From Sphingomonas hankookensis (GTDB taxonomy: Bacteria; Pseudomonadota; Alphaproteobacteria; Sphingomonadales; Sphingomonadaceae): a stretch of DNA of 64,000 nt. The notes beneath the pieces are model-generated. The model saw only the letters and a program-made list of their open reading frames with translations. It had not been told where the DNA came from and ran no database searches. The DNA is taken from contig NZ_LQQO01000005.1 of the NCBI RefSeq assembly GCF_001619955.1, positions 124,001 to 188,000 on the forward strand. The letters are read 5' to 3'. Positions 1-64,000 of this stretch are shown here, one piece after another (position 1 is the first letter of the stretch; every line of letters starts with the position of its first letter). Both the position numbers and the translations under genes were made by a program.

Positions 1-10
1 TCCGCATCCC

Positions 11-16
11 TATAGT
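11..16 (+). promoter_or_regulatory. possible -10 box ahead of the YggT gene
   Basis: TATAGT matches the sigma-70-type -10 consensus at five of six positions and lies about 30 bases before the TTG start at 46. Any -35 box would be outside the window, so this is a weak call from one hexamer. Confidence 0.25.
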
Positions 17-45
17 CGAGAGCCATTCGCGAAAGGCCCCCTGCG

Positions 46-348
46 TTGAACGTCCTGCTCGATATCATTCAGGTACTGCTGAACGTCCTGTGGTGGATCA
101 TCATCGTACAGGCGCTCCTGTCGATCCTGATCGCGTTCAACGTCATCAACACGCATAACGACTTCATCCGCTCGCTCTATCGCGGGCTGATGGTGGTGAC
201 GGAGCCGATCTACCGCCCGATCCGGCGCATCCTGCCCGATTTCGGCGCGCTCGACTTCGCGCCGTTCGTGGTGCTGGTGCTGATCGGCATCCTGCAGGGC
301 ATCATCCTGCCGGCCATCTACCGCGCGACGGTGGCGACGTTTATCTGA
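46..348 (+). CDS. YggT family integral membrane protein
   Basis: A 100-residue hydrophobic protein of the YggT family, usually a small inner-membrane protein with two hydrophobic hairpins; its function is poorly defined (links to division and osmotic tolerance are reported for relatives). Hydrophobic stretches cover roughly residues 5-30 and 75-98. Between them is a short loop with the family-typical EPIYRPIRR element. The start is TTG at 46: the frame is closed by a stop at 13-15, no ATG or GTG lies between, and a GAAAGG sequence sits about 10 bases upstream. Length is normal for the family. It stands alone here, followed by a palindromic repeat that may end its transcript. Confidence 0.85.
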   Translation: MNVLLDIIQVLLNVLWWIIIVQALLSILIAFNVINTHNDFIRSLYRGLMVVTEPIYRPIRRILPDFGALDFAPFVVLVLIGILQGIILPAIYRATVATFI

Positions 349-374
349 GGTTCGGTCGCTTGCACTCGGACCCG

Positions 375-459
375 ACGTCATCCCAGCGAAGGCTGGGATC
401 TCCCGGTAAGGGCGCGCAGCAAGAGTCGCCTGAGACCCCAGCTTTCGCTGGGGTGACGT
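375..459. repeat. intergenic palindromic repeat pair (CCCAGCGAAGGCTGGG type)
   Basis: Two short palindromes (GTCATCCCAGCGAAGGCTGGGAT and its near mirror ending GGGGTGACG) face each other around a roughly 40-base spacer, as in REP/BIME-like elements. The same layout recurs at 21444-21526, 49848-49930 and 58091-58173. It lies between two genes that converge and could form a transcript-end hairpin. Confidence 0.8.
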
Positions 460-482
460 TCCCATGATGGATGACTCGAGCG

Positions 483-683
483 CTAACCCCGCGTCGAGCT
501 GACGAAGACGTCCTCGATCGTCAGCCCGAACAGCTCGGCAATCCGAAAGGCGAGCGGCAGCGACGGGTCGTAGCGGCCGGTTTCGATCGCGTTGACGCTC
601 TGGCGCGACACCTCCAGCCGTTCGGCCAGATGCTGCTGCGACCAGCCACGCTCGGCCCGGAGCGTACGCAGATGATTATCCAT
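483..683 (-). CDS. small XRE-family helix-turn-helix regulator
   Basis: A 66-residue DNA-binding protein that is almost entirely one HTH domain. It contains RGWSQQHLAERLEVSRQSV and the ETGRYDPSLPLAFRIAELF stretch typical of the short XRE subfamily often paired with a membrane protein. It begins at ATG 683, which overlaps the stop of the upstream membrane-protein gene (ATGGATAA, stop at 678-676). A GGGAG ribosome-binding site lies inside that gene, so the two are probably translationally coupled. In-frame codons extend further upstream, but they sit inside the partner gene and lack a better RBS. The likely role is autoregulation of this two-gene unit through the inverted repeat at 1112-1155, which is inference. 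Confidence 0.88.
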   Translation of the reverse strand: MDNHLRTLRAERGWSQQHLAERLEVSRQSVNAIETGRYDPSLPLAFRIAELFGLTIEDVFVSSTRG

Positions 684-1089
684 CGGCCCGCTCCCGCAAC
701 CGGCCGATGCCGCGCAGGCAGGCGGCAAGCCCCAATGCGCCGAACCAGATCGTCGCCGCATAATAGCCCTCGACATGGCCGATCATGCCGAACCCTTCGA
801 GAAAGCCCATGGCGGTCGTGATCGACAGCGTGACTCCGGTCGCGATCAGCTGATCACGCACCATCTGCGCCCGCAGATACTCGTCGCGCATCTCGACGAG
901 CAGCCGCCCGATCACCACGAATACCAGCGCGATCGGTACCGCCGGCAGTACCGCCGCGACATAGGCCAGCGCCCCTGTCGGCGGCGCGTGCCGGAACCAT
1001 AGATTCACCCCGACCAGCGTGACCCCGTACAGCGTCATCACGCTCATCAGCCGCACGGTATAGCGCTTCATTTCAGGCGGCATCGACAT
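676..1089 (-). CDS. small integral membrane protein paired with XRE regulator
   Basis: A 137-residue polytopic membrane protein of unassigned function with about four hydrophobic segments (near residues 13-30, 40-60, 80-98 and 106-125), separated by a charged stretch containing EMRDEYLRAQ. The start is placed at ATG 1089, because GGAGGA precedes it by seven bases; ATG 1083 is possible. Its stop overlaps the start of the XRE gene, a common arrangement in which the regulator and a membrane partner form one operon. I do not recognise a function, so it is called from its composition and partner only. Confidence 0.8.
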   Translation of the reverse strand: MSMPPEMKRYTVRLMSVMTLYGVTLVGVNLWFRHAPPTGALAYVAAVLPAVPIALVFVVIGRLLVEMRDEYLRAQMVRDQLIATGVTLSITTAMGFLEGFGMIGHVEGYYAATIWFGALGLAACLRGIGRLRERADG

Positions 1090-1111
1090 CACGGCGTCCT
1101 CCACTATTGTG

Positions 1112-1155
1112 AAGGACGCTTTACATGACAAGCTCGCTTTACGTCAAGCGTCCTT
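1112..1155. promoter_or_regulatory. inverted-repeat operator candidate with three CTTTAC sites
   Basis: AAGGACGCTT (1112-1121) and AAGCGTCCTT (1146-1155) are perfect 10-base inverted arms, with centres 34 bases apart. CTTTAC also occurs three times in direct orientation (1119, 1137, 1153) at spacings of 18 and 16 bases. The arms overlap the -10 box and the region just above the -35 box of the XRE operon, where a self-repressor would be expected. One arm overlaps the stop codon of the neighbouring dehydrogenase gene. Confidence 0.45.
1120..1147 (-). promoter_or_regulatory. likely promoter of the membrane protein/XRE operon
   Basis: Read on the minus strand, TTGACG (1147-1142) and TGTAAA (1125-1120) are separated by 16 bases, giving a plausible -35/-10 pair about 30 bases before the GGAGGA site and the start at 1089. 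The -10 is imperfect. The promoter sits inside the inverted repeat at 1112-1155. Confidence 0.45.
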
Positions 1156-2024
1156 TACCGGGTCGGCACCGGCTCCTCGCCCGAATAATCATAAAAGCCG
1201 CGCTTGACCTTGCGCCCGTACCAGCCGGCCTCGACATATTTGACCAGCAGCGGCGCGGGGCGGAACTTAGGGTCGCCGGTCCCTTCGAACAGGACGCGGG
1301 TAATCTCCAGACAGGTGTCCAGCCCGATAAAGTCGGCGAGCGTGAACGGCCCCATCGGGTGATTGAGCCCCAGCTGGCACGCCGCGTCGATATCGGGGAT
1401 CGTCGCCACGCCCTCGCCCAGCGCGAAGCACGCCTCGTTCAGCATCGGCATCAGCACGCGGTTGACGATGAAGCCCGGTGCGTCATTGGCATGGACGATC
1501 CGCTTGTTCAGGCTCTGCCCGAACGCCTCGACCGCCGCGACCGTCGCGTCGCTGGTGGCAAGGCCGCGGATCAGTTCGATCAGGCCCATCACCGGCACCG
1601 GGTTGAAGAAATGCACCCCCATGAAGCGCGCCGGGTCGGGTGCCGCCTGCGCCAGCCGCGTGATCGGGATCGACGAGGTATTGCTGGCGAGGATCGCGGT
1701 ATCGGACAGCGCCTTGCCCACGGTCTCGAAGATCTGGCGCTTGATCGCTTCCCGCTCGGTCGCCGCCTCGATCACCAGGTCGCATGGGGCCATCGCCGCA
1801 AGGTCGCCGACCGGCGTGATCCGCCCGAGTGCCGCATCGGCATCGCCCTGCGTGATCTTTTCCTTCGACACCGCGCGCGCCAGTTGCTTGGCGATACCGT
1901 CCTTGCCGCCCTGCGCGCGCTCGACCGACACGTCGGACAGCAGCACGTCATAGCCGGCCTGCGCCGATACCTGCGCGATGCCGGCCCCCATCTGGCCCGC
2001 GCCGATCACGCCAATCGTCTTCAT
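1155..2024 (-). CDS. hbd: 3-hydroxybutyryl-CoA dehydrogenase
   Basis: A 289-residue cytoplasmic NAD(P)-dependent 3-hydroxyacyl-CoA dehydrogenase that interconverts acetoacetyl-CoA and 3-hydroxybutyryl-CoA. The N-terminal Rossmann motif GAGQMG is at residues 8-13. SNTSSIPIT and the HFFNPVPVM stretch, whose His belongs to the catalytic pair, follow, then the C-terminal helical domain with PGFIVNR and [12 protein letters not shown]. Length matches the stand-alone enzymes (about 285-295 residues) rather than the multifunctional FadB/FadJ type. The start at 2024 is backed by GAGAGGAAG just upstream; the longer open frame beyond it is antisense to the DUF1176 gene. The gene is transcribed alone and is divergent from that neighbour. 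Confidence 0.92.
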
Positions 2025-2112
2025 CCTGCTTCCTCTCGATAAATGCCGTTTCCCGGCTCGAACGCGGCAATAGCGGCTTTCGATCACGGGTGCATGCCGG
2101 TATCGCACCCCC

Positions 2113-3171
2113 ATGCGCCGTTTCCTGCCCTTCGCCCTGCCGTTGTCGCTGTTCGCCTGCAACGGCGCGTCGGCACCGCCCGCCCCGGCGCCGAGCGCAT
2201 CGCCTTCGCCCACGCCGCTCACCGACACCGCCACCCCGCCCCGCCCCCTGGCCCTCAAGCGCTTCGGCGACTGGGCGGTCGGCTGCGACAATGGCGGCAC
2301 CTGCCAGGCGGGATCGCTGATGCCCGAAGAGGGCGACGCCCCCGCCCTGACCCTGTCGATCGAACGCGGTCCCGGCGCCGACGCCCCGGTCGCGATCCGC
2401 CTGCGCAGCCAGGACGACATCGCGCTCCCGCTGACCGCCACGGTCGATGACGAACCGGTCGCGCGCGGCGGCACGCAGCAGGACGATGCCATCGTCCTGA
2501 CCGGCGCTCCGGCAATGGCACTCGCCGCGAAGCTCGCCATTGGCCGGACGCTGACCCTCATCGCCGCCGGTGGCCAGAGCATCGCGCCCTTGAAGCTGAC
2601 CGGCGCGTCGGCGGCCTTGCGCTGGATCGACGACCGGCAGGGGCGCGTCGGCACCACCGGCGCGATCGTCGCGCGCGGCACGAAGCCCGATACCCGCCCC
2701 GCCCCGCCGCTGCCGGTCGTCCGCGCCGCGACCATCCGGGGGGAGGCCGCGCTGCTCGACCCGCTGCTCATCACCCGGATGCGCCAACAGGCCGATTGCG
2801 ACGACCACGACCTGCCCGACGTCACCACCAAGACGCTGGACGGCCCGCGCACGCTGGCGATCGTGCCCTGCGCCGCCGGGGCCTATAACATCCTGTCCGC
2901 GCTGTTCGTGATCGAACGGGGCGAGGCGATGCCGGCCTCGTTCGACATGCCGGTCGCCGGCGATTCCGACGGCGACCTGGTGTACAACGCGACGTTCGAG
3001 GACGGCATCCTCGACACCTTCGCCAAGGGGCGGGGGCTGGGAGATTGCGGCATGACGCAACGCTATGCATGGGACGGCACCCGCTTCCGCCTGATCGAGC
3101 AGCGCCAGATGGACGACTGTCACGGCAATCCCGACTTCATCCGGACGTGGACCGCGCGGGTGATCCGTTAG
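2113..3171 (+). CDS. DUF1176 family lipoprotein
   Basis: A 352-residue exported protein of the DUF1176 family. A short hydrophobic N-terminus ends in LFAC (Cys16), a good lipobox, so it is probably lipid-anchored. A Pro/Ala/Ser-rich linker of about 25 residues follows. The mature domain opens with [17 protein letters not shown], characteristic of the family, and several cysteines could form disulfides in the periplasm. The biochemical function is unknown. There is no strong ribosome-binding site before the ATG. It converges with the EEP gene, with only 13 bases between the stops. Confidence 0.82.
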
Positions 3172-3184
3172 GCTTCGCCCAGGA

Positions 3185-4039
3185 TCACGTCCGGGGTGAC
3201 GCAGAACCTTGCCGAGCGCGCCGCAGCACCGCGACCACCGGATAATGGTCCGAGGGAAACACATCGCCCCGGCGCGTATCGATCGTCGTCACCGACACCG
3301 GCGTAAAGCCGCGCGTGAAAATCCAGTCGATCCGCCGGTCGGGCGTGCCGGTAAAGCCGTGAAAGGTCGCCTCCGGTCCGCTACGGCGCCTGGTCGCGAC
3401 CCATGCATCGCTCAGATCGCGTTCCAGCCGGCGATGAGTCGGGCTGTCGGGCACGGTGTTGAAATCGCCGGTCAGCACGACGGGCAGGTCGCCGGCGATC
3501 CCCGGGATTCGTGCCGCGAGCAGCGCCGCGCCCTTCTCGCGCGCCGCCTCGTCCTCGGCGCGGTACGGCAGGTGCGTGTTGAACATCGCGAACCGATTGC
3601 CGTCCCGCTCGCGGAAGATCGCCCAGGTCACCATGCGCGGATAAGGGTGTCCCCAGCTGATGCTGCCCGGCACTTCGGGCGTGTCCGACAGCCAGAAATT
3701 GCCCCAGCGCTCCACCTGCAGCCGGTCGGCGCGGTAGAAGACGCCCATATGCTCGTCCTCTGCCCGGCCGGTCCCGCTGCGCCCGACGCCGATCCACCGA
3801 TAGCGCGGCAGCCGGGCGACCACGTCGTCGGCCTGTAGCTTGAACAATTCCTGCATGCCGATCACGTCCGGATCGGCCCGGCGGATCGTCGCGGCGGTCA
3901 GGTCACGCCGCAATTCCCACCGATTTGCCCCGTCGCCCTCGGCGGGCAGGCGGATGTTGAGGCTCATCACGGTCAGGTCGCGCGCCGCTGCCGGCACCGC
4001 CGCCGCCAGCGCCACCATCGTCAGGACAAGACGGATCAC
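3185..4039 (-). CDS. exported endonuclease/exonuclease/phosphatase family protein
   Basis: A 284-residue metal-dependent hydrolase of the EEP fold (DNase I/AP endonuclease/phosphoesterase superfamily). An N-terminal signal peptide (residues 1-20, ending VPAAARD) suggests periplasmic or secreted location. The catalytic signatures are in order: VMSLNIR, DVIGMQELF (metal-binding Glu), LTGDFNTVPDS (Asp/Asn), IDWIFTRG, and a final SDHYPVVA (Asp/His). Substrate is not evident. The start is GTG 4039, overlapping the egtD stop as GTGA, which puts it as the last gene of the gluQ-HIG1-pduO-egtB-egtD operon. A longer frame runs into egtD and has no better start. Confidence 0.87.
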   Translation of the reverse strand: MIRLVLTMVALAAAVPAAARDLTVMSLNIRLPAEGDGANRWELRRDLTAATIRRADPDVIGMQELFKLQADDVVARLPRYRWIGVGRSGTGRAEDEHMGVFYRADRLQVERWGNFWLSDTPEVPGSISWGHPYPRMVTWAIFRERDGNRFAMFNTHLPYRAEDEAAREKGAALLAARIPGIAGDLPVVLTGDFNTVPDSPTHRRLERDLSDAWVATRRRSGPEATFHGFTGTPDRRIDWIFTRGFTPVSVTTIDTRRGDVFPSDHYPVVAVLRRARQGSASPRT

Positions 4040-5010
4040 GGGGCGATCGGCACCGTCTGCGCTTCGGCCAGGATCACGCAGAACGCGCCATCGTCGCCGC
4101 ACCATTGCTGCTGGGGGGTCCACCCGCCGCTGCGCAGCAACAGCCGCGCGTCGCGGTCGCCATATTTATGGCTGTTCTCGGTATGGATCGTCTCTCCGGC
4201 GCGCATCGCGAACGATCGCCCGTCGACCGTGAAACCCACGTCGCGGGTCGCGCGCAGATGCATCTCGATCCGCGCGGCATCGTCGTTCCAGCGCGCTTCG
4301 TGCGCGAACGCGTCGACCGGCACCGTGCCGGCCAGCTCGCGGTTGATCCGGTCGAGCAGGTTCAGGTTGAACGCAGCCGTCACGCCTGCCGCATCGTCAT
4401 AGGCGGCGACCAGCGTATCCTCGTCCTTCACGCGGTCGATCCCGATCAGCAGCATCGCGCCTTCGCCCAGCCAGTCGCGCATTGCGCGCAACAGCGTACC
4501 CGCCGCCAGCGGTTCCATATTGCCGATGGTCGATCCGGGGAAGAAGCCGAGCTTGGGCATGTCCGCCACCGCATCGGGCAACGGCACCGGATGCATGAAG
4601 TCCGCCTCGACCGGCAGCACCGGCAGCCCCGGAAACTGCCCGCTCAGCGTCGCCGCCGACGACCGCAGGAAATCGCCCGAAATATCGATCGGGACATAGG
4701 CGGCCGGTTCGATGCAGTTGAGCAGGATCGGCGTCTTGACCGACGATCCCGATCCGAACTCCACCACCGCCACGCCGTCGCCGACCGCGCCGACCAGTTC
4801 GGGGCAGATCGTCTTCAGGATCGCGGTTTCGGCGCGCGTCGGATAATATTCGGGCAGCGCGGTGATGTCCTCGAACAGCTCCGACCCCTTGCGGTCATAG
4901 AACCAGCGCGCCGGAATCGCCTTTTGCGACAGCGACAGCCCGGCCAGCACATCGGCGCGGAACGCGGGGTCGGCACGGGTCACCATCGGCACGTCGTCGC
5001 TGAGCAGCAT
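4036..5010 (-). CDS. egtD: L-histidine N-alpha-methyltransferase EgtD
   Basis: A 324-residue SAM-dependent enzyme that trimethylates histidine to hercynine, the first step of ergothioneine synthesis. The SAM site is VVEFGSGSSVKT, followed by FFPGSTIGN. Near the C-terminus is TENSHKY, whose Glu and Ser hold the histidine amino group in characterised EgtD proteins. Length is usual (about 320). ATG 5010 overlaps the egtB stop (TGATG) and has AAGGAT six bases upstream; a GTG three bases earlier is less well spaced. It is translationally coupled to egtB upstream and to the EEP gene downstream. Confidence 0.94.
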   Translation of the reverse strand: MLLSDDVPMVTRADPAFRADVLAGLSLSQKAIPARWFYDRKGSELFEDITALPEYYPTRAETAILKTICPELVGAVGDGVAVVEFGSGSSVKTPILLNCIEPAAYVPIDISGDFLRSSAATLSGQFPGLPVLPVEADFMHPVPLPDAVADMPKLGFFPGSTIGNMEPLAAGTLLRAMRDWLGEGAMLLIGIDRVKDEDTLVAAYDDAAGVTAAFNLNLLDRINRELAGTVPVDAFAHEARWNDDAARIEMHLRATRDVGFTVDGRSFAMRAGETIHTENSHKYGDRDARLLLRSGGWTPQQQWCGDDGAFCVILAEAQTVPIAP

Positions 5011-6266
5011 CACAGATCCTTTGCAAGGCGGACGCCGGTGAATTGCCAGCGCTGATGGGGGTAGAAGAAATTGCGGTAGCAGGCGCGCGCATGGCCGCGC
5101 GGCGTGGCGCAGGAGCTCCCGCGCAGCACGAACTGCCCGCTCATGAACTTGCCGTTATATTCGCCGACCGCGCCCTCCACGGTGCGGAAGCCGGGATAGG
5201 GGCGGTAGGCGCTGCCGGTCCATTGCCACACATCGCCGAAGAACGCCGGCCCGCCGCTCGACGGGCGCGGTTCGACCGCATGGGCATGGTCCAGCTGGTT
5301 GCCGCCCGCCGGATCATGGGCGGCGGCGGCGGCCTCCCATTCGAACTCGGTCGGCAGGCGGGCACCGGCCCAGGTCGCATAGGCATCCGCCTCGAAGAAG
5401 CTGACATGCGTCACCGGCGCGGCGGGATCGATCGCGCGCCGCCCGTCCAGCCCGAACCGGGTCCAGACCTCGCCCTGCCGCTCCCAATAGAGCGGCGCGT
5501 CGATCCCGTTCGCCTGCACCCATGCCCAGCCATCGGCCAGCCACAGCCGCGCGTCGCGATAGCCGCCATCCGCGATGAACGCCGCCCATTCGCCATTGGT
5601 GACGGTCCGGTCGGCGATGGCATGGGCGTGGAGCAGCACGTCATGCCGCGGCCCTTCGCAATCGAACGCGAAGCCCTGTCCGCCATGGCCGACCTGCACG
5701 ATCCCGCCTGGATGCTCGATCCAGCCGGTCGGCGGCGGCACCGCCACCGGGCGTTTGGGCTCGGGCGCGAACATCGCCGGCTCCAGAGGGTTCTCGCTGA
5801 AATGGTGGAGAATGTCGGTCAGCAGCAATTCCTGATGCTGCTCCTCATGGTTGCAGCCGAGCGCCACCAGTTCCTGCGCGGCCTCCGACAGGGTCGGCAA
5901 GGCGGCGAGCAGGGCGGCATCGACCGCCGCGCGATAGCCGCGCACCTCGTCCAGGCTGGGGCGGGTAATCATCCCGCGCCGGCTGCGCGCATGGCGCCGG
6001 CCTTCCGCCTCGTAATAGCTGTTGAACAGGAACGGGAAACGGTCGTCGTGCAGCGTATAGCCGGGCACATGGTCGCGCAGGACGAAGGTTTCGAAGAACC
6101 AGGTGGTGTGCGCCAGATGCCATTTGGCCGGCGACGCATCGTCCATCGACTGAACGGTGGCATCGGCATCGGACAGCGGTGCCGCCAGCGAATCGGTCAG
6201 CGATCGGACGGTGCGGTAACGATGTGCGAGCGGATGGTCGGACCGGTCGGCCGGTGTCGCTCGCAT
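5010..6266 (-). CDS. egtB: ergothioneine sulfoxide synthase EgtB
   Basis: A 418-residue non-heme iron enzyme that joins hercynine to a thiol donor (cysteine or gamma-glutamylcysteine) with oxygen, forming the C-S bond of ergothioneine. The DinB-like N-terminal domain carries the three iron ligands: KWHLAH (His50) and HEEQHQE (His140, His144). The C-terminal formylglycine-generating/sulfatase-modifying domain starts near residue 190 and contains [21 protein letters not shown] and a C-terminal CYRNFFYP stretch. AGGAG precedes ATG 6266. No egtA, egtC or egtE lies nearby, so the last lyase step must be encoded elsewhere. The thiol donor cannot be read from the sequence alone. Confidence 0.94.
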
Positions 6267-6275
6267 GATCGTCTC

Positions 6276-6842
6276 CTAGGGTGCCGGACGCTCCCCGCCC
6301 GGTACCCACAAAACGTCTCCACCGGCACTTTGGTTCACAAGCCGCGCGAAAACGAAGAGAAAATCCGACAGCCGGTTGAGATAGGCCAGTAGATGCAGGT
6401 TAAGCGGCGCATCGTGCGACGCCGCCACCGCCGATCGCTCCGCCCGGCGCACGATCGCGCGCGCCAGATGCAGCGCCGCCGCCGCCGCCGACCCGCCGGG
6501 CAGGATGAAGCTGGTCAGCGGCGACAGGCCGGCATTGGCCCGGTCGATCGCCTGTTCGAGCGCCGTCACCTGTTCCGGCACGATGCGCAGCGCCCCGTCG
6601 ATCGACGGCGGGGTGGCCAGGTCGGCGCCCAGATCGAACAGGTCGTTCTGGATCGTCAGCAGCGTCTTCGTGTCGGGATGCTCGCCCAGCGCGGCGATGG
6701 CGACGCCCAGCGCCGAATTGGCCTCGTCCACATCGCCGATCGCCTGCATCACCGCGGCGTCCTTCGCCACGCGCGATCCGTCGACCAGCCCGGTGGTCCC
6801 GCCGTCGCCGGTGCGGGTGTAGATCTTGGTCAGCTTCACCAT
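6276..6842 (-). CDS. pduO: PduO-type ATP:cob(I)alamin adenosyltransferase
   Basis: A 188-residue cytoplasmic enzyme that adenosylates cob(I)alamin to coenzyme B12 (adenosylcobalamin). It has the N-terminal ATP-binding YTRTGDGGTTGL (residues 8-19), a mid-protein VRRAER, and RLSDFLFVFAR near the C-terminus, all signatures of the PduO/MMAB family. Length is typical. It is nine bases upstream of egtB and eight downstream of the HIG1 gene, inside one operon. No B12-dependent enzyme is visible in the window; methylmalonyl-CoA mutase elsewhere is the usual client. Confidence 0.93.
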   Translation of the reverse strand: MVKLTKIYTRTGDGGTTGLVDGSRVAKDAAVMQAIGDVDEANSALGVAIAALGEHPDTKTLLTIQNDLFDLGADLATPPSIDGALRIVPEQVTALEQAIDRANAGLSPLTSFILPGGSAAAAALHLARAIVRRAERSAVAASHDAPLNLHLLAYLNRLSDFLFVFARLVNQSAGGDVLWVPGGERPAP

Positions 6843-6850
6843 CGTCGTGG

Positions 6851-7078
6851 TCAGGTGCGTCCGGCGAAGAACAGCAGCACGACGACGATCAGGATCGCGA
6901 TCGCCTGAAACAGCACGCGCGCCTGCATCATCTTGTTCGATTTCAGCGCATGTTCGCTCGGCCCCTCGCCCCGCGCCTCGGCGCTGCCCTGCGCCAGGAA
7001 CGACACGATGCCGCGTATCAACGCGACGACGACCGCGATCATCGCCGCGATCAGCAACAGGACCAGGAAGGTGTTCAT
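6851..7078 (-). CDS. twin transmembrane helix small protein (HIG1 domain type)
   Basis: A 75-residue protein with two hydrophobic helices (about residues 4-26 and 53-72) joined by a basic/polar loop ending SNKMMQARVLFQAIAI. This is the bacterial HIG1-domain arrangement. Mitochondrial relatives (RCF1/HIGD) help assemble or stabilise cytochrome c oxidase supercomplexes; the bacterial role is not well established. It lies nine bases after gluQ and eight before pduO, so it is co-transcribed with them and not with the cox genes of this window. Confidence 0.85.
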   Translation of the reverse strand: MNTFLVLLLIAAMIAVVVALIRGIVSFLAQGSAEARGEGPSEHALKSNKMMQARVLFQAIAILIVVVLLFFAGRT

Positions 7079-7087
7079 GACGCCAAG

Positions 7088-7987
7088 CTAAGCACTTGCC
7101 AGCGCAAAGCCAATGGGGAGTCGACCGGCCCGCAGATCATCGGCAAACGCCCGCCCGTCGACGCCCCCGTCCCGGAGCGCCGCCAGCGTCGGCGCACCGT
7201 TGCGCTTGGCCAGCCGCTGCCCGTCCGGTCCCAGCAGCAGCGGGTGGTGCCGCCACACCGGCACCGGCAGGTCGAGCAGCGCCTGCAACAACCGGTGGAT
7301 ATGCGTCGCGGCGAACAGGTCCAGCCCACGCACGACATGGGTCACCCCCTGCGCCGCATCGTCCACCGTCACCGCCAGATGATAGCTGGTGCCCGCATCC
7401 TTGCGCGCCAGCACCACGTCGCCCTGTGCCAGCGGATCGGCCACGACCGTGCCGGCCAGCTCGTCGGTCCATGTCAGCGGCCCCGCCAGCGCCACCGCCC
7501 GCGCCATATCGATCCGCCACGCATGCGGCTCGCCCAGCCGCGCGGCGGCGACCTCCGGCGGGATCGCGCGGCATGTCCCCGGATAGACCGCGCCATCGAC
7601 CCCATGCGGCGCCGACGCGCTCGCCGCCAGTTCGCGGGCGATATCGGCGCGGGTGCAGAAACACGGATAGACGAGGCCCGCTACCCGCAACCGGTCGAGC
7701 GCATCGGCATAGCGCGCCATCCGCTGCGACTGGAACACGACCTCCCCGTCCCATGCCAGCCCCAGCCATTCCAGATCGCGCAGGACGCCCGCGACATGCT
7801 CCGGCCGGCTGCGGCCGGTATCGATATCCTCGATCCGCAGCAGGAACCGCCCGCCCGCCGTCCGCGCCCGGTCATGCGCCGCGATCGCCGCAACCGCATG
7901 GCCCGCGTGCAGCGCGCCCGTAGGACTGGGCGCGAACCGGGTGACGACCTCGCCGGTTTGACTTTGGGTATCGCGCCGTGCTGTCAT
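7088..7987 (-). CDS. gluQ: glutamyl-Q tRNA(Asp) synthetase
   Basis: A 299-residue paralogue of the glutamyl-tRNA synthetase catalytic domain, without the anticodon-binding domain. It attaches glutamate to queuosine in tRNA-Asp. The signatures are TRFAPSPTGALHAGHA (HIGH-like) at the N-terminus, a zinc site CFC followed by YPGTC (C-x-C and Y-x3-C, typical of GluQ-RS), HVVRGLDLF, and a KRNGA segment in the KMSKS position. ATG 7987 is preferred as closest to the conserved core; ATG 8011 in frame is possible and neither has a clear ribosome-binding site. It is the first gene of the operon that continues through egtD, and is divergent from the HNH gene. Confidence 0.92.
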   Translation of the reverse strand: MTARRDTQSQTGEVVTRFAPSPTGALHAGHAVAAIAAHDRARTAGGRFLLRIEDIDTGRSRPEHVAGVLRDLEWLGLAWDGEVVFQSQRMARYADALDRLRVAGLVYPCFCTRADIARELAASASAPHGVDGAVYPGTCRAIPPEVAAARLGEPHAWRIDMARAVALAGPLTWTDELAGTVVADPLAQGDVVLARKDAGTSYHLAVTVDDAAQGVTHVVRGLDLFAATHIHRLLQALLDLPVPVWRHHPLLLGPDGQRLAKRNGAPTLAALRDGGVDGRAFADDLRAGRLPIGFALASA

Positions 7988-8043
7988 GTCCGCGTCATCG
8001 TTGCCGATCATATCGGCGCCGACGTTTACGCGAGGGGGACTTC

Positions 8044-8610
8044 ATGTACCATCCCGATCGCCTCCGCCATCCCGATGGCTGCCCCGCGCTGGTGCTCAAC
8101 GCGGACTATACGCCGTTGAGCTATTATCCGCTCAGCGTGTGGCCGTGGCAGACGGCGGTAAAGGCCGTATTCCTCGACCGGGTCGATATCGTCGCCGAAT
8201 ATGACCGCGAAGTGTGCAGCCCGACCGCACGGATCAAGCTGCCCTCGGTCATCGCGCTCAAGCAATATGTGCGGCCGTCGGAATTCCCGGCCTTCACCCG
8301 CTTCAACCTGTTCCTGCGCGACCGGTTCAGCTGCCAATATTGCGGCGCGACCCACGACCTGACCTTCGATCACGTCGTACCCCGCGCGCAAGGCGGGCGG
8401 ACGACCTGGGAAAATGTCGCCACCGCCTGCGCGCCGTGCAACCTGCGCAAGGGCGGCCGGACGCCCAAACAGGCGGCGATGCCGCTCCATGTCCAGCCGA
8501 TCCGCCCGACCAGCTGGCAGCTGCAGGAACAGGGCCGCCGCTTCCCGCCCAACCATCTGCACGAAACCTGGCACGACTGGCTCTACTGGGACGTCGAGCT
8601 GGAGGCGTGA
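8044..8610 (+). CDS. HNH endonuclease
   Basis: A 188-residue HNH-family nuclease. The zinc-finger/HNH unit is in the second half: CQYCG, then LTFDHVVPRAQGG (first HNH His with the Asp), then ENVATACAPCNLRKGGRTP (Asn and two Cys). The N-terminal half carries LVLNADYTPLSYYPLS, typical of the chromosomal alphaproteobacterial HNH proteins of unknown role, which are not part of restriction systems. The start at 8044 follows GAGGGGG at good spacing; the earlier in-frame start lies in the gluQ 5' region. Its stop overlaps the next gene (GTGA). Confidence 0.88.
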   Translation: MYHPDRLRHPDGCPALVLNADYTPLSYYPLSVWPWQTAVKAVFLDRVDIVAEYDREVCSPTARIKLPSVIALKQYVRPSEFPAFTRFNLFLRDRFSCQYCGATHDLTFDHVVPRAQGGRTTWENVATACAPCNLRKGGRTPKQAAMPLHVQPIRPTSWQLQEQGRRFPPNHLHETWHDWLYWDVELEA

Positions 8611-9053
8611 CCTTCGTCAGCATCACCCGGCTGCGCATCCGGTCCGCGCGCTTCCTGCCGGCGTTCCTGATCGATACGTGGTTGAGCGCGCGGCAGGTAA
8701 GGCGCGCCGAGGGCTATCGCGGCGGGCGGATGCTGGCCGATCGTCGCCAGACCTATTGGACGATGACCGCGTGGGACGATGCTGCGTCGATGCGTGCGTA
8801 CATGACCGCCGGGCCGCACCGTCGCGCGATGCCGAAACTGATGCGCTGGTGCGATCAGGCGAGCATCGTGCATTGGGTACAGGACGATGCGACGCTACCC
8901 GACTGGAACGATGCCGACCGCCGGATGCGGGCGGAAGGTCGCGTATCGAAGGTACATCGTCCGGCGACCGGTCATGATCCGATGACGTTCACGCCGCCAC
9001 GCGTCACAGCCGGCGTCGACCTACCGCCAAACTCAACGTCACCCCGGGCTTGA
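8607..9053 (+). CDS. ABM/DUF3291-like small protein
   Basis: A 148-residue protein resembling dimeric alpha-beta barrel proteins (antibiotic biosynthesis monooxygenase/DUF3291 type). It has an N-terminal strand VTFVSITRLRIRS, a helix with FLIDTWLSARQ, then YWTMTAWDDAASMRAYM and HRRAMPKLMRWCDQ, the usual core of that fold. The start is GTG 8607, overlapping the HNH stop (GTGA), with GGAGG directly upstream, so the two genes are coupled. The last residues (NSTSPRA) are encoded by a palindromic repeat at 9037-9065, and the stop is in the repeat's loop. Substrate and role are unknown. Confidence 0.75.
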   Translation: MTFVSITRLRIRSARFLPAFLIDTWLSARQVRRAEGYRGGRMLADRRQTYWTMTAWDDAASMRAYMTAGPHRRAMPKLMRWCDQASIVHWVQDDATLPDWNDADRRMRAEGRVSKVHRPATGHDPMTFTPPRVTAGVDLPPNSTSPRA

Positions 9054-9065
9054 CCCGGGGTGACG
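9037..9065. repeat. palindromic repeat (CCCCGGGCTTGACCCGGGG type)
   Basis: A 29-base palindromic unit, CGTCACCCCGGG facing CCCGGGGTGACG around TTGA. The stop codon of the upstream gene lies in the centre, so the repeat provides the gene's C-terminus and could also act as a terminator hairpin between convergent genes. The same core recurs at 12001, 12305 and 49966. Confidence 0.75.
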
Positions 9066-9080
9066 ATTTGGCGTCGCGGT

Positions 9081-9443
9081 CTATTCGCCCTTCGACGTCA
9101 GCGGCGGAGTCTGCTGGTGCTGCACCACCGTCCACACGCCATGTTCGATCCAACGATAGGTCGAGGTGCAGTACGCCGTGTACGCCTCGCCTCCCTTGTG
9201 CGCCTCCGCCTTGTACGCGACGACGATCAGCCCTTCCTGCGGCCGCGCGACCTGGCGCTCGGTCAGCGACACCTGTTCCCAGCGCGGCGTGTCCTTGACC
9301 GCGTCGATGGCCTGCTGCCCCGTGAACACGAACGGCGGCGTCGGCAGCACCATCAGGCATGCGTCGTCGACCGATTCCTCGTAATGCGCCGCGTCGGCGG
9401 TCCACAGGCTTTCCTCGAAATTCCAGATACGATCGTCGTCCAC
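9081..9443 (-). CDS. NTF2-like (SnoaL/DUF4440 type) protein
   Basis: A 120-residue protein with the cone-shaped NTF2-like fold pattern: N-terminal helix FEESLWTADAAHYEE, a strand with CLMVLPTPPFVFTG, a helix QQAIDAVKDTPRW, then alternating strands ending WTVVQHQQTPP. Such proteins serve as small ligand-binding or polyketide-cyclase-like domains, and the role here is unknown. The start is taken at GTG 9443 because AGGAGA lies six bases upstream; the ATG at 9485 has no such site. It is divergent from the penicillin-binding protein gene. Confidence 0.8.
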   Translation of the reverse strand: MDDDRIWNFEESLWTADAAHYEESVDDACLMVLPTPPFVFTGQQAIDAVKDTPRWEQVSLTERQVARPQEGLIVVAYKAEAHKGGEAYTAYCTSTYRWIEHGVWTVVQHQQTPPLTSKGE

Positions 9444-9527
9444 GGCGATTCTCCTGTCGTTGCCGGCGTTTAGCGTTTGGGCCATCTGCCGGTTCCGTGC
9501 GGCATGTTCGTCCGCCTCACGGCGGAT

Positions 9528-9609
9528 GCGGTGCCGGCCCGCTCCCCCACCCGGCCACCCATCGAGGATACCGTGTGGGTGGCCGGGTGGGGGAGCGGGC
9601 CGGCACCGC
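9528..9609. repeat. 34-bp perfect inverted repeat (long hairpin)
   Basis: Positions 9528-9561 and 9576-9609 are exact reverse complements over 34 bases, with a 14-base loop. The arms contain CTCCCCCACCCGGCCACCCA and its complement. The element lies in the 262-base gap between two divergent genes, so it is not a simple gene-end terminator. It is unlike the other repeat families in the window. Confidence 0.85.
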
Positions 9610-9705
9610 CCTCATCCGGCAACGCTGGATCGAAAACATCACCCTCACCCCACCGCAAGTCCGCTTGCCGAGGCTGTATCAGACCGGTAATACACGGCCG
9701 GTACC

Positions 9706-11865
9706 ATGGCTTACGATCCCCCGTCCCCGCCCTCCGGCCCGATCGATCCCAGCCGGATCGGCCGCCTGTCGACCCCGTTGACCGGCGAGGCACTGGAGCG
9801 GCGCCGGCGGCTGGCCGCGTTCGACGACGCGCTGGCGGATTATGACCGCAGCTTCCCCGGCGCGGGCACGCCGCCCCCGCCCCCCGAAGCCCCCCCCGCC
9901 GCAAGGAAGCGGCGCCCGCTTCGCTGGTGGCTGCGCTGGGCCATGCGCGGGCTGGGCGTGTTCATCCTGCTGCTGATCCTCGCCATCGGCTGGCTCGCGT
10001 TCACCGCGCCGATGTCCAAATCGCTCGAACCGCCCGCCCCGCCGTCGATCACCTTGCTGTCGGCGGAAGGCACGCCGATCGCCGAGCGCGGTGCGAACAT
10101 CGGCAAGCCGGTCGACGCGGCCAGGCTGCCCGCGCACGTCACCGAAGCGTTCATGGCGATCGAGGACCGCCGCTTCCGCACCCATTGGGGCATCGACCCG
10201 CGCGGGATCGCGCGGGCGATGTGGACCAACACCGCGGCGGGCGGCGTGCGGCAGGGCGCCAGCACGATCACGCAACAGCTGGCGAAGAACGCGTTCCTCG
10301 ATTCGGACCGCACCGCCGCGCGCAAGATTCGCGAGGTGCTTATCGCCTTCTGGCTGGAGGCGTGGCTGACCAAGGACGAGATCATGTCTCGTTACCTGTC
10401 GAACGCCTATTTCGGCGACAATGCGTACGGCCTCGACGCCGCCGCGCGCCATTATTTCAGCCGCGCGCCCAAGGACCTGACCGTCGGACAGGCGGCGATG
10501 CTGGCAGGCCTTGTGAAAGCGCCCTCGCGCCTCGCCCCGACCAGCAACCTGAAGGGCGCGCGTGCGCGGCAGGCGGTCGTCGTCGGCGCGATGGAGGACG
10601 CGGGCTACCTCACCCCGGCCGAGGCGAACCGCGTCAAGCCCGCCGTGCTGCGCGTCACCGGCAACAGCACCCTGCCCTCGGGCACCTATTTCGCCGACTG
10701 GGTGCTGCCGCAGGCGCGCGACCGCGAAGGCGGCGTCGGCGCGGATCGCAAGGTGACGACGACGCTGGAAATCCGCATGCAGCGCGCCGCCGAACGCGCG
10801 GTGCGCAACGCCGGCCTTCGCCAGACCCAGGTCGCGATCGTCGCGATGCGCCCCGATGGCCGGGTGATCGCGATGGTCGGCGGCAAGAATTACGCCGCCA
10901 GCCCGTTCAACCGCGCGGTACAGGCGCGGCGCCAACCCGGATCGACCTTCAAGCTGTTCGTCTATCTCGCCGCACTGCGATCGGGCCTCAATCCGCAGAG
11001 CCAGGTGCTCGACGAACCGGTCACCATCGGCGAATGGAGCCCCAAGAACAGCGACGGGCGCTATCTCGGCACGATCACGCTGGAACGCGCGTTCCAGCGG
11101 TCGAGCAACGTCGCCGCCGCCCGCCTGACCAAGGAAGTCGGCGTCAAGAACGTCATCCGCGCCGCCCGCGACCTCGGCATCACCACGCCGATCGCCAACG
11201 AAGCGTCGATCGCGCTCGGCACCTCGACCACGTCGCTGCTCGAACTGACCAGCGCCTATGCCGCGATCGCGGCGGGCGAGGCACCGGTGATCCCGCGCGG
11301 CCTGGCGCAACAGGACGAACCGACCTGGCTCGACCGGCTGCGTTCGACCCGGCGCACGCTGTCGCGTGACGAGCTGGAGGGGATGCGCACCCTGCTCGCC
11401 GCCTCGATCCGACAGGGAACCGGCATCGCCGCCAACCTGCCGGTCGATGCGTTCGGCAAGACCGGCACGACGCAGGACAATCGCGACGCGCTGTTCATCG
11501 GCTATGCCGGCGGGATCGTCGCCGGGGTGTGGCTCGGCAATGACGACAACAGCACTAATCCGGGGCTGGCCGGCGGCGGCCTGCCCGCGCGCATCTGGCG
11601 CGACTTCATGCGACAGGCGCTGAACCTGCGCGATCCGGTGCCGGTCGCGGCGCCCGAACCCGAACCGATCGACAATGCGATCGACGCGGTACAGGACATG
11701 CTCGGCAACCCGTTCGACGCGCCGCCGACGATCGAGGGGCCGGGCTTCGACGTCTCGCTCGACCGCGACGGCCAGGTCCGCATCGGCCCCAACGACCGCC
11801 GCCGCCGCGAGGAAGAACCGCCCCCGCCCGAAGACCGCCGCCCGCCGGAAGAGGACGAGCAATAG
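9706..11865 (+). CDS. class A penicillin-binding protein (PBP1A family)
   Basis: A 719-residue bifunctional peptidoglycan synthase, a glycosyltransferase and DD-transpeptidase anchored in the inner membrane. A Pro-rich cytoplasmic segment (1-70) precedes one membrane helix (about 81-100). The GT51 domain has the catalytic EDRRFRTHWGIDP (Glu153) and GASTITQQLAKN. The transpeptidase domain has STFK (Ser413, Lys416), SSN (466-468) and KTG (585-587), all intact. The C-terminus is a short charged tail rich in Arg, Glu and Pro. Start ATG 9706 has no clear ribosome-binding site. It stands alone and is followed by a large repeat array. Confidence 0.93.
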   Translation: MAYDPPSPPSGPIDPSRIGRLSTPLTGEALERRRRLAAFDDALADYDRSFPGAGTPPPPPEAPPAARKRRPLRWWLRWAMRGLGVFILLLILAIGWLAFTAPMSKSLEPPAPPSITLLSAEGTPIAERGANIGKPVDAARLPAHVTEAFMAIEDRRFRTHWGIDPRGIARAMWTNTAAGGVRQGASTITQQLAKNAFLDSDRTAARKIREVLIAFWLEAWLTKDEIMSRYLSNAYFGDNAYGLDAAARHYFSRAPKDLTVGQAAMLAGLVKAPSRLAPTSNLKGARARQAVVVGAMEDAGYLTPAEANRVKPAVLRVTGNSTLPSGTYFADWVLPQARDREGGVGADRKVTTTLEIRMQRAAERAVRNAGLRQTQVAIVAMRPDGRVIAMVGGKNYAASPFNRAVQARRQPGSTFKLFVYLAALRSGLNPQSQVLDEPVTIGEWSPKNSDGRYLGTITLERAFQRSSNVAAARLTKEVGVKNVIRAARDLGITTPIANEASIALGTSTTSLLELTSAYAAIAAGEAPVIPRGLAQQDEPTWLDRLRSTRRTLSRDELEGMRTLLAASIRQGTGIAANLPVDAFGKTGTTQDNRDALFIGYAGGIVAGVWLGNDDNSTNPGLAGGGLPARIWRDFMRQALNLRDPVPVAAPEPEPIDNAIDAVQDMLGNPFDAPPTIEGPGFDVSLDRDGQVRIGPNDRRRREEEPPPPEDRRPPEEDEQ

Positions 11866-11879
11866 GGCGAACGCACCCT

Positions 11880-12164
11880 CGTCATTCCCGCGAAGGCGGG
11901 AATCCAGAGACGCAACGTCGGCGCGTCCATCCCGAACGCCAGCGCCAATAGCCTCCCGCCTCCGCGGGAGTGACGATGGCGGGAAGCACCGCCCCCCTCC
12001 CCGTCACCCCGGGCTCGACCCGGGGTCCCGCTTCTTCCGCGACCGCCGAACCTGAAGCTCGACGTTCCCACCGACCGTACCCCCGCGCAGGCGGGGGTCC
12101 AGAGCCAGCCAGACCGAAGCGATGCGCATGTCACCCTGGATCCCCGCCTGCGCGGGGATGTGGC
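11880..12164. repeat. 285-bp mosaic repeat, copy 1
   Basis: First of two tandem copies of a composite of several palindromic modules: CATTCCCGCGAAGGCGGGAAT, CCTCCCGCCTCCGCGGGAG, CACCCCGGGCTCGACCCGGGG, and the pair CCCCCGCGCAGGCGGGGG/ATCCCCGCCTGCGCGGGGAT. Copy 2 follows at 12183. Together they fill most of the 688-base gap between the PBP gene and ltaE; I see no gene or RNA in that gap. Confidence 0.85.
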
Positions 12165-12182
12165 GCTTCATAGCGTCCCTAT

Positions 12183-12464
12183 CGTCATTCCCGCGCAGGC
12201 GGGAATCCATAGACGCAACGCCGGCGCGTCCATCCCGAACGCCAGCGCCAATAGCCTCCCGCCTCCGCGGGAGTGACGATGGCGGGAAAGCACCCCCCCC
12301 CCCGCCACCCCGGGCTCGACCCGGGGTCCCGCTTCTTCCGCGACCGTCGAACCGGAAGCTCGACGTCTCACCGACCGCACCCCCGCGCAGGCGGGGGGCC
12401 AGCGCCAGCCAGACCGAAGCGTTGCGCATGTCACCCTGGATCCCCGCCTGCGCGGGGATGTGGC
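12183..12464. repeat. 285-bp mosaic repeat, copy 2
   Basis: Second copy of the unit at 11880-12164, in the same order and orientation with scattered substitutions and short indels. The open frames through both copies encode low-complexity peptides (such as SFPRRRES) typical of translated repeats and are not genes. One of these frames is continuous with ltaE but is not part of it. Confidence 0.85.
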
Positions 12465-12553
12465 AGCGCGCCGGAGCCACGCCCTGCGCCGGGATAGCGA
12501 ACGACTCCGCACCCCCGGTTGACCCCCAACCCCGATCCGCCCAAGGCATTGGC

Positions 12554-13555
12554 ATGCGCTTTTTTTCCGACAACGCCGCCCCCGCCTGTCCCGCCGTCCT
12601 CGACGCGATCGTCGCCGCGAACGGACAGGACACCGCCTATGACGGCGACGCGCTGAGCCGCCGCCTCGACGCGCGCTTCGCCGACCTGTTCGGCTGCGAG
12701 GTGGCGGTGCTGTGGGTGCCGAGCGGCACGGCGGCCAACTGCCTCGCGCTGACCGCGATGTGCCCGCCGCATGGCGGCATCGTCTGCCACGCCGAAGCGC
12801 ACATCCAGAATGACGAGGGCGGCGCCCCCGAATTCTACACCCATGGCGCCAAGCTGATGCTGCTGGACGGCGACGGCGCGAAGCTCGACGCGCCGACCAT
12901 CGACGCCTTCCTGTCGACCATCCGCGACGACGTACATCAGGTGCAGCCGCACGCCGTCTCGATCACCCAGGCGACCGAGGCCGGCCGGGTCTATACCCCG
13001 GACGAGGTCGCCGCGATCGGCGCGCTCGCCAAGGCCCGCAACCTCGGCCTGCACATGGACGGCGCCCGCTTCGCCAACGCTATCGCCCATCTCGGCTGCA
13101 CCCCCGCCGACGTGACGTGGCAGGCGGGCGTCGACGCGCTGTCGTTCGGCTTCATCAAGAATGGCGGCATGTCAGCCGAGGCGCTGGTCTTCTTCCGCCC
13201 CGAACTCGCCAAGGTCGCCCGCTATCGCCGCAAGCGTGCCGGGCTGCTCGCGTCGAAGGGCCGCTTCCTCGCCGCGCAGCTGCTGGCGATGCTCGACGGC
13301 GATGTCTGGCTCGCCAATGCCCGCGTCGCCAATGCCGGGGCGGCGATGCTGGCGCAGGCAGCGGGCGACCGGCTGGTCCATGCGGTCGAGGCGAACGAGG
13401 TGTTCCTGCGCCTTACCGCCGACGAAGCCGCCGCCCTGCGCGCGCAGGGGTTCGATTTCTACGACTGGGGCGTGGGACAAGCGCGACTGGTGGTGGCATG
13501 GGATCAGGACGCGGCGACCGTCGCCCCGCTGGCACAAGCGATCGCCGCGCTATGA
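12554..13555 (+). CDS. ltaE: low-specificity L-threonine aldolase
   Basis: A 333-residue PLP enzyme of the beta-eliminating lyase/threonine aldolase family that splits threonine or allo-threonine into glycine and acetaldehyde. Features in order: FFSDNAAPACPAVLDAI at the N-terminus, WVPSGTAANCLAL, HMDGARFANA (Asp that contacts the PLP ring), and FGFIKNGG with Lys202 as the likely Schiff-base lysine (proteobacterial enzymes have GTKNG). The start at 12554 follows AAGG; the open frame before it is repeat sequence. The stop overlaps the next gene (ATGA). Confidence 0.9.
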   Translation: MRFFSDNAAPACPAVLDAIVAANGQDTAYDGDALSRRLDARFADLFGCEVAVLWVPSGTAANCLALTAMCPPHGGIVCHAEAHIQNDEGGAPEFYTHGAKLMLLDGDGAKLDAPTIDAFLSTIRDDVHQVQPHAVSITQATEAGRVYTPDEVAAIGALAKARNLGLHMDGARFANAIAHLGCTPADVTWQAGVDALSFGFIKNGGMSAEALVFFRPELAKVARYRRKRAGLLASKGRFLAAQLLAMLDGDVWLANARVANAGAAMLAQAAGDRLVHAVEANEVFLRLTADEAAALRAQGFDFYDWGVGQARLVVAWDQDAATVAPLAQAIAAL

Positions 13556-14463
13556 GCGACACCCCGCGTTCGGCGACCCCGGCGGTCCTGATCCCCTTCG
13601 CCATCGTCACGCTGATCTGGGGATCGACCTGGATCGTGATCCGCGACCAATTGGGCGTGGTGCCGGCGTCGTGGTCGGTCACCTATCGCTTCGTCATCGC
13701 GGGCGTGACGATGCTCGCCTGGGGCTGGTGGCGCGGCGACCGGGTGCGGCTCGACCGGCGCGGCTGGCTGTTCGCCGCCGGCCTTGGCCTTGCGCAATTC
13801 TGCCTCAACTTCAATTTCGTCTACCGCTCCGAACAATATGTCACCTCGGGGCTGGTCGCGCTGATGTATGCGCTGCTGGTCGTGCCCAATTCGATCCTCG
13901 CGCGCATTTTCCTCGGGCAGCGCATGGGGCGGCAGCTGCTGGTCGGATCGGCGATCGCGCTGGCCGGCGTCGCCCTGCTGTTCCTCCACGAAGCGCGCGA
14001 GCATCCCGAAAACGGCCCGGCGGTCGTGCTGGGGCTGGGCATTGCGCTCGCCGGCGTGTTCGCGGCATCGGTCGCCAACGTCATGCAGGCGACACCGACC
14101 GCGCGGGCCTATCCGATGGTGCCGCTGCTCGGCGTCGCGATGCTGATCGGGGCCGCCATCGACGCCGCCTATGCCAGCCTGACCGTCGGGCCGCCGGTGT
14201 TCGACTGGCGCTGGTCCTATGTTGGCGGGCTGCTCTACCTCGGCATCATCGCCTCGGCGGTCGCCTTCACCTTGTATTACGGGCTTATTCGCACGATCGG
14301 CCCGGCCAAGGCGGCCTATAACGGCGTCGTCGTGCCGGTCATCGCGATGCTGCTGTCAACTTTGTTCGAAGATTATCGCTGGTCGCCACTCGCCGGGGCG
14401 GGTGCGGCGCTGGCCTTGGCCGGGCTGGTGGTGGCGCTCAAGGCGCGCAGACCGAACCGGTAA
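13552..14463 (+). CDS. EamA family (DMT superfamily) transporter
   Basis: A 303-residue inner-membrane protein with two EamA repeats and about ten hydrophobic helices. The first repeat has TLIWGSTWIVIRDQLGVVP and the paired SEQYVTSGLVALMYAL; the second ends SAVAFTLYYGLIRTIGPAKA and VVPVIAMLLSTLFE. These transporters export or import small metabolites, often amino acids; its overlap with ltaE (ATGA) might hint at threonine or glycine export, which is inference only. Its 3' end overlaps the convergent SDR gene by 91 bases. Confidence 0.88.
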   Translation: MSDTPRSATPAVLIPFAIVTLIWGSTWIVIRDQLGVVPASWSVTYRFVIAGVTMLAWGWWRGDRVRLDRRGWLFAAGLGLAQFCLNFNFVYRSEQYVTSGLVALMYALLVVPNSILARIFLGQRMGRQLLVGSAIALAGVALLFLHEAREHPENGPAVVLGLGIALAGVFAASVANVMQATPTARAYPMVPLLGVAMLIGAAIDAAYASLTVGPPVFDWRWSYVGGLLYLGIIASAVAFTLYYGLIRTIGPAKAAYNGVVVPVIAMLLSTLFEDYRWSPLAGAGAALALAGLVVALKARRPNR

Positions 14464-15200
14464 TCGGGATAGTCGGGCGCCCAGCCCAGCAGCCGCTTCG
14501 CCTTGCCGTTCGCCACCCGCCGGTTCTCGCCATAAAAGGCCCGCGCCATCGGACTCAGCGTCTCCAGGGGCACGAACGGCGGCGGCGCCACGCCCAGCAG
14601 CCGCGCGGCATATTCCACCACTTCGTTCTGCGACGCCGGCAGATTATCGGATACGTTATACGATCCTGCCGGTTTTGTGAGGCCATACGCCACACCTTTG
14701 GCAACATCCGCCACGTGCACCCGGCTGAACACCTGTCCCGGACAATCGACCCGGTGCGCCTCCCCCGCCGCCACCCGCTCCAAGGGCGATCGTCCCGGCC
14801 CATAGATGCCCGGGAGCCGGAACACCCGCGCCCCCAGCGCCAGCCATGCCGCATCCGCCGCATTGCGGTTCGCCCGCCGCCCGGCGATCGGCGCACTCTC
14901 ATCGACCCAGCCGCCGCCGGCATCGCCATACACCCCGGTCGACGACAGATAGGCGAGCGTCCGCCCGCCCAGCACGTCGCGATACCGTTCCAGCACCGGA
15001 TCGCCGTCCTTGTCCGGCGGCACGCTGGACAGGATCGCGGTCGCCTGTTCCGCCTCGAACCGCACCCGGTCGCGGTCGGCAAAGGCGATGCTGCCGTCGC
15101 GCCCGTCCCGCGTCGTGCCCACGACCCGCCAGCCCCTAGGCTCCAGCCGCGCCGCAATCGCCCGCGACGTATATCCCAACCCGAAGATCAGCAGGCGCAC
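14373..15200 (-). CDS. NAD(P)-dependent epimerase-like SDR (YeeZ-like)
   Basis: A 275-residue extended/atypical short-chain dehydrogenase. A Rossmann start LIFGLGYTSRAIA is followed by LSSTGVYGD and VFRLPGIYGPGR, which fit the YeeZ/NAD-dependent epimerase group. The usual catalytic YxxxK is not clear, so enzymatic activity is uncertain. Start ATG 15200 begins the conserved strand directly. The last 30 residues (Ala/Ser/Pro-rich after YRFGLRAL) are encoded antisense to the end of the EamA gene, a 91-base convergent overlap. Confidence 0.82.
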   Translation of the reverse strand: MRLLIFGLGYTSRAIAARLEPRGWRVVGTTRDGRDGSIAFADRDRVRFEAEQATAILSSVPPDKDGDPVLERYRDVLGGRTLAYLSSTGVYGDAGGGWVDESAPIAGRRANRNAADAAWLALGARVFRLPGIYGPGRSPLERVAAGEAHRVDCPGQVFSRVHVADVAKGVAYGLTKPAGSYNVSDNLPASQNEVVEYAARLLGVAPPPFVPLETLSPMARAFYGENRRVANGKAKRLLGWAPDYPDYRFGLRALSATTSPAKASAAPAPASGDQR

Positions 15201-15219
15201 AGCGATACTCCAGCTACGC

Positions 15220-15302
15220 CGTACCCCCGCAGGCGGGGGTCCAGGATTACGATCGAAACGGCGTCCTGCCTGGCTCTGGACCCCCGCCTGCGCGGGGGTA
15301 CG
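15220..15302. repeat. palindromic repeat pair (CCCCCGC-GGCGGGGG type)
   Basis: Two facing palindromes, GTACCCCCGCAGGCGGGGGTCCA and CCCCCGCCTGCGCGGGGGTACG, about 40 bases apart. The left unit lacks two bases of the usual CCCCCGCGCAGG core. It lies between two minus-strand genes (the M28 peptidase end and the SDR start). Confidence 0.8.
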
Positions 15303-15320
15303 GCAGCGGGCCGCTCAGGC

Positions 15321-16934
15321 TCACTTCGCCCCATAACCGTTATACAACACCCCGAAATAATCGCCCTTGTTCCACCGTGGCCGCGCATCCGCATCGGCCA
15401 GGTCGAGCGCGATGTCGTGGTTGATCGCAACGAACATCCGCCCTGCCGTCCAGTCGAACGTCTGGTTCATGTCGTCGCCCGGCTGGTGATAGCGATGCTC
15501 CAGAAAATCGGCGACCGCCGCCTTGCCCGGCCCCTTCCATCCGGTGTCGAGCGACACCGCCGGAATCCCCGCCTTGACGAAGCTGTAATGGTCGGACCGC
15601 ACGAAGATCGCCTCTTCCGGCTCGGGATCGGGGCTGAGCGCAATCCCGCGCTTGCCCGCCGCCCGCGCCACCGCCTGCGCCACGGTCGAATGGTCGGCAC
15701 CGATCGCGACCATGTCTTCGAAGCGATAGGACAGGATCGGCATGTCGAGATTGACGTCGGCGACGATCGACCCCTGGGGCACGGTCGGGTGCAGCGCGAA
15801 ATATTCGCTGCCGATCAGCCCCTTCTCCTCGGCCGTCACGCTGACGAAGATCAGGCTGCGGCGGGGCTTGCGCGGATCGGCGGCGAATTGCTTCGCCACT
15901 TCGATCATCGCCGCCGTGCCGACGCCATTGTCCATCGCCCCGTTGTTGATCCGGTCCGCGCCCTTGGGCAGCGTCGGATCGGTCGAGATGCCGATATGGT
16001 CGAGATGCGCCGACAGCGCGACATATTCGCCCTTCAGCGCCGGATCGCTGCCCGGCAACACGCCGACGACGTTGCTGCTGGTGAAGCGCGTCACCCTGGA
16101 GCGCTGCTTCGTCGACACCCGCACGCCGGTGGCGCCGCGCGGCATCGCCTGTCCGGCGGCATCCGCCTTCACCACCGCGGCCCAGTCGAGCGCCGATCCG
16201 GTGAACAGCTTGGCGGCCCCTGTCGCGCTGAGCGACGCGATCGACGGCGCGCCGCTGCCCGCGACATGCGGACGCCCGTCCTTGCCGACCCACGTCATGC
16301 GTGGGCTGCGATAGACCGACATCAGATAGCTGAAGGGATAGCGATGCGTCTGTTCGGTATTCTCGATCTGGATCACGCCGATCGCGCCCTTGGCCGCCGC
16401 CGTCGCCCGTTTGGTATCGCCGCTCGCCAGATGCGCGCGGATCTCGCTCGGCAGGCTGGCCGGCGCGCCATAGAGATAGGCGACGATCTTGCCGCGCACG
16501 TCCAGCCCGGCATAATCGTCGATGCCGTTCGCCGCATCGACCACGCCGCGCCCGACGAACACCACCTCGCCCGACCGGCGGAAATCGGGTTCGAGGAAGC
16601 TGGTCGAGGTCAGATAATCGCTGCCGAAGGTCAGTGCCGGCCGCCCGGCGGCGGTCAGGCTCCCCTTCCCCGCCGGCACGGCCGAGGCGAGCGGCACGCT
16701 CTGCAGATAGGTGCCGTTGTCGCCCGCCGGTTGCAGGCCGGCGGCGCGCATCTGCTCGGCGACATAGGCGGCGGCACGATCATATTCGGGCGTACCGGGC
16801 GCGCGGCCCTTCATGTCGTCCGACGCGAGGAACGCGACATGCGCCCGCATCGCCGCCTCTTCCGGGGTCAGGGGCGCGGTCTGGGCAAGGGCGCCCGTAG
16901 ATGCCAGCAACAGTGCAAGCGGAAGAAGGCGCAT
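15321..16934 (-). CDS. exported M28 family metallopeptidase (copy A)
   Basis: A 537-residue periplasmic zinc aminopeptidase of family M28 with an inserted PA domain. Signal peptide residues 1-18 end ALAQ. The zinc and catalytic residues are in LSAHLDHIG (His, Asp), NNGAMDNGVG (bridging Asp), TAEEKGLIGSEYF (catalytic Glu-Glu), VNLDMPI and YHQPGDDM. The start is ATG 16934 with GAGGA five bases upstream; a TTG 12 bases earlier is less likely. It ends WNKGDYFGVLYNGYGAK, nearly the same as its neighbour at 17070, from which it is separated only by a palindromic repeat. The two are clear paralogues. Confidence 0.9.
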   Translation of the reverse strand: MRLLPLALLLASTGALAQTAPLTPEEAAMRAHVAFLASDDMKGRAPGTPEYDRAAAYVAEQMRAAGLQPAGDNGTYLQSVPLASAVPAGKGSLTAAGRPALTFGSDYLTSTSFLEPDFRRSGEVVFVGRGVVDAANGIDDYAGLDVRGKIVAYLYGAPASLPSEIRAHLASGDTKRATAAAKGAIGVIQIENTEQTHRYPFSYLMSVYRSPRMTWVGKDGRPHVAGSGAPSIASLSATGAAKLFTGSALDWAAVVKADAAGQAMPRGATGVRVSTKQRSRVTRFTSSNVVGVLPGSDPALKGEYVALSAHLDHIGISTDPTLPKGADRINNGAMDNGVGTAAMIEVAKQFAADPRKPRRSLIFVSVTAEEKGLIGSEYFALHPTVPQGSIVADVNLDMPILSYRFEDMVAIGADHSTVAQAVARAAGKRGIALSPDPEPEEAIFVRSDHYSFVKAGIPAVSLDTGWKGPGKAAVADFLEHRYHQPGDDMNQTFDWTAGRMFVAINHDIALDLADADARPRWNKGDYFGVLYNGYGAK

Positions 16935-16962
16935 GAAAATCCTCAATCACGTCATCCAAATT

Positions 16963-17056
16963 CGTCATCCCGGCGAAGGCCGGGATCCACCGTGCCGCAT
17001 AACCGAACGCTTCGGCGCTTGCGGAACCTTGGATCCCGGCCTTCGCCGGGATGACG
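16963..17056. repeat. palindromic repeat pair (CCCGGCGAAGGCCGGG type)
   Basis: GTCATCCCGGCGAAGGCCGGGATCC faces GGATCCCGGCCTTCGCCGGGATGAC. It occupies almost the whole gap between the two M28 genes and could limit read-through from the upstream gene to the downstream paralogue. A close relative is at 36513-36611. Confidence 0.82.
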
Positions 17057-17069
17057 TGGCTAGCCGGGG

Positions 17070-18743
17070 TTACTTCGCGCCGTACCCGTTATACAGCGTG
17101 CCGAAGAAATCGCCCTTGTTCCACGCCGGCCGCTGGGCTGCGTCGGCGATGTCGCGGGCGATCTGGTAATTGACGTTGATGAAGCGTTCGCCCGATTCCC
17201 AATCGATCGGCGGGCTCTGCACCACCTCGTCCGATGGCTGGTGGTAATTATTGGCGAAGAACGCATCGACCGCCGCCTTGCCCGGCCCCGACGTGCCCGG
17301 CCACAGGAACACCGACGGCACGCCCTGCTGCACGAACCGATAATGGTCCGACCGCACGAACAGCGCCATGTCGGGCATCGGATCGGGGGAGAAGGCCGCG
17401 CCCGCCGTCGTCGCCGCACGCTTCACGATGTCGCCCAGGCTCGATCGCACCGCGCCGAACGCGATGACGTCGCTGAACTTGTAGGTGATGATCGGCATGT
17501 CCAGATTGACGTTGGCGACCATCCGCGCCTTTCCGATCGTCGGATTGTTGGCGAAGTAATCGGAACCGACCAGCCCCTTCTCCTCCGCCGTGACCGCCAG
17601 GAACAGGATCGAGCGGCGCGGCGCCTTGCCCGCCGCCTTGAACCGCTTGGCCTCCTCGATCAGCGAGGCGATGCCGACCGCATTGTCCATCGCCCCGTTA
17701 TAGATCGTGTCGCCCTTCTTGTTCGGCGTGCCGACCCCGACATGGTCGAGATGGGCCGACAGGATGACCGTTTCCGGCGCGACGGCCGGATCGCTGCCCG
17801 GCAGGATGCCGGCGACGTTGTAGCTCGGCAGCGGGGTGGTGACCGTCTTGATCGCCACGTCGAGACGCGGCTTCAGCGTCAGCCCGCGGAACTTGCCCTT
17901 GCCCGACAGCGCGCTCGCCGCCTTGGCCCAGCTGGTGCCCGAACCGGCGAACAGCTTTTCGGCACCGGCCGCGCTCAGCGTCGCCAGAGTCGGCACGCCG
18001 CCGCCGATGATGTGCCCCTTGCCGTCGGCCTCGGCCCAGGTGACGCTGGTCGGCTGGGCGGTGGCGACGGTCTTGGCCATCGGCATCCGCGCGGAAACCT
18101 CCGGGGTCTGGAGCGCGATGATGCCGACCGCGCCCTTTGCCCTGGCGATCCCCGCCTTGGTCGGCAGGCCGCCGAAATGCGCCGCTTCCTCGCTGTCGAG
18201 GCCGCTGGGCGCACCGCGCACCACCGCCACGATCTTGCCGCGCACGTCGAGGCCCGCATAGTCGTCGCGGGTCGGCGACGACACGCCGTAACCGACATAG
18301 ACCACCGGCGCCGCCAGCGTCGTCTCCGCCGACGCCGGATTGACCCCCGGCAGATAATCCTGGCCGAAGGTCAGCGCCTGCCCGTTCAGGCTCAGCTTGC
18401 CCATGTCCGCCGGGCCGACCTTGATCAGCGGCACCTTCTGCAGATAGCTGCCATCGTCGCCCGCCGGGCGCAGCCCCGCCGCATAGAATTGCGACGCGAC
18501 GTAATTGGCGGCGATATCATATTCGGGCGAGCCGGCGTCGCGACCGCGCATCGCATCACTCGCCAGGAACATGACATGCGCCTTCATCGCCGCCTGCGCG
18601 GGCGGCAGGACGGCGTTCAGCTCGGCATTGCGCGCTTGGCTTTCCGCGGCGGTGGGGGCGGCGGGAGCGGGAGCCGGCGGCGCATCCTGCGCGATAGCGG
18701 CGGTGCTGATGAGAAGACCGAGCAACAAGGCTGGACGGAACAT
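17070..18743 (-). CDS. exported M28 family metallopeptidase (copy B)
   Basis: A 557-residue paralogue of the gene at 15321, with signal peptide 1-18 (ending AIAQ) and a Pro/Ala-rich segment of about 30 residues after it that copy A lacks. The M28 motifs are complete: LSAHLDHVG, YNGAMDNAVG, TAEEKGLVGSDYF, VNLDMPI, DHYRF and YHQPSDE. The start at 18743 has GAAGGA at good spacing; upstream in-frame codons are probably not translated. It is divergent from pepN, with 94 bases between the starts. Three exported or cytosolic peptidases are thus adjacent, which suggests peptide use as a nutrient. Confidence 0.9.
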   Translation of the reverse strand: MFRPALLLGLLISTAAIAQDAPPAPAPAAPTAAESQARNAELNAVLPPAQAAMKAHVMFLASDAMRGRDAGSPEYDIAANYVASQFYAAGLRPAGDDGSYLQKVPLIKVGPADMGKLSLNGQALTFGQDYLPGVNPASAETTLAAPVVYVGYGVSSPTRDDYAGLDVRGKIVAVVRGAPSGLDSEEAAHFGGLPTKAGIARAKGAVGIIALQTPEVSARMPMAKTVATAQPTSVTWAEADGKGHIIGGGVPTLATLSAAGAEKLFAGSGTSWAKAASALSGKGKFRGLTLKPRLDVAIKTVTTPLPSYNVAGILPGSDPAVAPETVILSAHLDHVGVGTPNKKGDTIYNGAMDNAVGIASLIEEAKRFKAAGKAPRRSILFLAVTAEEKGLVGSDYFANNPTIGKARMVANVNLDMPIITYKFSDVIAFGAVRSSLGDIVKRAATTAGAAFSPDPMPDMALFVRSDHYRFVQQGVPSVFLWPGTSGPGKAAVDAFFANNYHQPSDEVVQSPPIDWESGERFINVNYQIARDIADAAQRPAWNKGDFFGTLYNGYGAK

Positions 18744-18837
18744 TGGAATCCTTCGACAAGCGACCATAGATACAGGCGTAGCTTGTGCCGTGGCCCCGCG
18801 CAACGCGGGCGCCGACATGGATTGAGAGTCGAGGATA

Positions 18838-21429
18838 ATGATGGTCGATGCGACGCGTACCCCGATGACCCCGCCCGTCATCCGCCGCAGCGATTATCGC
18901 CCGCCGGCATGGCATGTGCCGGAAATCGCGCTGGATTTCGATCTCGATCCGCAGGCGACCCGCGTGACCGCCACGCTGTCGGTGACCCGGAACGGCGAAG
19001 GTCCGTTGCGACTCGACGGCGACGGATTGACGCCGCGATCGGTGTTGGTCGACGGCACGCCGCACAATGATTGGCGGCTGGAGGATGGCGCGCTGGTGCT
19101 CGACCTGCCCGGCGACGCCCATGAAATCACCACCGAAGTCGTCATCGAACCGCAGGCGAATACCCAGCTGATGGGCCTCTACGCCTCGGGCGGAAACCTG
19201 TGCACCCAGTGCGAGGCGGAGGGCTTCCGCCGCATCACCTTCTTCCCCGACCGCCCCGATATCCTCAGCCGCTACCGGGTACGGATGGTCGCGGACAAGG
19301 CGCGCTTCCCGGTACTGCTCGCCAATGGCGATCCGGTCGCGTCCGGCGATCTGGGCGACGGCCGCCACTGGGCGGAATGGTCGGACCCCTTCCCCAAGCC
19401 CTGCTATCTCTTCGCGCTGGTCGCCGGCGACCTCGTCGCCAATCGCGCGCAGTTCGTCACCGCTTCGGGCCGCGAGGTGCAGCTCGGCATCTGGGTCCGC
19501 GCGCCCGATCTGGCGAAGACCGACCATGCGATGCGCGCGCTCAAGACCTCGATGGCGTGGGACGAGCGGGTCTATGGTCGCGAATATGACCTCGACGTGT
19601 TCAACATCGTCGCGGTCGACGATTTCAATTTCGGGGCGATGGAAAATAAGGGGCTGAACATCTTCAACAGCCGCTACATCCTCGCCGACCCCGATACAGC
19701 GACCGATTACGACTATGATGGGATCGCCGCCGTCGTCGCCCACGAATATTTCCACAACTGGTCGGGCAACCGCGTCACCTGCCGGGACTGGTTCCAGCTG
19801 TCGTTGAAGGAAGGCTTCACCGTCCTGCGCGACCAGCAATTCTCAGGCGATCAGGGGTCGGCCGCGGTCAAGCGGATCGAGGATGTGCGGTCGTTGCGCG
19901 CCTCGCAGTTCCCCGAAGATGCCGGGCCGCTCGCCCATCCGATCCGGCCCGACGCCTATCAGGAGATCAGCAACTTCTACACCGCGACCATCTATAACAA
20001 GGGCGCGGAAGTCGTGCGGATGATCGCCACGATCCTGGGGCCGACGGCATTCCGTGCCGGCACCGACCTGTATTTCAGCCGCCATGACGGGACGGCGGCG
20101 ACCTGCGAGGATTTCGTGGTGGCGATGGAGGATGCTTCGGGCGTCGACCTGTCCGCCTTCCGCCGCTGGTACGAACAGGCGGGTACGCCGCGCGTGTCCG
20201 CGACGCTCGAACATTTCCCCGGCGGCGGTCGCGCCACGCTGTCGCTACGCCAGGCGGTGCCGCCGACGCCGGGCCAGCAGACCAAGCAACCGATGGTGCT
20301 GCCGCTCAAACTCCGCCTGTTCGGTGCGGAAACCGGCCGTCCCTTGAGCGACGAACGGCTGTTCCTGTTCGATCAGGACGCGGCGACGATCACTTTCGAA
20401 ACGGTCACCGAACGCCCGGTGCTGTCGATCAATCGCGGTTTCTCGGCGCCGGTGATCGTGGAGACCGATCGGACGTCGGCCGACCTTGCGTTCCTCAGCG
20501 CGCACGACGACGATCCCTTCGCCCGCTACGAAGCGATGCAGCAGCTGATGCTCGACACGCTGGTCGCCTCGGTCGCCAGCGGCCATGGCGATCACGCGGC
20601 GGTGATCGACGCCATCGCCAACACCTTGGCCGACGACCGCCTCGACCGGGCGTTCGTCGCGGAAGCGGTCCTGCTACCCTCGGACAGCTTCATCGGCGAC
20701 CAGATGGGCGTGGTCGATCCCGACGCGATCTTTGCCGCGCGTGAGGCGCTGCGCAGCGATATCGGCCGGGCGCTGCTGCCCGAATGGCGCGCCGCCTATG
20801 CCGCGACGGAGGCGGATGCGTTCGAATATACTCCCGATGCCAAGGGCAAGCGGCGGCTGCGCACCGTGGCGCTCGGCTATATCGCCGCATCGGGGGCGAG
20901 CGACGCCGACGCGATCGCCTTTGCCCAGTTCGAGCAGGCTGACAACATGACCGACCGTCAGGGCGCGTTGATGACGCTGGTCAATTCGGACTCCGACGAC
21001 CGGATCGCCGCGCTCGACATCTTCTACAACCGCTACCGCGACAATCCGCTGGTGCTGGACAAATGGTTCACCACCCAGGCGCTGTCGACCCGTGCCGATA
21101 CGTTCGAGCAGGTCGAGGAGCTGGCCGGGCATCGCGACTTTACGCTCACCAACCCCAACCGTGCCCGCGCGCTGATCGGCGCGTTCAGCATGAACCAGAA
21201 GGCGTTCCACCGCGCCGACGGTGCCGGATACCGGTTCCTCGCCGACCAGCTGATCGCACTCGACCGGATCAATCCGCAGACCGCCGCCAAGATGCTGCCA
21301 CCGCTCGGCCGCTGGCGCCGGTTCGACCGCACGCGCGGGGAATTGATGCGGGCGCAGCTCGACCGGATCCTGTCGGTGCCGGGGCTGTCGAAGGATATGC
21401 TGGAACAGGTGGGGAAGTCGCTCAGCTGA
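18838..21429 (+). CDS. pepN: aminopeptidase N
   Basis: An 863-residue M1-family zinc aminopeptidase, cytoplasmic in Gram-negative bacteria. The exopeptidase motif GAMENKG is at 266-272, the zinc site HEYFHNWSGNRV at 302-313 with the third ligand Glu325, and the C-terminal helical ARM-like domain runs from about 550 to the end. Length matches bacterial PepN (about 860-880). ATG 18838 is followed directly by ATG 18841; the GAGG site is better placed for the second, so the start may be one codon later. No signal peptide is visible. Confidence 0.95.
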   Translation: MMVDATRTPMTPPVIRRSDYRPPAWHVPEIALDFDLDPQATRVTATLSVTRNGEGPLRLDGDGLTPRSVLVDGTPHNDWRLEDGALVLDLPGDAHEITTEVVIEPQANTQLMGLYASGGNLCTQCEAEGFRRITFFPDRPDILSRYRVRMVADKARFPVLLANGDPVASGDLGDGRHWAEWSDPFPKPCYLFALVAGDLVANRAQFVTASGREVQLGIWVRAPDLAKTDHAMRALKTSMAWDERVYGREYDLDVFNIVAVDDFNFGAMENKGLNIFNSRYILADPDTATDYDYDGIAAVVAHEYFHNWSGNRVTCRDWFQLSLKEGFTVLRDQQFSGDQGSAAVKRIEDVRSLRASQFPEDAGPLAHPIRPDAYQEISNFYTATIYNKGAEVVRMIATILGPTAFRAGTDLYFSRHDGTAATCEDFVVAMEDASGVDLSAFRRWYEQAGTPRVSATLEHFPGGGRATLSLRQAVPPTPGQQTKQPMVLPLKLRLFGAETGRPLSDERLFLFDQDAATITFETVTERPVLSINRGFSAPVIVETDRTSADLAFLSAHDDDPFARYEAMQQLMLDTLVASVASGHGDHAAVIDAIANTLADDRLDRAFVAEAVLLPSDSFIGDQMGVVDPDAIFAAREALRSDIGRALLPEWRAAYAATEADAFEYTPDAKGKRRLRTVALGYIAASGASDADAIAFAQFEQADNMTDRQGALMTLVNSDSDDRIAALDIFYNRYRDNPLVLDKWFTTQALSTRADTFEQVEELAGHRDFTLTNPNRARALIGAFSMNQKAFHRADGAGYRFLADQLIALDRINPQTAAKMLPPLGRWRRFDRTRGELMRAQLDRILSVPGLSKDMLEQVGKSLS

Positions 21430-21443
21430 TTCCGAGCAACGGG

Positions 21444-21526
21444 CGTCATCCCAGCGAAGGCTGGGATCTCTTGGTGACGGCGCGCAGCAGGAGCCGCAAA
21501 AGACCCCAGCCTTCGCTGGGGTGACG
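21444..21526. repeat. intergenic palindromic repeat pair (CCCAGCGAAGGCTGGG type)
   Basis: Same family as 375-459, and nearly identical in the outer palindromes. It lies between convergent genes (pepN and the glycosyltransferase), where it could end transcripts from both sides. Confidence 0.82.
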
Positions 21527-21544
21527 TCCAGAACCGAGTATCGA

Positions 21545-22738
21545 TTACTTCGCGAACCACTCCGGGAACCGCTGCGCCTTCTCCGCCACCAACCCCTCAT
21601 AATAGCGCATCAGGTCGACCGCATGGTCGCGGTCGGTCCGGACCCGCGCCGCCGCTTCATTCGCCGCCGCCTTGACCACGTCATAGTCCCGCGCGAACAT
21701 CCGCTCGATCGCATCCGCCGCCGAGCGCGGATCGCGCGCGGCATAGGTTTCGGCGAATGCCGGCTCGGCGATCTCGGCACAGCCACCCTCGTCCGGCACG
21801 ATCAACGGCAGGCCCGATGCCAGCCCCTCCAGCCCGACCAGCCCGAACGGCTCGGCATCCGATCCGTGGATCAGCGCGTCGCAGCTGGCCATGATCCGCG
21901 CGAGGCGGACGCGGTCATAGACCGGGCGGAACAGCTTGATATGCGGGCTGTTCTTCAACCGGTGTTCCAGGCGCCGGGTATGCACCCCGCTGCCGATCTG
22001 GATCATCCCGACGGGCAGATGCTCGCCCGCCATCTCGACCGCGTCGAAGATCATCGGCCAGCGTTTCTCGGCATGGTGTCGCCCCAGCCCCAGCAGCAGA
22101 TGCCCTTCGGGCGGCAGGCCGAGCTGGTCGAGCAGCGATGCCCGCAACTGCTCGTCGCGATGCTCGGGTGAAAAGAACCCGCGCTGGATGCCGAGCGGCA
22201 TCGACGCATGGACGGTCAGCCCACGCGCGGCGTGGCGCTTTTCCAGCGCCGGGCCGTTGGTGACGAACGCGTCCATCTTGTCGAGGTAGCGCGCCATGTA
22301 GCGCGTCCACCACATGAACGCCTCCTCGATCCGTTCGCGGCTCGCCATCCGTTCGAACCAGCGCAGCGGATAGGCGCCGACATTGTCGTTATGCGCGAAG
22401 TACACCTTCACCGCATGGCCGGGCCAGTCGGCGACGATGGTCGCGGGGCGCCACGGACTCGACGCCTCGACCACATCGGGATGCAGTTCGTCGAGCAGGG
22501 CATGGATCGCCCCGCCGCGCACGAAGATGCCGTAATTGGGGTCGAGGATCAGCGTCGGCGCCTTGACCCAATGGATGCGCCCGCCGCCGGGCCGCTCCTC
22601 GACCGCATTCTCCTTGGCCGGGGCGATGACGATCAGTTCATGGCCCAGCTCGGCCATGATCGTCATCTTGTGGTCGATATAGGTGCGGACCCCCCCGCCG
22701 GTCGGCGAGTAGAATTCGTTGACGTCGACGACGCGCAT
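21545..22738 (-). CDS. GT4-type glycosyltransferase
   Basis: A 397-residue GT-B fold glycosyltransferase. The N-terminal donor-side loop YSPTGGGVRTYIDHKM, the LLGLGRHHAEKRWP strand in the middle, and the C-terminal SDAEPFGLVGLEGLASGLPLI with the E-x7-E pattern place it in family GT4 (retaining). The acceptor is unknown; envelope glycolipid or polysaccharide is likely given its partners. It is the last gene of a minus-strand trio with the DUF2141 and membrane proteins, 12 bases behind the former. No signal peptide; probably membrane-associated at the cytoplasmic face. Confidence 0.88.
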   Translation of the reverse strand: MRVVDVNEFYSPTGGGVRTYIDHKMTIMAELGHELIVIAPAKENAVEERPGGGRIHWVKAPTLILDPNYGIFVRGGAIHALLDELHPDVVEASSPWRPATIVADWPGHAVKVYFAHNDNVGAYPLRWFERMASRERIEEAFMWWTRYMARYLDKMDAFVTNGPALEKRHAARGLTVHASMPLGIQRGFFSPEHRDEQLRASLLDQLGLPPEGHLLLGLGRHHAEKRWPMIFDAVEMAGEHLPVGMIQIGSGVHTRRLEHRLKNSPHIKLFRPVYDRVRLARIMASCDALIHGSDAEPFGLVGLEGLASGLPLIVPDEGGCAEIAEPAFAETYAARDPRSAADAIERMFARDYDVVKAAANEAAARVRTDRDHAVDLMRYYEGLVAEKAQRFPEWFAK

Positions 22739-22750
22739 CGGGGGTTCGGC

Positions 22751-23266
22751 TCAGTCGAGCGGGGCGAAACCGCCCAGCCCGCGCAGATACTGGGCGCGCA
22801 CCGTCGTGGTCGTGACGCCGGCGGGCACGGTGACGATCGCCTGCGCCAGCTTCGGGCGGGCACGGCCGAGCTTTGCCGGCCCCGGAAAGCCCGCCCCGTC
22901 GCGCATGAAATTGAACTTGTTGCGCCCGTCGCGGTCATGGGTGAACAACAGCGCATAGCGGCCGGGCGACGGCGCGCGGATGCACAACTGCACCGCGCCG
23001 GATTGGGGCATGGTGGCCCAGACCCGGCGAAAGAACTTGCCCTCCTTGCGCAGGTCGCGGTCGTCCTTCAGGAAATCGTCGTCGTTCGCCGGATAGAGTT
23101 CCAGCTTCAGCCGGCCGGTGCGGTCCTTCAGCCCTACCACGTTGACGCGGATCGCCGGCCCCTGGTTCGCATTGCATGCGGCGGCATCGCTGCCGATCGA
23201 CTGGGCGGCGGCGGGACTGGCCGCGAGCAACGCCGCACCGAGCAGCGTCAGGGGCAATTTCATCAT
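22751..23266 (-). CDS. DUF2141 family exported protein
   Basis: A 171-residue secreted or periplasmic protein. The signal peptide covers about residues 1-22 (ending PAAAQ). The mature part is a single beta-rich domain of the DUF2141 type with IRVNVVGLKDRTGRLKLELY, LCIRAPSPGRYALLFTHD and a conserved HDRDGRNKFNF stretch. Function is unknown. ATG 23266 overlaps the upstream membrane-protein stop (ATGA), with AAGGA just upstream; a second ATG follows directly. It sits in the middle of the envelope operon. Confidence 0.85.
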   Translation of the reverse strand: MMKLPLTLLGAALLAASPAAAQSIGSDAAACNANQGPAIRVNVVGLKDRTGRLKLELYPANDDDFLKDDRDLRKEGKFFRRVWATMPQSGAVQLCIRAPSPGRYALLFTHDRDGRNKFNFMRDGAGFPGPAKLGRARPKLAQAIVTVPAGVTTTTVRAQYLRGLGGFAPLD

Positions 23267-24177
23267 TCTTTCCTTGCGAGCGCAGGAAGCCCGAATGCCG
23301 CCATCAGCACCACGTGCGTGAACAGGGTGAGGGTCGCGATGAATGCGACCAGGTCGGACAGGGCTTCGCCATGCCCGATAAACATAATCGCGAAGTTGGC
23401 GAAAAGAAGGTCTTTGTTCGGCAACAGCGGCAGGCGCGCCACGACCAGTCGACCCGCAGCAAGGAACAGCCACCAGGTGATCGAGACATTGGGCATCGCG
23501 AAATAGCTGGCAATGCCGAACGCCAGCGATCCGAGCACCAGCCGCGCGCAATGCACGCCGAAGATCCAGCGCAGCATGGCGCCCGGCAGCGAAAAGACCC
23601 GGCGCGAGAACAGCAGCAGCACGCCCGAAATCCCGACCGCCACCGCCGACGACCATGCCAGCATCCGGAGTTGCGCCGGCGGAAACAGTTCGAACGCGAA
23701 GGGCAGCGCTACGCCCAGCATGCCGACCGTCACGATATTGCCGGCAATACCCGACAGGATCGTCACGTCCTTCACCGCGCCGAACGGCGCCGTCACCATC
23801 TTCAACCGGGCGCGGGCCCAGGCATAGAAGAACACGTCGCCCGAATAGCCGATGACCACGTCGTTCGCGATCCGCTTGCGCACCAGTGCCCCGAACCCGT
23901 CGAACGGCAGCCGCCACAGGCGCCGGAAGATGATGAAGTCGAACAGCGGCGGCGCAAAATAGGCGAGCGCGAAGAACAGATAGAACCACGGCGAATCCGG
24001 CGCGGCCAGTTCGACCCCGGCCCAGCCATGGTCGAACAGCTCCCATGACAGCCCGAGGATCATCAATCCGGAAAGGATCGCCCCGAGAATGCGCGGCCAG
24101 CGCGGGCGCGACCGGTCGAGCGGCTCCAGCCCGGCAAGGTCGGGACGCGCGTCCGCAGCTTCGGCATCACTTACCAT
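23263..24177 (-). CDS. polytopic membrane protein (LPG-synthase-TM/flippase-like)
   Basis: A 304-residue inner-membrane protein with about seven or eight hydrophobic helices, beginning near residue 27 after a charged N-terminus. The pattern and the SGIAGNIVTVGMLGVALPF region resemble the lysylphosphatidylglycerol-synthase transmembrane (YbhN-like) family, some members of which move lipids. I cannot confirm the family from key residues. It is translationally coupled to the DUF2141 gene and shares an operon with a glycosyltransferase, so a role in building or flipping an envelope glycolipid is a reasonable inference. It starts 42 bases after maiA and may be read through from that operon. Confidence 0.65.
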   Translation of the reverse strand: MVSDAEAADARPDLAGLEPLDRSRPRWPRILGAILSGLMILGLSWELFDHGWAGVELAAPDSPWFYLFFALAYFAPPLFDFIIFRRLWRLPFDGFGALVRKRIANDVVIGYSGDVFFYAWARARLKMVTAPFGAVKDVTILSGIAGNIVTVGMLGVALPFAFELFPPAQLRMLAWSSAVAVGISGVLLLFSRRVFSLPGAMLRWIFGVHCARLVLGSLAFGIASYFAMPNVSITWWLFLAAGRLVVARLPLLPNKDLLFANFAIMFIGHGEALSDLVAFIATLTLFTHVVLMAAFGLPALARKE

Positions 24178-24219
24178 GTCGCGCGACGTCCTACCCGTTC
24201 GCGCCCGTAGTCGCCAGCG

Positions 24220-24858
24220 TCATGCGACCGGCGCCACCGCATCGGGGCGCGCCGCCGCCACCGCGGGCAGCCCAGCCGCCCGCGCATCGATCGCGACCAG
24301 CTTCGGCCAGGGCGACAGGTCGAGCTCGAACCGCCGCGCATTGTAGAGTTGCGGCACGAGGCAGCAGTCGACGACGCCCGGCGTCTCACCACCGAAAAAG
24401 CCGCGCTCGGGCGCCGCCACCTCCAGCGCCCCCAGCCCTTCTGCAATCCAGTGGCGATACCAGTCGGCTTTGGCGGCAACATCGGCGCCGAACTGTGCCT
24501 CCAGCCGCTGCAACACGCGCAGATTGTCGATCGGATGAATGTCGGCGACGATCACCAGCGCCAGCGCCATCGCGCGGGCGCGCTCCAGCGGGTCGGCGGG
24601 GAATAGCCGCGGCTCCGGATGCGTCGCGTCCAGCCAGTCGAGAATCGCCAGCGACTGGGTCAGCATCGTGCCGCCGCCGATGTCGAGCGCGGGGATCAGT
24701 CCTTGGCGGCTGCGCGCCAGATGCTCGGGCGAGCGCTGCTCACCCTTGAGCAGCGACACCGGCACCCCCTGCCACTCGACCGCTTTCAGGTTCAGCGCGA
24801 TGCGGACGCGGTACGCCGCCGAGGATCGGTGATAGTCGTAGAGCGTGTAGCCGCTCAC
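24220..24858 (-). CDS. maiA: maleylacetoacetate isomerase (zeta-class GST)
   Basis: A 212-residue glutathione S-transferase-like enzyme. The N-terminal HRSSAAYRVRIALNLK is the zeta-class active-site signature of MaiA, which converts maleylacetoacetate to fumarylacetoacetate in tyrosine breakdown. QGLIPALDIG, LTQSLAILDWLD and NLRVLQRLE follow as in the family. The start is GTG 24858, overlapping the lepB stop (GTGA); no other good start exists in the frame. The usual partners hmgA and fahA are absent here, and its place behind lepB is unusual, so another zeta-GST substrate is possible. Confidence 0.87.
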   Translation of the reverse strand: MSGYTLYDYHRSSAAYRVRIALNLKAVEWQGVPVSLLKGEQRSPEHLARSRQGLIPALDIGGGTMLTQSLAILDWLDATHPEPRLFPADPLERARAMALALVIVADIHPIDNLRVLQRLEAQFGADVAAKADWYRHWIAEGLGALEVAAPERGFFGGETPGVVDCCLVPQLYNARRFELDLSPWPKLVAIDARAAGLPAVAAARPDAVAPVA

Positions 24859-25808
24859 TGCCCGTCGCCCCGGGCCGGGACCAGCGAGGTGCCGGCCCGG
24901 CCGCTGCGGAACGAGCTGAACCACGTCGCCGGGTTCAGGCTGGTCGTGCCGTCGAGCGAGAAGGTGATGAACTCCGCCCGGCCGCCGATATTCTCCCACG
25001 GCACCGGGCCACCCAGCCCACGCTCGGCCTCCGAAAAACGGCTGTCGGCGCTGTTGTCGCGATTGTCGCCCATCAGGAACAGGTGGTTGGCCGGGATCAC
25101 GATCGCCGGGAAATTGTCGCCCTGAGAATAGCGGAAATCGATCGTGTCATATTGCCGGCCGCTCGGCAGCGTCTCGCGATAGACCGGCAGGCGGCAGAAG
25201 GCGCCCTTGTCGGTGCGGACGAGCGCACCCGGATATTGGTCGGGATCGCATTTGGTGTTGGCGTCGACCGGGATCATCGCGTCGCCCATCGCCTTGCGCG
25301 GGATGGCGACGTCGTTGATGTAGACGACACCGCCCGCCACCTCCAACCGGTCGCCCGGCAGGCCGATGACGCGCTTGATCAGGTCCGTATTGCTGCCCGG
25401 CGGCTTCACGATCACCACGTCGCCGCGCTCGGGCATCGAACCCCAGATGCGGCCATGCCATGCCGGCAGCTGGACGCTCCACGTCTCCTGCGGCTGGCGC
25501 AGCACGATGTCGCGGAACATCGCGACCGGATTGGGAATGGTCGGCGACACGAACGACCAGCCATAGGCATATTTGCTGACCACCAGCCGGTCGCCGACGC
25601 GCAGGCCCGGCAGCATCGATTCGGACGGGATGTAGAATGGCTTGGCGATAAAGCTGTGGAAGCCCAGCACCACCAGCAACAGCCAGAACAGCCCGCGCAA
25701 TTCACCCTTCCAGTCGAGCCGCCTGCGGGCAGGCGCGGACGTGTTGGCGGCGGGGGTCGGCTGCGACGGCGCGGGTATGTTGTCCTCCAGCGCCAGATGA
25801 TCGGCCAT
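24855..25808 (-). CDS. lepB: signal peptidase I
   Basis: A 317-residue type I signal peptidase that cleaves signal peptides at the periplasmic face of the inner membrane. A cytoplasmic, Pro/Ala-rich N-terminus is followed by one helix (about residues 39-56). The catalytic serine is in PSESMLP (Ser64) and the lysine in DLIKRVIGLPGD (Lys145), with the GDNRDNSADSR box near residue 245. ATG 25808 has AGGA six bases upstream. It lies eight bases behind acpS. The common rnc-era continuation is missing, and maiA overlaps its stop instead. Confidence 0.95.
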   Translation of the reverse strand: MADHLALEDNIPAPSQPTPAANTSAPARRRLDWKGELRGLFWLLLVVLGFHSFIAKPFYIPSESMLPGLRVGDRLVVSKYAYGWSFVSPTIPNPVAMFRDIVLRQPQETWSVQLPAWHGRIWGSMPERGDVVIVKPPGSNTDLIKRVIGLPGDRLEVAGGVVYINDVAIPRKAMGDAMIPVDANTKCDPDQYPGALVRTDKGAFCRLPVYRETLPSGRQYDTIDFRYSQGDNFPAIVIPANHLFLMGDNRDNSADSRFSEAERGLGGPVPWENIGGRAEFITFSLDGTTSLNPATWFSSFRSGRAGTSLVPARGDGQ

Positions 25809-25816
25809 CAAACGTC

Positions 25817-26224
25817 CTACTCTGTCTCGGGCAGCGCCTCGATGATGACGAACGCCTGGGCCCAGGGATGGTCGTCGGTCATCGTCAGATGCACTGTCGC
25901 GACGTGGCCCTCGGGCGTCATCGCGTCAAGCCGTGCTTTCGCACCCCCGGTCAGGTGCAGCGTCGGTGCGCCGGAGGGGGCGTTGACCACGCCGATGTCG
26001 CGCATGAACACGCCGCGCGAAAATCCGGTGCCGACCGCCTTGGAAAAGGCTTCCTTGGCGGCGAAGCGCTTGGCCAGCGTACCGGCGCGGGTGAAGGGGC
26101 GTTTGTCGGCCTTGGCCTGTTCCACGGCTGTGAACACCCGCTGGACGAAGCGGTCGCCGAACCGGTCGAGCGAATTCTGGATCCGCTCGATGTTGCAGAG
26201 GTCGGAGCCGAGGCCGAGGATCAT
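25817..26224 (-). CDS. acpS: holo-[acyl-carrier-protein] synthase
   Basis: A 135-residue enzyme that transfers 4'-phosphopantetheine from CoA to acyl carrier protein. It has the two family motifs: [12 protein letters not shown] at the N-terminus (metal-binding Asp) and [15 protein letters not shown] (Glu and Lys). Its last strand ends with [12 protein letters not shown]. Length is usual. It lies in pyrE-pdxJ-acpS-lepB order, with a seven-base gap behind pdxJ. Confidence 0.95.
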
Positions 26225-26231
26225 GCGAGCG

Positions 26232-26960
26232 TCACCGCGCGGTCTCCATCAATTCCTTCATCCGCCGCACGACCGGGCCAAGCCCGCCGAAGATCGCCTC
26301 GCCGATCAGGAAATGACCGATGTTCAGCTCGCGCACCTGCGGGATCGCGGCGACCGGCATTACATTGTCGAAGGTCAGGCCATGGCCGGCATGGACCTCG
26401 ATCCCGTTCTTGGCGGCGAGCGCGGCGGCATCGGCGATGCGACGCAGTTCGACGACCTGTTCCTCGCCCGACAGTTCCGCGTACCGCCCGGTGTGCAGTT
26501 CGACCACCGGCACGCGGAGCGCCACGGCTGCGGAAATCTGCGCGGCGTCGGGTTCGATGAACAGCGACACCCGCACCCCGGCATCGGCCAGCGCGCGGAC
26601 CATCGGCGCGAGCTTGTCCTGCTGCCCGGCGACGTCCAGCCCGCCTTCGGTCGTGCGCTCCTCGCGCTTCTCAGGGACGATGCAGGCGGCGTGCGGGCGG
26701 TGCTTGAGCGCGATGCCCAGCATCTCCTCGGTCGCCGCCATTTCGAGGTTCAGCGGAAGCGTCAGTTCGCTCGACAGCCGGGCGATGTCGCCATCGGTGA
26801 TGTGGCGGCGATCCTCGCGCAGATGGGCGGTGATCCCGTCCGCGCCAAATTCCGCCGCCAGCAGCGCCGCGCGCACCGGATCGGGATAGCCCGACCCACG
26901 CGCATTGCGCACCGTCGCGACGTGATCGATGTTGACGCCCAGCCGCAGGGGCGCGGTCAT
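26232..26960 (-). CDS. pdxJ: pyridoxine 5'-phosphate synthase
   Basis: A 242-residue TIM-barrel enzyme that condenses 3-amino-2-oxopropyl phosphate and 1-deoxyxylulose 5-phosphate to pyridoxine phosphate. Conserved pieces include [16 protein letters not shown] at the start, [29 protein letters not shown] (active-site Glu), VELHTGRYA and [10 protein letters not shown] with the catalytic His near the C-terminus. ATG 26960 overlaps the pyrE stop (ATGA). Confidence 0.96.
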
Positions 26961-27538
26961 GCCGCCCGGCTCCCCGGCTTGATCGCCGGGATCGCGGCGA
27001 GGTCGGCGGGCAGTGCGTCGGGGTGATAGCTCGGCACGTCGAGCCGGATCAGCGGGTGGAACGGCACGCCCAGATCGGCGGTGCCGTTCGACCGGTCGAC
27101 CAGCGACGCGGCAGCGACCACGTCGCCGCCCGCCGCCCGGATCGCGGCGATGGCTTCGCGCGAGGACAGGCCGGTGGTTACCACATCCTCCATCATCAGC
27201 ACGCGAGTGCCCGGATCGATGCGGAAGCCACGACGCAATTCGAAGGTGCCGGTCGGCCGTTCGAGGAACATCGCGGGCACGCCCAGCGACCGACCCATTT
27301 CATGGCCGACGATCACCCCGCCCATCGCCGGCGAGATCACCACGTCGATTCGTTCGCGCAACCCGGCGGGAAAGCGGCTGGCGAGTTCGTCGCACAGCCG
27401 CGCGGCGCGGCGCGGGTCCATCAGCACACGGGCGCATTGCAGGTAGCGTGACGACCTGAGGCCCGACGACAGGATGAAATGCCCCTCCAGCAGCGCCTCC
27501 GCAGCACGGAATTCGTCGAGGATCGCGTCGTCGTTCAT
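26957..27538 (-). CDS. pyrE: orotate phosphoribosyltransferase
   Basis: A 193-residue pyrimidine-synthesis enzyme converting orotate and PRPP to OMP. The conserved PRPP-binding motif is [15 protein letters not shown] (acidic pair then TTG), preceded by [15 protein letters not shown] and [16 protein letters not shown]. The start is placed at ATG 27538, where the conserved N-terminal helix begins; the open frame before it has atypical composition. It is the first gene of the operon pyrE-pdxJ-acpS-lepB-maiA and is divergent from coxB. Confidence 0.94.
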
Positions 27539-27727
27539 GGGCTGTCGTCCACCGGTTGATTGCGCGCGCCGCTCTAAACCCGCGTAGCGCCCGTTCGCAA
27601 CCATCGCTTGAGGCCAGGCGACATGCCGCGTATAGCCCGGTGGGTTAGGGTTTCCAAACGCCCGCCGCACGCGACCACGCCGAACAAGAAGCGTGCCGCG
27701 TGCCCACTAACGGGGTGACACGACACG

Positions 27728-28939
27728 ATGCGAAGCATTGGGATGAGGATGTTGGTACTTGCGGCCGCCGCCGCGCTGGCCGGGGGCGCCCACGCCGCCG
27801 CGCCGAAAGCGGTGACGCCGGGGTCCGGCGAGGTCGCGACCGCGCCGCAGGCGGGCGCACCGCCCCCCGGATCGGCCGCCGCCAACCCGACCGGACAGGC
27901 GGCGCCCGCCGCGACCGCCGATGCGCCCGCGCCGGCCGCGGTGCAGGACCCGACGCTCAACAGCGATGGTTCGCCACGCATGATCGCCGTGCCGCATGTC
28001 GGTCAGCCGTCCGACCGCGCCGTCGACCTGCAGGCGCAGTTCACGCCGAACGGGCAGGAGGCGAAAGCCTTTCACAACCACATCCTGATGCCGGTGATCG
28101 TCGCCATCTCGCTGCTGGTGCTGTTCCTGCTCGCCTATGTCGTGATCCGGTTCCGTGAAAAGGCGAACCCGGTTCCGTCCAAGACGTCGCACAACACCGC
28201 CATCGAAATCATCTGGACCGCCGCGCCGGTGCTGATCCTCGCCGCGATCGCGGTGCCGTCGATCGGTCTGCTCGCGCGCCAGTTCAAGCCGGCGCCCGAC
28301 AATGCGGTGACGATCAAGGCGATCGGCAACCAGTGGTTCTGGTCGTACGAATATCCCGATTATGGCGGCGTGTCGGTGACCGCCAACATGCTGAAGGAAC
28401 GCAACGAGGTCGCCGCCGGACAGCGGTATCGCACCGATGCCGATGGCCCCCGCCTGCTGGCGGTCGACAACCGGATCGTGCTGCCGGTCGGCGTGCCGAT
28501 CCGCCTGATCACCACCGCGACCGACGTGATCCACAGCTGGGCGATCCCCGCTTTCTGGGTAAAGCTCGACGCAGTGCCGGGACGGCTGAACGAGACCAGC
28601 TTCACCATCGACAAGCCCGGCCTGTATTTTGGCCAATGCAGCGAACTGTGCGGCGCGCGCCATGCGTACATGCCGATCGCGGTCGAAGCCGTGCCGGTGG
28701 CGCAGTTCAACCAGTGGATCCAGGCCAAGGGCGGCACGCTGCCCGGCGCCGCCGAAGCCGCCGCGCCCAGCAACGCCGTGATCCCGCAGCCGGGCGCCGA
28801 TACCGCCGACGCCACGTCGGCGGCGGGCAACACCGCCAGCGACGCGGGCACCCCGGTGGTCAACGCGACCGAAGCCGCCTCTCCCTCCACCCAGCGCGCC
28901 ACCGGCAACGGCGGCGGCGTCGGCAATGTGGACCAGTAA
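27728..28939 (+). CDS. coxB: cytochrome c oxidase subunit II with extended ends
   Basis: A 403-residue CuA subunit of the aa3-type oxidase. After a signal peptide (about 1-24) comes a Pro/Ala-rich stretch of about 60 residues, then two membrane helices (near 117-140 and 160-180) and the periplasmic cupredoxin domain. CuA ligands are complete: His269 in IHSW, and Cys304, Glu306, Cys308, His312 and Met315 in [12 protein letters not shown]. The last 70 residues are low-complexity Ala/Ser/Thr/Gly-rich, beyond the normal subunit end. The length is above the usual 270-330 because of both tails. ATG 27728 has GGGGTGA upstream. coxA follows by two bases. Confidence 0.93.
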
Positions 28940-28940
28940 G

Positions 28941-30590
28941 ATGACCGATACCGCCCTTCCCGGCCATAACGCGTTCGCGCACGACGATCATGCGCATCAT
29001 CATGACGCGGACCACAAGCCGGGCTTCTTCGCCCGCTGGTTCATGTCGACCAACCACAAGGACATCGGCACGCTGTACCTGATCTTCGCGATCGTCGCGG
29101 GGATCATCGGCGGTGCGATTTCGGGCATCATGCGCCTCGAGCTGGCCGAACCGGGCATTCAGTGGCTGCCCTGGCTGTCGGGCCATGAAGGCGATCAGGC
29201 GCTCCATTTCTGGAACGTGCTCATCACCGCCCACGGCCTCATCATGGTGTTCTTCATGGTGATGCCGGCGATGATCGGCGGGTTCGGCAACTGGTTCGTG
29301 CCGATCATGATCGGTGCGCCGGACATGGCGTTCCCGCGCATGAACAACATCTCGTTCTGGCTGCTGATTCCCGCCTTCCTCCTGCTGCTGGGCAGCACGA
29401 TGTTCGGCGGCGGCGCCGGCACCGGCTGGACGGTCTATGCCCCGCTGTCGACCTATGGCGAACCGGGGCCGAGCGTCGACATGGCGATCCTGTCGCTGCA
29501 CCTGGCCGGTGCGTCGTCGATCCTGGGCGCGATCAACTTCATCACTACCATCTTCAACATGCGCGCGCCGGGCATGACCCTGCACAAGATGCCGCTGTTC
29601 GTATGGTCGGTGCTGGTCACCGCCTTCCTGCTGCTGCTGGCGCTCCCCGTGCTGGCCGCCGCGATCACGATGCTGCTGACCGATCGCAAGTTCGGCACGA
29701 CCTTCTTCGATCCCGCCGGCGGTGGCGACCCGATCCTGTACCAGCACCTCTTCTGGTTCTTCGGTCACCCCGAAGTCTACATCATGATCCTGCCGGGCTT
29801 CGGCATCATCAGCCACATCGTCGCGACGTTCAGCAAGAAGCCGGTGTTCGGCTATCTCGGCATGGCCTATGCCATGGTCGCAATCGGCGCGGTCGGCTTC
29901 GTCGTGTGGGCGCACCACATGTTCACCACCGGCCTCAGCGTGAATACCAAGATGTACTTCACCGCCGCCACGATGCTGATCGCGGTGCCGACCGGCATCA
30001 AGATCTTCTCGTGGATCGCGACGATGTGGGGCGGGTCGCTCCGTTTCCCCACGCCGATGCTGTGGGCGATCGGGTTCATCTTCATGTTCACCGTCGGCGG
30101 CGTGACCGGCGTGGTGCTGGCCAATGGCGGCGTCGACGACGTGCTGCACGACACCTATTATGTCGTCGCGCACTTCCACTACGTGCTGTCGCTGGGTGCG
30201 GTGTTCGCGCTATTCGCCGGCTTCTACTACTGGTTCCCGAAGATGTCGGGCCGGATGTACAACGAACTGCTCGGCAAGCTGCACTTCTGGGTGTTCTTCA
30301 TCGGCGTGAACGTCATGTTCTTCCCGATGCACTTCCTCGGCACGCAGGGTATGCCGCGGCGTTACCCGGACTATCCGGACGCCTATGCCTTCTTCAACCA
30401 TATCGCCTCGGCCGGATACGGCATCATGGCGCTGGGGATGGTGTTCTTCTTCGTCAACATCGTCATCTCGCTGATGGCCGGACGCAAGGCGGCGGACAAT
30501 CCGTGGGGCGAAGGTGCCACGACGCTGGAATGGACGCTCAGCTCGCCCCCGCCCTTCCACCAGTTCGAAACCCTGCCCAAGATCGACTGA
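28941..30590 (+). CDS. coxA: cytochrome c oxidase subunit I (aa3 type)
   Basis: A 549-residue, 12-helix catalytic subunit. The His-rich N-terminus ([12 protein letters not shown]) is followed by the conserved core. The low-spin heme ligand His98 is in [10 protein letters not shown]. CuB and the His-Tyr cross-link are in GHPEVY (His276, Tyr280), with His325/His326 in the next helix. His411 (heme a3) and His413 (heme a) lie in VAHFHYVLS. The Glu in GHPEVY marks the A1-type K/D-channel family. ATG 28941, directly after the coxB stop, is preferred to an ATG 15 bases upstream that overlaps coxB; neither has a strong RBS. A terminator follows the gene. Confidence 0.95.
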
Positions 30591-30618
30591 TCTTCATTGC
30601 AGCATCGAAACGAAAGGA

Positions 30619-30650
30619 CGCCCCGGAGCAATCCGGGGCGTTTTTCTTTT
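30619..30650 (+). terminator. Rho-independent terminator after coxA
   Basis: CGCCCCGGA and TCCGGGGCG form a 9-bp stem with a GCAA tetraloop (30619-30640), followed by TTTTTCTTTT. It lies about 30 bases after the coxA stop and should separate coxBA from the genes that follow. Confidence 0.9.
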
Positions 30651-30855
30651 GGTAACGGCAAAGACGGTAATGGTGTTCAGCGCCTTTCTGCCGCTGCAAG
30701 CTCAGTACGATATCGTAATGATTATTTGCCAGGCCTTGGAACAATTCGCACCTGACGCGCGTTGTTGCGCATTTTTTTCAGACGAATCATTCCATTAAGC
30801 ATTTCCCAACCATAACGGCGCTACCACCGCGGGCAGGGTGCGTAGGGGAATGCCG
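30651..30855 (+). promoter_or_regulatory. AT-richer leader between coxA terminator and DUF1800 gene
   Basis: This gap is clearly richer in A and T than its surroundings (for instance around 30715-30800) and must hold the promoter for the DUF1800-DUF1501 pair. A weak stem GCGC-GTTGTT-GCGC at 30757-30770 is followed by seven T residues. I cannot assign -35/-10 boxes with confidence. Confidence 0.35.
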
Positions 30856-32625
30856 ATGTTGGGCGATCCGTCGAGTTTTGACGATTTGGAAGGAGAGACG
30901 CTTTCAGGGTCGGACGGCGAGGGCCATCCCGCGCCAAAGCCCCGAACGCGGCTCGAAACCCACGGAATAGTAAGTGCGTCGGCCCTGCTGGCGGCATGCG
31001 GGTCCGACGGGTCGAGCGGCAGCGGCAGCGGACTGGTGACGGTAACGAACCCGACGCCTGCCCCAACCCCCACGCCCAGCCCCACCCCGACCGTCGCTGC
31101 GCTGACCGCACAGGGCGCCAGCCGCTTTCTGGCGCAGGCGACGATGGGTGCGACCCGCGCCTCGATCGATGCGGTGCTGAACAGCGGCATCGCCGGCTGG
31201 ATCGACGCGCAGTTCGCCCTGCCGCGCGATACCAGCCATTGGGACTGGCTGATGGCCAAGGGGTTCAACGACGCCGCGGTCAACGCCAACCTCAACGGCC
31301 AGAACGGCTATGACGCCAGCGTCTGGCGCCAGGCGATCGCCGGCAACGATCCGTTGCGGCAGCGTGTGTCGCTGGCGCTGCTCGATTTCCTCGTCGTCGG
31401 GATCGGCGGGCTGAACATGCCGTGGCGCGCCTTTTCGATGGGGGCGTATCATGACGTGCTGCTGGAGCATGCGTTCGGCAATTATCGCGACCTGCTGGGT
31501 GCGGTCGCGCTCAGCCCGGCGATGGGATCGTTCCTGAGTTCGGCGGGCAGCCGCAAGGCCGATGCGTCGAACGGGTCGATGCCCGACGAGAATTTCGCGC
31601 GCGAGCTGATGCAGCTCTTCACGCTCGGCGTCTATCAGCTCGAACAGGATGGCAGCGTCCGCACCTCGAACGGCGTGCCGCTCGAAACCTATACGCTGGA
31701 CGATGTGTCGCAGCTCGCGCGGGTGTTCACCGGGCTGAACACGGTCGATTTCGACAACAGCACCCCGGCACGGATGCGCACGCCGATGCGGATCTGGGTC
31801 ACCGCCAACGAAACCGGATCGGCGACCTTTCTGGGCGCGACGGTGTCGGGCGGCGGGATGGCGGCGGTCAATGCCGCGCTCGACATCCTGTTCCGCCATC
31901 CCAACATCGCGCCGTTCGTATCGAAGCAGCTGATCCAGCGGCTGGTGACGTCGAACCCCAGCCGCGGCTATGTCGGACGGGTCGCCGCCGCCTTCGCCAA
32001 TAACGGCAGCGGCGTGCGCGGCGACATGAAGGCGGTGATCCGCGCGATCCTGCTCGACCCCGAAGCCCGCGACGATGCCGCAGCCTTGGCCAGCACGACC
32101 GCCGGGCGGCTGCGCGATCCCGTCCAGCGCCTGACCAACTGGGCGCGCGCGTTCGGCGTCACGTCGCCGAGCGACGCCTGGGCGATCGGCGATACCAGCA
32201 ACACGACGCTGCGGCTGGGCCAGTCGATCGGCCGCGCGTCCAGCGTATTCGGCTTCATGCGGCCGGGCTATTCCCCGCCCGGCACCGCGATGGCGCAGGC
32301 CGGGATGACCGCGCCCGAGTTCCAGATCGCGACCGAACAGACCAACATCGCCTATATCAACTATATGCAGTCGCTGGTCGGCGGCGGCACCGGCGATGTG
32401 AAGGCCGATTATGCGCCGATGATGGCGCTGGCGTCGGACAGCCAGAAGCTGGTCGACGAGGTCAACCTGATCCTTGCCGCCGGACAGCTGCGCGGCGCGA
32501 CCGTCACCGCGATCCGCACCGCGGTCGACAGTATCCCGCTGACCGCAAACAACGCGACGCTCAACCGCACGGGGGCCGCGATCCTGCTGACCCTCGCCTC
32601 GCCCGATTATCTGGTGCTGAAATGA
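30856..32625 (+). CDS. DUF1800 family exported protein
   Basis: A 589-residue protein of the DUF1800 family, usually encoded beside a DUF1501 protein. A polar N-terminus of about 38 residues comes before a short hydrophobic segment ending LLAACGSD, which looks like a lipobox but is preceded by an unusually long segment. A TPTPSPTP linker follows, then the helical DUF1800 domain with SRFLAQATMGATRASID, the conserved NFARELMQLFTLG and a YTLDDV segment. Catalytic function is unknown. ATG 30856 is chosen because AGGGGA lies six bases upstream; GTG 30838 and ATG 30850 are in frame. It overlaps the DUF1501 start (ATGA). Confidence 0.85.
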   Translation: MLGDPSSFDDLEGETLSGSDGEGHPAPKPRTRLETHGIVSASALLAACGSDGSSGSGSGLVTVTNPTPAPTPTPSPTPTVAALTAQGASRFLAQATMGATRASIDAVLNSGIAGWIDAQFALPRDTSHWDWLMAKGFNDAAVNANLNGQNGYDASVWRQAIAGNDPLRQRVSLALLDFLVVGIGGLNMPWRAFSMGAYHDVLLEHAFGNYRDLLGAVALSPAMGSFLSSAGSRKADASNGSMPDENFARELMQLFTLGVYQLEQDGSVRTSNGVPLETYTLDDVSQLARVFTGLNTVDFDNSTPARMRTPMRIWVTANETGSATFLGATVSGGGMAAVNAALDILFRHPNIAPFVSKQLIQRLVTSNPSRGYVGRVAAAFANNGSGVRGDMKAVIRAILLDPEARDDAAALASTTAGRLRDPVQRLTNWARAFGVTSPSDAWAIGDTSNTTLRLGQSIGRASSVFGFMRPGYSPPGTAMAQAGMTAPEFQIATEQTNIAYINYMQSLVGGGTGDVKADYAPMMALASDSQKLVDEVNLILAAGQLRGATVTAIRTAVDSIPLTANNATLNRTGAAILLTLASPDYLVLK

Positions 32626-34013
32626 ACGCTCCGACGATGCTGCACGACGTCTCGCGCCGCGCCTTTCTGCAACGCACCGCCGCGCTCGGCATGGCGGGGG
32701 TCGCCGCACCGTTCGTCACCAGCCTGGGCGCGATCGGCGAGGCGGCGGCGGCGACCGCCACCGATTACAAGGCGCTGGTCTGCATCTTCCTGCAGGGCGG
32801 CAACGACCATTACAACACGCTGGTCCCCTATGACCCGACGTCGCACGGGCAATATCGCACCGCGCGCAGCACCGTCGCGCTGGCGCGCGATGCGTTGCAG
32901 GCGACGGCGCTGCTGCCCGACAACGACCTGGGCGGGCGGGCCTATGCGCTGGCGCCGACCATGGCGAAGCTCAACCCGCTGTTCGATGCGGGGCGGCTGG
33001 CGGTCGCGCTGAACGTCGGGACGCTGATCCAGCCGACGACGCGCGCGCAATATCTGAACAAGTCGGTGCGCGTGCCGCCCAAGCTGTTTTCGCACAACGA
33101 CCAGCAGAGCTTTTTCCAGGCCTCCAGCCCGGAAGGCGCGGCATCGGGCTGGGGCGGGCGGATCGGCGACCTGTACCAGTCGGGCAACGGGTCGGCGACG
33201 CTGACCTGCATCAACGCGTCGGGCAATGCGGTCTTCCTGACCGGGCGGCAGGCGATCCAGTATAATGTCGGCACCGGCGGCCCGGTATCGCTGCTGCGCG
33301 GGGCGACGTCGCTCTACGGATCGGCGACCGCGGCGCAGACGCTGGCGCGGCTGATGTCCGAAACTAATCCGCACATGTTCGCTAGCGAATATGCGCGGGT
33401 GAACAAGCGGGCGATGGATACCCAGGCGCAACTGGCCAATGCGCTGGCCGGCGTGCCCGAATCGACACTCAACCTGTTCCCGACCGGCAATTCGCTGGCC
33501 GACCAGCTGCGGATGGTCGCGCGGATGATCGCCATTTCGGGCCAGATCGGTGCGAAGCGGCAGATCTTCTTCGTCGCGATGGGCGGGTTCGACCTGCACG
33601 ACAATCTGGCGACGTCGCAGCCGGTGCTGCTCGGGCGGCTGGCCGATGCGATGCGCGCGTTCCACGACACCACCGCCGCGCTGGGCGTCGCGGACAAGGT
33701 GACGACCTTCACCGGGTCCGATTTCGGCCGGACGCTGACGTCGAACGGCAATGGCGTCGACCATGGCTGGGGGTCGATGCACTTCGTCATGGGCGGCGCG
33801 GTGAAGGGCAAGCGGCTCTATGGCGCGCCGCCGGCGATCGGCCACAATACCAGCGACGATGTCGGCCAGGGGCGGCTGATCCCGACGATGGCGGTCGATC
33901 AATATGCCTCGACGCTGGCGCGGTGGTTCGGCGTGTCGGACGGCGACCTGTCGACCGTACTGCCCAATATCGGCAATTACGACCGGTCGAGCTGGTCGCA
34001 GGGTTTCGTCTGA
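32622..34013 (+). CDS. DUF1501 family Tat-exported protein
   Basis: A 463-residue protein of the DUF1501 family, related to the alkaline-phosphatase/sulfatase superfamily. A Tat signal is evident (SRRAFLQ followed by a hydrophobic stretch ending EAAAA). Core segments include LVCIFLQGGNDHYNTLVPYD (the metal-site region), NDQQSFFQ, GGFDLHDN and TFTGSDFGRT with a late DHGWGSMHFVMGG. Function is unknown; it is almost always paired with DUF1800, as here with a 4-base overlap. Both are exported, so they probably act together outside the cytoplasm. Confidence 0.87.
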   Translation: MNAPTMLHDVSRRAFLQRTAALGMAGVAAPFVTSLGAIGEAAAATATDYKALVCIFLQGGNDHYNTLVPYDPTSHGQYRTARSTVALARDALQATALLPDNDLGGRAYALAPTMAKLNPLFDAGRLAVALNVGTLIQPTTRAQYLNKSVRVPPKLFSHNDQQSFFQASSPEGAASGWGGRIGDLYQSGNGSATLTCINASGNAVFLTGRQAIQYNVGTGGPVSLLRGATSLYGSATAAQTLARLMSETNPHMFASEYARVNKRAMDTQAQLANALAGVPESTLNLFPTGNSLADQLRMVARMIAISGQIGAKRQIFFVAMGGFDLHDNLATSQPVLLGRLADAMRAFHDTTAALGVADKVTTFTGSDFGRTLTSNGNGVDHGWGSMHFVMGGAVKGKRLYGAPPAIGHNTSDDVGQGRLIPTMAVDQYASTLARWFGVSDGDLSTVLPNIGNYDRSSWSQGFV

Positions 34014-34104
34014 GCGCAGCGGACCGATGGCTGTCATCGAAACGAAATAAAATACGCCTAGCGCGCGCGGCAGGGACGGCCCGCGGCGCGATGCGAGCAG
34101 ATTA

Positions 34105-34136
34105 CCGCCCGGTGGTTCGGGGGAACCGCCGGGCGG
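34105..34136 (+). terminator. hairpin between DUF1501 and TonB-receptor genes
   Basis: CCGCCCGGTGGTT and AACCGCCGGGCGG form a 13-bp stem with one G-T wobble around CGGGGG, followed by CTTT only. The T-run is poor, so it is either a weak terminator of the DUF1800-DUF1501 transcript or a leader hairpin of the receptor gene. Confidence 0.45.
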
Positions 34137-34182
34137 CTTTGCGTTGGCGTTCGGGCGGTCGACCACAGGGAAGGAAAACCCA

Positions 34183-36489
34183 ATGAAGACCCGCCTGCCG
34201 CTGCTCGTCAGCGCCGCGTTCGTCGCGCTCGCGACGCCGGCATTCGCCCAGACCGCCGATGCGCCGACCGACGCGACCTCCGCCACGCCGGGCGAGGATG
34301 CCGGTCTCGGCGACATCGTCGTCACCGCCGAACGCCGCGAAGAGCGGTTGCAGAACACGCCGCTGTCGGTCGGTGTCGCGAGCGGCGACGACCTGCGCCA
34401 GTTCCAGTCGGGCGGCGAAGACACGCTGCTGTCGCTGTCGGGTCGCATCCCCGGCCTCTATGCGGAGACGACCACCGGCCGCATCTTCCCGCGCTTCTAC
34501 ATCCGGGGTCTGGGCAATATCGACTTCTATCTCGGCGCGTCGCAGCCGGTCACCGTCATCCAGGACGACGTGATCCTCGAACATGTCGTGCTGAAGTCGA
34601 ACCCGGTCTATGATGTGGCGCAGGTCGAAGTGTTGCGCGGGCCGCAGGGGTCGCTGTTCGGCCGCAACACCACCGCCGGCATCATCAAGTTCGATACGAT
34701 CCGCCCGACGGCCACCTTCCAGAGCCGCGCACAGGCGTCGTACGGCACCTATAACAGCGCCAGCTTCGACGCCGGGGTCGGCGGGCCGATCGCCGACGGG
34801 CTGATGGTGCGCGTGTCGGCGCTGGTCCAGCACCGCGACGACTGGGTCGACAACAGCTATACCGGCTTCAGCGCCGACAATACGCAGACGCCCAAGAAGA
34901 ACGCGATGGGCGGCTTCGACGACCGCAACCTGCGCCTGCAGCTGCGCGCGCAGCCGACAGATGCGATCACCCTCGACCTGTCGGGCCATGCCCGCTGGTA
35001 TGAGGGCACCTCGACCATCTTCCACCGCGCGGCATTGAAGCGCGGGTCGAACGACGTGTCGGCGGAACCCCGCGACCGCGTGGCGCTGGACGAAGGCGGC
35101 AACAATCCGCAGGCGTACAACACCTATGGCGCATCGGCTCGCGCCGCGTTCGATTTCGGTCCGGTCGAGCTGACCTCGATCACCGCGTACGAAACGACCA
35201 GCGGCTATAGCCGGGGCGATACCGATGGCGGCGCGGCGGCGCTGTTCCCGGTGAACGGCGTGCCCAACGGCTTCGGTCAGAGCCGCGGCAACATCCGCGA
35301 CCTCGACCAATGGTCGCAGGAACTGCGCCTTGCCTCGACCGGCAGCGGCCCGTTCGGCTTCCAGCTCGGCGGTTTCTATTTCGACAATCGCGACGTCACC
35401 GAATTCTACCAGCGCGGATTCTTCCTGACGACGGCAGCGCGCAATCCCAACAACTGGGTCCGGCTGCGGGATACCAACACGTCGTGGGCGGCGTTCGGAC
35501 AGGCGCATTACGACTTCACCGACCGGCTGACGCTGACCGCCGGTGCGCGCATCACCGAAGATACGAAGCGCACCCGGCTGGTGAAGACGGCCAACACCGC
35601 GGCGAACGTCGTCACCTATCGCGGTCGCACCGACGTCAAGCTGTCGTCGACCGAACCCAGCTGGGACGTCAGCCTGCTGTACAAGGCGAGCGACGAATTG
35701 AGCCTGTATTCGCGCGTCGCGCGCGGCTTCCGCGGGCCGACGATCCAGGGGCGCTCGGCGGTGTTCAACGCCGATTTCACCACGGCGGATTCCGAAACGA
35801 TCCTGTCGTTTGAAACCGGGTTCAAGAGCAACCTGCTCGACAACACGCTGCGACTGAACGCCACCGTCTTCGGCTATCGGGTCAAGGACATCCAGCTGAA
35901 CGGCAATGATTCGAACGGCAACGGCGTGCTGTTCAACGCCGACAAGGCGCAGGCATACGGCGTCGAAGCCGAGCTGGACTGGAAGCCGGTGCCGCAGCTG
36001 ACGCTGGGCCTGGGCGGCAGCTGGCTGCATTCGGCGATCCGCGACAAGCGCGTGTTCGCGCAGGTCTGTGCGCTGAACGGACAGGTGGTCTGCACCGTAT
36101 ACAACCCGACGATCCGCGTCGGCGCCAACACCTTTGCCCAGATCGACGGCGAACCGCTGCCCAATGCGCCCGAATATACGCTCGACCTGACCGCGCGCTG
36201 GGATCAGCCGCTCAACGACGGGTCGCGGGTGTTCATCGCCACCGACTGGAATCTGCAGGGCTATACCCAGTTCACCCTGTACCGGGCGCCCGAATTCACC
36301 GCGAACGGCAATTTCGAAGGCGGGCTGAAGATCGGTTACGCTCCGCCGTCCGACGCGTGGGAACTGTCGGTGTTCACGCGCAACATCACCAACGAAAAGA
36401 ACCTGAAGGGCGTGATCGAGAATTACATGGCCGCGGTGTTCAACGATCCGCGGATCATCGGTGTCTCGCTGTCGGGCAGGTTCCGGTAA
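34183..36489 (+). CDS. TonB-dependent outer-membrane receptor
   Basis: A 768-residue outer-membrane beta-barrel importer. The signal peptide covers about 1-22 (ending AFAQ). The TonB box region is GDIVVTAERREE, then the plug domain with PRFYIRGLGNIDF and VEVLRGPQGSLFGRNTTAG, and a 22-strand barrel with SRVARGFRGPTI near the middle. The C-terminus ends VSLSGRFR, short of the usual final Phe. Substrate is unknown; the sequence is of the general iron-siderophore/glycan receptor type. ATG 34183 has AAGGA seven bases upstream. It lies between the DUF1800-DUF1501 pair and ctaB, and no sugar or siderophore gene is adjacent. Confidence 0.92.
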   Translation: MKTRLPLLVSAAFVALATPAFAQTADAPTDATSATPGEDAGLGDIVVTAERREERLQNTPLSVGVASGDDLRQFQSGGEDTLLSLSGRIPGLYAETTTGRIFPRFYIRGLGNIDFYLGASQPVTVIQDDVILEHVVLKSNPVYDVAQVEVLRGPQGSLFGRNTTAGIIKFDTIRPTATFQSRAQASYGTYNSASFDAGVGGPIADGLMVRVSALVQHRDDWVDNSYTGFSADNTQTPKKNAMGGFDDRNLRLQLRAQPTDAITLDLSGHARWYEGTSTIFHRAALKRGSNDVSAEPRDRVALDEGGNNPQAYNTYGASARAAFDFGPVELTSITAYETTSGYSRGDTDGGAAALFPVNGVPNGFGQSRGNIRDLDQWSQELRLASTGSGPFGFQLGGFYFDNRDVTEFYQRGFFLTTAARNPNNWVRLRDTNTSWAAFGQAHYDFTDRLTLTAGARITEDTKRTRLVKTANTAANVVTYRGRTDVKLSSTEPSWDVSLLYKASDELSLYSRVARGFRGPTIQGRSAVFNADFTTADSETILSFETGFKSNLLDNTLRLNATVFGYRVKDIQLNGNDSNGNGVLFNADKAQAYGVEAELDWKPVPQLTLGLGGSWLHSAIRDKRVFAQVCALNGQVVCTVYNPTIRVGANTFAQIDGEPLPNAPEYTLDLTARWDQPLNDGSRVFIATDWNLQGYTQFTLYRAPEFTANGNFEGGLKIGYAPPSDAWELSVFTRNITNEKNLKGVIENYMAAVFNDPRIIGVSLSGRFR

Positions 36490-36512
36490 GGGGCTGAGCG
36501 CTTCCCCCCGTT

Positions 36513-36611
36513 CGTCATTCCGGCGGAGGCCGGAATCCATGGATGGGGGGACGGTCGCGGTTCTTTCGACAGCTTCCGACACAATGGATCCCGGCCTTCG
36601 CCGGGATGACG
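36513..36611. repeat. palindromic repeat pair (CCGGCGGAGGCCGG type)
   Basis: GTCATTCCGGCGGAGGCCGGAATCCA faces GGATCCCGGCCTTCGCCGGGATGACG. With the next repeat it fills the 317-base gap between the receptor gene and ctaB; I see no gene in that gap. Confidence 0.8.
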
Positions 36612-36644
36612 GGGTGGGATGGTAAGGTCTCGCCCTACCCCCAT

Positions 36645-36739
36645 CGTCACCCCCGCGCAGGCGGGGGTCCATAACCGCTGGCGCTGGTTGGGAATCATGG
36701 ACGTTGCGTCTATGGATTCCCGCCTTCGCGGGAATGACG
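36645..36739. repeat. palindromic repeat pair (CCCCCGCGCAGGCGGGGG type)
   Basis: CGTCACCCCCGCGCAGGCGGGGGTCC faces GGATTCCCGCCTTCGCGGGAATGACG: a left unit of one subfamily and a right unit of another, so this is a mixed pair. It lies just upstream of ctaB, where it may border the promoter. Confidence 0.78.
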
Positions 36740-36806
36740 ACGGGGGTGGGCACCGCGAACCTCACACCCGCTTTCCCCCGCCCGCACAACTCTCTATACA
36801 GCGGCG

Positions 36807-37706
36807 ATGACCGCGCAGACGATCACCCTGCCCGCCGACTGGCGCGACTTCCTGGCCCTGACCAAGCCCCGCGTGATGACGCTGGTCGTCTTCACCGGCC
36901 TGTGCGGGATGCTGGCAGCCCCCGTGCCGATCCATCCGGTGCTGGGCTTCACCGCCGTGCTGTGCATCGCGCTCGGTGCAGGTGCCGCCGGTGCGCTGAA
37001 CCAATGGTATGAGGCCGATCTCGACGCGAAGATGAAGCGGACGCAGGGCCGCCCGCTGCCCGCCGGGCGGATGGAGCGCGAATCGGCGCTGCATTTCGGT
37101 GTCGGCCTCGCGATCTTCTCGGTCGTGCTGATGGGGCTGGCCGTGAATGTCCCCGCCGCGATCATCCTGACCGTCTCGATCCTGTTCTACGTGCTGGTCT
37201 ATACCGTGTGGCTCAAGCGCCGCACGCCGCAGAACATCGTCATCGGCGGCGCGGCGGGGGCGTTTCCGCCGCTGATCGGCTGGGCGGCGGCGACCGGCGA
37301 TGTCGCGCTGCTGCCGTTCCTGCTGTTCAGCCTCGTCTTCCTGTGGACGCCGCCGCATTTCTGGGCCTTGGCGCTGTTCGTGAAGACCGATTACGCCAAT
37401 GCCGGTGTGCCGATGCTGCCGGTGGTGGCGGGCGAGCGGGTGACGCGGACGCAGATCGGGCTGTACACCATCCCGATGGCCGCCGTCGCGGTGGCGCCAT
37501 GGCCGCTGGGCCTCACCGGTCCGATCTACGGCATCGCCGCGTGCCTGCTGACCGCGACCTTCGGCGTGCTGGCGGTGCAGGTCGCGACGCGCAGGACCGG
37601 CCCCGAAGACAAGATGAAGCCCGAAAAGCGGCTGTTCGCTTTCTCGATCCTGTATCTCTTTGCGATGTTCGGCGCGCTGGTCGCCGACCGGTGGGTGGCG
37701 GCATGA
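36807..37706 (+). CDS. ctaB: heme o synthase (protoheme IX farnesyltransferase)
   Basis: A 299-residue UbiA-type membrane prenyltransferase that adds a farnesyl group to heme b, giving heme o for oxidase assembly. The prenyl-diphosphate site is [20 protein letters not shown] (N-x3-D-x3-D pattern) with a second region [17 protein letters not shown]. About eight or nine helices follow. ATG 36807 has no obvious RBS. The stop overlaps the 44-residue CoxF-like gene (ATGA), which starts a coupled run to surf1. Confidence 0.94.
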
Positions 37707-37837
37707 GCGAGCACGACGACCGCATCCGCGCGCGCCAGCGCGAACGGGCGAAGGTGATGGCGTGGCTGCTCGGCGCGTTCGTGCTGCTGATGTTCGCGAT
37801 CACCATCGTCAAGATTCGCGCCGGGATGGGCGCGTGA
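37703..37837 (+). CDS. CoxF-like small membrane protein
   Basis: A 44-residue protein with a charged N-terminus ([16 protein letters not shown]), then a single hydrophobic helix (about 19-36) and a short basic end. The position between ctaB and ctaG, the size and the single helix fit the short CoxF-type proteins found in alphaproteobacterial cox clusters; its function is not known. The start ATG 37703 overlaps the ctaB stop (ATGA) and its stop overlaps the ctaG GTG (GTGA), so it is very likely translated. Easily missed because of length. Confidence 0.82.
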
Positions 37838-38367
37838 CCCGCAACCTGCGCACCGCCCTGTTCGCCGCCGCGGCCGTGGTCGGCATGACCGGGGTCGGCT
37901 TCGCCAGCGTGCCGCTCTACCGCATGTTCTGTCAGGTGACCGGGTTCAACGGCACGACGCAGCGCGGGCAGGCAGCGCCCGGCGGCATCGGCGACAAGGT
38001 CGTGGTGCGCTTCGACGCCAACTCGAACCCCGCACTTGGCTGGGAGTTCAAGCCCGAACGCGCATCGGAAACCGTCGATATCGGCGCGCGCGACATGGCG
38101 TTCTTCACCGCCAAGAACGTGTCGGGCCGCCCGGTCACCGGCACCGCGACCTTCAACGTGACGCCCAGTCAGGCGGGAAAATATTTCACGAAGATCCAGT
38201 GCTTCTGCTTCACCGAACAGACGCTGCAGCCGGGTGAGAAGGTGCGGATGCCGGTCATCTTCTTCGTCGATCCGAAGATCCATGACGACCCGGATGCGAA
38301 GGACATTCGCGCGATCACGCTGTCCTACACATTTTACCCGGTGGATTCGGCCGCGACGACCAGCTAG
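37834..38367 (+). CDS. ctaG: cytochrome c oxidase copper chaperone CtaG/Cox11
   Basis: A 177-residue membrane-anchored protein that delivers copper to the CuB site of subunit I. One helix near the N-terminus (about 5-25) is followed by VPLYRMFCQVTGFNGTTQ, and the periplasmic immunoglobulin-like domain carries the copper-binding CFCF at 123-126 in KIQCFCFTEQTL. The GTG start at 37834 overlaps the preceding stop (GTGA); the longer frame upstream is antisense-free but lies in ctaB and the CoxF-like gene. coxC follows after 49 bases. Confidence 0.94.
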   Translation: MTRNLRTALFAAAAVVGMTGVGFASVPLYRMFCQVTGFNGTTQRGQAAPGGIGDKVVVRFDANSNPALGWEFKPERASETVDIGARDMAFFTAKNVSGRPVTGTATFNVTPSQAGKYFTKIQCFCFTEQTLQPGEKVRMPVIFFVDPKIHDDPDAKDIRAITLSYTFYPVDSAATTS

Positions 38368-38416
38368 GATCGCGCAGAATTACGCACCGGCACAGGCGCG
38401 ACGCATATAGGGATGG

Positions 38417-39334
38417 ATGATGGCAGGCGCGAAGAACCACGATTTTCACATCCTTCCCCCCAGCATCTGGCCGCTGGCGAGTTCGCTGGCCGCGTTCGCG
38501 CTGGCAGCGGGTGGGGTCATGTGGATGAACGAGGCGGCGCTGGGCGGGCTGGTGTTCGGCGCGGGGCTGATCGCCACGCTGTCGTGCATGGGCTTCTGGT
38601 GGGCGGACGTCATCCGCGAGGCGAAGGCCGGCGACCATACCCCGGTCGTGCAGCTGCACCTGCGCTACGGCATGATCCTGTTCATCGCGTCCGAAGTGAT
38701 GTTCTTCGTCGGCTGGTTCTGGTCGTGGTTCGACTTTTCGCTGTTCCCCGCCGCGATCCAGTACAGCCATGAGGACGGCGTCTCGCTGATCGAGGCAGGC
38801 AACACCGCGGTCACCGCGCAATGGCCGCCGGCGGGCCTCGAAGTGCTTAACGCGTTCGAGCTGCCGCTGCTCAACACCTTCATCCTGCTGCTGTCGGGCA
38901 CGACCGTCACCTGGGCACACCATGCGCTGATCCACAACCAGCGCGGCGGCAAGCTCAAGGGGCTGTGGGGCGCGATCGGCGTGGGCGAGAATGACGGCGT
39001 CAAGAAGGGGCTGTGGCTGACCGTCCTTCTGGGCGCGCTGTTCTCGTGCATCCAGGCCTATGAGTATATCCATGCGCCGATGCCGTTCGCGGGGCTGAAC
39101 TATGGCGCCGCCTTCTACATGGCGACCGGGTTCCACGGCTTCCACGTGCTCGTCGGCACCATCTTCCTCGCCGTCAACCTGATCCGCGCCTACAAGGGCG
39201 ACTTTACGCCCAAGCAGCATTTCGGCTTCGAAGCGGCCGCCTGGTACTGGCATTTCGTCGACGTGGTGTGGCTGTTCCTGTTCGTCGTCATCTATGTCTG
39301 GGGCGGCTGGGGCGCGCCGATCCATGGTGGCTGA
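38417..39334 (+). CDS. coxC: cytochrome c oxidase subunit III
   Basis: A 305-residue, seven-helix subunit III. Conserved parts are HILPPSIWPLASS at the N-terminus, RYGMILFIASEVMFFVGWFWSWF with the conserved Glu, NTFILLLSGTTVTWAHHAL, and AAWYWHFVDVVWLFLFVVIY at the end. ATG 38417 is followed by ATG 38420; either may serve. The stop shares one base with the DUF983 start (TGATG). It is the seventh cox-related gene here and completes the set of core subunits I-III within the window. Confidence 0.95.
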   Translation: MMAGAKNHDFHILPPSIWPLASSLAAFALAAGGVMWMNEAALGGLVFGAGLIATLSCMGFWWADVIREAKAGDHTPVVQLHLRYGMILFIASEVMFFVGWFWSWFDFSLFPAAIQYSHEDGVSLIEAGNTAVTAQWPPAGLEVLNAFELPLLNTFILLLSGTTVTWAHHALIHNQRGGKLKGLWGAIGVGENDGVKKGLWLTVLLGALFSCIQAYEYIHAPMPFAGLNYGAAFYMATGFHGFHVLVGTIFLAVNLIRAYKGDFTPKQHFGFEAAAWYWHFVDVVWLFLFVVIYVWGGWGAPIHGG

Positions 39335-39717
39335 TGCCTGATCCGGTGGGCGCGGGCGGTCCCGCGCCCTTCGATTGCGGCATGCGCGGCCTGTGTCCGC
39401 GCTGCGGGGCCACGACCTTGTTCCGTGGCCCCGTCGCCTTTGCCGACCGGTGCGGCGCCTGTGCCCTTGATTTCTCGGCGTTCAATGTCGGCGACGGACC
39501 GGCGGCGTTCCTGACGCTGATCCTGGGCGGCATCGTCACCATCCTCGCCATCTGGCTCGACCTGAAGGTGGGGCCACCGTGGTGGGTCCATGCCCTGCTG
39601 TGGATACCGCTGACCATCGGCGGCGTGGTCGGGTCGCTCCGGATCGCCAAGGGCATGCTGCTGGCGCTCGAATATCGCAACGCCGCGCGCGAAGGCAAAA
39701 TCGCCCCCCGCCCATGA
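39334..39717 (+). CDS. DUF983 family protein
   Basis: A 127-residue protein with a zinc-ribbon-like N-terminus (CGMRGLCPRCG, later CGACALDF) and two hydrophobic helices (about 50-72 and 80-102). DUF983 genes sit between coxC and surf1 in many alphaproteobacteria; a role in oxidase or copper handling is suspected but not shown. ATG 39334 overlaps the coxC stop; its own stop overlaps the surf1 ATG (ATGA). Confidence 0.88.
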   Translation: MPDPVGAGGPAPFDCGMRGLCPRCGATTLFRGPVAFADRCGACALDFSAFNVGDGPAAFLTLILGGIVTILAIWLDLKVGPPWWVHALLWIPLTIGGVVGSLRIAKGMLLALEYRNAAREGKIAPRP

Positions 39718-40322
39718 AGCGCCTGCCCGTCCTGCCGACCCTTATCGTCCTGCTCGCGGTCGCCGCCATGATCGCGCTCGGCGTCTGGCAGTTGCAGCGC
39801 CGTACCGAAAAGGCCGCGCTGATCGCGCGCGCCACCGCCAATCTCGACCGCCCGGCCCAGCCCTTGCCGCCGCGGATCGCCGACGAGCTGCTGTTCGCGC
39901 GCGTTACCGCCACTTGTGCCCGGGTCGAGGGGTGGACGATGGGCGCCGGCCGCACGGCAAACGGCACCTCGGGCTATCGCCATATCGCCGCCTGCCAGTC
40001 ACCGACCGGCCAGCGCTTCCGCGTCGACATGGGTGTCGCGACCGACCCGAAGCTGCGCCCGGTCTGGGCCGGCGGCGCGGTCGCCGGCACCTTGAGCCAC
40101 GCGCCGGGCGGGCCGACCCTGCTCGACCGGATGACCGGCCATGCCGCGCCACCCGCGCCGATGATCGTGTCGGACGTCGCCGCACCGGGCCTGTCGCCCA
40201 GCCAGCGCCCCGATCCGGCCAGCCTGCCCGACAATCATCTGGGCTATGCGCTGCAATGGTTCGGCTTCGCCTTGGCCGCGGTCATCATATACTTGCTGGC
40301 ACTTCGTCGTCGTAGCCGCTAA
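39714..40322 (+). CDS. SURF1 family oxidase assembly protein
   Basis: A 202-residue protein with two membrane helices (about 8-26 and 180-198) around a periplasmic domain, the standard SURF1 topology. The N-terminal LGVWQLQRRTEKAALIA and the C-terminal NHLGYALQWFGFALAAVI are the family marks. It helps insert heme a into subunit I. It overlaps DUF983 by four bases and lies ten bases before thrC. Confidence 0.9.
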   Translation: MKRLPVLPTLIVLLAVAAMIALGVWQLQRRTEKAALIARATANLDRPAQPLPPRIADELLFARVTATCARVEGWTMGAGRTANGTSGYRHIAACQSPTGQRFRVDMGVATDPKLRPVWAGGAVAGTLSHAPGGPTLLDRMTGHAAPPAPMIVSDVAAPGLSPSQRPDPASLPDNHLGYALQWFGFALAAVIIYLLALRRRSR

Positions 40323-40332
40323 CCGCACCCCC

Positions 40333-41727
40333 ATGCGGTATGTCAGCACCAGGGGCGATGCGCCCGAACTCGACTTCGCCGGCGCGACGCTGGCCGGATT
40401 GGCACGCGATGGCGGGCTGTATGTCCCGACCGAGTGGCCGACGCTGACCCGTGACGATATCGCGGCGCTGGCGGGCCTCAGCTATGCCGAAACGGCGGTG
40501 CGGGTGATGCTGCCGTTCGTCGGCGACTCGCTGTCGGAAGACGAACTGCGCGCGCTATGCGAAACCGCCTATGGCCGCTTCAGCCACAAGGGCGTCACCC
40601 CGCTGGTACAGCTCGACCATGACCAGTGGCTGCTGGAGCTGTTCCACGGCCCGACGCTGGCGTTCAAGGACGTTGCATTGCAGCTTCTGGGGCTGTTGTT
40701 CGAACGTTTCCTCACCGGCACCAGCGAACGCCTGACGATCGTCGGCGCGACCAGCGGGGACACCGGATCGGCCGCGATCGACGCGGTGGCGGGTCGCGAG
40801 AATATCGACATCTTCATGCTGCACCCGGCGGGCCGCGTGTCCGACGTGCAGCGGCGGCAGATGACGACCGTGCTGTCGCCCAACGTCCACAATATCGCGA
40901 TCGAAGGCGACTTCGACACGGCGCAGGCGCTGGTCAAGGCGATGTTCAACGATCCCGGCTTCTCGGGGCGCTTCCGCCTGTCCGCCGTCAATTCGATCAA
41001 CTGGGCGCGGTTGATGGCGCAGGTGGTCTATTATTTCTACGCCGCCGTACGGCTGGGCGGACCGGACAAGGCGATCGCCTTCTCGGTCCCGACCGGCAAT
41101 TTCGGCGACGTGTTCGCAGGCTATGTCGCGGCGCAGATGGGGCTGCCGATCGCCAGGCTGATCGTCGCGACCAACGTCAACGACATCCTGCACCGCGCGC
41201 TGTCGACCGGCGATTATTCGAGCGCGACGGTAACGCCGACCGCCACCCCGTCGATGGATATCCAGGTCAGCTCGAACTTCGAACGACTGCTGCACGATCT
41301 GGGCGGGCGCGACGGGCTGGCGCTGGGCGACCAGATGCGCGGGTTCGAATCGAGCCGGGCGATGCGGCTGACCAATGCGCAGCAACAGGGCGCGGCCTCG
41401 CTGTTCCAGAGCGCGCGCGTCGATGCCGACCGCATGGCGCAGGCGATGCGCTGGGCATGCGACAACGCCGCGCAGACGATCGACCCGCACACCGCCATCG
41501 CGCTTGCCGCCGCGCTCGACAGCGGCATCGACGCGCCGATGGTCACGCTGGCGACCGCGCACCCGGCCAAGTTCCCCGACGCGGTCGAACGTGCCATCGG
41601 CACCCGCGCCCCGCTGCCCCCGCGCGTCGGCGACCTGTTCGAGCGCGAGGAACGCTATGTCACCCTGCCCGCTACCTTCGAAGCGGTAACTGCCTGGATC
41701 GCCGAACGGGCGACGCCCCGCGCGTAA
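40333..41727 (+). CDS. thrC: threonine synthase
   Basis: A 464-residue PLP enzyme converting O-phosphohomoserine to threonine. Its N-terminus RYVSTRGDAPELDFAGATLAGLARDGGLYVP is of the long bacterial (clan 2) type, and the PLP lysine is in LAFKDVALQ (Lys112). GATSGDTGSAAI and SVPTGNFGDVFAGY are the phosphate-binding segments. It is downstream of surf1 by ten bases and overlaps the methyltransferase start (TAATG). Linkage of thrC to the cox operon is a standard alphaproteobacterial layout. Confidence 0.95.
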   Translation: MRYVSTRGDAPELDFAGATLAGLARDGGLYVPTEWPTLTRDDIAALAGLSYAETAVRVMLPFVGDSLSEDELRALCETAYGRFSHKGVTPLVQLDHDQWLLELFHGPTLAFKDVALQLLGLLFERFLTGTSERLTIVGATSGDTGSAAIDAVAGRENIDIFMLHPAGRVSDVQRRQMTTVLSPNVHNIAIEGDFDTAQALVKAMFNDPGFSGRFRLSAVNSINWARLMAQVVYYFYAAVRLGGPDKAIAFSVPTGNFGDVFAGYVAAQMGLPIARLIVATNVNDILHRALSTGDYSSATVTPTATPSMDIQVSSNFERLLHDLGGRDGLALGDQMRGFESSRAMRLTNAQQQGAASLFQSARVDADRMAQAMRWACDNAAQTIDPHTAIALAAALDSGIDAPMVTLATAHPAKFPDAVERAIGTRAPLPPRVGDLFEREERYVTLPATFEAVTAWIAERATPRA

Positions 41728-42593
41728 TGGACCCGATCGCACTTATCGGCGAGCCATGGGGCGATTACGGGCTGATCGATTGCGGCCATGGTCGCAAGCT
41801 GGAACGCTATGGCCCGTTCCGCTTCATCCGGCCGGAGCCGCAGGCGATGTGGGCGCCGGCACTCGACCGGTGGGACGCGCATGGCGAGTTCGTGCCCGGA
41901 TCGGACGAGGATGGCGGCGGGCGCTGGCAATTCTTCAAGCAGCCTCCGCGCGACTGGCCGCTGACGTGGCGCGAGGTGCGCTTTTCGGCCAGCAACACGC
42001 CGTTCCGCCATCTCGGCTTCTTTCCCGACATGGCGCCGGTGTGGGACTGGATGCGCGGGCGGCTGGACGGGGCGAGTGATCCGGAATGCCTGAACCTGTT
42101 TGGCTATACCGGGGTCGGCAGCCTCGCGCTTGCCAACGCGGGCGCGCGCGTCGTCCATGTCGATGCGTCGAAGAAGTCGGTCGAGCAGGCGCGCGCGAAT
42201 GCGGCGCTGTCGGAGATGACCGACAAGCCGGTCCGCTGGCTGGTCGAGGACGCCGCCAAGTTCGTGGGCCGCGAGGTGCGGCGGGGACGGCGTTATGACG
42301 GCATCATTCTCGACCCGCCCAAATGGGGCCGTGGGCCGAATGGCGAAGTGTGGAAGCTGGAGGAGCACCTCCCTGGCCTGATCGCCGATTGCCGCCAGTT
42401 GCTCGATGGCAAGTCGCGGTTCCTGTTCCTGACGGTGTACGCGGTGCGGATGTCGGCGCTGGCGATCGGCGAATTGCTGCGCCAGTCGCTCGGCGATCTG
42501 GGCGGCACGGTCGAATGCGGCGAACTGGGCGTGCGCGAGGAGACGCGCGGGCTGGTCCTGCCGACAGCGATTTTCGCGCGGTGGTCCCGCTAA
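41727..42593 (+). CDS. RlmI-like class I SAM-dependent methyltransferase
   Basis: A 288-residue enzyme of the SAM-methyltransferase group near RlmI (23S rRNA m5C), but lacking the PUA part. The glycine-rich SAM motif is LNLFGYTGVGSLALANAG, with the acidic loop VVHVDASKKSVEQA, and the catalytic-motif-like LDPPKWGRGP. Its substrate is probably rRNA, but this is not certain. The start overlaps the thrC stop by one base. A strongly folded repeat follows. Confidence 0.85.
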   Translation: MDPIALIGEPWGDYGLIDCGHGRKLERYGPFRFIRPEPQAMWAPALDRWDAHGEFVPGSDEDGGGRWQFFKQPPRDWPLTWREVRFSASNTPFRHLGFFPDMAPVWDWMRGRLDGASDPECLNLFGYTGVGSLALANAGARVVHVDASKKSVEQARANAALSEMTDKPVRWLVEDAAKFVGREVRRGRRYDGIILDPPKWGRGPNGEVWKLEEHLPGLIADCRQLLDGKSRFLFLTVYAVRMSALAIGELLRQSLGDLGGTVECGELGVREETRGLVLPTAIFARWSR

Positions 42594-42595
42594 GA

Positions 42596-42730
42596 TCCTC
42601 CCCATCTTCGATGGGGAGGGGGACCGCTCGCGTAGCGAGGGGTGGAGGGGCGTCACCGCGAACGCAGCGCAGGGGGCAATGCCCCTCCACCAGCCTGCGG
42701 CTGGTCCCCCTCCCCGCATAGCGGGGAGGA
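42596..42730. repeat. 135-bp nested palindromic element (CCTCCCC...GGGGAGG type)
   Basis: TCCTCCCC at the left and GGGGAGGA at the right form the outer arms. Inside, GGGGGACC/GGTCCCCC and GGGTGGAGGGGC/GCCCCTCCACC add further inverted arms, so the whole element folds into one long branched hairpin. It is unlike the GTCAYCCC family elsewhere here. It lies between two convergent genes and could end transcription from both. Confidence 0.82.
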
Positions 42731-42732
42731 CC

Positions 42733-43368
42733 TCAGGTCCGCCCGATCCGCATCGCCGCGCCCGCCACCACCGGGGCGCCGACGCACAGCAACAGGCTGG
42801 TCGCCGCCAGCAGCTTGATCGCGCCGGCACCACCCTCCAGCCCGCCCGCCCCGAAGATCACCAGCGGCAGCGCCAGCGGCAGCATCACGAGGCCCGCCAC
42901 CGCGCCCCCGCCACGCAGGCCGGCGGTCAGTGCCGCCGTCGCCACGCCCAGCGCCGCCAGCCCCGGCGTGCCGAGCAGCAACCCGATCTCCAGCGCGACC
43001 AAGGTCGGCCCGTCCATCCCCAGCAATGCCGCCGACAGCGCCGCCGCCAGCATCACCGCCGGCGCAAAGCCCAGCCAGTGACCGATCGTCTTGGCGGCGG
43101 CGACGCTCGTTTCGCTCCATCCGCGTAAGACCAGCTGATCGACCACCCCGGCTTCCATATCGGGCGCGACCAGCCGGTCGAGCGGCAGCAACGCGGCCAG
43201 CAGCGCTGCCGCCCACGCCACCCCGCCGCCGATCCGTGCCAGCAATGCCGCATCGGGACCGATCGCGAAGGGGAACAGCGTCGCGACCAGCAGGAAGAAG
43301 GCGACCGGCAGCAACAGCCCGCCGCCGCTCCACGCGATACGCAGTTCGCGCAGGATCAGCGCGATCAC
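42733..43368 (-). CDS. ccmB: heme exporter permease CcmB
   Basis: A 211-residue inner-membrane subunit of the CcmAB heme-ABC exporter used in c-type cytochrome maturation. There are about six hydrophobic helices, with the family-typical LILRELRIAW start and the SGGGLLLPVAFFLLVA helix. Length is close to the usual 217-222. The GTG start at 43368 overlaps the ccmA stop (GTGA). CcmC, CcmD, CcmE and CcmF are not in the window. Confidence 0.9.
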   Translation of the reverse strand: MIALILRELRIAWSGGGLLLPVAFFLLVATLFPFAIGPDAALLARIGGGVAWAAALLAALLPLDRLVAPDMEAGVVDQLVLRGWSETSVAAAKTIGHWLGFAPAVMLAAALSAALLGMDGPTLVALEIGLLLGTPGLAALGVATAALTAGLRGGGAVAGLVMLPLALPLVIFGAGGLEGGAGAIKLLAATSLLLCVGAPVVAGAAMRIGRT

Positions 43369-43928
43369 AGCGTCACGACCTTCGCGTGCGGGAGCGCCAC
43401 GGCGACATGGCTGGCGACCAGCACCGCCCCGCCGCCGTCGCGATGGCGCGCGATCGCCGTCTCCAGCCGGTCGAGCGACGCCGCGTCCAGCCCGTTGGCC
43501 GGTTCGTCGAGCAGCCACAGCGGCGCGCCGCTGGCGATGACGCGGGCGATGGCGGCGCGGCGCTTCTGCCCGGTCGACAGCATCCGCACCGGCACGTCCG
43601 CCAGCGAAGCGATGTCCATCGCCGACAGCGCGGCGGGCAGCCGGTCCCGCGCGCCGTCCAGTCCCGCCCAGAAGTCCAGTGCCGTCCCCAGCGACACCGA
43701 AGCGTCCAGCGCCGCGGCCTCGGCCAGCAACGCGACCGCACCGTCGCGCGCAACCCTGCCCTCCGCCGGCGGCAACAGTCCGGCGGCGATCCGTACGAGC
43801 GTCGATTTGCCGACGCCGTTCGGCCCCTGCACCAATACCGCCTCGCCCGCGCAAAGGTCGAACGACAGGTCGCGGAACAGCGCCCGCCCGCCGCGCCGGC
43901 CCGTCACGTGCGCAAGGGACAGGATCAA
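43365..43928 (-). CDS. ccmA: heme exporter ATP-binding protein CcmA
   Basis: A 187-residue ABC ATPase of the CcmAB exporter. Walker A is GPNGVGKST, the signature LSTGQKRR, and Walker B LWLLDEPANGLD, followed by the switch His in VASHVA. Length is slightly shorter than the usual 200-210. The start is TTG 43928: it overlaps the upstream stop (TTGA), it begins the conserved ILSLAHVTG, and no ATG or GTG lies in the correct frame nearby. Confidence 0.9.
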   Translation of the reverse strand: MILSLAHVTGRRGGRALFRDLSFDLCAGEAVLVQGPNGVGKSTLVRIAAGLLPPAEGRVARDGAVALLAEAAALDASVSLGTALDFWAGLDGARDRLPAALSAMDIASLADVPVRMLSTGQKRRAAIARVIASGAPLWLLDEPANGLDAASLDRLETAIARHRDGGGAVLVASHVAVALPHAKVVTL

Positions 43929-44320
43929 ACAGAGTCTTCCAGCGCGTGCATGTCGTCGTCGGACAGGCCGAAATGATGGCCGACCTCGTGCACCACGACA
44001 TGCCGGATCAGATCGCCCAGATCGACCCCGGTCTCGCACCATTCGGCCAGCAGCGGCTGGCGATACAAATGGATGCGGTCGGGCAGGCGCATGCCGTCGA
44101 ACGCCGACTTCTCGCCGACCGGGCTGCCATGGTACAGGCCGGTCAGCTCGTACGGCTCCATTTCCATCGCCGCCAGCGTATCGTCGTCGGCGAATTCCTC
44201 GACCAGCAGCACGATGTCGGACAGGTGGCCGGCAAAGGGTTCGGGAATGCGCGCCAGCGCGGCACGGGCGAGCGCTTCCATTGCTTCGGCACTCGGGGCG
44301 GTTCGCGCTTGATCGGACAT
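43925..44320 (-). CDS. zincin-like metallopeptidase (PF06262 type)
   Basis: A 131-residue protein with a C-terminal HEVGHHFGLSDDDM zinc-binding motif (HExxH with an extra H and the D) typical of the minimal zincin family. The N-terminal part is helical and contains RIHLYRQPLLAEWC. The substrate is unknown, and no signal peptide is seen, so it is cytoplasmic. The start is taken as ATG 44320; ATG 44338 is in frame. Neither has a clear RBS. Its stop overlaps the ccmA start. Confidence 0.85.
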   Translation of the reverse strand: MSDQARTAPSAEAMEALARAALARIPEPFAGHLSDIVLLVEEFADDDTLAAMEMEPYELTGLYHGSPVGEKSAFDGMRLPDRIHLYRQPLLAEWCETGVDLGDLIRHVVVHEVGHHFGLSDDDMHALEDSV

Positions 44321-44367
44321 GGCGCAAACCATAGGCATTGCGCCGAGGCAGATACAAGGGAGGGACG

Positions 44368-44655
44368 ATGGAACCGCTGAGCCAGGCAGAGCGCGCCGAT
44401 GCGCTGGACGGCCTGCCCGACTGGGACCATGACGCCGGGCGCGACGCGATCGTCCGCAGCTTCACCTTCGACAATTTCAGCCAGGCGTTCGCATTCATGA
44501 CGCAGGTCGCGTTGCTCGCCGAAAAGGCGGACCATCATCCCGAATGGTCGAACGTCTACAACCGCGTCGACATTTTGCTCACGACGCACGACGCGGGCGG
44601 GCTGTCGGACCGCGACATCGACATGGCGCAGGCGATCGACGCGCTGGTGGAATAG
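44368..44655 (+). CDS. phhB: 4a-hydroxytetrahydrobiopterin dehydratase
   Basis: A 95-residue pterin-4a-carbinolamine dehydratase that recycles the cofactor of phenylalanine hydroxylase. The signatures are [20 protein letters not shown], then [13 protein letters not shown] and [13 protein letters not shown]. The start follows AAGGGAGGG (ATG 44368). It is divergent from the zincin gene by 47 bases. phhA is not in the window; maiA, which serves later in the same catabolic route, is 19 kb away. Confidence 0.93.
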
Positions 44656-44663
44656 CCAAAATT

Positions 44664-44759
44664 CGTCATTCCCGCGCAGGCGGGAATCCATACACGCCAG
44701 CGTCGCGATAAAGGCGCAAAGGTCAGCGGCTATGGATCCCCGCCTTCGCAGGGATGACG
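44664..44759. repeat. palindromic repeat pair (CCCGCGCAGGCGGG type)
   Basis: CGTCATTCCCGCGCAGGCGGGAATCC faces GGATCCCCGCCTTCGCAGGGATGACG, a slightly decayed right unit. It lies between the convergent phhB and SDR genes. Confidence 0.8.
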
Positions 44760-44771
44760 ATTGTGCGGAGC

Positions 44772-45536
44772 CTATCGCCGCCGCATCTGCTGCCGCAATT
44801 TTCCCGGCAGCCACCGCGCGGCGAAGCGCATCCGCTTCGCGGTCGGCCCGACGGGCGTGTGGACGGCGTCGCCGTGCACCGCGTCCCATGCCGCCTGCGC
44901 GACGATTTCGACGGGCGTGAACTCCAGTCCGGCGGCGCGGACCTGCTGCCGGACATTGTAATTGGTCCCGGCCAGCGACGCGTCGAGCAGCGGCGTGTCG
45001 ATGAACCCCGGCATCAGCGACCGCACGCGGATACCATCCGCCGACCATTCGCCATCCAGCGCCTCGCTCAACCCCCGCACCCCAAACTTGGTTGCCGAAT
45101 AGACGGCCGCACCGGCGGTGCCATAGATGCCGGCGGCCGACGCGGTGTTGAGCAGGCACCCGCCACTGGCTTTCAGGTAGCGATGGGCTGCATGGGCGCC
45201 GTGCACCACACCGGTCAGGTTGACGGCGATGGTCCGCTCGACCGCGTCCGGCGTCATCTCGGCAAAGACACCGCCCGAGGCGATGCCGGCGTTGTTGAAG
45301 AGCACGTCGATCCCGCCGCCATCGGCAAATGCCGCGAGCGGCGCGTCCCATGCCGCGCGATCGGTCACGTCGAACACGAACGTCGCGGCACCGTTCGGCA
45401 ACAGCGCCGCCGTTTCCGCCAGGCCGGCGGCGTTCACATCCGCAAGGCCGATGCGCCAGCCCCTGCTGGCAAACAACTGCGCGACGGCCCGCCCGATGCC
45501 CGATCCGCCGCCGGTGATGAAGATCGCTTTCGTCAT
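44772..45536 (-). CDS. short-chain dehydrogenase/reductase
   Basis: A 254-residue classical SDR. The nucleotide motif TGGGSGIGRA is at the N-terminus (residues 8-17), NNAG is at about 85, the catalytic Ser in NTASAAG, and Tyr and Lys in YSATKFGV. The C-terminus (RFAARWLPGKLRQQMRRR) is basic and could be amphipathic. The substrate is unknown. The start ATG 45536 is the first at the conserved strand. It lies 41 bases behind the mfd-like gene and may share its transcript. Confidence 0.9.
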   Translation of the reverse strand: MTKAIFITGGGSGIGRAVAQLFASRGWRIGLADVNAAGLAETAALLPNGAATFVFDVTDRAAWDAPLAAFADGGGIDVLFNNAGIASGGVFAEMTPDAVERTIAVNLTGVVHGAHAAHRYLKASGGCLLNTASAAGIYGTAGAAVYSATKFGVRGLSEALDGEWSADGIRVRSLMPGFIDTPLLDASLAGTNYNVRQQVRAAGLEFTPVEIVAQAAWDAVHGDAVHTPVGPTAKRMRFAARWLPGKLRQQMRRR

Positions 45537-45577
45537 GCGGACAGCATCGGACAGGATCGCCGCCAACGCCAGCGAAG

Positions 45578-48500
45578 TTATGCCGCCACCGCCTCCAATA
45601 CCTCACCGACCTTGGTCAGCCGTTCCTCCGCATCGTCGATCCGCGCGGCCATGATCCAGCGACCGTTCTTCTCGGTCAGCCCCTCGGGCGCGTCCCCGCG
45701 ATGCTGCGGGGTCAGTGCGATCGCCGCGGGGCCGGCATCGACCTTCGCCACGCCCGCCCCTCGCGCCAGCAGGCGGACGCGGGCCAGTTCGATCAGCAGC
45801 CGCGCCTCGTCGGGCAGCGCACCGAACCGGTCCTCCAACTCTTCTTCGAACGCATCGAGCGCACCTTCCTCCTCGATCCGCGCCAGCCGGCCATAGAGCA
45901 TCAGCCGCACTTCGGCCTCGGGTATCCAATGCTCCGGCAGGCGACCGGCGATCCCGACATGGAGTTCAGGCACGACCCGGTCGACATTCTCGCCGCGTTC
46001 GGCCCGGAGCGCGCGGCCGAGCAGATATTGGTACAGGTCGATGCCGATCAGCTTCATGTGCCCGGCCTGCGCCTCACCCACCAGGTCGCCCGCGCCGCGC
46101 AGGTCGAGGTCGCGCGCGCTGATGGCAAAGCCCGCGCCCAGCCGGTCGAACGCCTGCAAGGTGCGGAGTCGTTTCAGGGTGGCGTCCGCGATCGACTGGT
46201 CCGGATCGGTCAGCAGCAATATCTGCCCGCGCCGCCCGCCGCGCCCGACCCGCCCGCGCAGCTGGTGGAGCTGCGACAGGCCGAAGCGGTCGGCATGGTG
46301 GACGATCATCGTGTTGGCGCGCGGCACGTCCAGCCCCGCCTCGATAATGTTGGTCGCCAGCAGCACGTCGCCCTCGCCCTCGGCAAAGCCGACCATCGCC
46401 GCGTCGATCTCCGCCGCCGGCATCTTGCCATGGGCGACGATCAGGTCGAGGTCGGGGACCAGCTTGCGCAGCCGTTCCTCCAGCGGGGCAATATCCTCGA
46501 TCCGGGGCACCACGACGAAGCTCTGCCCGCCACGCGAGCGTTCGCGCAGCAGCGCGGTGCGCACCGTCACCTCGTCGAACGCGGCGACGGCGGTACGAAT
46601 CGGCTGGCGGCGGGCCGGCGGGGTCGCGAGGACCGACAATTGCTGCAGGCCGATCAACGCGCTTTGCAGCGTGCGGGGGATCGGCGTCGCCGACAATGTC
46701 ATCACATGGTCGGCCATCTCGCGTAGGCGCGCCTTGTCCTTCGCACCGAATCGCTGTTCCTCGTCGATGACGGTGAGGGCGAGGTCGTGATAGGTGACAC
46801 CCTTGCCGGCCACCGCCTGCGTACCGACGACCACACCGATCGATCCGTCGGCCAGGCCGGCCTTCACCCGTTTCTTTTCCGCCGCATCGGACAGACGCGA
46901 CAGGCCGGCAACCTCGATCCCCGTGCCCTCGAATCGGCGGCGGAAGGTTTCGACATGCTGGCGGACCAGCACCGTTGTCGGCGCGGCAATCGCGACCTGC
47001 CGCCCGGACAAGGCGACGATCGCTGCGGCGCGCAGCGCCACCTCGGTCTTGCCATAGCCGACATCGCCGATGACCAGCCGGTCCATCGGGCGACCGGCGG
47101 CCAGATCGGCGCGGGCGGCGGCGATGGCGCGCGCCTGATCGGGGGTTTCGGTAAAGGGAAATCCGGCGGCGAAGCGTTCATAGGCGGCGATGTCGACCTC
47201 GATCGGTGCGACCCGCTGCTGGTCCCGTGTCGCGGCAATGGCCGCCAGTTCGCGCGCGCTGTCGGCGATGGCGGTGTCGATCGCCCCGCGCCGCTTCTGC
47301 CAGCTCGCCCCGTCCAGCGCATCGAGCGTCACCGCATCGCCGTCCGCGCCATAGCGCCAGATACGGTCGGCCTCCATCACCGGCACCAGCCGCCGCGCGG
47401 CCTTGGCATAGGTCAGCACGATGGCGTCGCCCGCCGCCTCACCCGGCAGCTGCTCCAGCCCGGCGATGCAGCCGATGCCGAAATCCTCATGCACGATCAC
47501 GTCGCCGATGCGCAGTTCGCCCGCCTCGGCAAACAGCGGATTGGCGCCGGCACCGGCAAGTTCGTCGCCGCGCGCGCGTCCGCCCAGCAGGTCGCCGCCC
47601 GTCACTACGGTCACGCCGTCGATCACGAACCCGCGATCGAGCGGCGCGGTCAGCAGCATCGCGGTGCCGGGCTTGGCCGCTACCGCTTCATCCCACGACG
47701 TAATCGTCACCGGTTCGGTCCGGGCGAGCTTCGCCAGCTTCTTGCGCAGGAACCGCAGGTCGCGCGGGCTGCCCGCCAACACGAGCCGCTGTTCCTCCAG
47801 TACTTGGCGAGCGAACTTGCCGAACGCACGCGCAGGGGCACGGGCGGTGACGAAGCGAGGGGGTTCAGCCACCGCTTCGGGCAATGCGATCCGCTCCCGC
47901 TCACCGAGCAGCGCATCCCAGCTCGCGCTATCGACCAGCGATGCGGCATCGCGACGACGACGGCGGGTGGCGTCCTGTGCAAGGTCGAGGAAGCGCTCGC
48001 GCCGTCCGGCGGCATCGCCATCCATCGCCACCGCGGCACCCGGCAGGTGGTCGAGCAGCGTTGCGCCCTTCCCCACCGGCGGTTCGGCCGCACGACCGAT
48101 GGTGACCTCGCCCAGCTCGGCATGCCCGCGCTGGGTCACCGGATCATAGCTGCGGATCGATGCGATGCGATCCTCCTCCACCGTGACGCGGATCGGCTGT
48201 TCGGCATCGGCGGGAAAAATGTCGATCACGCTGCCGCGCACCGCGACCTCGCCCGGTTCGTCGACCCGGTCGTCGCGGACATACCCCAGTTCCTCCACCC
48301 GCGCGGCCATGTCGGACAGGTCGATCGCCTCGCCGACGCGTAAGACCGGCGGCGCGGCATCGAAATCGGTGGGCGCAGCGATGCGCAACGCCGTTGCCTC
48401 CGGCGTAGTCATGCACGCTACCGCGCGGCCCTCGCCATGCGCGATCCGCAGCCGGCGGAGCGCCGCGACCCGCGCGCCGGCATTGCCGGGCGATGCCGGC

Positions 48501-48724
48501 GCATCGTCCCCGGGCAGGGCGTCGCTTGCCGGCAGGTGCACGACCGTTGCATCGGGCGCGAAAGCCGCCAGCACGTCCGCCAGCGCCGCCGCGCGCACCT
48601 CGTCCGATGCGATGAACAGCAGCGACGCTGCCTCGACCTTGCTGGCCAGCGCGGCGGCGAGGGGACCGATCGGCACCCGCCGCGGCTTGTTGTCGGACGG
48701 ATCGGGGGCAGAGGCGTTCGACAT
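45578..48724 (-). CDS. mfd: Mfd-type transcription-repair coupling helicase, short form
   Basis: A 1048-residue superfamily-2 DNA translocase. Order: a UvrB-like N-terminal module (about 1-330) with PGEVAVRGSVIDIFP; the RNA-polymerase-interaction-like domain around 400-450 (VHEDFGIGCIAGLEQL); the helicase with GDVGYGKTEVA (about 553-563) and DEEQRFGAKDKARL (about 651), SATPIPRTLQ, and QLHQLRGRVGR; then a C-terminal TRCF module. Canonical Mfd is about 1150-1170 residues, so this is about 100 shorter, with a divergent N-terminal module. It is either the sole Mfd or a second, paralogous protein. ATG 48724 is the first start of the frame. Confidence 0.85.
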   Translation of the reverse strand: MSNASAPDPSDNKPRRVPIGPLAAALASKVEAASLLFIASDEVRAAALADVLAAFAPDATVVHLPASDALPGDDAPASPGNAGARVAALRRLRIAHGEGRAVACMTTPEATALRIAAPTDFDAAPPVLRVGEAIDLSDMAARVEELGYVRDDRVDEPGEVAVRGSVIDIFPADAEQPIRVTVEEDRIASIRSYDPVTQRGHAELGEVTIGRAAEPPVGKGATLLDHLPGAAVAMDGDAAGRRERFLDLAQDATRRRRRDAASLVDSASWDALLGERERIALPEAVAEPPRFVTARAPARAFGKFARQVLEEQRLVLAGSPRDLRFLRKKLAKLARTEPVTITSWDEAVAAKPGTAMLLTAPLDRGFVIDGVTVVTGGDLLGGRARGDELAGAGANPLFAEAGELRIGDVIVHEDFGIGCIAGLEQLPGEAAGDAIVLTYAKAARRLVPVMEADRIWRYGADGDAVTLDALDGASWQKRRGAIDTAIADSARELAAIAATRDQQRVAPIEVDIAAYERFAAGFPFTETPDQARAIAAARADLAAGRPMDRLVIGDVGYGKTEVALRAAAIVALSGRQVAIAAPTTVLVRQHVETFRRRFEGTGIEVAGLSRLSDAAEKKRVKAGLADGSIGVVVGTQAVAGKGVTYHDLALTVIDEEQRFGAKDKARLREMADHVMTLSATPIPRTLQSALIGLQQLSVLATPPARRQPIRTAVAAFDEVTVRTALLRERSRGGQSFVVVPRIEDIAPLEERLRKLVPDLDLIVAHGKMPAAEIDAAMVGFAEGEGDVLLATNIIEAGLDVPRANTMIVHHADRFGLSQLHQLRGRVGRGGRRGQILLLTDPDQSIADATLKRLRTLQAFDRLGAGFAISARDLDLRGAGDLVGEAQAGHMKLIGIDLYQYLLGRALRAERGENVDRVVPELHVGIAGRLPEHWIPEAEVRLMLYGRLARIEEEGALDAFEEELEDRFGALPDEARLLIELARVRLLARGAGVAKVDAGPAAIALTPQHRGDAPEGLTEKNGRWIMAARIDDAEERLTKVGEVLEAVAA

Positions 48725-48892
48725 CGCGGAATTCCCGGCAAGGCCCTGAAATCAGGGATATGGACGGCCTCAACGATGGGAGCGGCACGGACGTTCCTGC
48801 GTTATCGATGAACGGCAAATCTTGTGTCGCGTCCCCGGCGGCGCTGCTATGACGGTGCAACTGCCGGCCCTGCCGGCGCCATGGAGACGATG

Positions 48893-49813
48893 ATGTCCTC
48901 GATCCTGCTGCGTTTCGCCGCCGCATTCAGTTTGCTGACCGCTGCGCCCGTCTGGGGACAGGCCGCCCCCAAGCCGACAACCCCGATCGCCGACCTGCCG
49001 GCGGGCGAGGCCGATCCCGCTTTGTGGGTGGTCAAGGACAAGGACACGACCATCTATCTGTTCGGGACGATCCACGTCCTGAAGCCCGGCCTGTCGTGGT
49101 TCGACGAAGCCGTGCGTAGCGCGTTCGACAAATCGAACGAGGTCGTGCTGGAAATCCCGATGCCGACGCAGGAACAAGCGCAGGCGGCGGTGATGAAGTC
49201 GGCGGTGAACGTGACCGGCCCGAAGCTCAGCGAAAAGCTGCCCGAGGCGGAGCGCCCGGCCTATGCCAAGGCGGTGGCCGATGCCGGCCTGCCCGCCGGT
49301 GCGCTGGAACAGCTCGACCCGTGGTTCGCCGCGTCGACGCTGACGCTGGTGACGCTGCAGAAACAAGGCTACGATCCGGCAAGCGGCGCGGAACAGGCGA
49401 TCTCGCAGGCGGCCAAGGCGGCGGGCAAGCCGGTTACCGGGCTGGAAACGCTGGAGCAGCAGTTCGGCTTTTTCGATTCGCTGTCGGATGCCGCACAGGT
49501 CACCTTCCTGACCGAGACGATCAAGGAACTGCCGACCGCCGGCCAGTCGATCGACAAGATGGTCGACCAGTGGCGCCGCGGCGACCCGGACGCGCTGGCG
49601 GCGACGATGAACGAGGAGATGACCGTCTCGCCCGAGTTGAAGCGCGTGCTGCTCACCGATCGCAACGCCCGCTGGGCCAAGTGGATCGAGGAGCGGATGA
49701 AGCGCCCGGGCACGGTGTTCGTCGCGGTAGGTGCCGGCCATCTGGCGGGCAGCGGCAGCGTGCAGGACGCGCTCAAGCGCTACAAGCTTCGCGCAACGCG
49801 GGTGAAGTATTGA
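48893..49813 (+). CDS. TraB/GumN family exported protein
   Basis: A 306-residue periplasmic protein. The signal peptide covers about 1-21 (ending VWGQ). The TraB/GumN family is recognised by YLFGTIHVLKPGLSWF, the central VVLEIPMP strand, GLETLEQQFGFFDSL, and the C-terminal VFVAVGAGHLAGSGSVQDAL. Distant relatives (Tiki family) are metalloproteases, and the GTIH and GHL segments are the matching metal sites. ATG 48893 has GGAG six bases upstream; 48881 and 48890 are in frame. It is divergent from the mfd-like gene. Confidence 0.9.
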   Translation: MSSILLRFAAAFSLLTAAPVWGQAAPKPTTPIADLPAGEADPALWVVKDKDTTIYLFGTIHVLKPGLSWFDEAVRSAFDKSNEVVLEIPMPTQEQAQAAVMKSAVNVTGPKLSEKLPEAERPAYAKAVADAGLPAGALEQLDPWFAASTLTLVTLQKQGYDPASGAEQAISQAAKAAGKPVTGLETLEQQFGFFDSLSDAAQVTFLTETIKELPTAGQSIDKMVDQWRRGDPDALAATMNEEMTVSPELKRVLLTDRNARWAKWIEERMKRPGTVFVAVGAGHLAGSGSVQDALKRYKLRATRVKY

Positions 49814-49847
49814 GGGCTGCTTTCACGCACATCCCGCCGGCCGCATA

Positions 49848-49930
49848 CGTCACCCCAGCGCAGGCTGGGGTCTCCCGGTAATCGGGCGCGGCAGGAGCCG
49901 CGAGAGACCTCACCCTGGGCTGAGGTGACG
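49848..49930. repeat. intergenic palindromic repeat pair (CCCAGCGCAGGCTGGG type)
   Basis: Same family as 375-459, but the right unit is decayed (CACCCTGGGCTGAGGTG). Together with the next element it fills most of the 352-base gap between the TraB/GumN and lipoprotein genes; I see no gene there. Confidence 0.75.
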
Positions 49931-49965
49931 TCCTTGGGAAGGACAGCAAACTCCCCCCCCACACC

Positions 49966-50050
49966 GTCACCCCGGGCTTGACCCGGGGTCCCGCTTCTTT
50001 TTCTCCCGTCACGGCAAGAAAGCGGGACCCCGGGTCAAGCCCGGGGTGAC
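49966..50050. repeat. near-perfect 34-bp inverted repeat (CCCCGGGCTTGACCCGGGG type)
   Basis: The arm 49966-49999 and the arm ending 50050 are reverse complements except for one extra T, giving a long hairpin with a loop of about 17 bases. Each arm itself contains the CCCCGGG-TTGA-CCCGGGG palindrome plus CCCGCTTCTT. It is a pair of the 9037-type unit in inverted orientation. Confidence 0.85.
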
Positions 50051-50076
50051 AGGTGGCTTTGGGCGAAGTCCAGCAC

Positions 50077-50114
50077 CAAAAAAGAAACGGCCGGCGGATC
50101 GCTCCGCCGGCCGT
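50077..50114 (-). terminator. Rho-independent terminator of the lipoprotein gene
   Basis: On the minus strand, ACGGCCGGCGGA and TCCGCCGGCCGT form a 12-bp stem with a GCGA tetraloop, followed by TTTCTTTTTT. It begins about 50 bases after the lipoprotein stop. Confidence 0.9.
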
Positions 50115-50165
50115 CAGTCTGTCGAACGATGGCGGCCCGGAAGCTAGCCGCCACCGGTAATCGGA

Positions 50166-50549
50166 TCAGGCGTTGCAGGTCTGCGCGCCCTTGCCCGGCT
50201 GGGTCAGGGTGATGCTCTTGGGGCTGCCGGTCAGGCTGTAGCCGCCTTCGCCGGTCAGGGGCTTGCCCTTTTCCTCGGCCTTCAGGCGGACGGGCATGTC
50301 GCCCTGCTTGGCGCGGAAGTTCGCCTGGGTGTCGCCTTCGAAGAAGTCGACATAGACGAGGCTGTTGTCCTTGCAGCGGAAGGTCACGCTCGCCTTGACG
50401 GGCGGCGGAAGTTCCACGGGGGCGCGGTTGGCGAGCTGCGATGCCAGCGGATCGGGCGCGCGGGTGTCGAGCTGTTCCGGCTGCTGCTGACCGCAGGCCG
50501 AAAGGGCGAAGGCCGCGGCAGTCGCGGCGAGGAGAAGGGGGGTCTTCAT
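50166..50549 (-). CDS. lipoprotein resembling lysozyme inhibitor MliC
   Basis: A 127-residue lipoprotein. The signal ends with LSAC (Cys19), a good lipobox. After a Pro-rich linker, a small beta domain has two cysteines that could pair (VTFRCKD and QTCNA) with a GEGGYSLTG loop between. This pattern is that of the MliC/PliC-type C-type lysozyme inhibitors, but the typical SGSGxxY loop is only partly matched. The start ATG 50549 has no clear RBS. A strong terminator follows. Confidence 0.7.
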   Translation of the reverse strand: MKTPLLLAATAAAFALSACGQQQPEQLDTRAPDPLASQLANRAPVELPPPVKASVTFRCKDNSLVYVDFFEGDTQANFRAKQGDMPVRLKAEEKGKPLTGEGGYSLTGSPKSITLTQPGKGAQTCNA

Positions 50550-50633
50550 GAGCGGTCGTTCGCAAACGCAACCGATTTCGTCAAGGCGCGTTGTGCGCCG
50601 CGCAACATCGTTGCGGCGGTGCAGCCGACACCG

Positions 50634-51686
50634 TTATCGCACCGAAAAGGCGAAGCGCATGACGCTTTCGTAGCGCTGACCGGGGTCCAGCCGGGCAGAC
50701 GGAAAGTCGCTGCGGTTGGGCGTATCGGGCCACGCCTGCGGTTCGAGGCAGACGGCATCGCCCTGCCGATACAGCCGCCCGCCCTTGCCGGCCTGCGCCC
50801 CGTTCAGGAAATTGCCGGCGTAAAGTTGTAGGCCGGGCGCGGTCACTGCCACGTCCATCACCCGCCCGGAGGTGGGATCGGCCAGCACCGCCGCCGGACG
50901 CAGCACGCCCACTTTCCCCCGCACGATGAAGTTATGGTCATAGCCGCGCCCGATCGCGATCTGTTCGTCGCGGCCGTCCCGCACCCGATCGCCAATGACG
51001 TGGGGCGAGCGGAAGTCGAACGGCGTGCCCGCCACCGCCCGCCGCTCGCCGGTAGGGATCGAGGTCGCGTCGACCGGCAGGAACTGAACCGCCTCAATGG
51101 TCAGCAGGTGGCGCATCGCCTCCCCCTGCCCGCCCAGATCGAAAAAGGCGTGGTTGGTGAGATTGACTACCGTGGGTGCGTCGGTCGTCGCGGCATAGGC
51201 GATGGTCAGCGCCTCAGGTGTCAGCGTGTAGGTTGCGCTGGCGTGGAGCGTACCGGGATAGCCGGCGTCGCCGTCCGGGCTGGTCAGCGTCAGGCGGACC
51301 CATGCTGCGCCATCGTCCTGCCCGACCTCGGCCACGTCCCATAATCGCTGGTCGAAGCCGTCCGATCCGCCGTGCAGGTGGTTCGGCGTGTTGTTGGTTT
51401 CGAGTGTGTAGGTCCGCCCGTCGAGGCTGAAGCGCCCGTGCGCGATGCGGTTGGCATAGCGGCCGACCGTCACTCCGAACCACGATGGACGGTCGCGATA
51501 GGATTGGACGTCGTCGAAGCCGAGGACGATGTCGGCTACCGTGCCGTCGCGGTCGGGGACGCACAGCGACTGGAGCGTGGCGCCCAGCGGCAGAATGCGC
51601 GCGGAGAGGGTGGCGGCGGTCAATTCGATCGCTTCGGCCGGTTGGCCGTCGAGGGTGCCGAAGGCGATCCGTTGTGCGCTCGTCAT
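50634..51686 (-). CDS. galM: aldose 1-epimerase (galactose mutarotase)
   Basis: A 350-residue beta-sandwich mutarotase. Conserved parts are VGRYANRIAHGRF, NNTPNHLHGG (catalytic His), NLTNHAFFDLGG (His), YDHNF and the C-terminal CLEPQAWPDTPN (Glu). It interconverts alpha and beta aldoses such as galactose, glucose and xylose. No signal peptide is apparent, so it is cytoplasmic. ATG 51686 has GGAGAA at good spacing. It lies behind the GH35-GH31 pair on the same strand, separated by a palindromic repeat, and may be co-transcribed to handle released sugars. Confidence 0.92.
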   Translation of the reverse strand: MTSAQRIAFGTLDGQPAEAIELTAATLSARILPLGATLQSLCVPDRDGTVADIVLGFDDVQSYRDRPSWFGVTVGRYANRIAHGRFSLDGRTYTLETNNTPNHLHGGSDGFDQRLWDVAEVGQDDGAAWVRLTLTSPDGDAGYPGTLHASATYTLTPEALTIAYAATTDAPTVVNLTNHAFFDLGGQGEAMRHLLTIEAVQFLPVDATSIPTGERRAVAGTPFDFRSPHVIGDRVRDGRDEQIAIGRGYDHNFIVRGKVGVLRPAAVLADPTSGRVMDVAVTAPGLQLYAGNFLNGAQAGKGGRLYRQGDAVCLEPQAWPDTPNRSDFPSARLDPGQRYESVMRFAFSVR

Positions 51687-51713
51687 GTAATTTCTCCGCC
51701 GTTTCGCCGCTAC

Positions 51714-51800
51714 CGTACCCCCGCGCAGGCGGGGGTCCAGAGCCAAGCCAACCAGGCTGTCCGCGTGGAACCCTGGATCCCCGCCTGCGCGGGGATACCG
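51714..51800. repeat. palindromic repeat pair (CCCCCGCGCAGGCGGGGG type)
   Basis: CGTACCCCCGCGCAGGCGGGGGTCC faces GGATCCCCGCCTGCGCGGGGATACC. It lies between GH31 and galM on the same strand and could reduce read-through into galM. Confidence 0.82.
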
Positions 51801-51805
51801 TCGCG

Positions 51806-54658
51806 TTACTTGAGAGGCATGCGCACTGCCCGCCCGTCATAGACGAACGCCGTCGCCTTGTTGTCGGCAAAGTCCGGCGCGACCGCCTTGCCCGGCGTGT
51901 GGAACCGCACCGACATCGCGCGCTGGGCGACCATGCCGGGGAAGCTGCCCTGCCGCGCGCCGATGGTCAGCGTCTTCGTCGCCTCGCTCCACGTCACCGG
52001 GATCTGCGCCGACTGGCCCTTGCGATAGCCTTCGCTGAGGCCATCATCCTCGAACAACGTGTAGCTGCCATCCTTGCCGGTGAAGACGTGCAGCACATAC
52101 GGCCCATCGGGCTGTTCGGCGGTCGACTGCACCTCGGCACCGGTCGGCACGATCGATCCGGCGCGGACATAGAGCGGCATGGTGGAAAGCGGCGCGGCGG
52201 CGGTGATCGTCCGTCCGCCCTTCAGATACGCGCCGGTCGAGAAATCATACCAGTCGGCCCCGGCGGGCAGGTACACCTGCCGGCTGCGCGCGCCGAACTG
52301 CGTCACCGGTGCTACCAGGAACGCCGACCCGAACATATACTGGTCGTCGATCCCCCAGGTCTTGCGATCGGCGGCGAAGTCCATCACCAGCCCGCGCATC
52401 ATCGTGCCGTCGCGGTGCCAATTCTCGGCTGCCAGCGACAGAATGTAGGGCAGCAGCCGGTAGCGCAGGCGATCATAGGTGCCCAGCGCCTGATAGAGCG
52501 CCGGATCGCTGGCGCCGAGCTCATAGATTTCGCGGAACGGCGTCTCGCCATGGCTGCGGAACAGCGGGCTGAACGCGCCGAACTGGAACCAGCGCAGGTT
52601 CAGTTCCTTCCATTCGGCCAGATGCGCCGGGTCCTTCTTGGCATAGCGATCCTCGACCGCGAAGCCGCCGATATCGTGCGTCCAGTTGGGCACGCCCGAC
52701 ATCGACAGGTTGACGCCCGCCGAAATCTGGTCGCGCAGATCGTCCCAGCGCGACGCGACGTCGCCCGACCAGAGCGCGGCACTGGCGCGCTGGATACCGC
52801 CATAGCCCGACCGGGTCAGGATGAACGGGCGCACGTCGGGCTTCGCCTGACGCAGGCCATCCGCGACGCCCTCGGCATGAACCAAAGGATAGCTGTTGAA
52901 GAACTCCTCGGCCGGCCCCTGCGCGGTCGGACCCATCCGGTCCTTGCGTTCCTCGATCGACAGGTTCGAATGAATGTCCGGCTCGGTCGCGTCCATCCAC
53001 CATGCATCGAAGCCCTTGTCGACCAAAGCCTCCTTCATCTGCCGGAAATAGATCGCGCGCGCTTCGGGGGCATAGGGATCGTAGAAGGTGTTGAAATAAC
53101 CCTTGCCGACCCAGTCGCGTTCTTTCGCGATCAGGTTACCCTGATACAAATAGCCCTTGGCGTTCAGTTCCTGCGCGTTCTTCGTGTTCGGGTAGAATTT
53201 GGGCCACACCGAAATCATGATCCGCGCGTCCGAAGCATGGATTTCGTCGACCATCTGCTGCGGGTTGGGAAAACGTTCTCCGTCGAAGCAGTGGCAGCCC
53301 CACTGGTCCTCGGGCCAGTAGAACCAGTCCTGCACGATGTTGTCGATCGGCAGGCGGCGCTTGCGATATTCGCGCACGACGTTCAGCAGTTCGTCCTGCG
53401 TGTTGTAGCGCTGGCGGCTCTGCCAGAAGCCGTAAGCCCAGCGCGGCATCAGCGCCGCCTTGCCGGTCAGCGCGCGATAGCCGGCGATGACGCCGTCCAT
53501 GTCCTTGCCGCCGACATAATAATAATCGAGCGCATGGGCGACGTCCGACGACCACCACAGCGAATGGCGGTCGGGTGCGGGCAGCGGATCGTTCTGGAAC
53601 AGCGCGATATAGCCGGCATTCGGCTCCCACTCGATCCGGACCTCGGCCGCCTTGCCCGCGGTCATCGGCAGGTCGAAATTGTGGAACCACGGGTTCCAGT
53701 TCTGCCGCCAGCGGTTCAGCACCTCCTTGCCGTCGACGAAGACCTTCACATAGCTCGACGAATAGAGACGGAATTTCTGGACGCCGGTGACCGAAGGCAT
53801 GACGGTGCCGGTCCACACGACCTTCTGTGTCTGCACCGCATTGCCGGCGGTATTCTGTCCGGTGGTCGCGGCGACCGTCTGCGCCTTGGCCGCCGCCGGC
53901 CAGTTCGCCTGATCCTTGATGAACTGATAGTTGATCGTGGCCTCGGTCCGCGTCACCGCCAGCCGGTCGCCCAGATAATATTGCGCCTGCCAGCCGGGCT
54001 TGCCGCCCGACATGACCTTCATGCCGTCGCCGACCAGCCGATATGCCTGCGGATTGCCGAAGCGGGTGATGCCGTTATTGTCCCACAGCACGCCGTAATT
54101 CTTCGTCGACACGACGAACGGGATGCCGATGTCCATGTTATGCTGGGCGAGTTCGACGTCCTCGCCATTGTAATTCATCTGCCGGTTCTGGTGCTGGCCC
54201 AGACCGTAGAATCCTTCGTCGGTGCCGCGATTGAACTGCTGGCGGACGGCGACAAATGTTTCGCCACCGGCGGTGACCGGGGTGAACCCGGCACGTGGTG
54301 CTTCCTCCAGCGTCAGTTTGCCCGCCGCATCGCGGAAGCGCACCTGCCCATCGTCGAGGTCGATCTCGGCCGATCCGCCCGCCGCCTTCACCACTACCAG
54401 CCCACGCGTCTGGGTCACGGTGAAGTCGCCCGCCGGCTTCGCGGTCACCATCAGGCTGTCGGGCGTGTCGAGGCTGGCATCGGGCACCGCCGTCACGCGG
54501 AACCGGTCGGGACCATAGACCAGCACCCGCACCCGCTTGGCGGGGCCGGCATCGGGGGTGACGACCACCCCGCCCGGCACCTTCGCCACATCGGCGGCCA
54601 GCGCCGGGAGCGAGGCCGACAGGGCCAGCGACAACAGGGTCCAGCGAAGCGTCTTCAT
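51806..54658 (-). CDS. GH31 alpha-xylosidase with PA14 insert
   Basis: A 950-residue exported retaining glycosidase. The signal peptide is about 1-22 (ending LPALA). An N-terminal beta-sandwich is followed by a PA14-like insert near residues 270-355 (VQKFRLYSSSYVKVFVDGK), then the GH31 TIM barrel. The nucleophile is Asp556 in WWMDATEPD and the acid/base Asp633 in SGDVASRW. The PA14 insert and the domain order match the xyloglucan-specific alpha-xylosidase Xyl31A of Cellvibrio, which removes Xyl from the non-reducing end of xyloglucan oligosaccharides. ATG 54658 shares one base with the GH35 stop (TGATG). Confidence 0.9.
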   Translation of the reverse strand: MKTLRWTLLSLALSASLPALAADVAKVPGGVVVTPDAGPAKRVRVLVYGPDRFRVTAVPDASLDTPDSLMVTAKPAGDFTVTQTRGLVVVKAAGGSAEIDLDDGQVRFRDAAGKLTLEEAPRAGFTPVTAGGETFVAVRQQFNRGTDEGFYGLGQHQNRQMNYNGEDVELAQHNMDIGIPFVVSTKNYGVLWDNNGITRFGNPQAYRLVGDGMKVMSGGKPGWQAQYYLGDRLAVTRTEATINYQFIKDQANWPAAAKAQTVAATTGQNTAGNAVQTQKVVWTGTVMPSVTGVQKFRLYSSSYVKVFVDGKEVLNRWRQNWNPWFHNFDLPMTAGKAAEVRIEWEPNAGYIALFQNDPLPAPDRHSLWWSSDVAHALDYYYVGGKDMDGVIAGYRALTGKAALMPRWAYGFWQSRQRYNTQDELLNVVREYRKRRLPIDNIVQDWFYWPEDQWGCHCFDGERFPNPQQMVDEIHASDARIMISVWPKFYPNTKNAQELNAKGYLYQGNLIAKERDWVGKGYFNTFYDPYAPEARAIYFRQMKEALVDKGFDAWWMDATEPDIHSNLSIEERKDRMGPTAQGPAEEFFNSYPLVHAEGVADGLRQAKPDVRPFILTRSGYGGIQRASAALWSGDVASRWDDLRDQISAGVNLSMSGVPNWTHDIGGFAVEDRYAKKDPAHLAEWKELNLRWFQFGAFSPLFRSHGETPFREIYELGASDPALYQALGTYDRLRYRLLPYILSLAAENWHRDGTMMRGLVMDFAADRKTWGIDDQYMFGSAFLVAPVTQFGARSRQVYLPAGADWYDFSTGAYLKGGRTITAAAPLSTMPLYVRAGSIVPTGAEVQSTAEQPDGPYVLHVFTGKDGSYTLFEDDGLSEGYRKGQSAQIPVTWSEATKTLTIGARQGSFPGMVAQRAMSVRFHTPGKAVAPDFADNKATAFVYDGRAVRMPLK

Positions 54659-56292
54659 CAGCGGTACGTTCCCATGGTCACGCGCAGCAGCATCGGCTGG
54701 GCGGTGAAGTTCAATCCGTAATCGGTCTGGTCGCCGTTCATCACCCGGCGGGCGCGGAAGCTGCCGTCGTCGGCGAGCGTCCCTTCCTCGACCTTGATAA
54801 GCATGGCGGTGTCGCCCTTCGCCTTGTCCGCCACGTCGAACGACACGCGGACATCGGTGCCGGTGACGAGGAACTGGTCGGGCGCCAGTTGCAACACGGC
54901 CGCGCCGCCGACCGGTTGCGCGGCGGCGGCCGGCGGTTCGGCCTTCAGCCACGGCGAATCCATCGACCCGAACTGCCATTCGCCATATTTGGCCGATACG
55001 CTCCACCGGCCCATGACCCTGGTCTGTTCGGCATCCGGCGCGCCCTTGGCCGTTCCCCAGCCGGGATGCCGGAACGCCAGCGTCGCCCAGCCGCGCGCCA
55101 TGGGTTTCAGGAACCGGTATTTGCTGGCGAACGCCTCGATCGTCGCATCGTCCAGCGTCACCGCGCCCAGCGGATAGTTGGAATAGCCGGTCGCATCCAT
55201 GCCGAACGGCGCCCAGCCGATGCCGCCCCGCCCGATGGTCGGCCACAGGAAGCGCGCGAAGTCGGCGGCGTTGCCGGTTTCGGGCACCAGCAGCGCATTG
55301 TCGGGCCGCGCGTAGTGCTCAAGGAACTTCAGATAGTCCTTGGCACTGCGGGTATAGAGGTCGGGCGCGACCGCATCGATGCTCGGTGCCGCCGCCTTCC
55401 ACACATCGATCACCTGCCAATCGGGGCCACCGCTGGCGCCGCCCGACTTGCCCTGCGGCGCGAAGGGACCGCCGACCGCGGCGTTGACGTACATCGGCAG
55501 CGGCCACACCGCCTTCCCCGCCGCGGCGATGCGGTCGATGTAACGCGCGGTGTACCAGGCGTTAAACGCGGGTTCGGCATTGTCGCCATAGACCGCGGTC
55601 CAGCTGCCGGACTTGCCGGTCGCCTTTGCCAGTTCGGGCGGCACGTTGCCGGCGAACAGGCGGTTCGCCTCGGGCGAATAGTCGCGCGCCTGCTGGTACA
55701 CGCCGGTCTCGTTCTCCGGCTGGACCATGATGACATTATGGTCGGGGTCGTGGTCCCGCAGGTAGCGCATCAGCGCGACGAATGCCTTACGGTCCGCCTC
55801 GAACGTCGCCTGCCCATGCGGCGACAGCGCGTAATGGGTCTTGCCTTCCTTCGTCCGCATCCGCGGAAAACGGGCGTTGTTCGTCTTGACCCACGCGGGG
55901 ACATAGCCCGGCGAGGTGTTCTTCCACGTGCCGAACCATAGCAGCACCAGCTTGACGCCATGTGCACGCGCCTGCGGCAGCAGCGCGTCGAGATAGCTGA
56001 AGTCGAACCGGCCCTCGACCGGTTCGATCTGTTCCCACGCGACCGGAATCTCCAGCGTATTGGCGTGGAGCCGTTCGACCATCGGCCACACCTGCGGCAG
56101 CATGTCGGGATAGTTGCTGGAGTTGTTGGCCTGTACGCCCAGCATCAGGAACGGCTTGCCATCGACCAGCAGCGCGTGGCGGCCGTCCTTGCGGACCAAG
56201 ACCGGCGCGTCGCCCGGCTTCGCGGTGGCGACCGGCGTCGCGAGCATCGCCAGCGCCGCCCCCGCCATCGCCCAACTGCGCCACGCCGCCAT
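54658..56292 (-). CDS. GH35 beta-galactosidase (DUF5597 type)
   Basis: A 544-residue exported enzyme. The signal peptide is about 1-24 (ending ATAK). The TIM barrel carries the acid/base Glu195 in QPENETG and the nucleophile Glu338 in VPETGN. The C-terminal beta-domain (about 380-544) is of the DUF5597 type. This is the layout of xyloglucan-active Bgl35A of Cellvibrio, which removes side-chain beta-galactose. It is first in an operon with the GH31 gene (1-base overlap). Other galactosides cannot be ruled out. Confidence 0.87.
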   Translation of the reverse strand: MAAWRSWAMAGAALAMLATPVATAKPGDAPVLVRKDGRHALLVDGKPFLMLGVQANNSSNYPDMLPQVWPMVERLHANTLEIPVAWEQIEPVEGRFDFSYLDALLPQARAHGVKLVLLWFGTWKNTSPGYVPAWVKTNNARFPRMRTKEGKTHYALSPHGQATFEADRKAFVALMRYLRDHDPDHNVIMVQPENETGVYQQARDYSPEANRLFAGNVPPELAKATGKSGSWTAVYGDNAEPAFNAWYTARYIDRIAAAGKAVWPLPMYVNAAVGGPFAPQGKSGGASGGPDWQVIDVWKAAAPSIDAVAPDLYTRSAKDYLKFLEHYARPDNALLVPETGNAADFARFLWPTIGRGGIGWAPFGMDATGYSNYPLGAVTLDDATIEAFASKYRFLKPMARGWATLAFRHPGWGTAKGAPDAEQTRVMGRWSVSAKYGEWQFGSMDSPWLKAEPPAAAAQPVGGAAVLQLAPDQFLVTGTDVRVSFDVADKAKGDTAMLIKVEEGTLADDGSFRARRVMNGDQTDYGLNFTAQPMLLRVTMGTYR

Positions 56293-56465
56293 ACCGCCCT
56301 CTCCCGCTGGTCCCGTCGCCGTTTCGAGGATCGGTCGACCCGATATCCGACAGCGTTGTCACGTCTCTTTACCCACGATATCTATGTCATACAATTGGTT
56401 CTTAGCACTATCATGCGTGGCGACCGCGGACCGGAACGACCGGCCGCCATTCGGGAGGGATGTCC
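56293..56465. promoter_or_regulatory. divergent promoter region of the hydrolase island, with TGTCATACAA site
   Basis: A 173-base gap between the divergent GH35 and GH29 starts. It is richer in A and T at 56365-56412. The decamer TGTCATACAA (56385-56394), followed by TTGG, resembles GntR/FadR-type operators (TTGTATGACA on the other strand), placing it where both directions could be controlled. No regulator gene lies nearby. Confidence 0.4.
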
Positions 56466-58064
56466 ATGGAACGACGCCAATTCCTGCGCGGCACCGCCGC
56501 CCTTGCCGCCGCCGGGCCGGTCGCGGCACGGGCTGCGCCGCTGGCACCCAACTGGTCGTCGCTCGCCGATGGCTATGCGGTGCCCGACTGGTTCCGCGAT
56601 GCGAAGTTCGGCATCTGGGCGCATTGGGGGCCGCAATGCGTGCCCGAGGCCGGCGACTGGTATGCGCGGCAGATGTACGAACAGGGGCGTGGGCCGTACG
56701 ACCTGCATGTCCAGCGCTATGGCCATCCCGCCGATACCGGCTTCATGGACATTATCGGCAGGTGGCGTGCCGAGCGTTGGGACCCGGCGGCGCTGGTCAA
56801 ACGCTACAAGGCGGCGGGGGCGAAATATTTCGTCGGCATGGCAGTCCACCACGACAATTTCGACCTGTTCGACAGCCCGCATGCGTGGAACAGCACCCGC
56901 GTCGGCCCGAAGCGCGACATCATCGCCGGCTGGCGCGACGCGGCGCGGGCGGAAGGGCTGCGCTTCGGGGTGAGCAACCATGCGAGCCATGCGTGGCACT
57001 GGTATCAGGTCGCGTATAATTACGATCCCGAAGGGCCGCGTGCCGGGCAGCGTTATGACGCCGCGCGGCTGACCAAGGCGGACGGTGCCGGCAAATGGTG
57101 GGACGGGCTGGACCCGCAGGAGCTGTACACCGGCGAAACGCTGGCCGCGCCCGACGGCTTTACCACCAGGGCGCAGATGGACGCATGGGCCGGCGCGACC
57201 AGCGGGCGGTGGATGGAATTCGCACCCGCCGCCAATCCACGCTTCGTTGCCAACTGGCTGGCGCGGCAGAAGGCGCTGGTCGAGCGCTACGACCCCGATC
57301 TCGTCTATTTCGACGATTTCGGGGTGCCGTTCGGCCCGGTCGGGTTGGAGGCGATCGCCCATTTCTACAACCACGCCGCCAAGCGGTCCGGGCGTGCCGA
57401 CGTGGTGCTCACCGCCAAGCAACTGACCGCGTTCCAGCGCCAGGCACTGGTCGAGGATATCGAGCGCGGCTTTTCCGACCGGTTGCGCGCAGAGCCGTGG
57501 CAGACCTGCACCTGCATCGGCGAATGGCATTACAACCGCCGCCGCTTCGACGAGAAATCCTATGTGCCCGCGCGGGCGGTGCTGCAGCGGCTGGCCGATA
57601 TCGTGTCGAAGAACGGCAATCTGCTGCTGTCGGTGCCGGTACGCGGCGACGGATCGATCGATAGCGAAGAGGAGCGCATCGTCGACCAGATCGGCGCTTG
57701 GCTGCGCGTCAACGGGTCGGCGATCTATGGCACGCGGCCGTGGCGGACGTTCGGCCAGGGGCCGACCGACCTGGCCGGCGGGATGTTCAACGAAGGGCAG
57801 GTCGACAAGCTGGGCGCGCGCGACGTGCGGTTTACAGCGGGCGGCGGCGGGCTGAACGCGATCTTTCTGGGCTGGCCGGAGGGGCCGGCGACGATCGCGG
57901 CGCTGGGCACGCGCGCGGCGGGGCGGATCGAGCGGGCGACGTTGCTCGGCGGGGGGAGCGTGACGATGCAGCGGACGGTTGAGGGGCTGACGCTGACCCT
58001 GCCACCGGCACCGGCGGGCGCGATGCTGCCGGTGGTGCGGCTGGAGGGGGCGGGGTTGGTGTAG
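56466..58064 (+). CDS. GH29 alpha-L-fucosidase
   Basis: A 532-residue exported retaining fucosidase. The Tat-type signal ERRQFLRG begins the protein, so it is folded before export. The barrel has KFGIWAHWGPQCVPE, the conserved AVHHDNFDLFDS segment, and LVYFDDFGVPFG with Asp283 as the likely nucleophile. A C-terminal beta-domain (about 400-532) follows. ATG 56466 has GGGAGGG six bases upstream. It is divergent from the GH35-GH31 pair. Terminal alpha-1,2-fucose on xyloglucan side chains is the likely substrate, which is inference from the neighbours. Confidence 0.9.
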   Translation: MERRQFLRGTAALAAAGPVAARAAPLAPNWSSLADGYAVPDWFRDAKFGIWAHWGPQCVPEAGDWYARQMYEQGRGPYDLHVQRYGHPADTGFMDIIGRWRAERWDPAALVKRYKAAGAKYFVGMAVHHDNFDLFDSPHAWNSTRVGPKRDIIAGWRDAARAEGLRFGVSNHASHAWHWYQVAYNYDPEGPRAGQRYDAARLTKADGAGKWWDGLDPQELYTGETLAAPDGFTTRAQMDAWAGATSGRWMEFAPAANPRFVANWLARQKALVERYDPDLVYFDDFGVPFGPVGLEAIAHFYNHAAKRSGRADVVLTAKQLTAFQRQALVEDIERGFSDRLRAEPWQTCTCIGEWHYNRRRFDEKSYVPARAVLQRLADIVSKNGNLLLSVPVRGDGSIDSEEERIVDQIGAWLRVNGSAIYGTRPWRTFGQGPTDLAGGMFNEGQVDKLGARDVRFTAGGGGLNAIFLGWPEGPATIAALGTRAAGRIERATLLGGGSVTMQRTVEGLTLTLPPAPAGAMLPVVRLEGAGLV

Positions 58065-58090
58065 CGCCGCCCCTGCCTGCTCACCACAAA

Positions 58091-58173
58091 CGTCATCCCA
58101 GCGCAGGCTGGGATCTCCCGGTAACGAAGCGCGCACCTCGCCGCAGGAGACCCCAGCCTGCGCTGGGGTGACG
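58091..58173. repeat. intergenic palindromic repeat pair (CCCAGCGCAGGCTGGG type)
   Basis: Same family as 375-459. It lies behind the fucosidase gene and before the convergent GDH gene, where it could end both transcripts. Confidence 0.82.
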
Positions 58174-58198
58174 TAGGGGCTTTGCCTGCCGCCCAATC

Positions 58199-58284
58199 CG
58201 TACCCCCGCGCAGGCGGGGGTCCAGGGCGCCAATGGCCGACGTCAGCGACACTCACCCTGGGTCCCCGCCTGCGCGGGGATACG
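58199..58284. repeat. palindromic repeat pair (CCCCCGCGCAGGCGGGGG type)
   Basis: CGTACCCCCGCGCAGGCGGGGGTCC faces GGTCCCCGCCTGCGCGGGGATACG. It is a close relative of the one at 51714-51800, and follows the previous element after 25 bases. Confidence 0.82.
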
Positions 58285-58303
58285 TCGCGTGAGCGGGGAG
58301 CGA

Positions 58304-61300
58304 CTACCGCGCCAGCAACACCCGCGCCTGTCCCGCGATCTGTGCGAGCATCGCCGCACCTGCCACCGGGGCCTGCCGCGCACGATGCACCAGTGCCGCG
58401 AATTGCGCGACGCGGTCGCGATTGGCCTCGAGCCACTTCTCGACCGCCGCCTGCGGGTCCTTGCCGGCATTGCGATTGAGGAAGTCGAAGCGCAGCTGCT
58501 GGAAATCGCGCGCCAGGCCGGCGATCAGCAGCCGCTCCCACGGGTCACCGGTCTGGATACGTGCCGCCACCGCCTGAGCCCAGTCCAGCCCCAGCGCGAA
58601 GCCGAGATGGGTGAAGGCCAGCGTCAGCCGCGTCTCGTCCAGCTTCAACCGGCGGCCGAGATCGGCAAGGCCGACCGCCCCGTCCAGTTCGAACAGCCGC
58701 ACGACCTGTCCGGCCAGTTCCTGCGGCGCGCCGGCATCCTGCAACACGCCGGCGATCCGGTCGCGCTGTTGTGCCGCCTCGGCGCGGAGCAGCGAGCTGG
58801 TCTGTCCGGCAAGGCTCGCCACGCCCTTTTGCAGGTGCGCGACGGCATGGGCCGGGGTGGTGCCCGCCGGGAAGGCGCGCAGCAGGTCGGCGATCTGCGA
58901 ACGCACGCCGACCGCCACCTCGTCGAGCAGCGCGATGCGCGCCCGCTCCGAAATATCGGCACCCTCGATCCGGTCGTAGAGCGCGTCGATGTCGAACAGT
59001 CGTTCGGCGGCGACGAACATCGCCGCGATATCGGCCAGCGCCTCGCCCTCTTCCTCCGCCAGTTCGAAGACGTGCAGCACACCCAGCCGGTTGACGATGC
59101 GGTTGGCGAGCTTGGTCGCGACGATTTCCCCGCGCAGACGGTGGTCGAGGATCGCCTGTTTGTGGGTTTCCTGCATTTCCTTCGGGAAGGCGGCGAGCAG
59201 ATCGCCTGCCATATCCGGATCGGTCGCTAGGGGAGCGTGCTCGATCGCCTCCTGCAGGGCCAGCTTCACGCTGGCGAGCAGTACCGCCAGTTCGGGGCGG
59301 GTGAGGCCCCGCCCGTCCTGCGCACGGCGGACATAATCGTCGTTGGCGCTCAGGCCCTCGACCACGCGGTCGAGCTTGCCGGCGGCCTCCAGCATCTCGA
59401 TCACGCGGACATAGCTCGGGACCGCGACGGGGCCGTCATTCTCCATGACCGACAGCGCCAGCGTCTGGAGCCGGTTGTCCTCCAGCACCAGATGCGCGAC
59501 GTCATCGGTCATCCGCGCCAGCAGCGCGTTGCGATCGTCCTGCGCAAGGCGCCCTTCGATCACTTCGCGGTTCAGCGCGATCTTGATGTTCACCTCGTTG
59601 TCCGAACAATCGACGCCGGCCGAATTGTCGATGAAGTCGGTGTTGATCCGCCCGCCATGGGCGCTGAACGCGATGCGCGCGGCCTGGGTGACGCCCAGGT
59701 TCGCGCCCTCGCCGATTGCCTTGGCGCGCAGCGTCTGGGCATCGACGCGGATACGGTCGTTGGCCGGATCGCCGACGTCGAGATGGCTCTCGCTGCGGTC
59801 CTTCACATAGGTGCCGATGCCGCCGAACCAGATCAGGTCGACGGGCGCGCGCAGGATCGCGGAAATGAGCGCGGTCGGCTCCATTTCGCGCTCAGCGACG
59901 CCGAGCATCGCGCGGACCGCATCGCTCAGCGGGATCGTCTTGGCGGTACGCGGGAATACGCCGCCGCCCTCCGAAATCAGCGTCGGGTCGTAATCGGCCC
60001 AGCTGGAGCGCGGCAGCTGGAACAGCCGGTCGCGCTCGGTCCAGCTCGCCGCCGCGTCGGGCGCGGGGTCGAGGAAGATGTGGCGATGGTCGAACGCCGC
60101 CTTCAGCCGGATCGCCTTCGACAGCAGCATGCCGTTGCCGAACACGTCGCCCGACATGTCGCCGCACCCGATCACGTCGATCGGCTGCGTCTGCACGTCG
60201 ACGCCCAGTTCGAGGAAGTGGCGCTGCACCGAAATCCACGCGCCCTTGGCGGTGATGCCCATCGCCTTGTGGTCGTACCCGACGCTGCCACCGCTTGCGA
60301 ACGCATCGCCCAGCCAGAACTTCCGCTCCAGCGCGAGGGCATTGGCGACGTCGCTGAACGTCGCGGTTCCCTTGTCGGCGGCGACCACGAAATAGGGGTC
60401 TTCGCCGTCATGGATGACGACGCTATCGGGATGGACGACCTTGCCCTCGACGATATTGTCGGTGATCGACAGCAGCGACCGGATGAAGATGCGGTAGCTC
60501 TCCGTCCCTTCCGCGATCCACGCATCGCGGTTCGACGGCGCGGGCAGCTGCTTGGGGTAGAAGCCGCCCTTGGCCCCGGTCGGCACGATCACCGCATTCT
60601 TGACGCGCTGCGCCTTCATCAGCCCCAGGATTTCGGTGCGGAAATCGTCGCGCCGGTCCGACCAGCGCAGGCCGCCGCGCGCCACCGGACCGGCGCGCAG
60701 ATGGATGCCCTCGACCCGAGGCGAATAGACGAACACCTCGCGCCACGGCAGCGGCTTGGGCAGATTCGGCACCTTCGCGCTGTCCAGCTTGAACACCAGC
60801 GCCTCGTTGGCGGCGGGCGCAAAGGCGTTGGTGCGCAGCGTCGCGGCGACGACCCCGCGATAGCTGCGCAGGATGCGGTCGTCGTCGATCGCCGAGACCG
60901 CGTCCAGCCCCGCCTCGATCGCGGTATCGGCAGCGGTCACGCCCGCCTCGCGGTCGCTGCGCGACGGGTCGTGCGCGGCATTGAACCGTTCGATCAGCGC
61001 GGTGGCGACACCCGGCGCCCGGCGCAGCGCGTCGACCACGGTGGCAAGGCTGTAGCTGACCCCGGTCTGGCGCAGATAGCGGAACCAGGCGCGCAGCAGG
61101 ACGACGGCGGCCGGCGCGATTCCTGCCTCGACCGTCAGCCGGTTGAACGCGTCGTTTTCGGCACGGTTTTCCAGCACCGCCTCGATCGCTCGCTCGACCA
61201 CCGCCACGTCGAATTTCGGCGCGGCGCCCGACGCCACCTCGACCTCGAAGTCATGGATGAAGCTCTTCTCCTCATCCTCCAGCCGGGTCGGCAATTCCTC

Positions 61301-62917
61301 GATCACGCGGAAGCCAAAATTTTCGAACACCGGCACCGCATCCGACAACGGCAGCGCGCCGCCGCGGCGATACACCTTGATCCGCATCCGCTCGCCCGGC
61401 GCCGACAGGATGCGAACCGAGCGCGACGTGGCGTCGGTCAGCGCCGCGACGCGCACGATATCGCGGGCCGCTTCGTCGGGCAGGTTCGAATTGCGATAAT
61501 TGGCCGGAAAGGCATTGGCGAAGCGCAGCGCCATCCGGGTCGCTCCTTCGGGCACCATTTCGCTCAGCGCCCCCTCGACCGCCGGGCGCCAGCCGCGTAC
61601 CATGCGTTCGATCCGCCGGTCGAGATCGGCGGTATCGGGCATCCGCCCGTCCTGCCTGAGGTCGAGGACGTAGCGGATCAGCGCCGCCTCGCCATCCTCC
61701 ATCGCGATCGACCAGTTGAGGATCGACGCGTTCGCCGCCTGCGCCAGCATGTCGCCGATCGACAGGCGACGCTGTGTCGTCACGTCGTCGCGACCCAGCC
61801 AGACAAAGGCGAACAGATGCCGCCCCAGCGCCGACTTGATCAGCACCAGCCGCGAACGCGGACGATCCGCAACCGACATGGCGGTCAGCGCCAGCTGTTC
61901 GAGCGATTCGGGATTGAACGCGGTGGTCAGGTCGTGGGGCAGCGTCGAAATGGCGTGGTTCAGCGCCTTGCCGGCATGGCCCGACGGGTCGAAGCCGAAC
62001 TTGGCCCGCAGCTCGGCCAGATTACGGCGCAGCACCGGCACCTCGGCGGGATCGGCCTGCAACGCGGCGCTGGTCCACAGCCCCCCATGGATCGACACGC
62101 CGGTCACCTGGTCGCCCTCGCGGATCGGCACCAGCACGAGGTCGATCGGCGCGCGGCGATGGACGGTCGAGATGCAGTTGGACTTCAGCAGCAGCGGCTG
62201 GACATTGCCGGCATCGAACCATTCGATCGCGCGCTGACGCGACGCATCGGCGAGCAGCGGCACCTCCAGCCGGGCACGCGACAGGCCCAGCCGGTCGCTC
62301 ACCACCCCGTCGCGCGACCAGCGTTCATGCGCCAGCTGCGTCAGGTTGCCCGCGACGAACCAGCCCAGCAGCGCGGCATCCTCGGCAGTATCGGCATTCG
62401 CGGTCAGCCGCGCGGCATCGGCCTGCATCGCCGCCTGCATCGCGCGCCAATCGGCCACGGCGGCGCGGACATGCTCCAGATTGCGCTCGATCTCGGCGAC
62501 CAGCGCGTGCCGGACGCGCGCCTCGGCCCGTTCCATCTCGATATAGATCATCGATTCGCGGCGACCTTCGCCGTCCAGACCGGTCAGCGTACCCGCCGCG
62601 TCGCGGGTGACGGCGATCACCGGATGCAGGATGCGGTCGATCGCGATGTCGTGGGCGACGATCGTGCTGGCGATCGAATCGACCAGGAACGGCATGTCGT
62701 CGTTGATGACCGCAAGGCGCATCCGCCGCGCCTCGCCCCGGGTCAGCGTTTCCAGCGCGACGCTGACCGTGCCGGGCGAACGGTGGGCGGCGGTCGCCGC
62801 CACGAACTGCGCCGCGTCGGCACGGGCCGCGGCGTCCAGACCTTCGATTTCACCGGGAAGGGCGCTGTCGACCAGCAGCGTTTCCAGGGGGCGGGCGAGC
62901 TTGCTTTGCGGTGTCAT
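58304..62917 (-). CDS. large NAD-specific glutamate dehydrogenase
   Basis: A 1537-residue cytoplasmic enzyme of the Bac_GDH (GDH2) family that oxidises glutamate to 2-oxoglutarate with NAD. An N-terminal regulatory part (about 1-640, ACT-like pieces such as LVDSIASTIVAHDI) is followed by the catalytic core with VARGGLRWSDRRDDFRTEI and VIVPTGAKGGFYPKQLP (substrate lysines), GGSVGYDHKAMGITAKGAW, CGDMSGDVFGNGML, and a long helical C-terminal region. Length is usual for the 170-180 kDa class. ATG 62917 begins the recognisable N-terminus; a TTG upstream is possible. Its role is amino-acid catabolism. Confidence 0.94.
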   Translation of the reverse strand: MTPQSKLARPLETLLVDSALPGEIEGLDAAARADAAQFVAATAAHRSPGTVSVALETLTRGEARRMRLAVINDDMPFLVDSIASTIVAHDIAIDRILHPVIAVTRDAAGTLTGLDGEGRRESMIYIEMERAEARVRHALVAEIERNLEHVRAAVADWRAMQAAMQADAARLTANADTAEDAALLGWFVAGNLTQLAHERWSRDGVVSDRLGLSRARLEVPLLADASRQRAIEWFDAGNVQPLLLKSNCISTVHRRAPIDLVLVPIREGDQVTGVSIHGGLWTSAALQADPAEVPVLRRNLAELRAKFGFDPSGHAGKALNHAISTLPHDLTTAFNPESLEQLALTAMSVADRPRSRLVLIKSALGRHLFAFVWLGRDDVTTQRRLSIGDMLAQAANASILNWSIAMEDGEAALIRYVLDLRQDGRMPDTADLDRRIERMVRGWRPAVEGALSEMVPEGATRMALRFANAFPANYRNSNLPDEAARDIVRVAALTDATSRSVRILSAPGERMRIKVYRRGGALPLSDAVPVFENFGFRVIEELPTRLEDEEKSFIHDFEVEVASGAAPKFDVAVVERAIEAVLENRAENDAFNRLTVEAGIAPAAVVLLRAWFRYLRQTGVSYSLATVVDALRRAPGVATALIERFNAAHDPSRSDREAGVTAADTAIEAGLDAVSAIDDDRILRSYRGVVAATLRTNAFAPAANEALVFKLDSAKVPNLPKPLPWREVFVYSPRVEGIHLRAGPVARGGLRWSDRRDDFRTEILGLMKAQRVKNAVIVPTGAKGGFYPKQLPAPSNRDAWIAEGTESYRIFIRSLLSITDNIVEGKVVHPDSVVIHDGEDPYFVVAADKGTATFSDVANALALERKFWLGDAFASGGSVGYDHKAMGITAKGAWISVQRHFLELGVDVQTQPIDVIGCGDMSGDVFGNGMLLSKAIRLKAAFDHRHIFLDPAPDAAASWTERDRLFQLPRSSWADYDPTLISEGGGVFPRTAKTIPLSDAVRAMLGVAEREMEPTALISAILRAPVDLIWFGGIGTYVKDRSESHLDVGDPANDRIRVDAQTLRAKAIGEGANLGVTQAARIAFSAHGGRINTDFIDNSAGVDCSDNEVNIKIALNREVIEGRLAQDDRNALLARMTDDVAHLVLEDNRLQTLALSVMENDGPVAVPSYVRVIEMLEAAGKLDRVVEGLSANDDYVRRAQDGRGLTRPELAVLLASVKLALQEAIEHAPLATDPDMAGDLLAAFPKEMQETHKQAILDHRLRGEIVATKLANRIVNRLGVLHVFELAEEEGEALADIAAMFVAAERLFDIDALYDRIEGADISERARIALLDEVAVGVRSQIADLLRAFPAGTTPAHAVAHLQKGVASLAGQTSSLLRAEAAQQRDRIAGVLQDAGAPQELAGQVVRLFELDGAVGLADLGRRLKLDETRLTLAFTHLGFALGLDWAQAVAARIQTGDPWERLLIAGLARDFQQLRFDFLNRNAGKDPQAAVEKWLEANRDRVAQFAALVHRARQAPVAGAAMLAQIAGQARVLLAR

Positions 62918-63019
62918 GCGCGGGCTATGCGCTGCCTCGCCGACAGGCTCAACCCTTGTGGCAGTTGCGAACAAAATGTCGCAGTGCGGTAATTATATTA
63001 CGAGCATGCCCGGTCGATA
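62918..63019 (-). promoter_or_regulatory. intergenic region ahead of GDH with short inverted repeat
   Basis: The AT-rich stretch near 62985-63005 (AATTATATTACG) could hold the promoter of the GDH gene. TGCGA (62966-62970) and TCGCA (62979-62983) are inverted around eight bases and may be a binding site, but the arms are only five bases long. Confidence 0.25.
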
Positions 63020-64000
63020 TCAGGCGCCCAACTGCCGTCGCGCCGCATCGATCTCCCCCGGACCGGCATCGACGCGCCCCAGGATTTCGACCGATCCGGC
63101 ATCGACCGCGCGGCCCAGCAGCAGCACATAGGCGTCGTCGCCCGGCGCCATCGGCACCACCATCGCCGGGGTTGCCGCTGCCGGCCGCCCGGCGGTCCGT
63201 TCGATCCAGTCGCCCAGTTCGCCCTCGCCCACCCCGGCGCGGTGCGCGCGGGCGAGCGTACGGGCATGCGCTTCCGCCGTATCGCCGAACACCAGCCGCA
63301 CCAGCGCCTCGACCGGCGCGCGCGGATCGACGGTCAGGCCGGCCCCCACCAGCATCGCGGCATAACCCACCGAATCGCGTTCGGTCGCCAGCAGGAAATC
63401 ATAGGCACCGGCCAAGGCGGCGATCGATGCCGCCGAGGTTTCCGCCGTGCCGCGAGCGGCGTCGGCCAGGCGGCGCGCCTCGACCAGCCGTTCGGTCAGC
63501 GAAGGGGTGGCCGCCGGTTCGCCGAGCGCAGCGCTCGGCCCATCGGCCCATGCCGCCGCCGGGATCGGACGGCGGGGCGCGGCGCGGCGCGATTCGGCCA
63601 GTTCGGCGGCCAGCGCCGACTGGGTGGCGGTGTCGACCACTTCCTTCCAGTTGATGACGCCATAGAGATAGTCGATCGTGTCGCCGTCCGACGAAAACGG
63701 CATCAGAATACCGCGATAGAGCATCGGAAAGCCGCGATGGCCGACGAACTCGGCCTCGAACCCGATCGGCGCGCGATTCGCGATGATCTGCATGTAATGA
63801 TCGGTCAGCCGCGACAGCAGCGAGCGCGGCGGCACCTGGCTCAGCCGGACGATCGACGAATCGGTACCGCTTTCGTCACGCAACGCATGGCCCAGGAACC
63901 GGATGACGCCGTCGTCATGGCCATCGGTAAAGTCGAGCAGCACGCTGTTCGGCCCGAAATCGGCGATTCCCGCCGGATCGAGCGCGTCGATCAACGGACA
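63020..64000 (-). CDS. PAS-like (PAS_5 type) protein, 5' end outside window
   Basis: The last 326 residues of a protein whose start is beyond the window; the frame is open to position 64000. The first 110 residues have a PAS_5-like pattern (FGPNSVLLDFTDGHDDGVI and a central HYMQIIANRAPI, then a final strand YLYGVINWKE). The rest is Ala/Arg/Glu-rich helix, with a predicted coiled stretch (LVEARRLADAARGTAETSAAS) and a second small domain to the end. A sensory or regulatory role is possible. The TTG at 63994 is not accepted as start, since the frame continues upstream. Confidence 0.7.
   Translation of the reverse strand, partial: CPLIDALDPAGIADFGPNSVLLDFTDGHDDGVIRFLGHALRDESGTDSSIVRLSQVPPRSLLSRLTDHYMQIIANRAPIGFEAEFVGHRGFPMLYRGILMPFSSDGDTIDYLYGVINWKEVVDTATQSALAAELAESRRAAPRRPIPAAAWADGPSAALGEPAATPSLTERLVEARRLADAARGTAETSAASIAALAGAYDFLLATERDSVGYAAMLVGAGLTVDPRAPVEALVRLVFGDTAEAHARTLARAHRAGVGEGELGDWIERTAGRPAAATPAMVVPMAPGDDAYVLLLGRAVDAGSVEILGRVDAGPGEIDAARRQLGA

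Follow-up and report, generated by a model that had tools for sequence, protein, structure and literature searches.

A compact locus within a 64,000-nucleotide stretch of Sphingomonas hankookensis DNA (the window, here always the whole of that stretch) raises the question of what a set of putative xyloglucan exo-enzymes would do for a cell in which neither a receptor nor an endoxyloglucanase adjoins them, and of how they came to be there. The initial annotation had read them as an exo-acting side-chain module fed by oligosaccharides made elsewhere. That is still the best reading, with GH31 and GH35 proteins of the xyloglucan type, no linked receptor or GH74/GH9 gene and no GH95 match; the apparent reduced, relocated origin and a conserved palindrome in the promoter lay beyond that annotation's sight. 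Based on the sequences compared here, we think it probable that the three enzymes form a periplasmic cassette for stripping the side chains of fucogalactoxyloglucan oligosaccharides, a reduced and relocated GH29-TonB receptor-GH35-GH31 locus, in a cell dependent on oligosaccharides from elsewhere. In such a relay, whose substrate, order of action, cellular location and import route we infer, GH29 would remove the terminal L-fucose, GH35 would then remove the exposed beta-1,2-galactose, and GH31 would release alpha-1,6-xylose at the non-reducing end, leaving bared glucose to be trimmed by a GH3 beta-glucosidase encoded elsewhere.

The genes and their products

Pfam recovered genes for GH29, GH35, GH31 with PA14, and galM. 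The GH29 gene, for an alpha-L-fucosidase-like protein, occupies 56460 to 58064 of the forward strand (or starts at 56466, judged by ribosome-binding-site spacing) and is divergent from the reverse-strand genes for a GH35 beta-galactosidase of the Bgl35A/DUF5597 type (54658 to 56292) and a GH31 alpha-xylosidase with a PA14 insert (51806 to 54658), the products of which both have, by eye, an N-terminal hydrophobic leader. The GH35 stop and the GH31 start overlap at base 54658 (TGATG), a one-base junction that is the same in all 11 syntenic loci. On gene content, coordinates, overlap and divergence, Pfam and the sequence agree with the initial annotation.

The GH31 protein matched the GH31 domains of Pfam and, at residues 255-345, PA14 (E 1.8e-7). 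Its best PDB chains were 2xvg (Xyl31A, 1031 bits), 7kmp (1007) and BoGH31A 5jou (823), with the next chain at 335 bits, and it fell below every NCBIfam cut-off that it was listed against. We take 7kmp to be XacXyl31, and both it and the GH35 chain 7kmn to be from Xanthomonas. Alignment showed that both catalytic-aspartate motifs are kept, as are tryptophans that we read, with a numbering offset of our own, as W328 (in PA14) and W524 of XacXyl31, the role of which is treated in the available part of PMC8245568. The GH35 protein had weak GH42/GH35 matches in Pfam along with DUF5597 (E 6.9e-29), was short of the NCBIfam GH35 subfamily cut-off (456 vs 500 bits), and matched 3u7v, 8fa4, 7kmn and Bgl35A at 543-616 bits; its NE and E-x-GN motifs, presumably catalytic, align with Bgl35A. 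The likeness to Bgl35A and Xyl31A proposed at the outset is borne out by these PDB scores, in which the best matches of both proteins are the xyloglucan enzymes Xyl31A and Bgl35A and their homologues rather than members of other clades. The genome has one GH35 and one GH31. For GH29, Pfam gave Alpha_L_fucos (E 4.5e-81), and an Asp falls in the alignment column occupied by D in 7ljj and by N in 7lnp, i.e., both the domain and the catalytic Asp of the family are present. The protein begins with a Tat-like RRQFLRG, TAT_signal scoring 20.7 bits, below the 22.7 cut-off.

The aldose 1-epimerase gene galM (reverse strand, 50634 to 51686; Pfam Aldose_epim, E 4e-83, and NCBIfam) has as its most probable start codon the ATG at 51686, not the TTG at 51746. 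A 98-bp REP-like inverted repeat (51708-51805; 33-nt arms, 88% complementary) separates GH31 from galM, and two more lie downstream of GH29 (58090-58174 and 58199-58284; 29-nt arms, 93% and 90% complementary); the repeats with cores at 51720/51779 and 58205/58264 have the same core. In 5 of the 6 comparisons with relatives, galM has a higher dS than the other genes compared. Since the repeat separates galM and the gene diverges faster, it is probably a neighbour, not a part of the unit with which the initial annotation had listed it. Of the 80 loci only the 11 of the syntenic clade have it, and its closest matches elsewhere in a sample of the genus, at most 60% identical, adjoin dehydratase genes in all three regions examined (L148-L150); galM as a fourth functional member was set aside as unproven on these grounds. 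In L148, GH29 and ABC transporter genes stand less than 5 kb from the galM there, and galM may be linked more loosely with fucosidase loci.

Relatives' loci, known systems and the rest of the genome

Our comparison set comprised 80 loci of relatives, 11 in the syntenic clade and 69 outside it. By tblastn, 62 of the 80 have a GH35 match, and in 61 of these GH35 precedes GH31 by at most 200 nt. Outside the clade a TonB receptor of cluster c2 is present in 29 of 69 loci and GH74 in 12, and inside it neither occurs (0 of 11). The cassette genes stand together with a TonB receptor in the sister locus, and on contig 23 of Sphingomonas sp. Leaf10 (G006; L169/L170) the order is GH74-GH31-GH35-TBDT-Trp_halogenase-GH29. 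The L006 genome, with TBDT, Trp_halogenase, GH29 and GH5 together and the GH35-GH31 pair on another contig, is in a half-way state. In the window's own genome a neighbourhood of IclR, L-fuconate-dehydratase-like and efflux genes is kept without GH35-GH31, the pair being present there in L011 and L012. Our preferred reading of the cassette is this known locus type, reduced and moved to a new site in a relocation whose direction we infer; the ancestral form would be the GH29-TonB receptor-GH35-GH31 locus of related Sphingomonadales, with GH74 in some. The receptor-bearing genomes of L010 and L046 also gave no GH74 match, so a missing GH74 does not set the reduced form apart. The S. mali-type loci encode an uncharacterised 654-aa protein, considered as a possible new enzyme, for which the predicted model was poor (pLDDT 41).

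The available part of PMC4285296 gives the Cellvibrio japonicus XyGUL as xyl31A-bgl35A-tbdr-afc95A. Its homologous GH31 and GH35 exo-enzyme genes are likewise a tight pair, co-transcribed and 41 bases apart where those of the window share a base; the window differs in having no linked TonB receptor and GH29 in place of GH95. Those two contrasts, drawn already in the initial annotation, stand. The third, the missing endoxyloglucanase, does not, as the Cellvibrio locus of PMC4285296, like the one in the window, has no linked endoxyloglucanase, beta-glucosidase or regulator gene. The Xanthomonas XyGUL, in the available part of PMC8245568, has GH74, GH31, GH35, GH95, a CE20 esterase and two TBDTs; its GH31 (7kmp) and GH35 (7kmn) are close homologues, and the PA14 tryptophan is kept in the window GH31. 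Two marks of such loci, a Xyl31A-type GH31 with PA14 insert and a Bgl35A-type GH35 paired with it, are found in the window, whereas GH95 and a linked TonB receptor, and the GH74 of the Xanthomonas type only, are missing, GH74 and GH95 being unmatched genome-wide too. Close as well is the contig 23 locus of Leaf10, where GH31 shares 96% identity with that of the window and the one-base overlap is the same; unlike the window it retains GH74, TBDT and Trp_halogenase, and its GH35 and GH29 are 77% and 74% identical. The titles and abstract openings found by literature search named no Sphingomonas xyloglucan locus.

Genome-wide, GH74 and GH9 were unmatched, in keeping with the annotated absence of an adjoining endoxyloglucanase; the same GH74 query matched 7 of 17 other genomes, two of which (L060, L022) gave alignment rows. 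PF22124, the GH95 model, hit 1 of 14 control genomes and nothing in this one, and a scan for GH95 among 10 large neighbour proteins without assignment was negative as well. Of the 23 genome segments that match a locus-type TonB receptor, none shares a contig with the window, and the best is 36% identical to a relatives' locus receptor, i.e., no close homologue. With no linked or clearly orthologous receptor and no GH74, GH9 or GH95 in the genome, the cell would depend on oligosaccharides made elsewhere, feeding on what other organisms or a non-specific glucanase set free. A GH5 is encoded on contig 34 but is cellulase-like, with cellulases/endoglucanases (presumably subfamily GH5_2, not GH5_4) as its best PDB chains, on which account it was rejected as the endoxyloglucanase. 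A second GH5 match was below cut-off (20.1 bits), and a GH16 near the first resembles laminarinases; both contig 34 enzymes are possible non-specific cutters, and the GH5 might cut xyloglucan. The genome-wide searches for endo-enzymes covered GH74, GH9 and GH5, and one of another family, such as GH12, GH44, GH45 or GH26, could be missed. There are nine GH3 matches, a xylose cluster and a D-xylose 1-dehydrogenase above its NCBIfam cut-off; the L-fuconate-dehydratase-like gene is above none and has as best PDB chain 4ip4, not named L-fuconate dehydratase.

Rival readings and the promoter palindrome

That GH29 would take the place of GH95 is no peculiarity of the window, since GH29 is carried by 23 of the 80 relatives' loci, of which 13 also have GH74 or a locus-type TonB receptor; if this holds, GH29 is a recurrent companion of such xyloglucan loci in alphaproteobacteria. 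Its top PDB match is the exo-alpha-L-galactosidase 7snk/7ljj (272 bits), followed by 9lxl (173) and 4ni3 (165), the last presumably Fusarium FCO1, and within the clade its gain and loss are independent of GH35-GH31, both of which would suit an exo-alpha-L-galactosidase, or an enzyme for another fucosylated glycan, in three genes that form no single fucose-galactose-xylose relay. We regard this as improbable, as GH29 recurs by GH35-GH31 in distant relatives, 5 of the 23 GH29 loci (L012, L015, L046, L064, L070) also having an L-fuconate-dehydratase homologue near the pair. In addition, the available part of PMC11189522 places the exo-alpha-L-galactosidase BpGH29 with FgFCO1 in one cluster, reports that members of it prefer Fuc-alpha-1,2-Gal, and has members of clusters 2 and 3 releasing fucose from xyloglucan; specificity for L-fucose is likely. 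Of the 10 clade loci that include the region (L002 ends before it), 6 lack GH29 at its position, and S. panni (L004) retains only fragments, at 8059-8233, where its siblings carry the gene, as might be expected if what is left of a once full xyloglucan locus were decaying and now did little. Such decay is very unlikely given the intact frames, the conserved GH35/GH31 junction and palindrome, and a dN/dS of 0.07-0.22 in 16 comparisons (GH29, 4; GH35, 6; GH31, 6), similar to that of flanking genes; the cassette is under purifying selection.

The palindrome CGACAGCGTTGTCA (56348-56361), core xGACAxCGxTGTCx, is a candidate LacI-type operator in the promoter region between the divergent GH29 and GH35 genes; the GH35 start is about 57 bp away, and the GH29 start at 56460 is 100-111 bp away. 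It was judged by the criteria of PMC4052901, the available part of which describes LacI operators as even palindromes with a central CG, alike among themselves. It is the sole match in the window at up to one mismatch (0.13 expected), and because 13 of 100 shuffles also hold one, the main evidence is conservation, the core being exact in all 10 clade loci that hold the GH29/GH35 region. The L010, L011 and L012 loci have no exact copy.

Together with distant copies, this conservation suggests a dispersed regulon. It is conceivable, though we would not favour it, that the system is dispersed rather than missing, with a LacI-type regulator governing the cassette together with genes on other contigs (a GH3, a TonB receptor/Trp_halogenase pair and the GH5), which would make up a complete xyloglucan pathway. 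An exact core precedes a GH3 gene by 66 bp (L153:9037). Copies with a single mismatch lie in the promoter between divergent Trp_halogenase and TBDT genes (L097:14027), 44 bp before an in-frame ATG of GH5 (L101:10513), and upstream of a second GH3 (L158:8676) and an alpha-galactosidase (L097:5886). The scan took in about 14% of the genome: 318,407 chosen bases, including the window, held 10 matches vs 3.9 in shuffles and 2 exact ones vs 0.15, the window site, source of the motif, counting once in each, and a 200,000-base control held none vs 1.8. Against this, LacI operators are so alike (PMC4052901, available part) that different regulators may read these sites; the receptor beside Trp_halogenase shows no more than 36% identity to the locus receptors of relatives; and 5 of the 10 matches are inside called ORFs, one of them the GH5 site, which we read as upstream of a likelier start. 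A further exact copy, within the GH5 coding sequence of a relative (L171:17080), is surely chance. The gene beside the palindrome-bearing GH3 is of the ROK family, and BLAST finds LacI-like genes at L152 and L155, none of them assigned to the palindrome. If the regulon reading is right, the palindrome offers a way to find scattered pathway members.

Returning to the reduced, relocated cassette, a bolder account, which we hold doubtful, is that a xyloglucan locus was broken up: its exo-enzymes, bounded by REP repeats, would have been transferred as a cassette to a housekeeping site, its receptor and endo-enzyme been lost, and a CG-centred operator rewired it into a dispersed regulon (distant GH3, TonB receptor, GH5), and a former polymer degrader would now scavenge oligosaccharides and swap its GH31 by recombination with complete loci. 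If the cassette reading is right, close Sphingomonas relatives (a number of them named as Leaf strains) are not alike, some able to attack xyloglucan themselves and others only to finish fragments released by other organisms, and sibling strains (Leaf10, with a complete locus, vs cassette-only strains such as Leaf32 or S. hankookensis, which gave no GH74 match) make a division of labour on a plant polymer testable. Leaf10 also carries a window-type cassette (L009), without GH29.

Genes and enzymes of the cassette

The initial annotation had placed GH29, GH35, GH31 with a PA14 insert and galM together, and these gene assignments were borne out: galM (50634-51686) lies downstream of the GH31 gene (51806-54658, minus strand), which overlaps the GH35 gene (54658-56292, minus strand) by one base (TGATG), and the GH29 gene (56460-58064) is divergent from GH35. 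The PA14 insert of the GH31 protein was found with Pfam. Flanking this cassette are the gene for an NAD-glutamate dehydrogenase (GDH, 58304-62974), a TraB/GumN-family gene and an ORF assigned as mfd by eye. Closely related loci, with GH31 proteins 90-96% identical, occur in Sphingomonas panni, S. hankookensis, S. lacusdianchii and Leaf-named strains, and the one-base GH35/GH31 junction is kept in all 11 loci sharing this site (the syntenic clade).

The proposal that these enzymes strip side chains from fucosylated xyloglucan is well supported for the GH31 and GH35 enzymes and likely for GH29. Among PDB chains, the GH31 protein matched 2xvg (Xyl31A of Cellvibrio japonicus; 1031 bits), 7kmp (1007 bits) and 5jou (BoGH31A; 823 bits), the next chain reaching 335 bits. 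The tryptophans of its QNWNPW and DWVGKGY motifs fall, in the alignments, on the presumed W328 and W524 of Xanthomonas XacXyl31 (numbered via an offset that we worked out), described as an aromatic platform in PMC8245568. The protein scored below all three NCBIfam equivalog cut-offs listed. The GH35 protein, of the Bgl35A/DUF5597 type, has as solved relatives 3u7v, 4d1i (Bgl35A) and 7kmn, the last of which we take to be a Xanthomonas protein, and fell below the NCBIfam GH35 subfamily cut-off (456 vs 500 bits). 3u7v is a Caulobacter protein (PMC4285296). The best PDB matches of the GH29 protein were exo-alpha-L-galactosidase chains (272 bits). They were followed by 9lxl and by 4ni3, the latter presumably Fusarium FCO1. 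Since BpGH29 and FgFCO1 fall in one GH29 cluster, and fucose release from xyloglucan is recorded for members of clusters 2 and 3 (PMC11189522), specificity of this GH29 for L-fucose is likely.

Comparison with complete xyloglucan loci

The cassette is a variant of the Cellvibrio- and Xanthomonas-like xyloglucan set and not a new system; it has neither receptor nor endo-enzyme and carries GH29 in place of GH95. Held against a complete xyloglucan locus, it falls short in the receptor and in GH95, but should work like the exo-acting part of such a locus. The source genome (3.81 Mb, 63 contigs, 99.9% complete) holds one GH35 and one GH31, and the genome-wide searches that the initial annotation had proposed gave no match for GH9, for GH95 or, with a 12-sequence alignment, for GH74. 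Of 17 other genomes, 7 were matched by this GH74 query, including one (Leaf10) of the nine from the syntenic clade; two of the 7 had supplied rows to the alignment. The genomes of the receptor-bearing loci L010 and L046 had no match to it.

TonB receptors are plentiful in the source genome (23 matching segments), but the best of them reaches just 36% identity with receptors from the relatives' loci, whereas the L010 and L027 receptors share 71%. The genome also has nine GH3 matches, one GH5 below the cut-off and one above it (cellulase-like, adjoined by a laminarinase-like GH16), and a xylose cluster with a sugar porter and a D-xylose 1-dehydrogenase above cut-off. Its dehydratase-type enzyme, 89% identical to the dehydratase adjoining the GH pair in the related locus L012, matched L-fuconate dehydratase structures at 557 bits, behind the MR/MLE-family chain 4ip4 (646 bits), and no NCBIfam model above cut-off.

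A palindrome in the GH29/GH35 promoter

When the window's GH29/GH35 promoter was aligned with those of four relatives, the core GACAGCGTTGTC proved invariant although the sequence around it has diverged. GACARCGYTGTC is matched exactly in all 10 clade loci holding the region (L003-L009, L021, L031, L041), L002, which starts inside GH35, being left out of the count. The L010, L011 and L012 loci have no exact copy, and four others of the 80 loci fetched by GH31 (the best 80 of 342 places matched) have one elsewhere (L020, L053, L058, L074). The palindrome is the sole match in the window at the tolerance used, but 13 of 100 shuffles hold one too. A scan of 318,407 bases of the genome, mostly picked around glycoside-hydrolase and receptor genes and including the window, gave 10 matches at ≤1 mismatch vs 3.9 in shuffles, and two exact vs 0.15, one being the window's motif-defining site; a 200,000-base control gave 0 vs 1.8. 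Because the scanned stretches were chosen, not random, this enrichment is only indicative.

A GH3 gene that adjoins a ROK-family gene (best match of this GH3 among relatives' loci, 61%) has the other exact copy 66 bp upstream. One further match sits between divergent Trp_halogenase and receptor genes, one precedes a second GH3 and one an alpha-galactosidase; another lies 44 bp upstream of an in-frame GH5 ATG, inside the GH5 ORF as called. Four matches fall inside coding sequence, probably by chance, as probably does an exact copy within the GH5 gene of a relative (L171). The palindrome is a candidate LacI-family operator, fitting that family in shape (PMC4052901).

Locus history and surroundings

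The syntenic clade is well supported in GH31 trees, and L010 is placed as its sister with support of 99 (quick tree) and 89/90 (careful tree), with the order GH29, Trp_halogenase, TonB receptor, IclR, GH35, GH31 and a divergent GH29 as in the window. In L011 and L012 the GH35-GH31 pair lies between an L-fuconate-dehydratase homologue and efflux genes; on contig 2 of the window's genome, the IclR, dehydratase and efflux genes are still together without the pair. The c2-type TonB receptor, GH74 and c38-cluster GH5 are absent from all 11 clade loci, another contig of the L006 genome groups a receptor, Trp_halogenase and GH29 with a GH5, and in S. panni the GH29 upstream of GH35 survives only as fragments. 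We read the cassette as having arisen by relocation and stepwise reduction, a direction that we infer. L006 is labelled Bacillus sp. 2B10, almost certainly wrongly, since its DNA shows synteny with the Sphingomonas locus and the six proteins that they share have 82-95% identity.

Leaf10 has a complete locus (L169/L170, G006 contig 23: GH74, GH31, GH35, receptor, Trp_halogenase, GH29) in addition to a cassette at the GDH-galM site. The GH31 of the complete locus is 96% identical to the window's and its sister in the tree (96/94), whereas its GH35 (77%) and GH29 (74%) do not group with the window's, which points to recombination of GH31 between cassette-type and complete-type loci.

Among the relatives' loci (best 80 of 342), GH35 was found by tblastn in 62, in 61 of them ≤200 nt upstream of GH31. 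Gene calling gave the c2-type receptor in 29, GH29 in 23, GH3 in 20, GH74 in 12, GDSL genes in 10 and esterases of the SASA type in 8; these calls are heuristic and joined by single linkage, and many of the loci stop at contig edges. Trp_halogenase-family proteins recur near TonB receptors (L097:12483-14012, L098:7378-8892, and 25 of these 80 loci, 24 of which carry the c2 receptor too). A GH74 gene in L104 (G012, Sphingomonas sp. CFBP 13720, contig 3; the genome behind L012) has an in-frame TAG and is apparently a broken endoxyloglucanase. In S. asaccharolytica, S. mali, S. pruni and one MAG, a protein of ~650-710 aa with a leader-like start and 91% mean column identity (L028:3833-5797, L033:3662-5791, L035:3824-5788, L036:3854-5797), possibly an undescribed enzyme, adjoins GH3-GH35-GH31; the two members scanned had no Pfam match, and the structure predicted for it was of unusable quality.

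Compared with six relatives, the window's GH35 and GH31 (six comparisons each) and GH29 (four, the gene being absent from two relatives) have dN/dS values of 0.07-0.22; those of the flanking GDH, TraB-family and mfd-like genes are 0.07-0.20. The dS of galM was 0.57-0.81 against five relatives, each time above the other genes compared, and 0.38, there not the highest, against S. panni; by these values its history differs from theirs. Inverted repeats with the same core flank the cassette (51708-51805 and 58199-58284), which is only suggestive of a bounded unit, such repeats being common in the window. Inverted repeats resembling REP elements, with several types of core, occur at many places in the window (12082-12456, 15224-15296, 49966-50050, 51708-51805 and 58090-58284), often as paired cores 55-60 bp apart.
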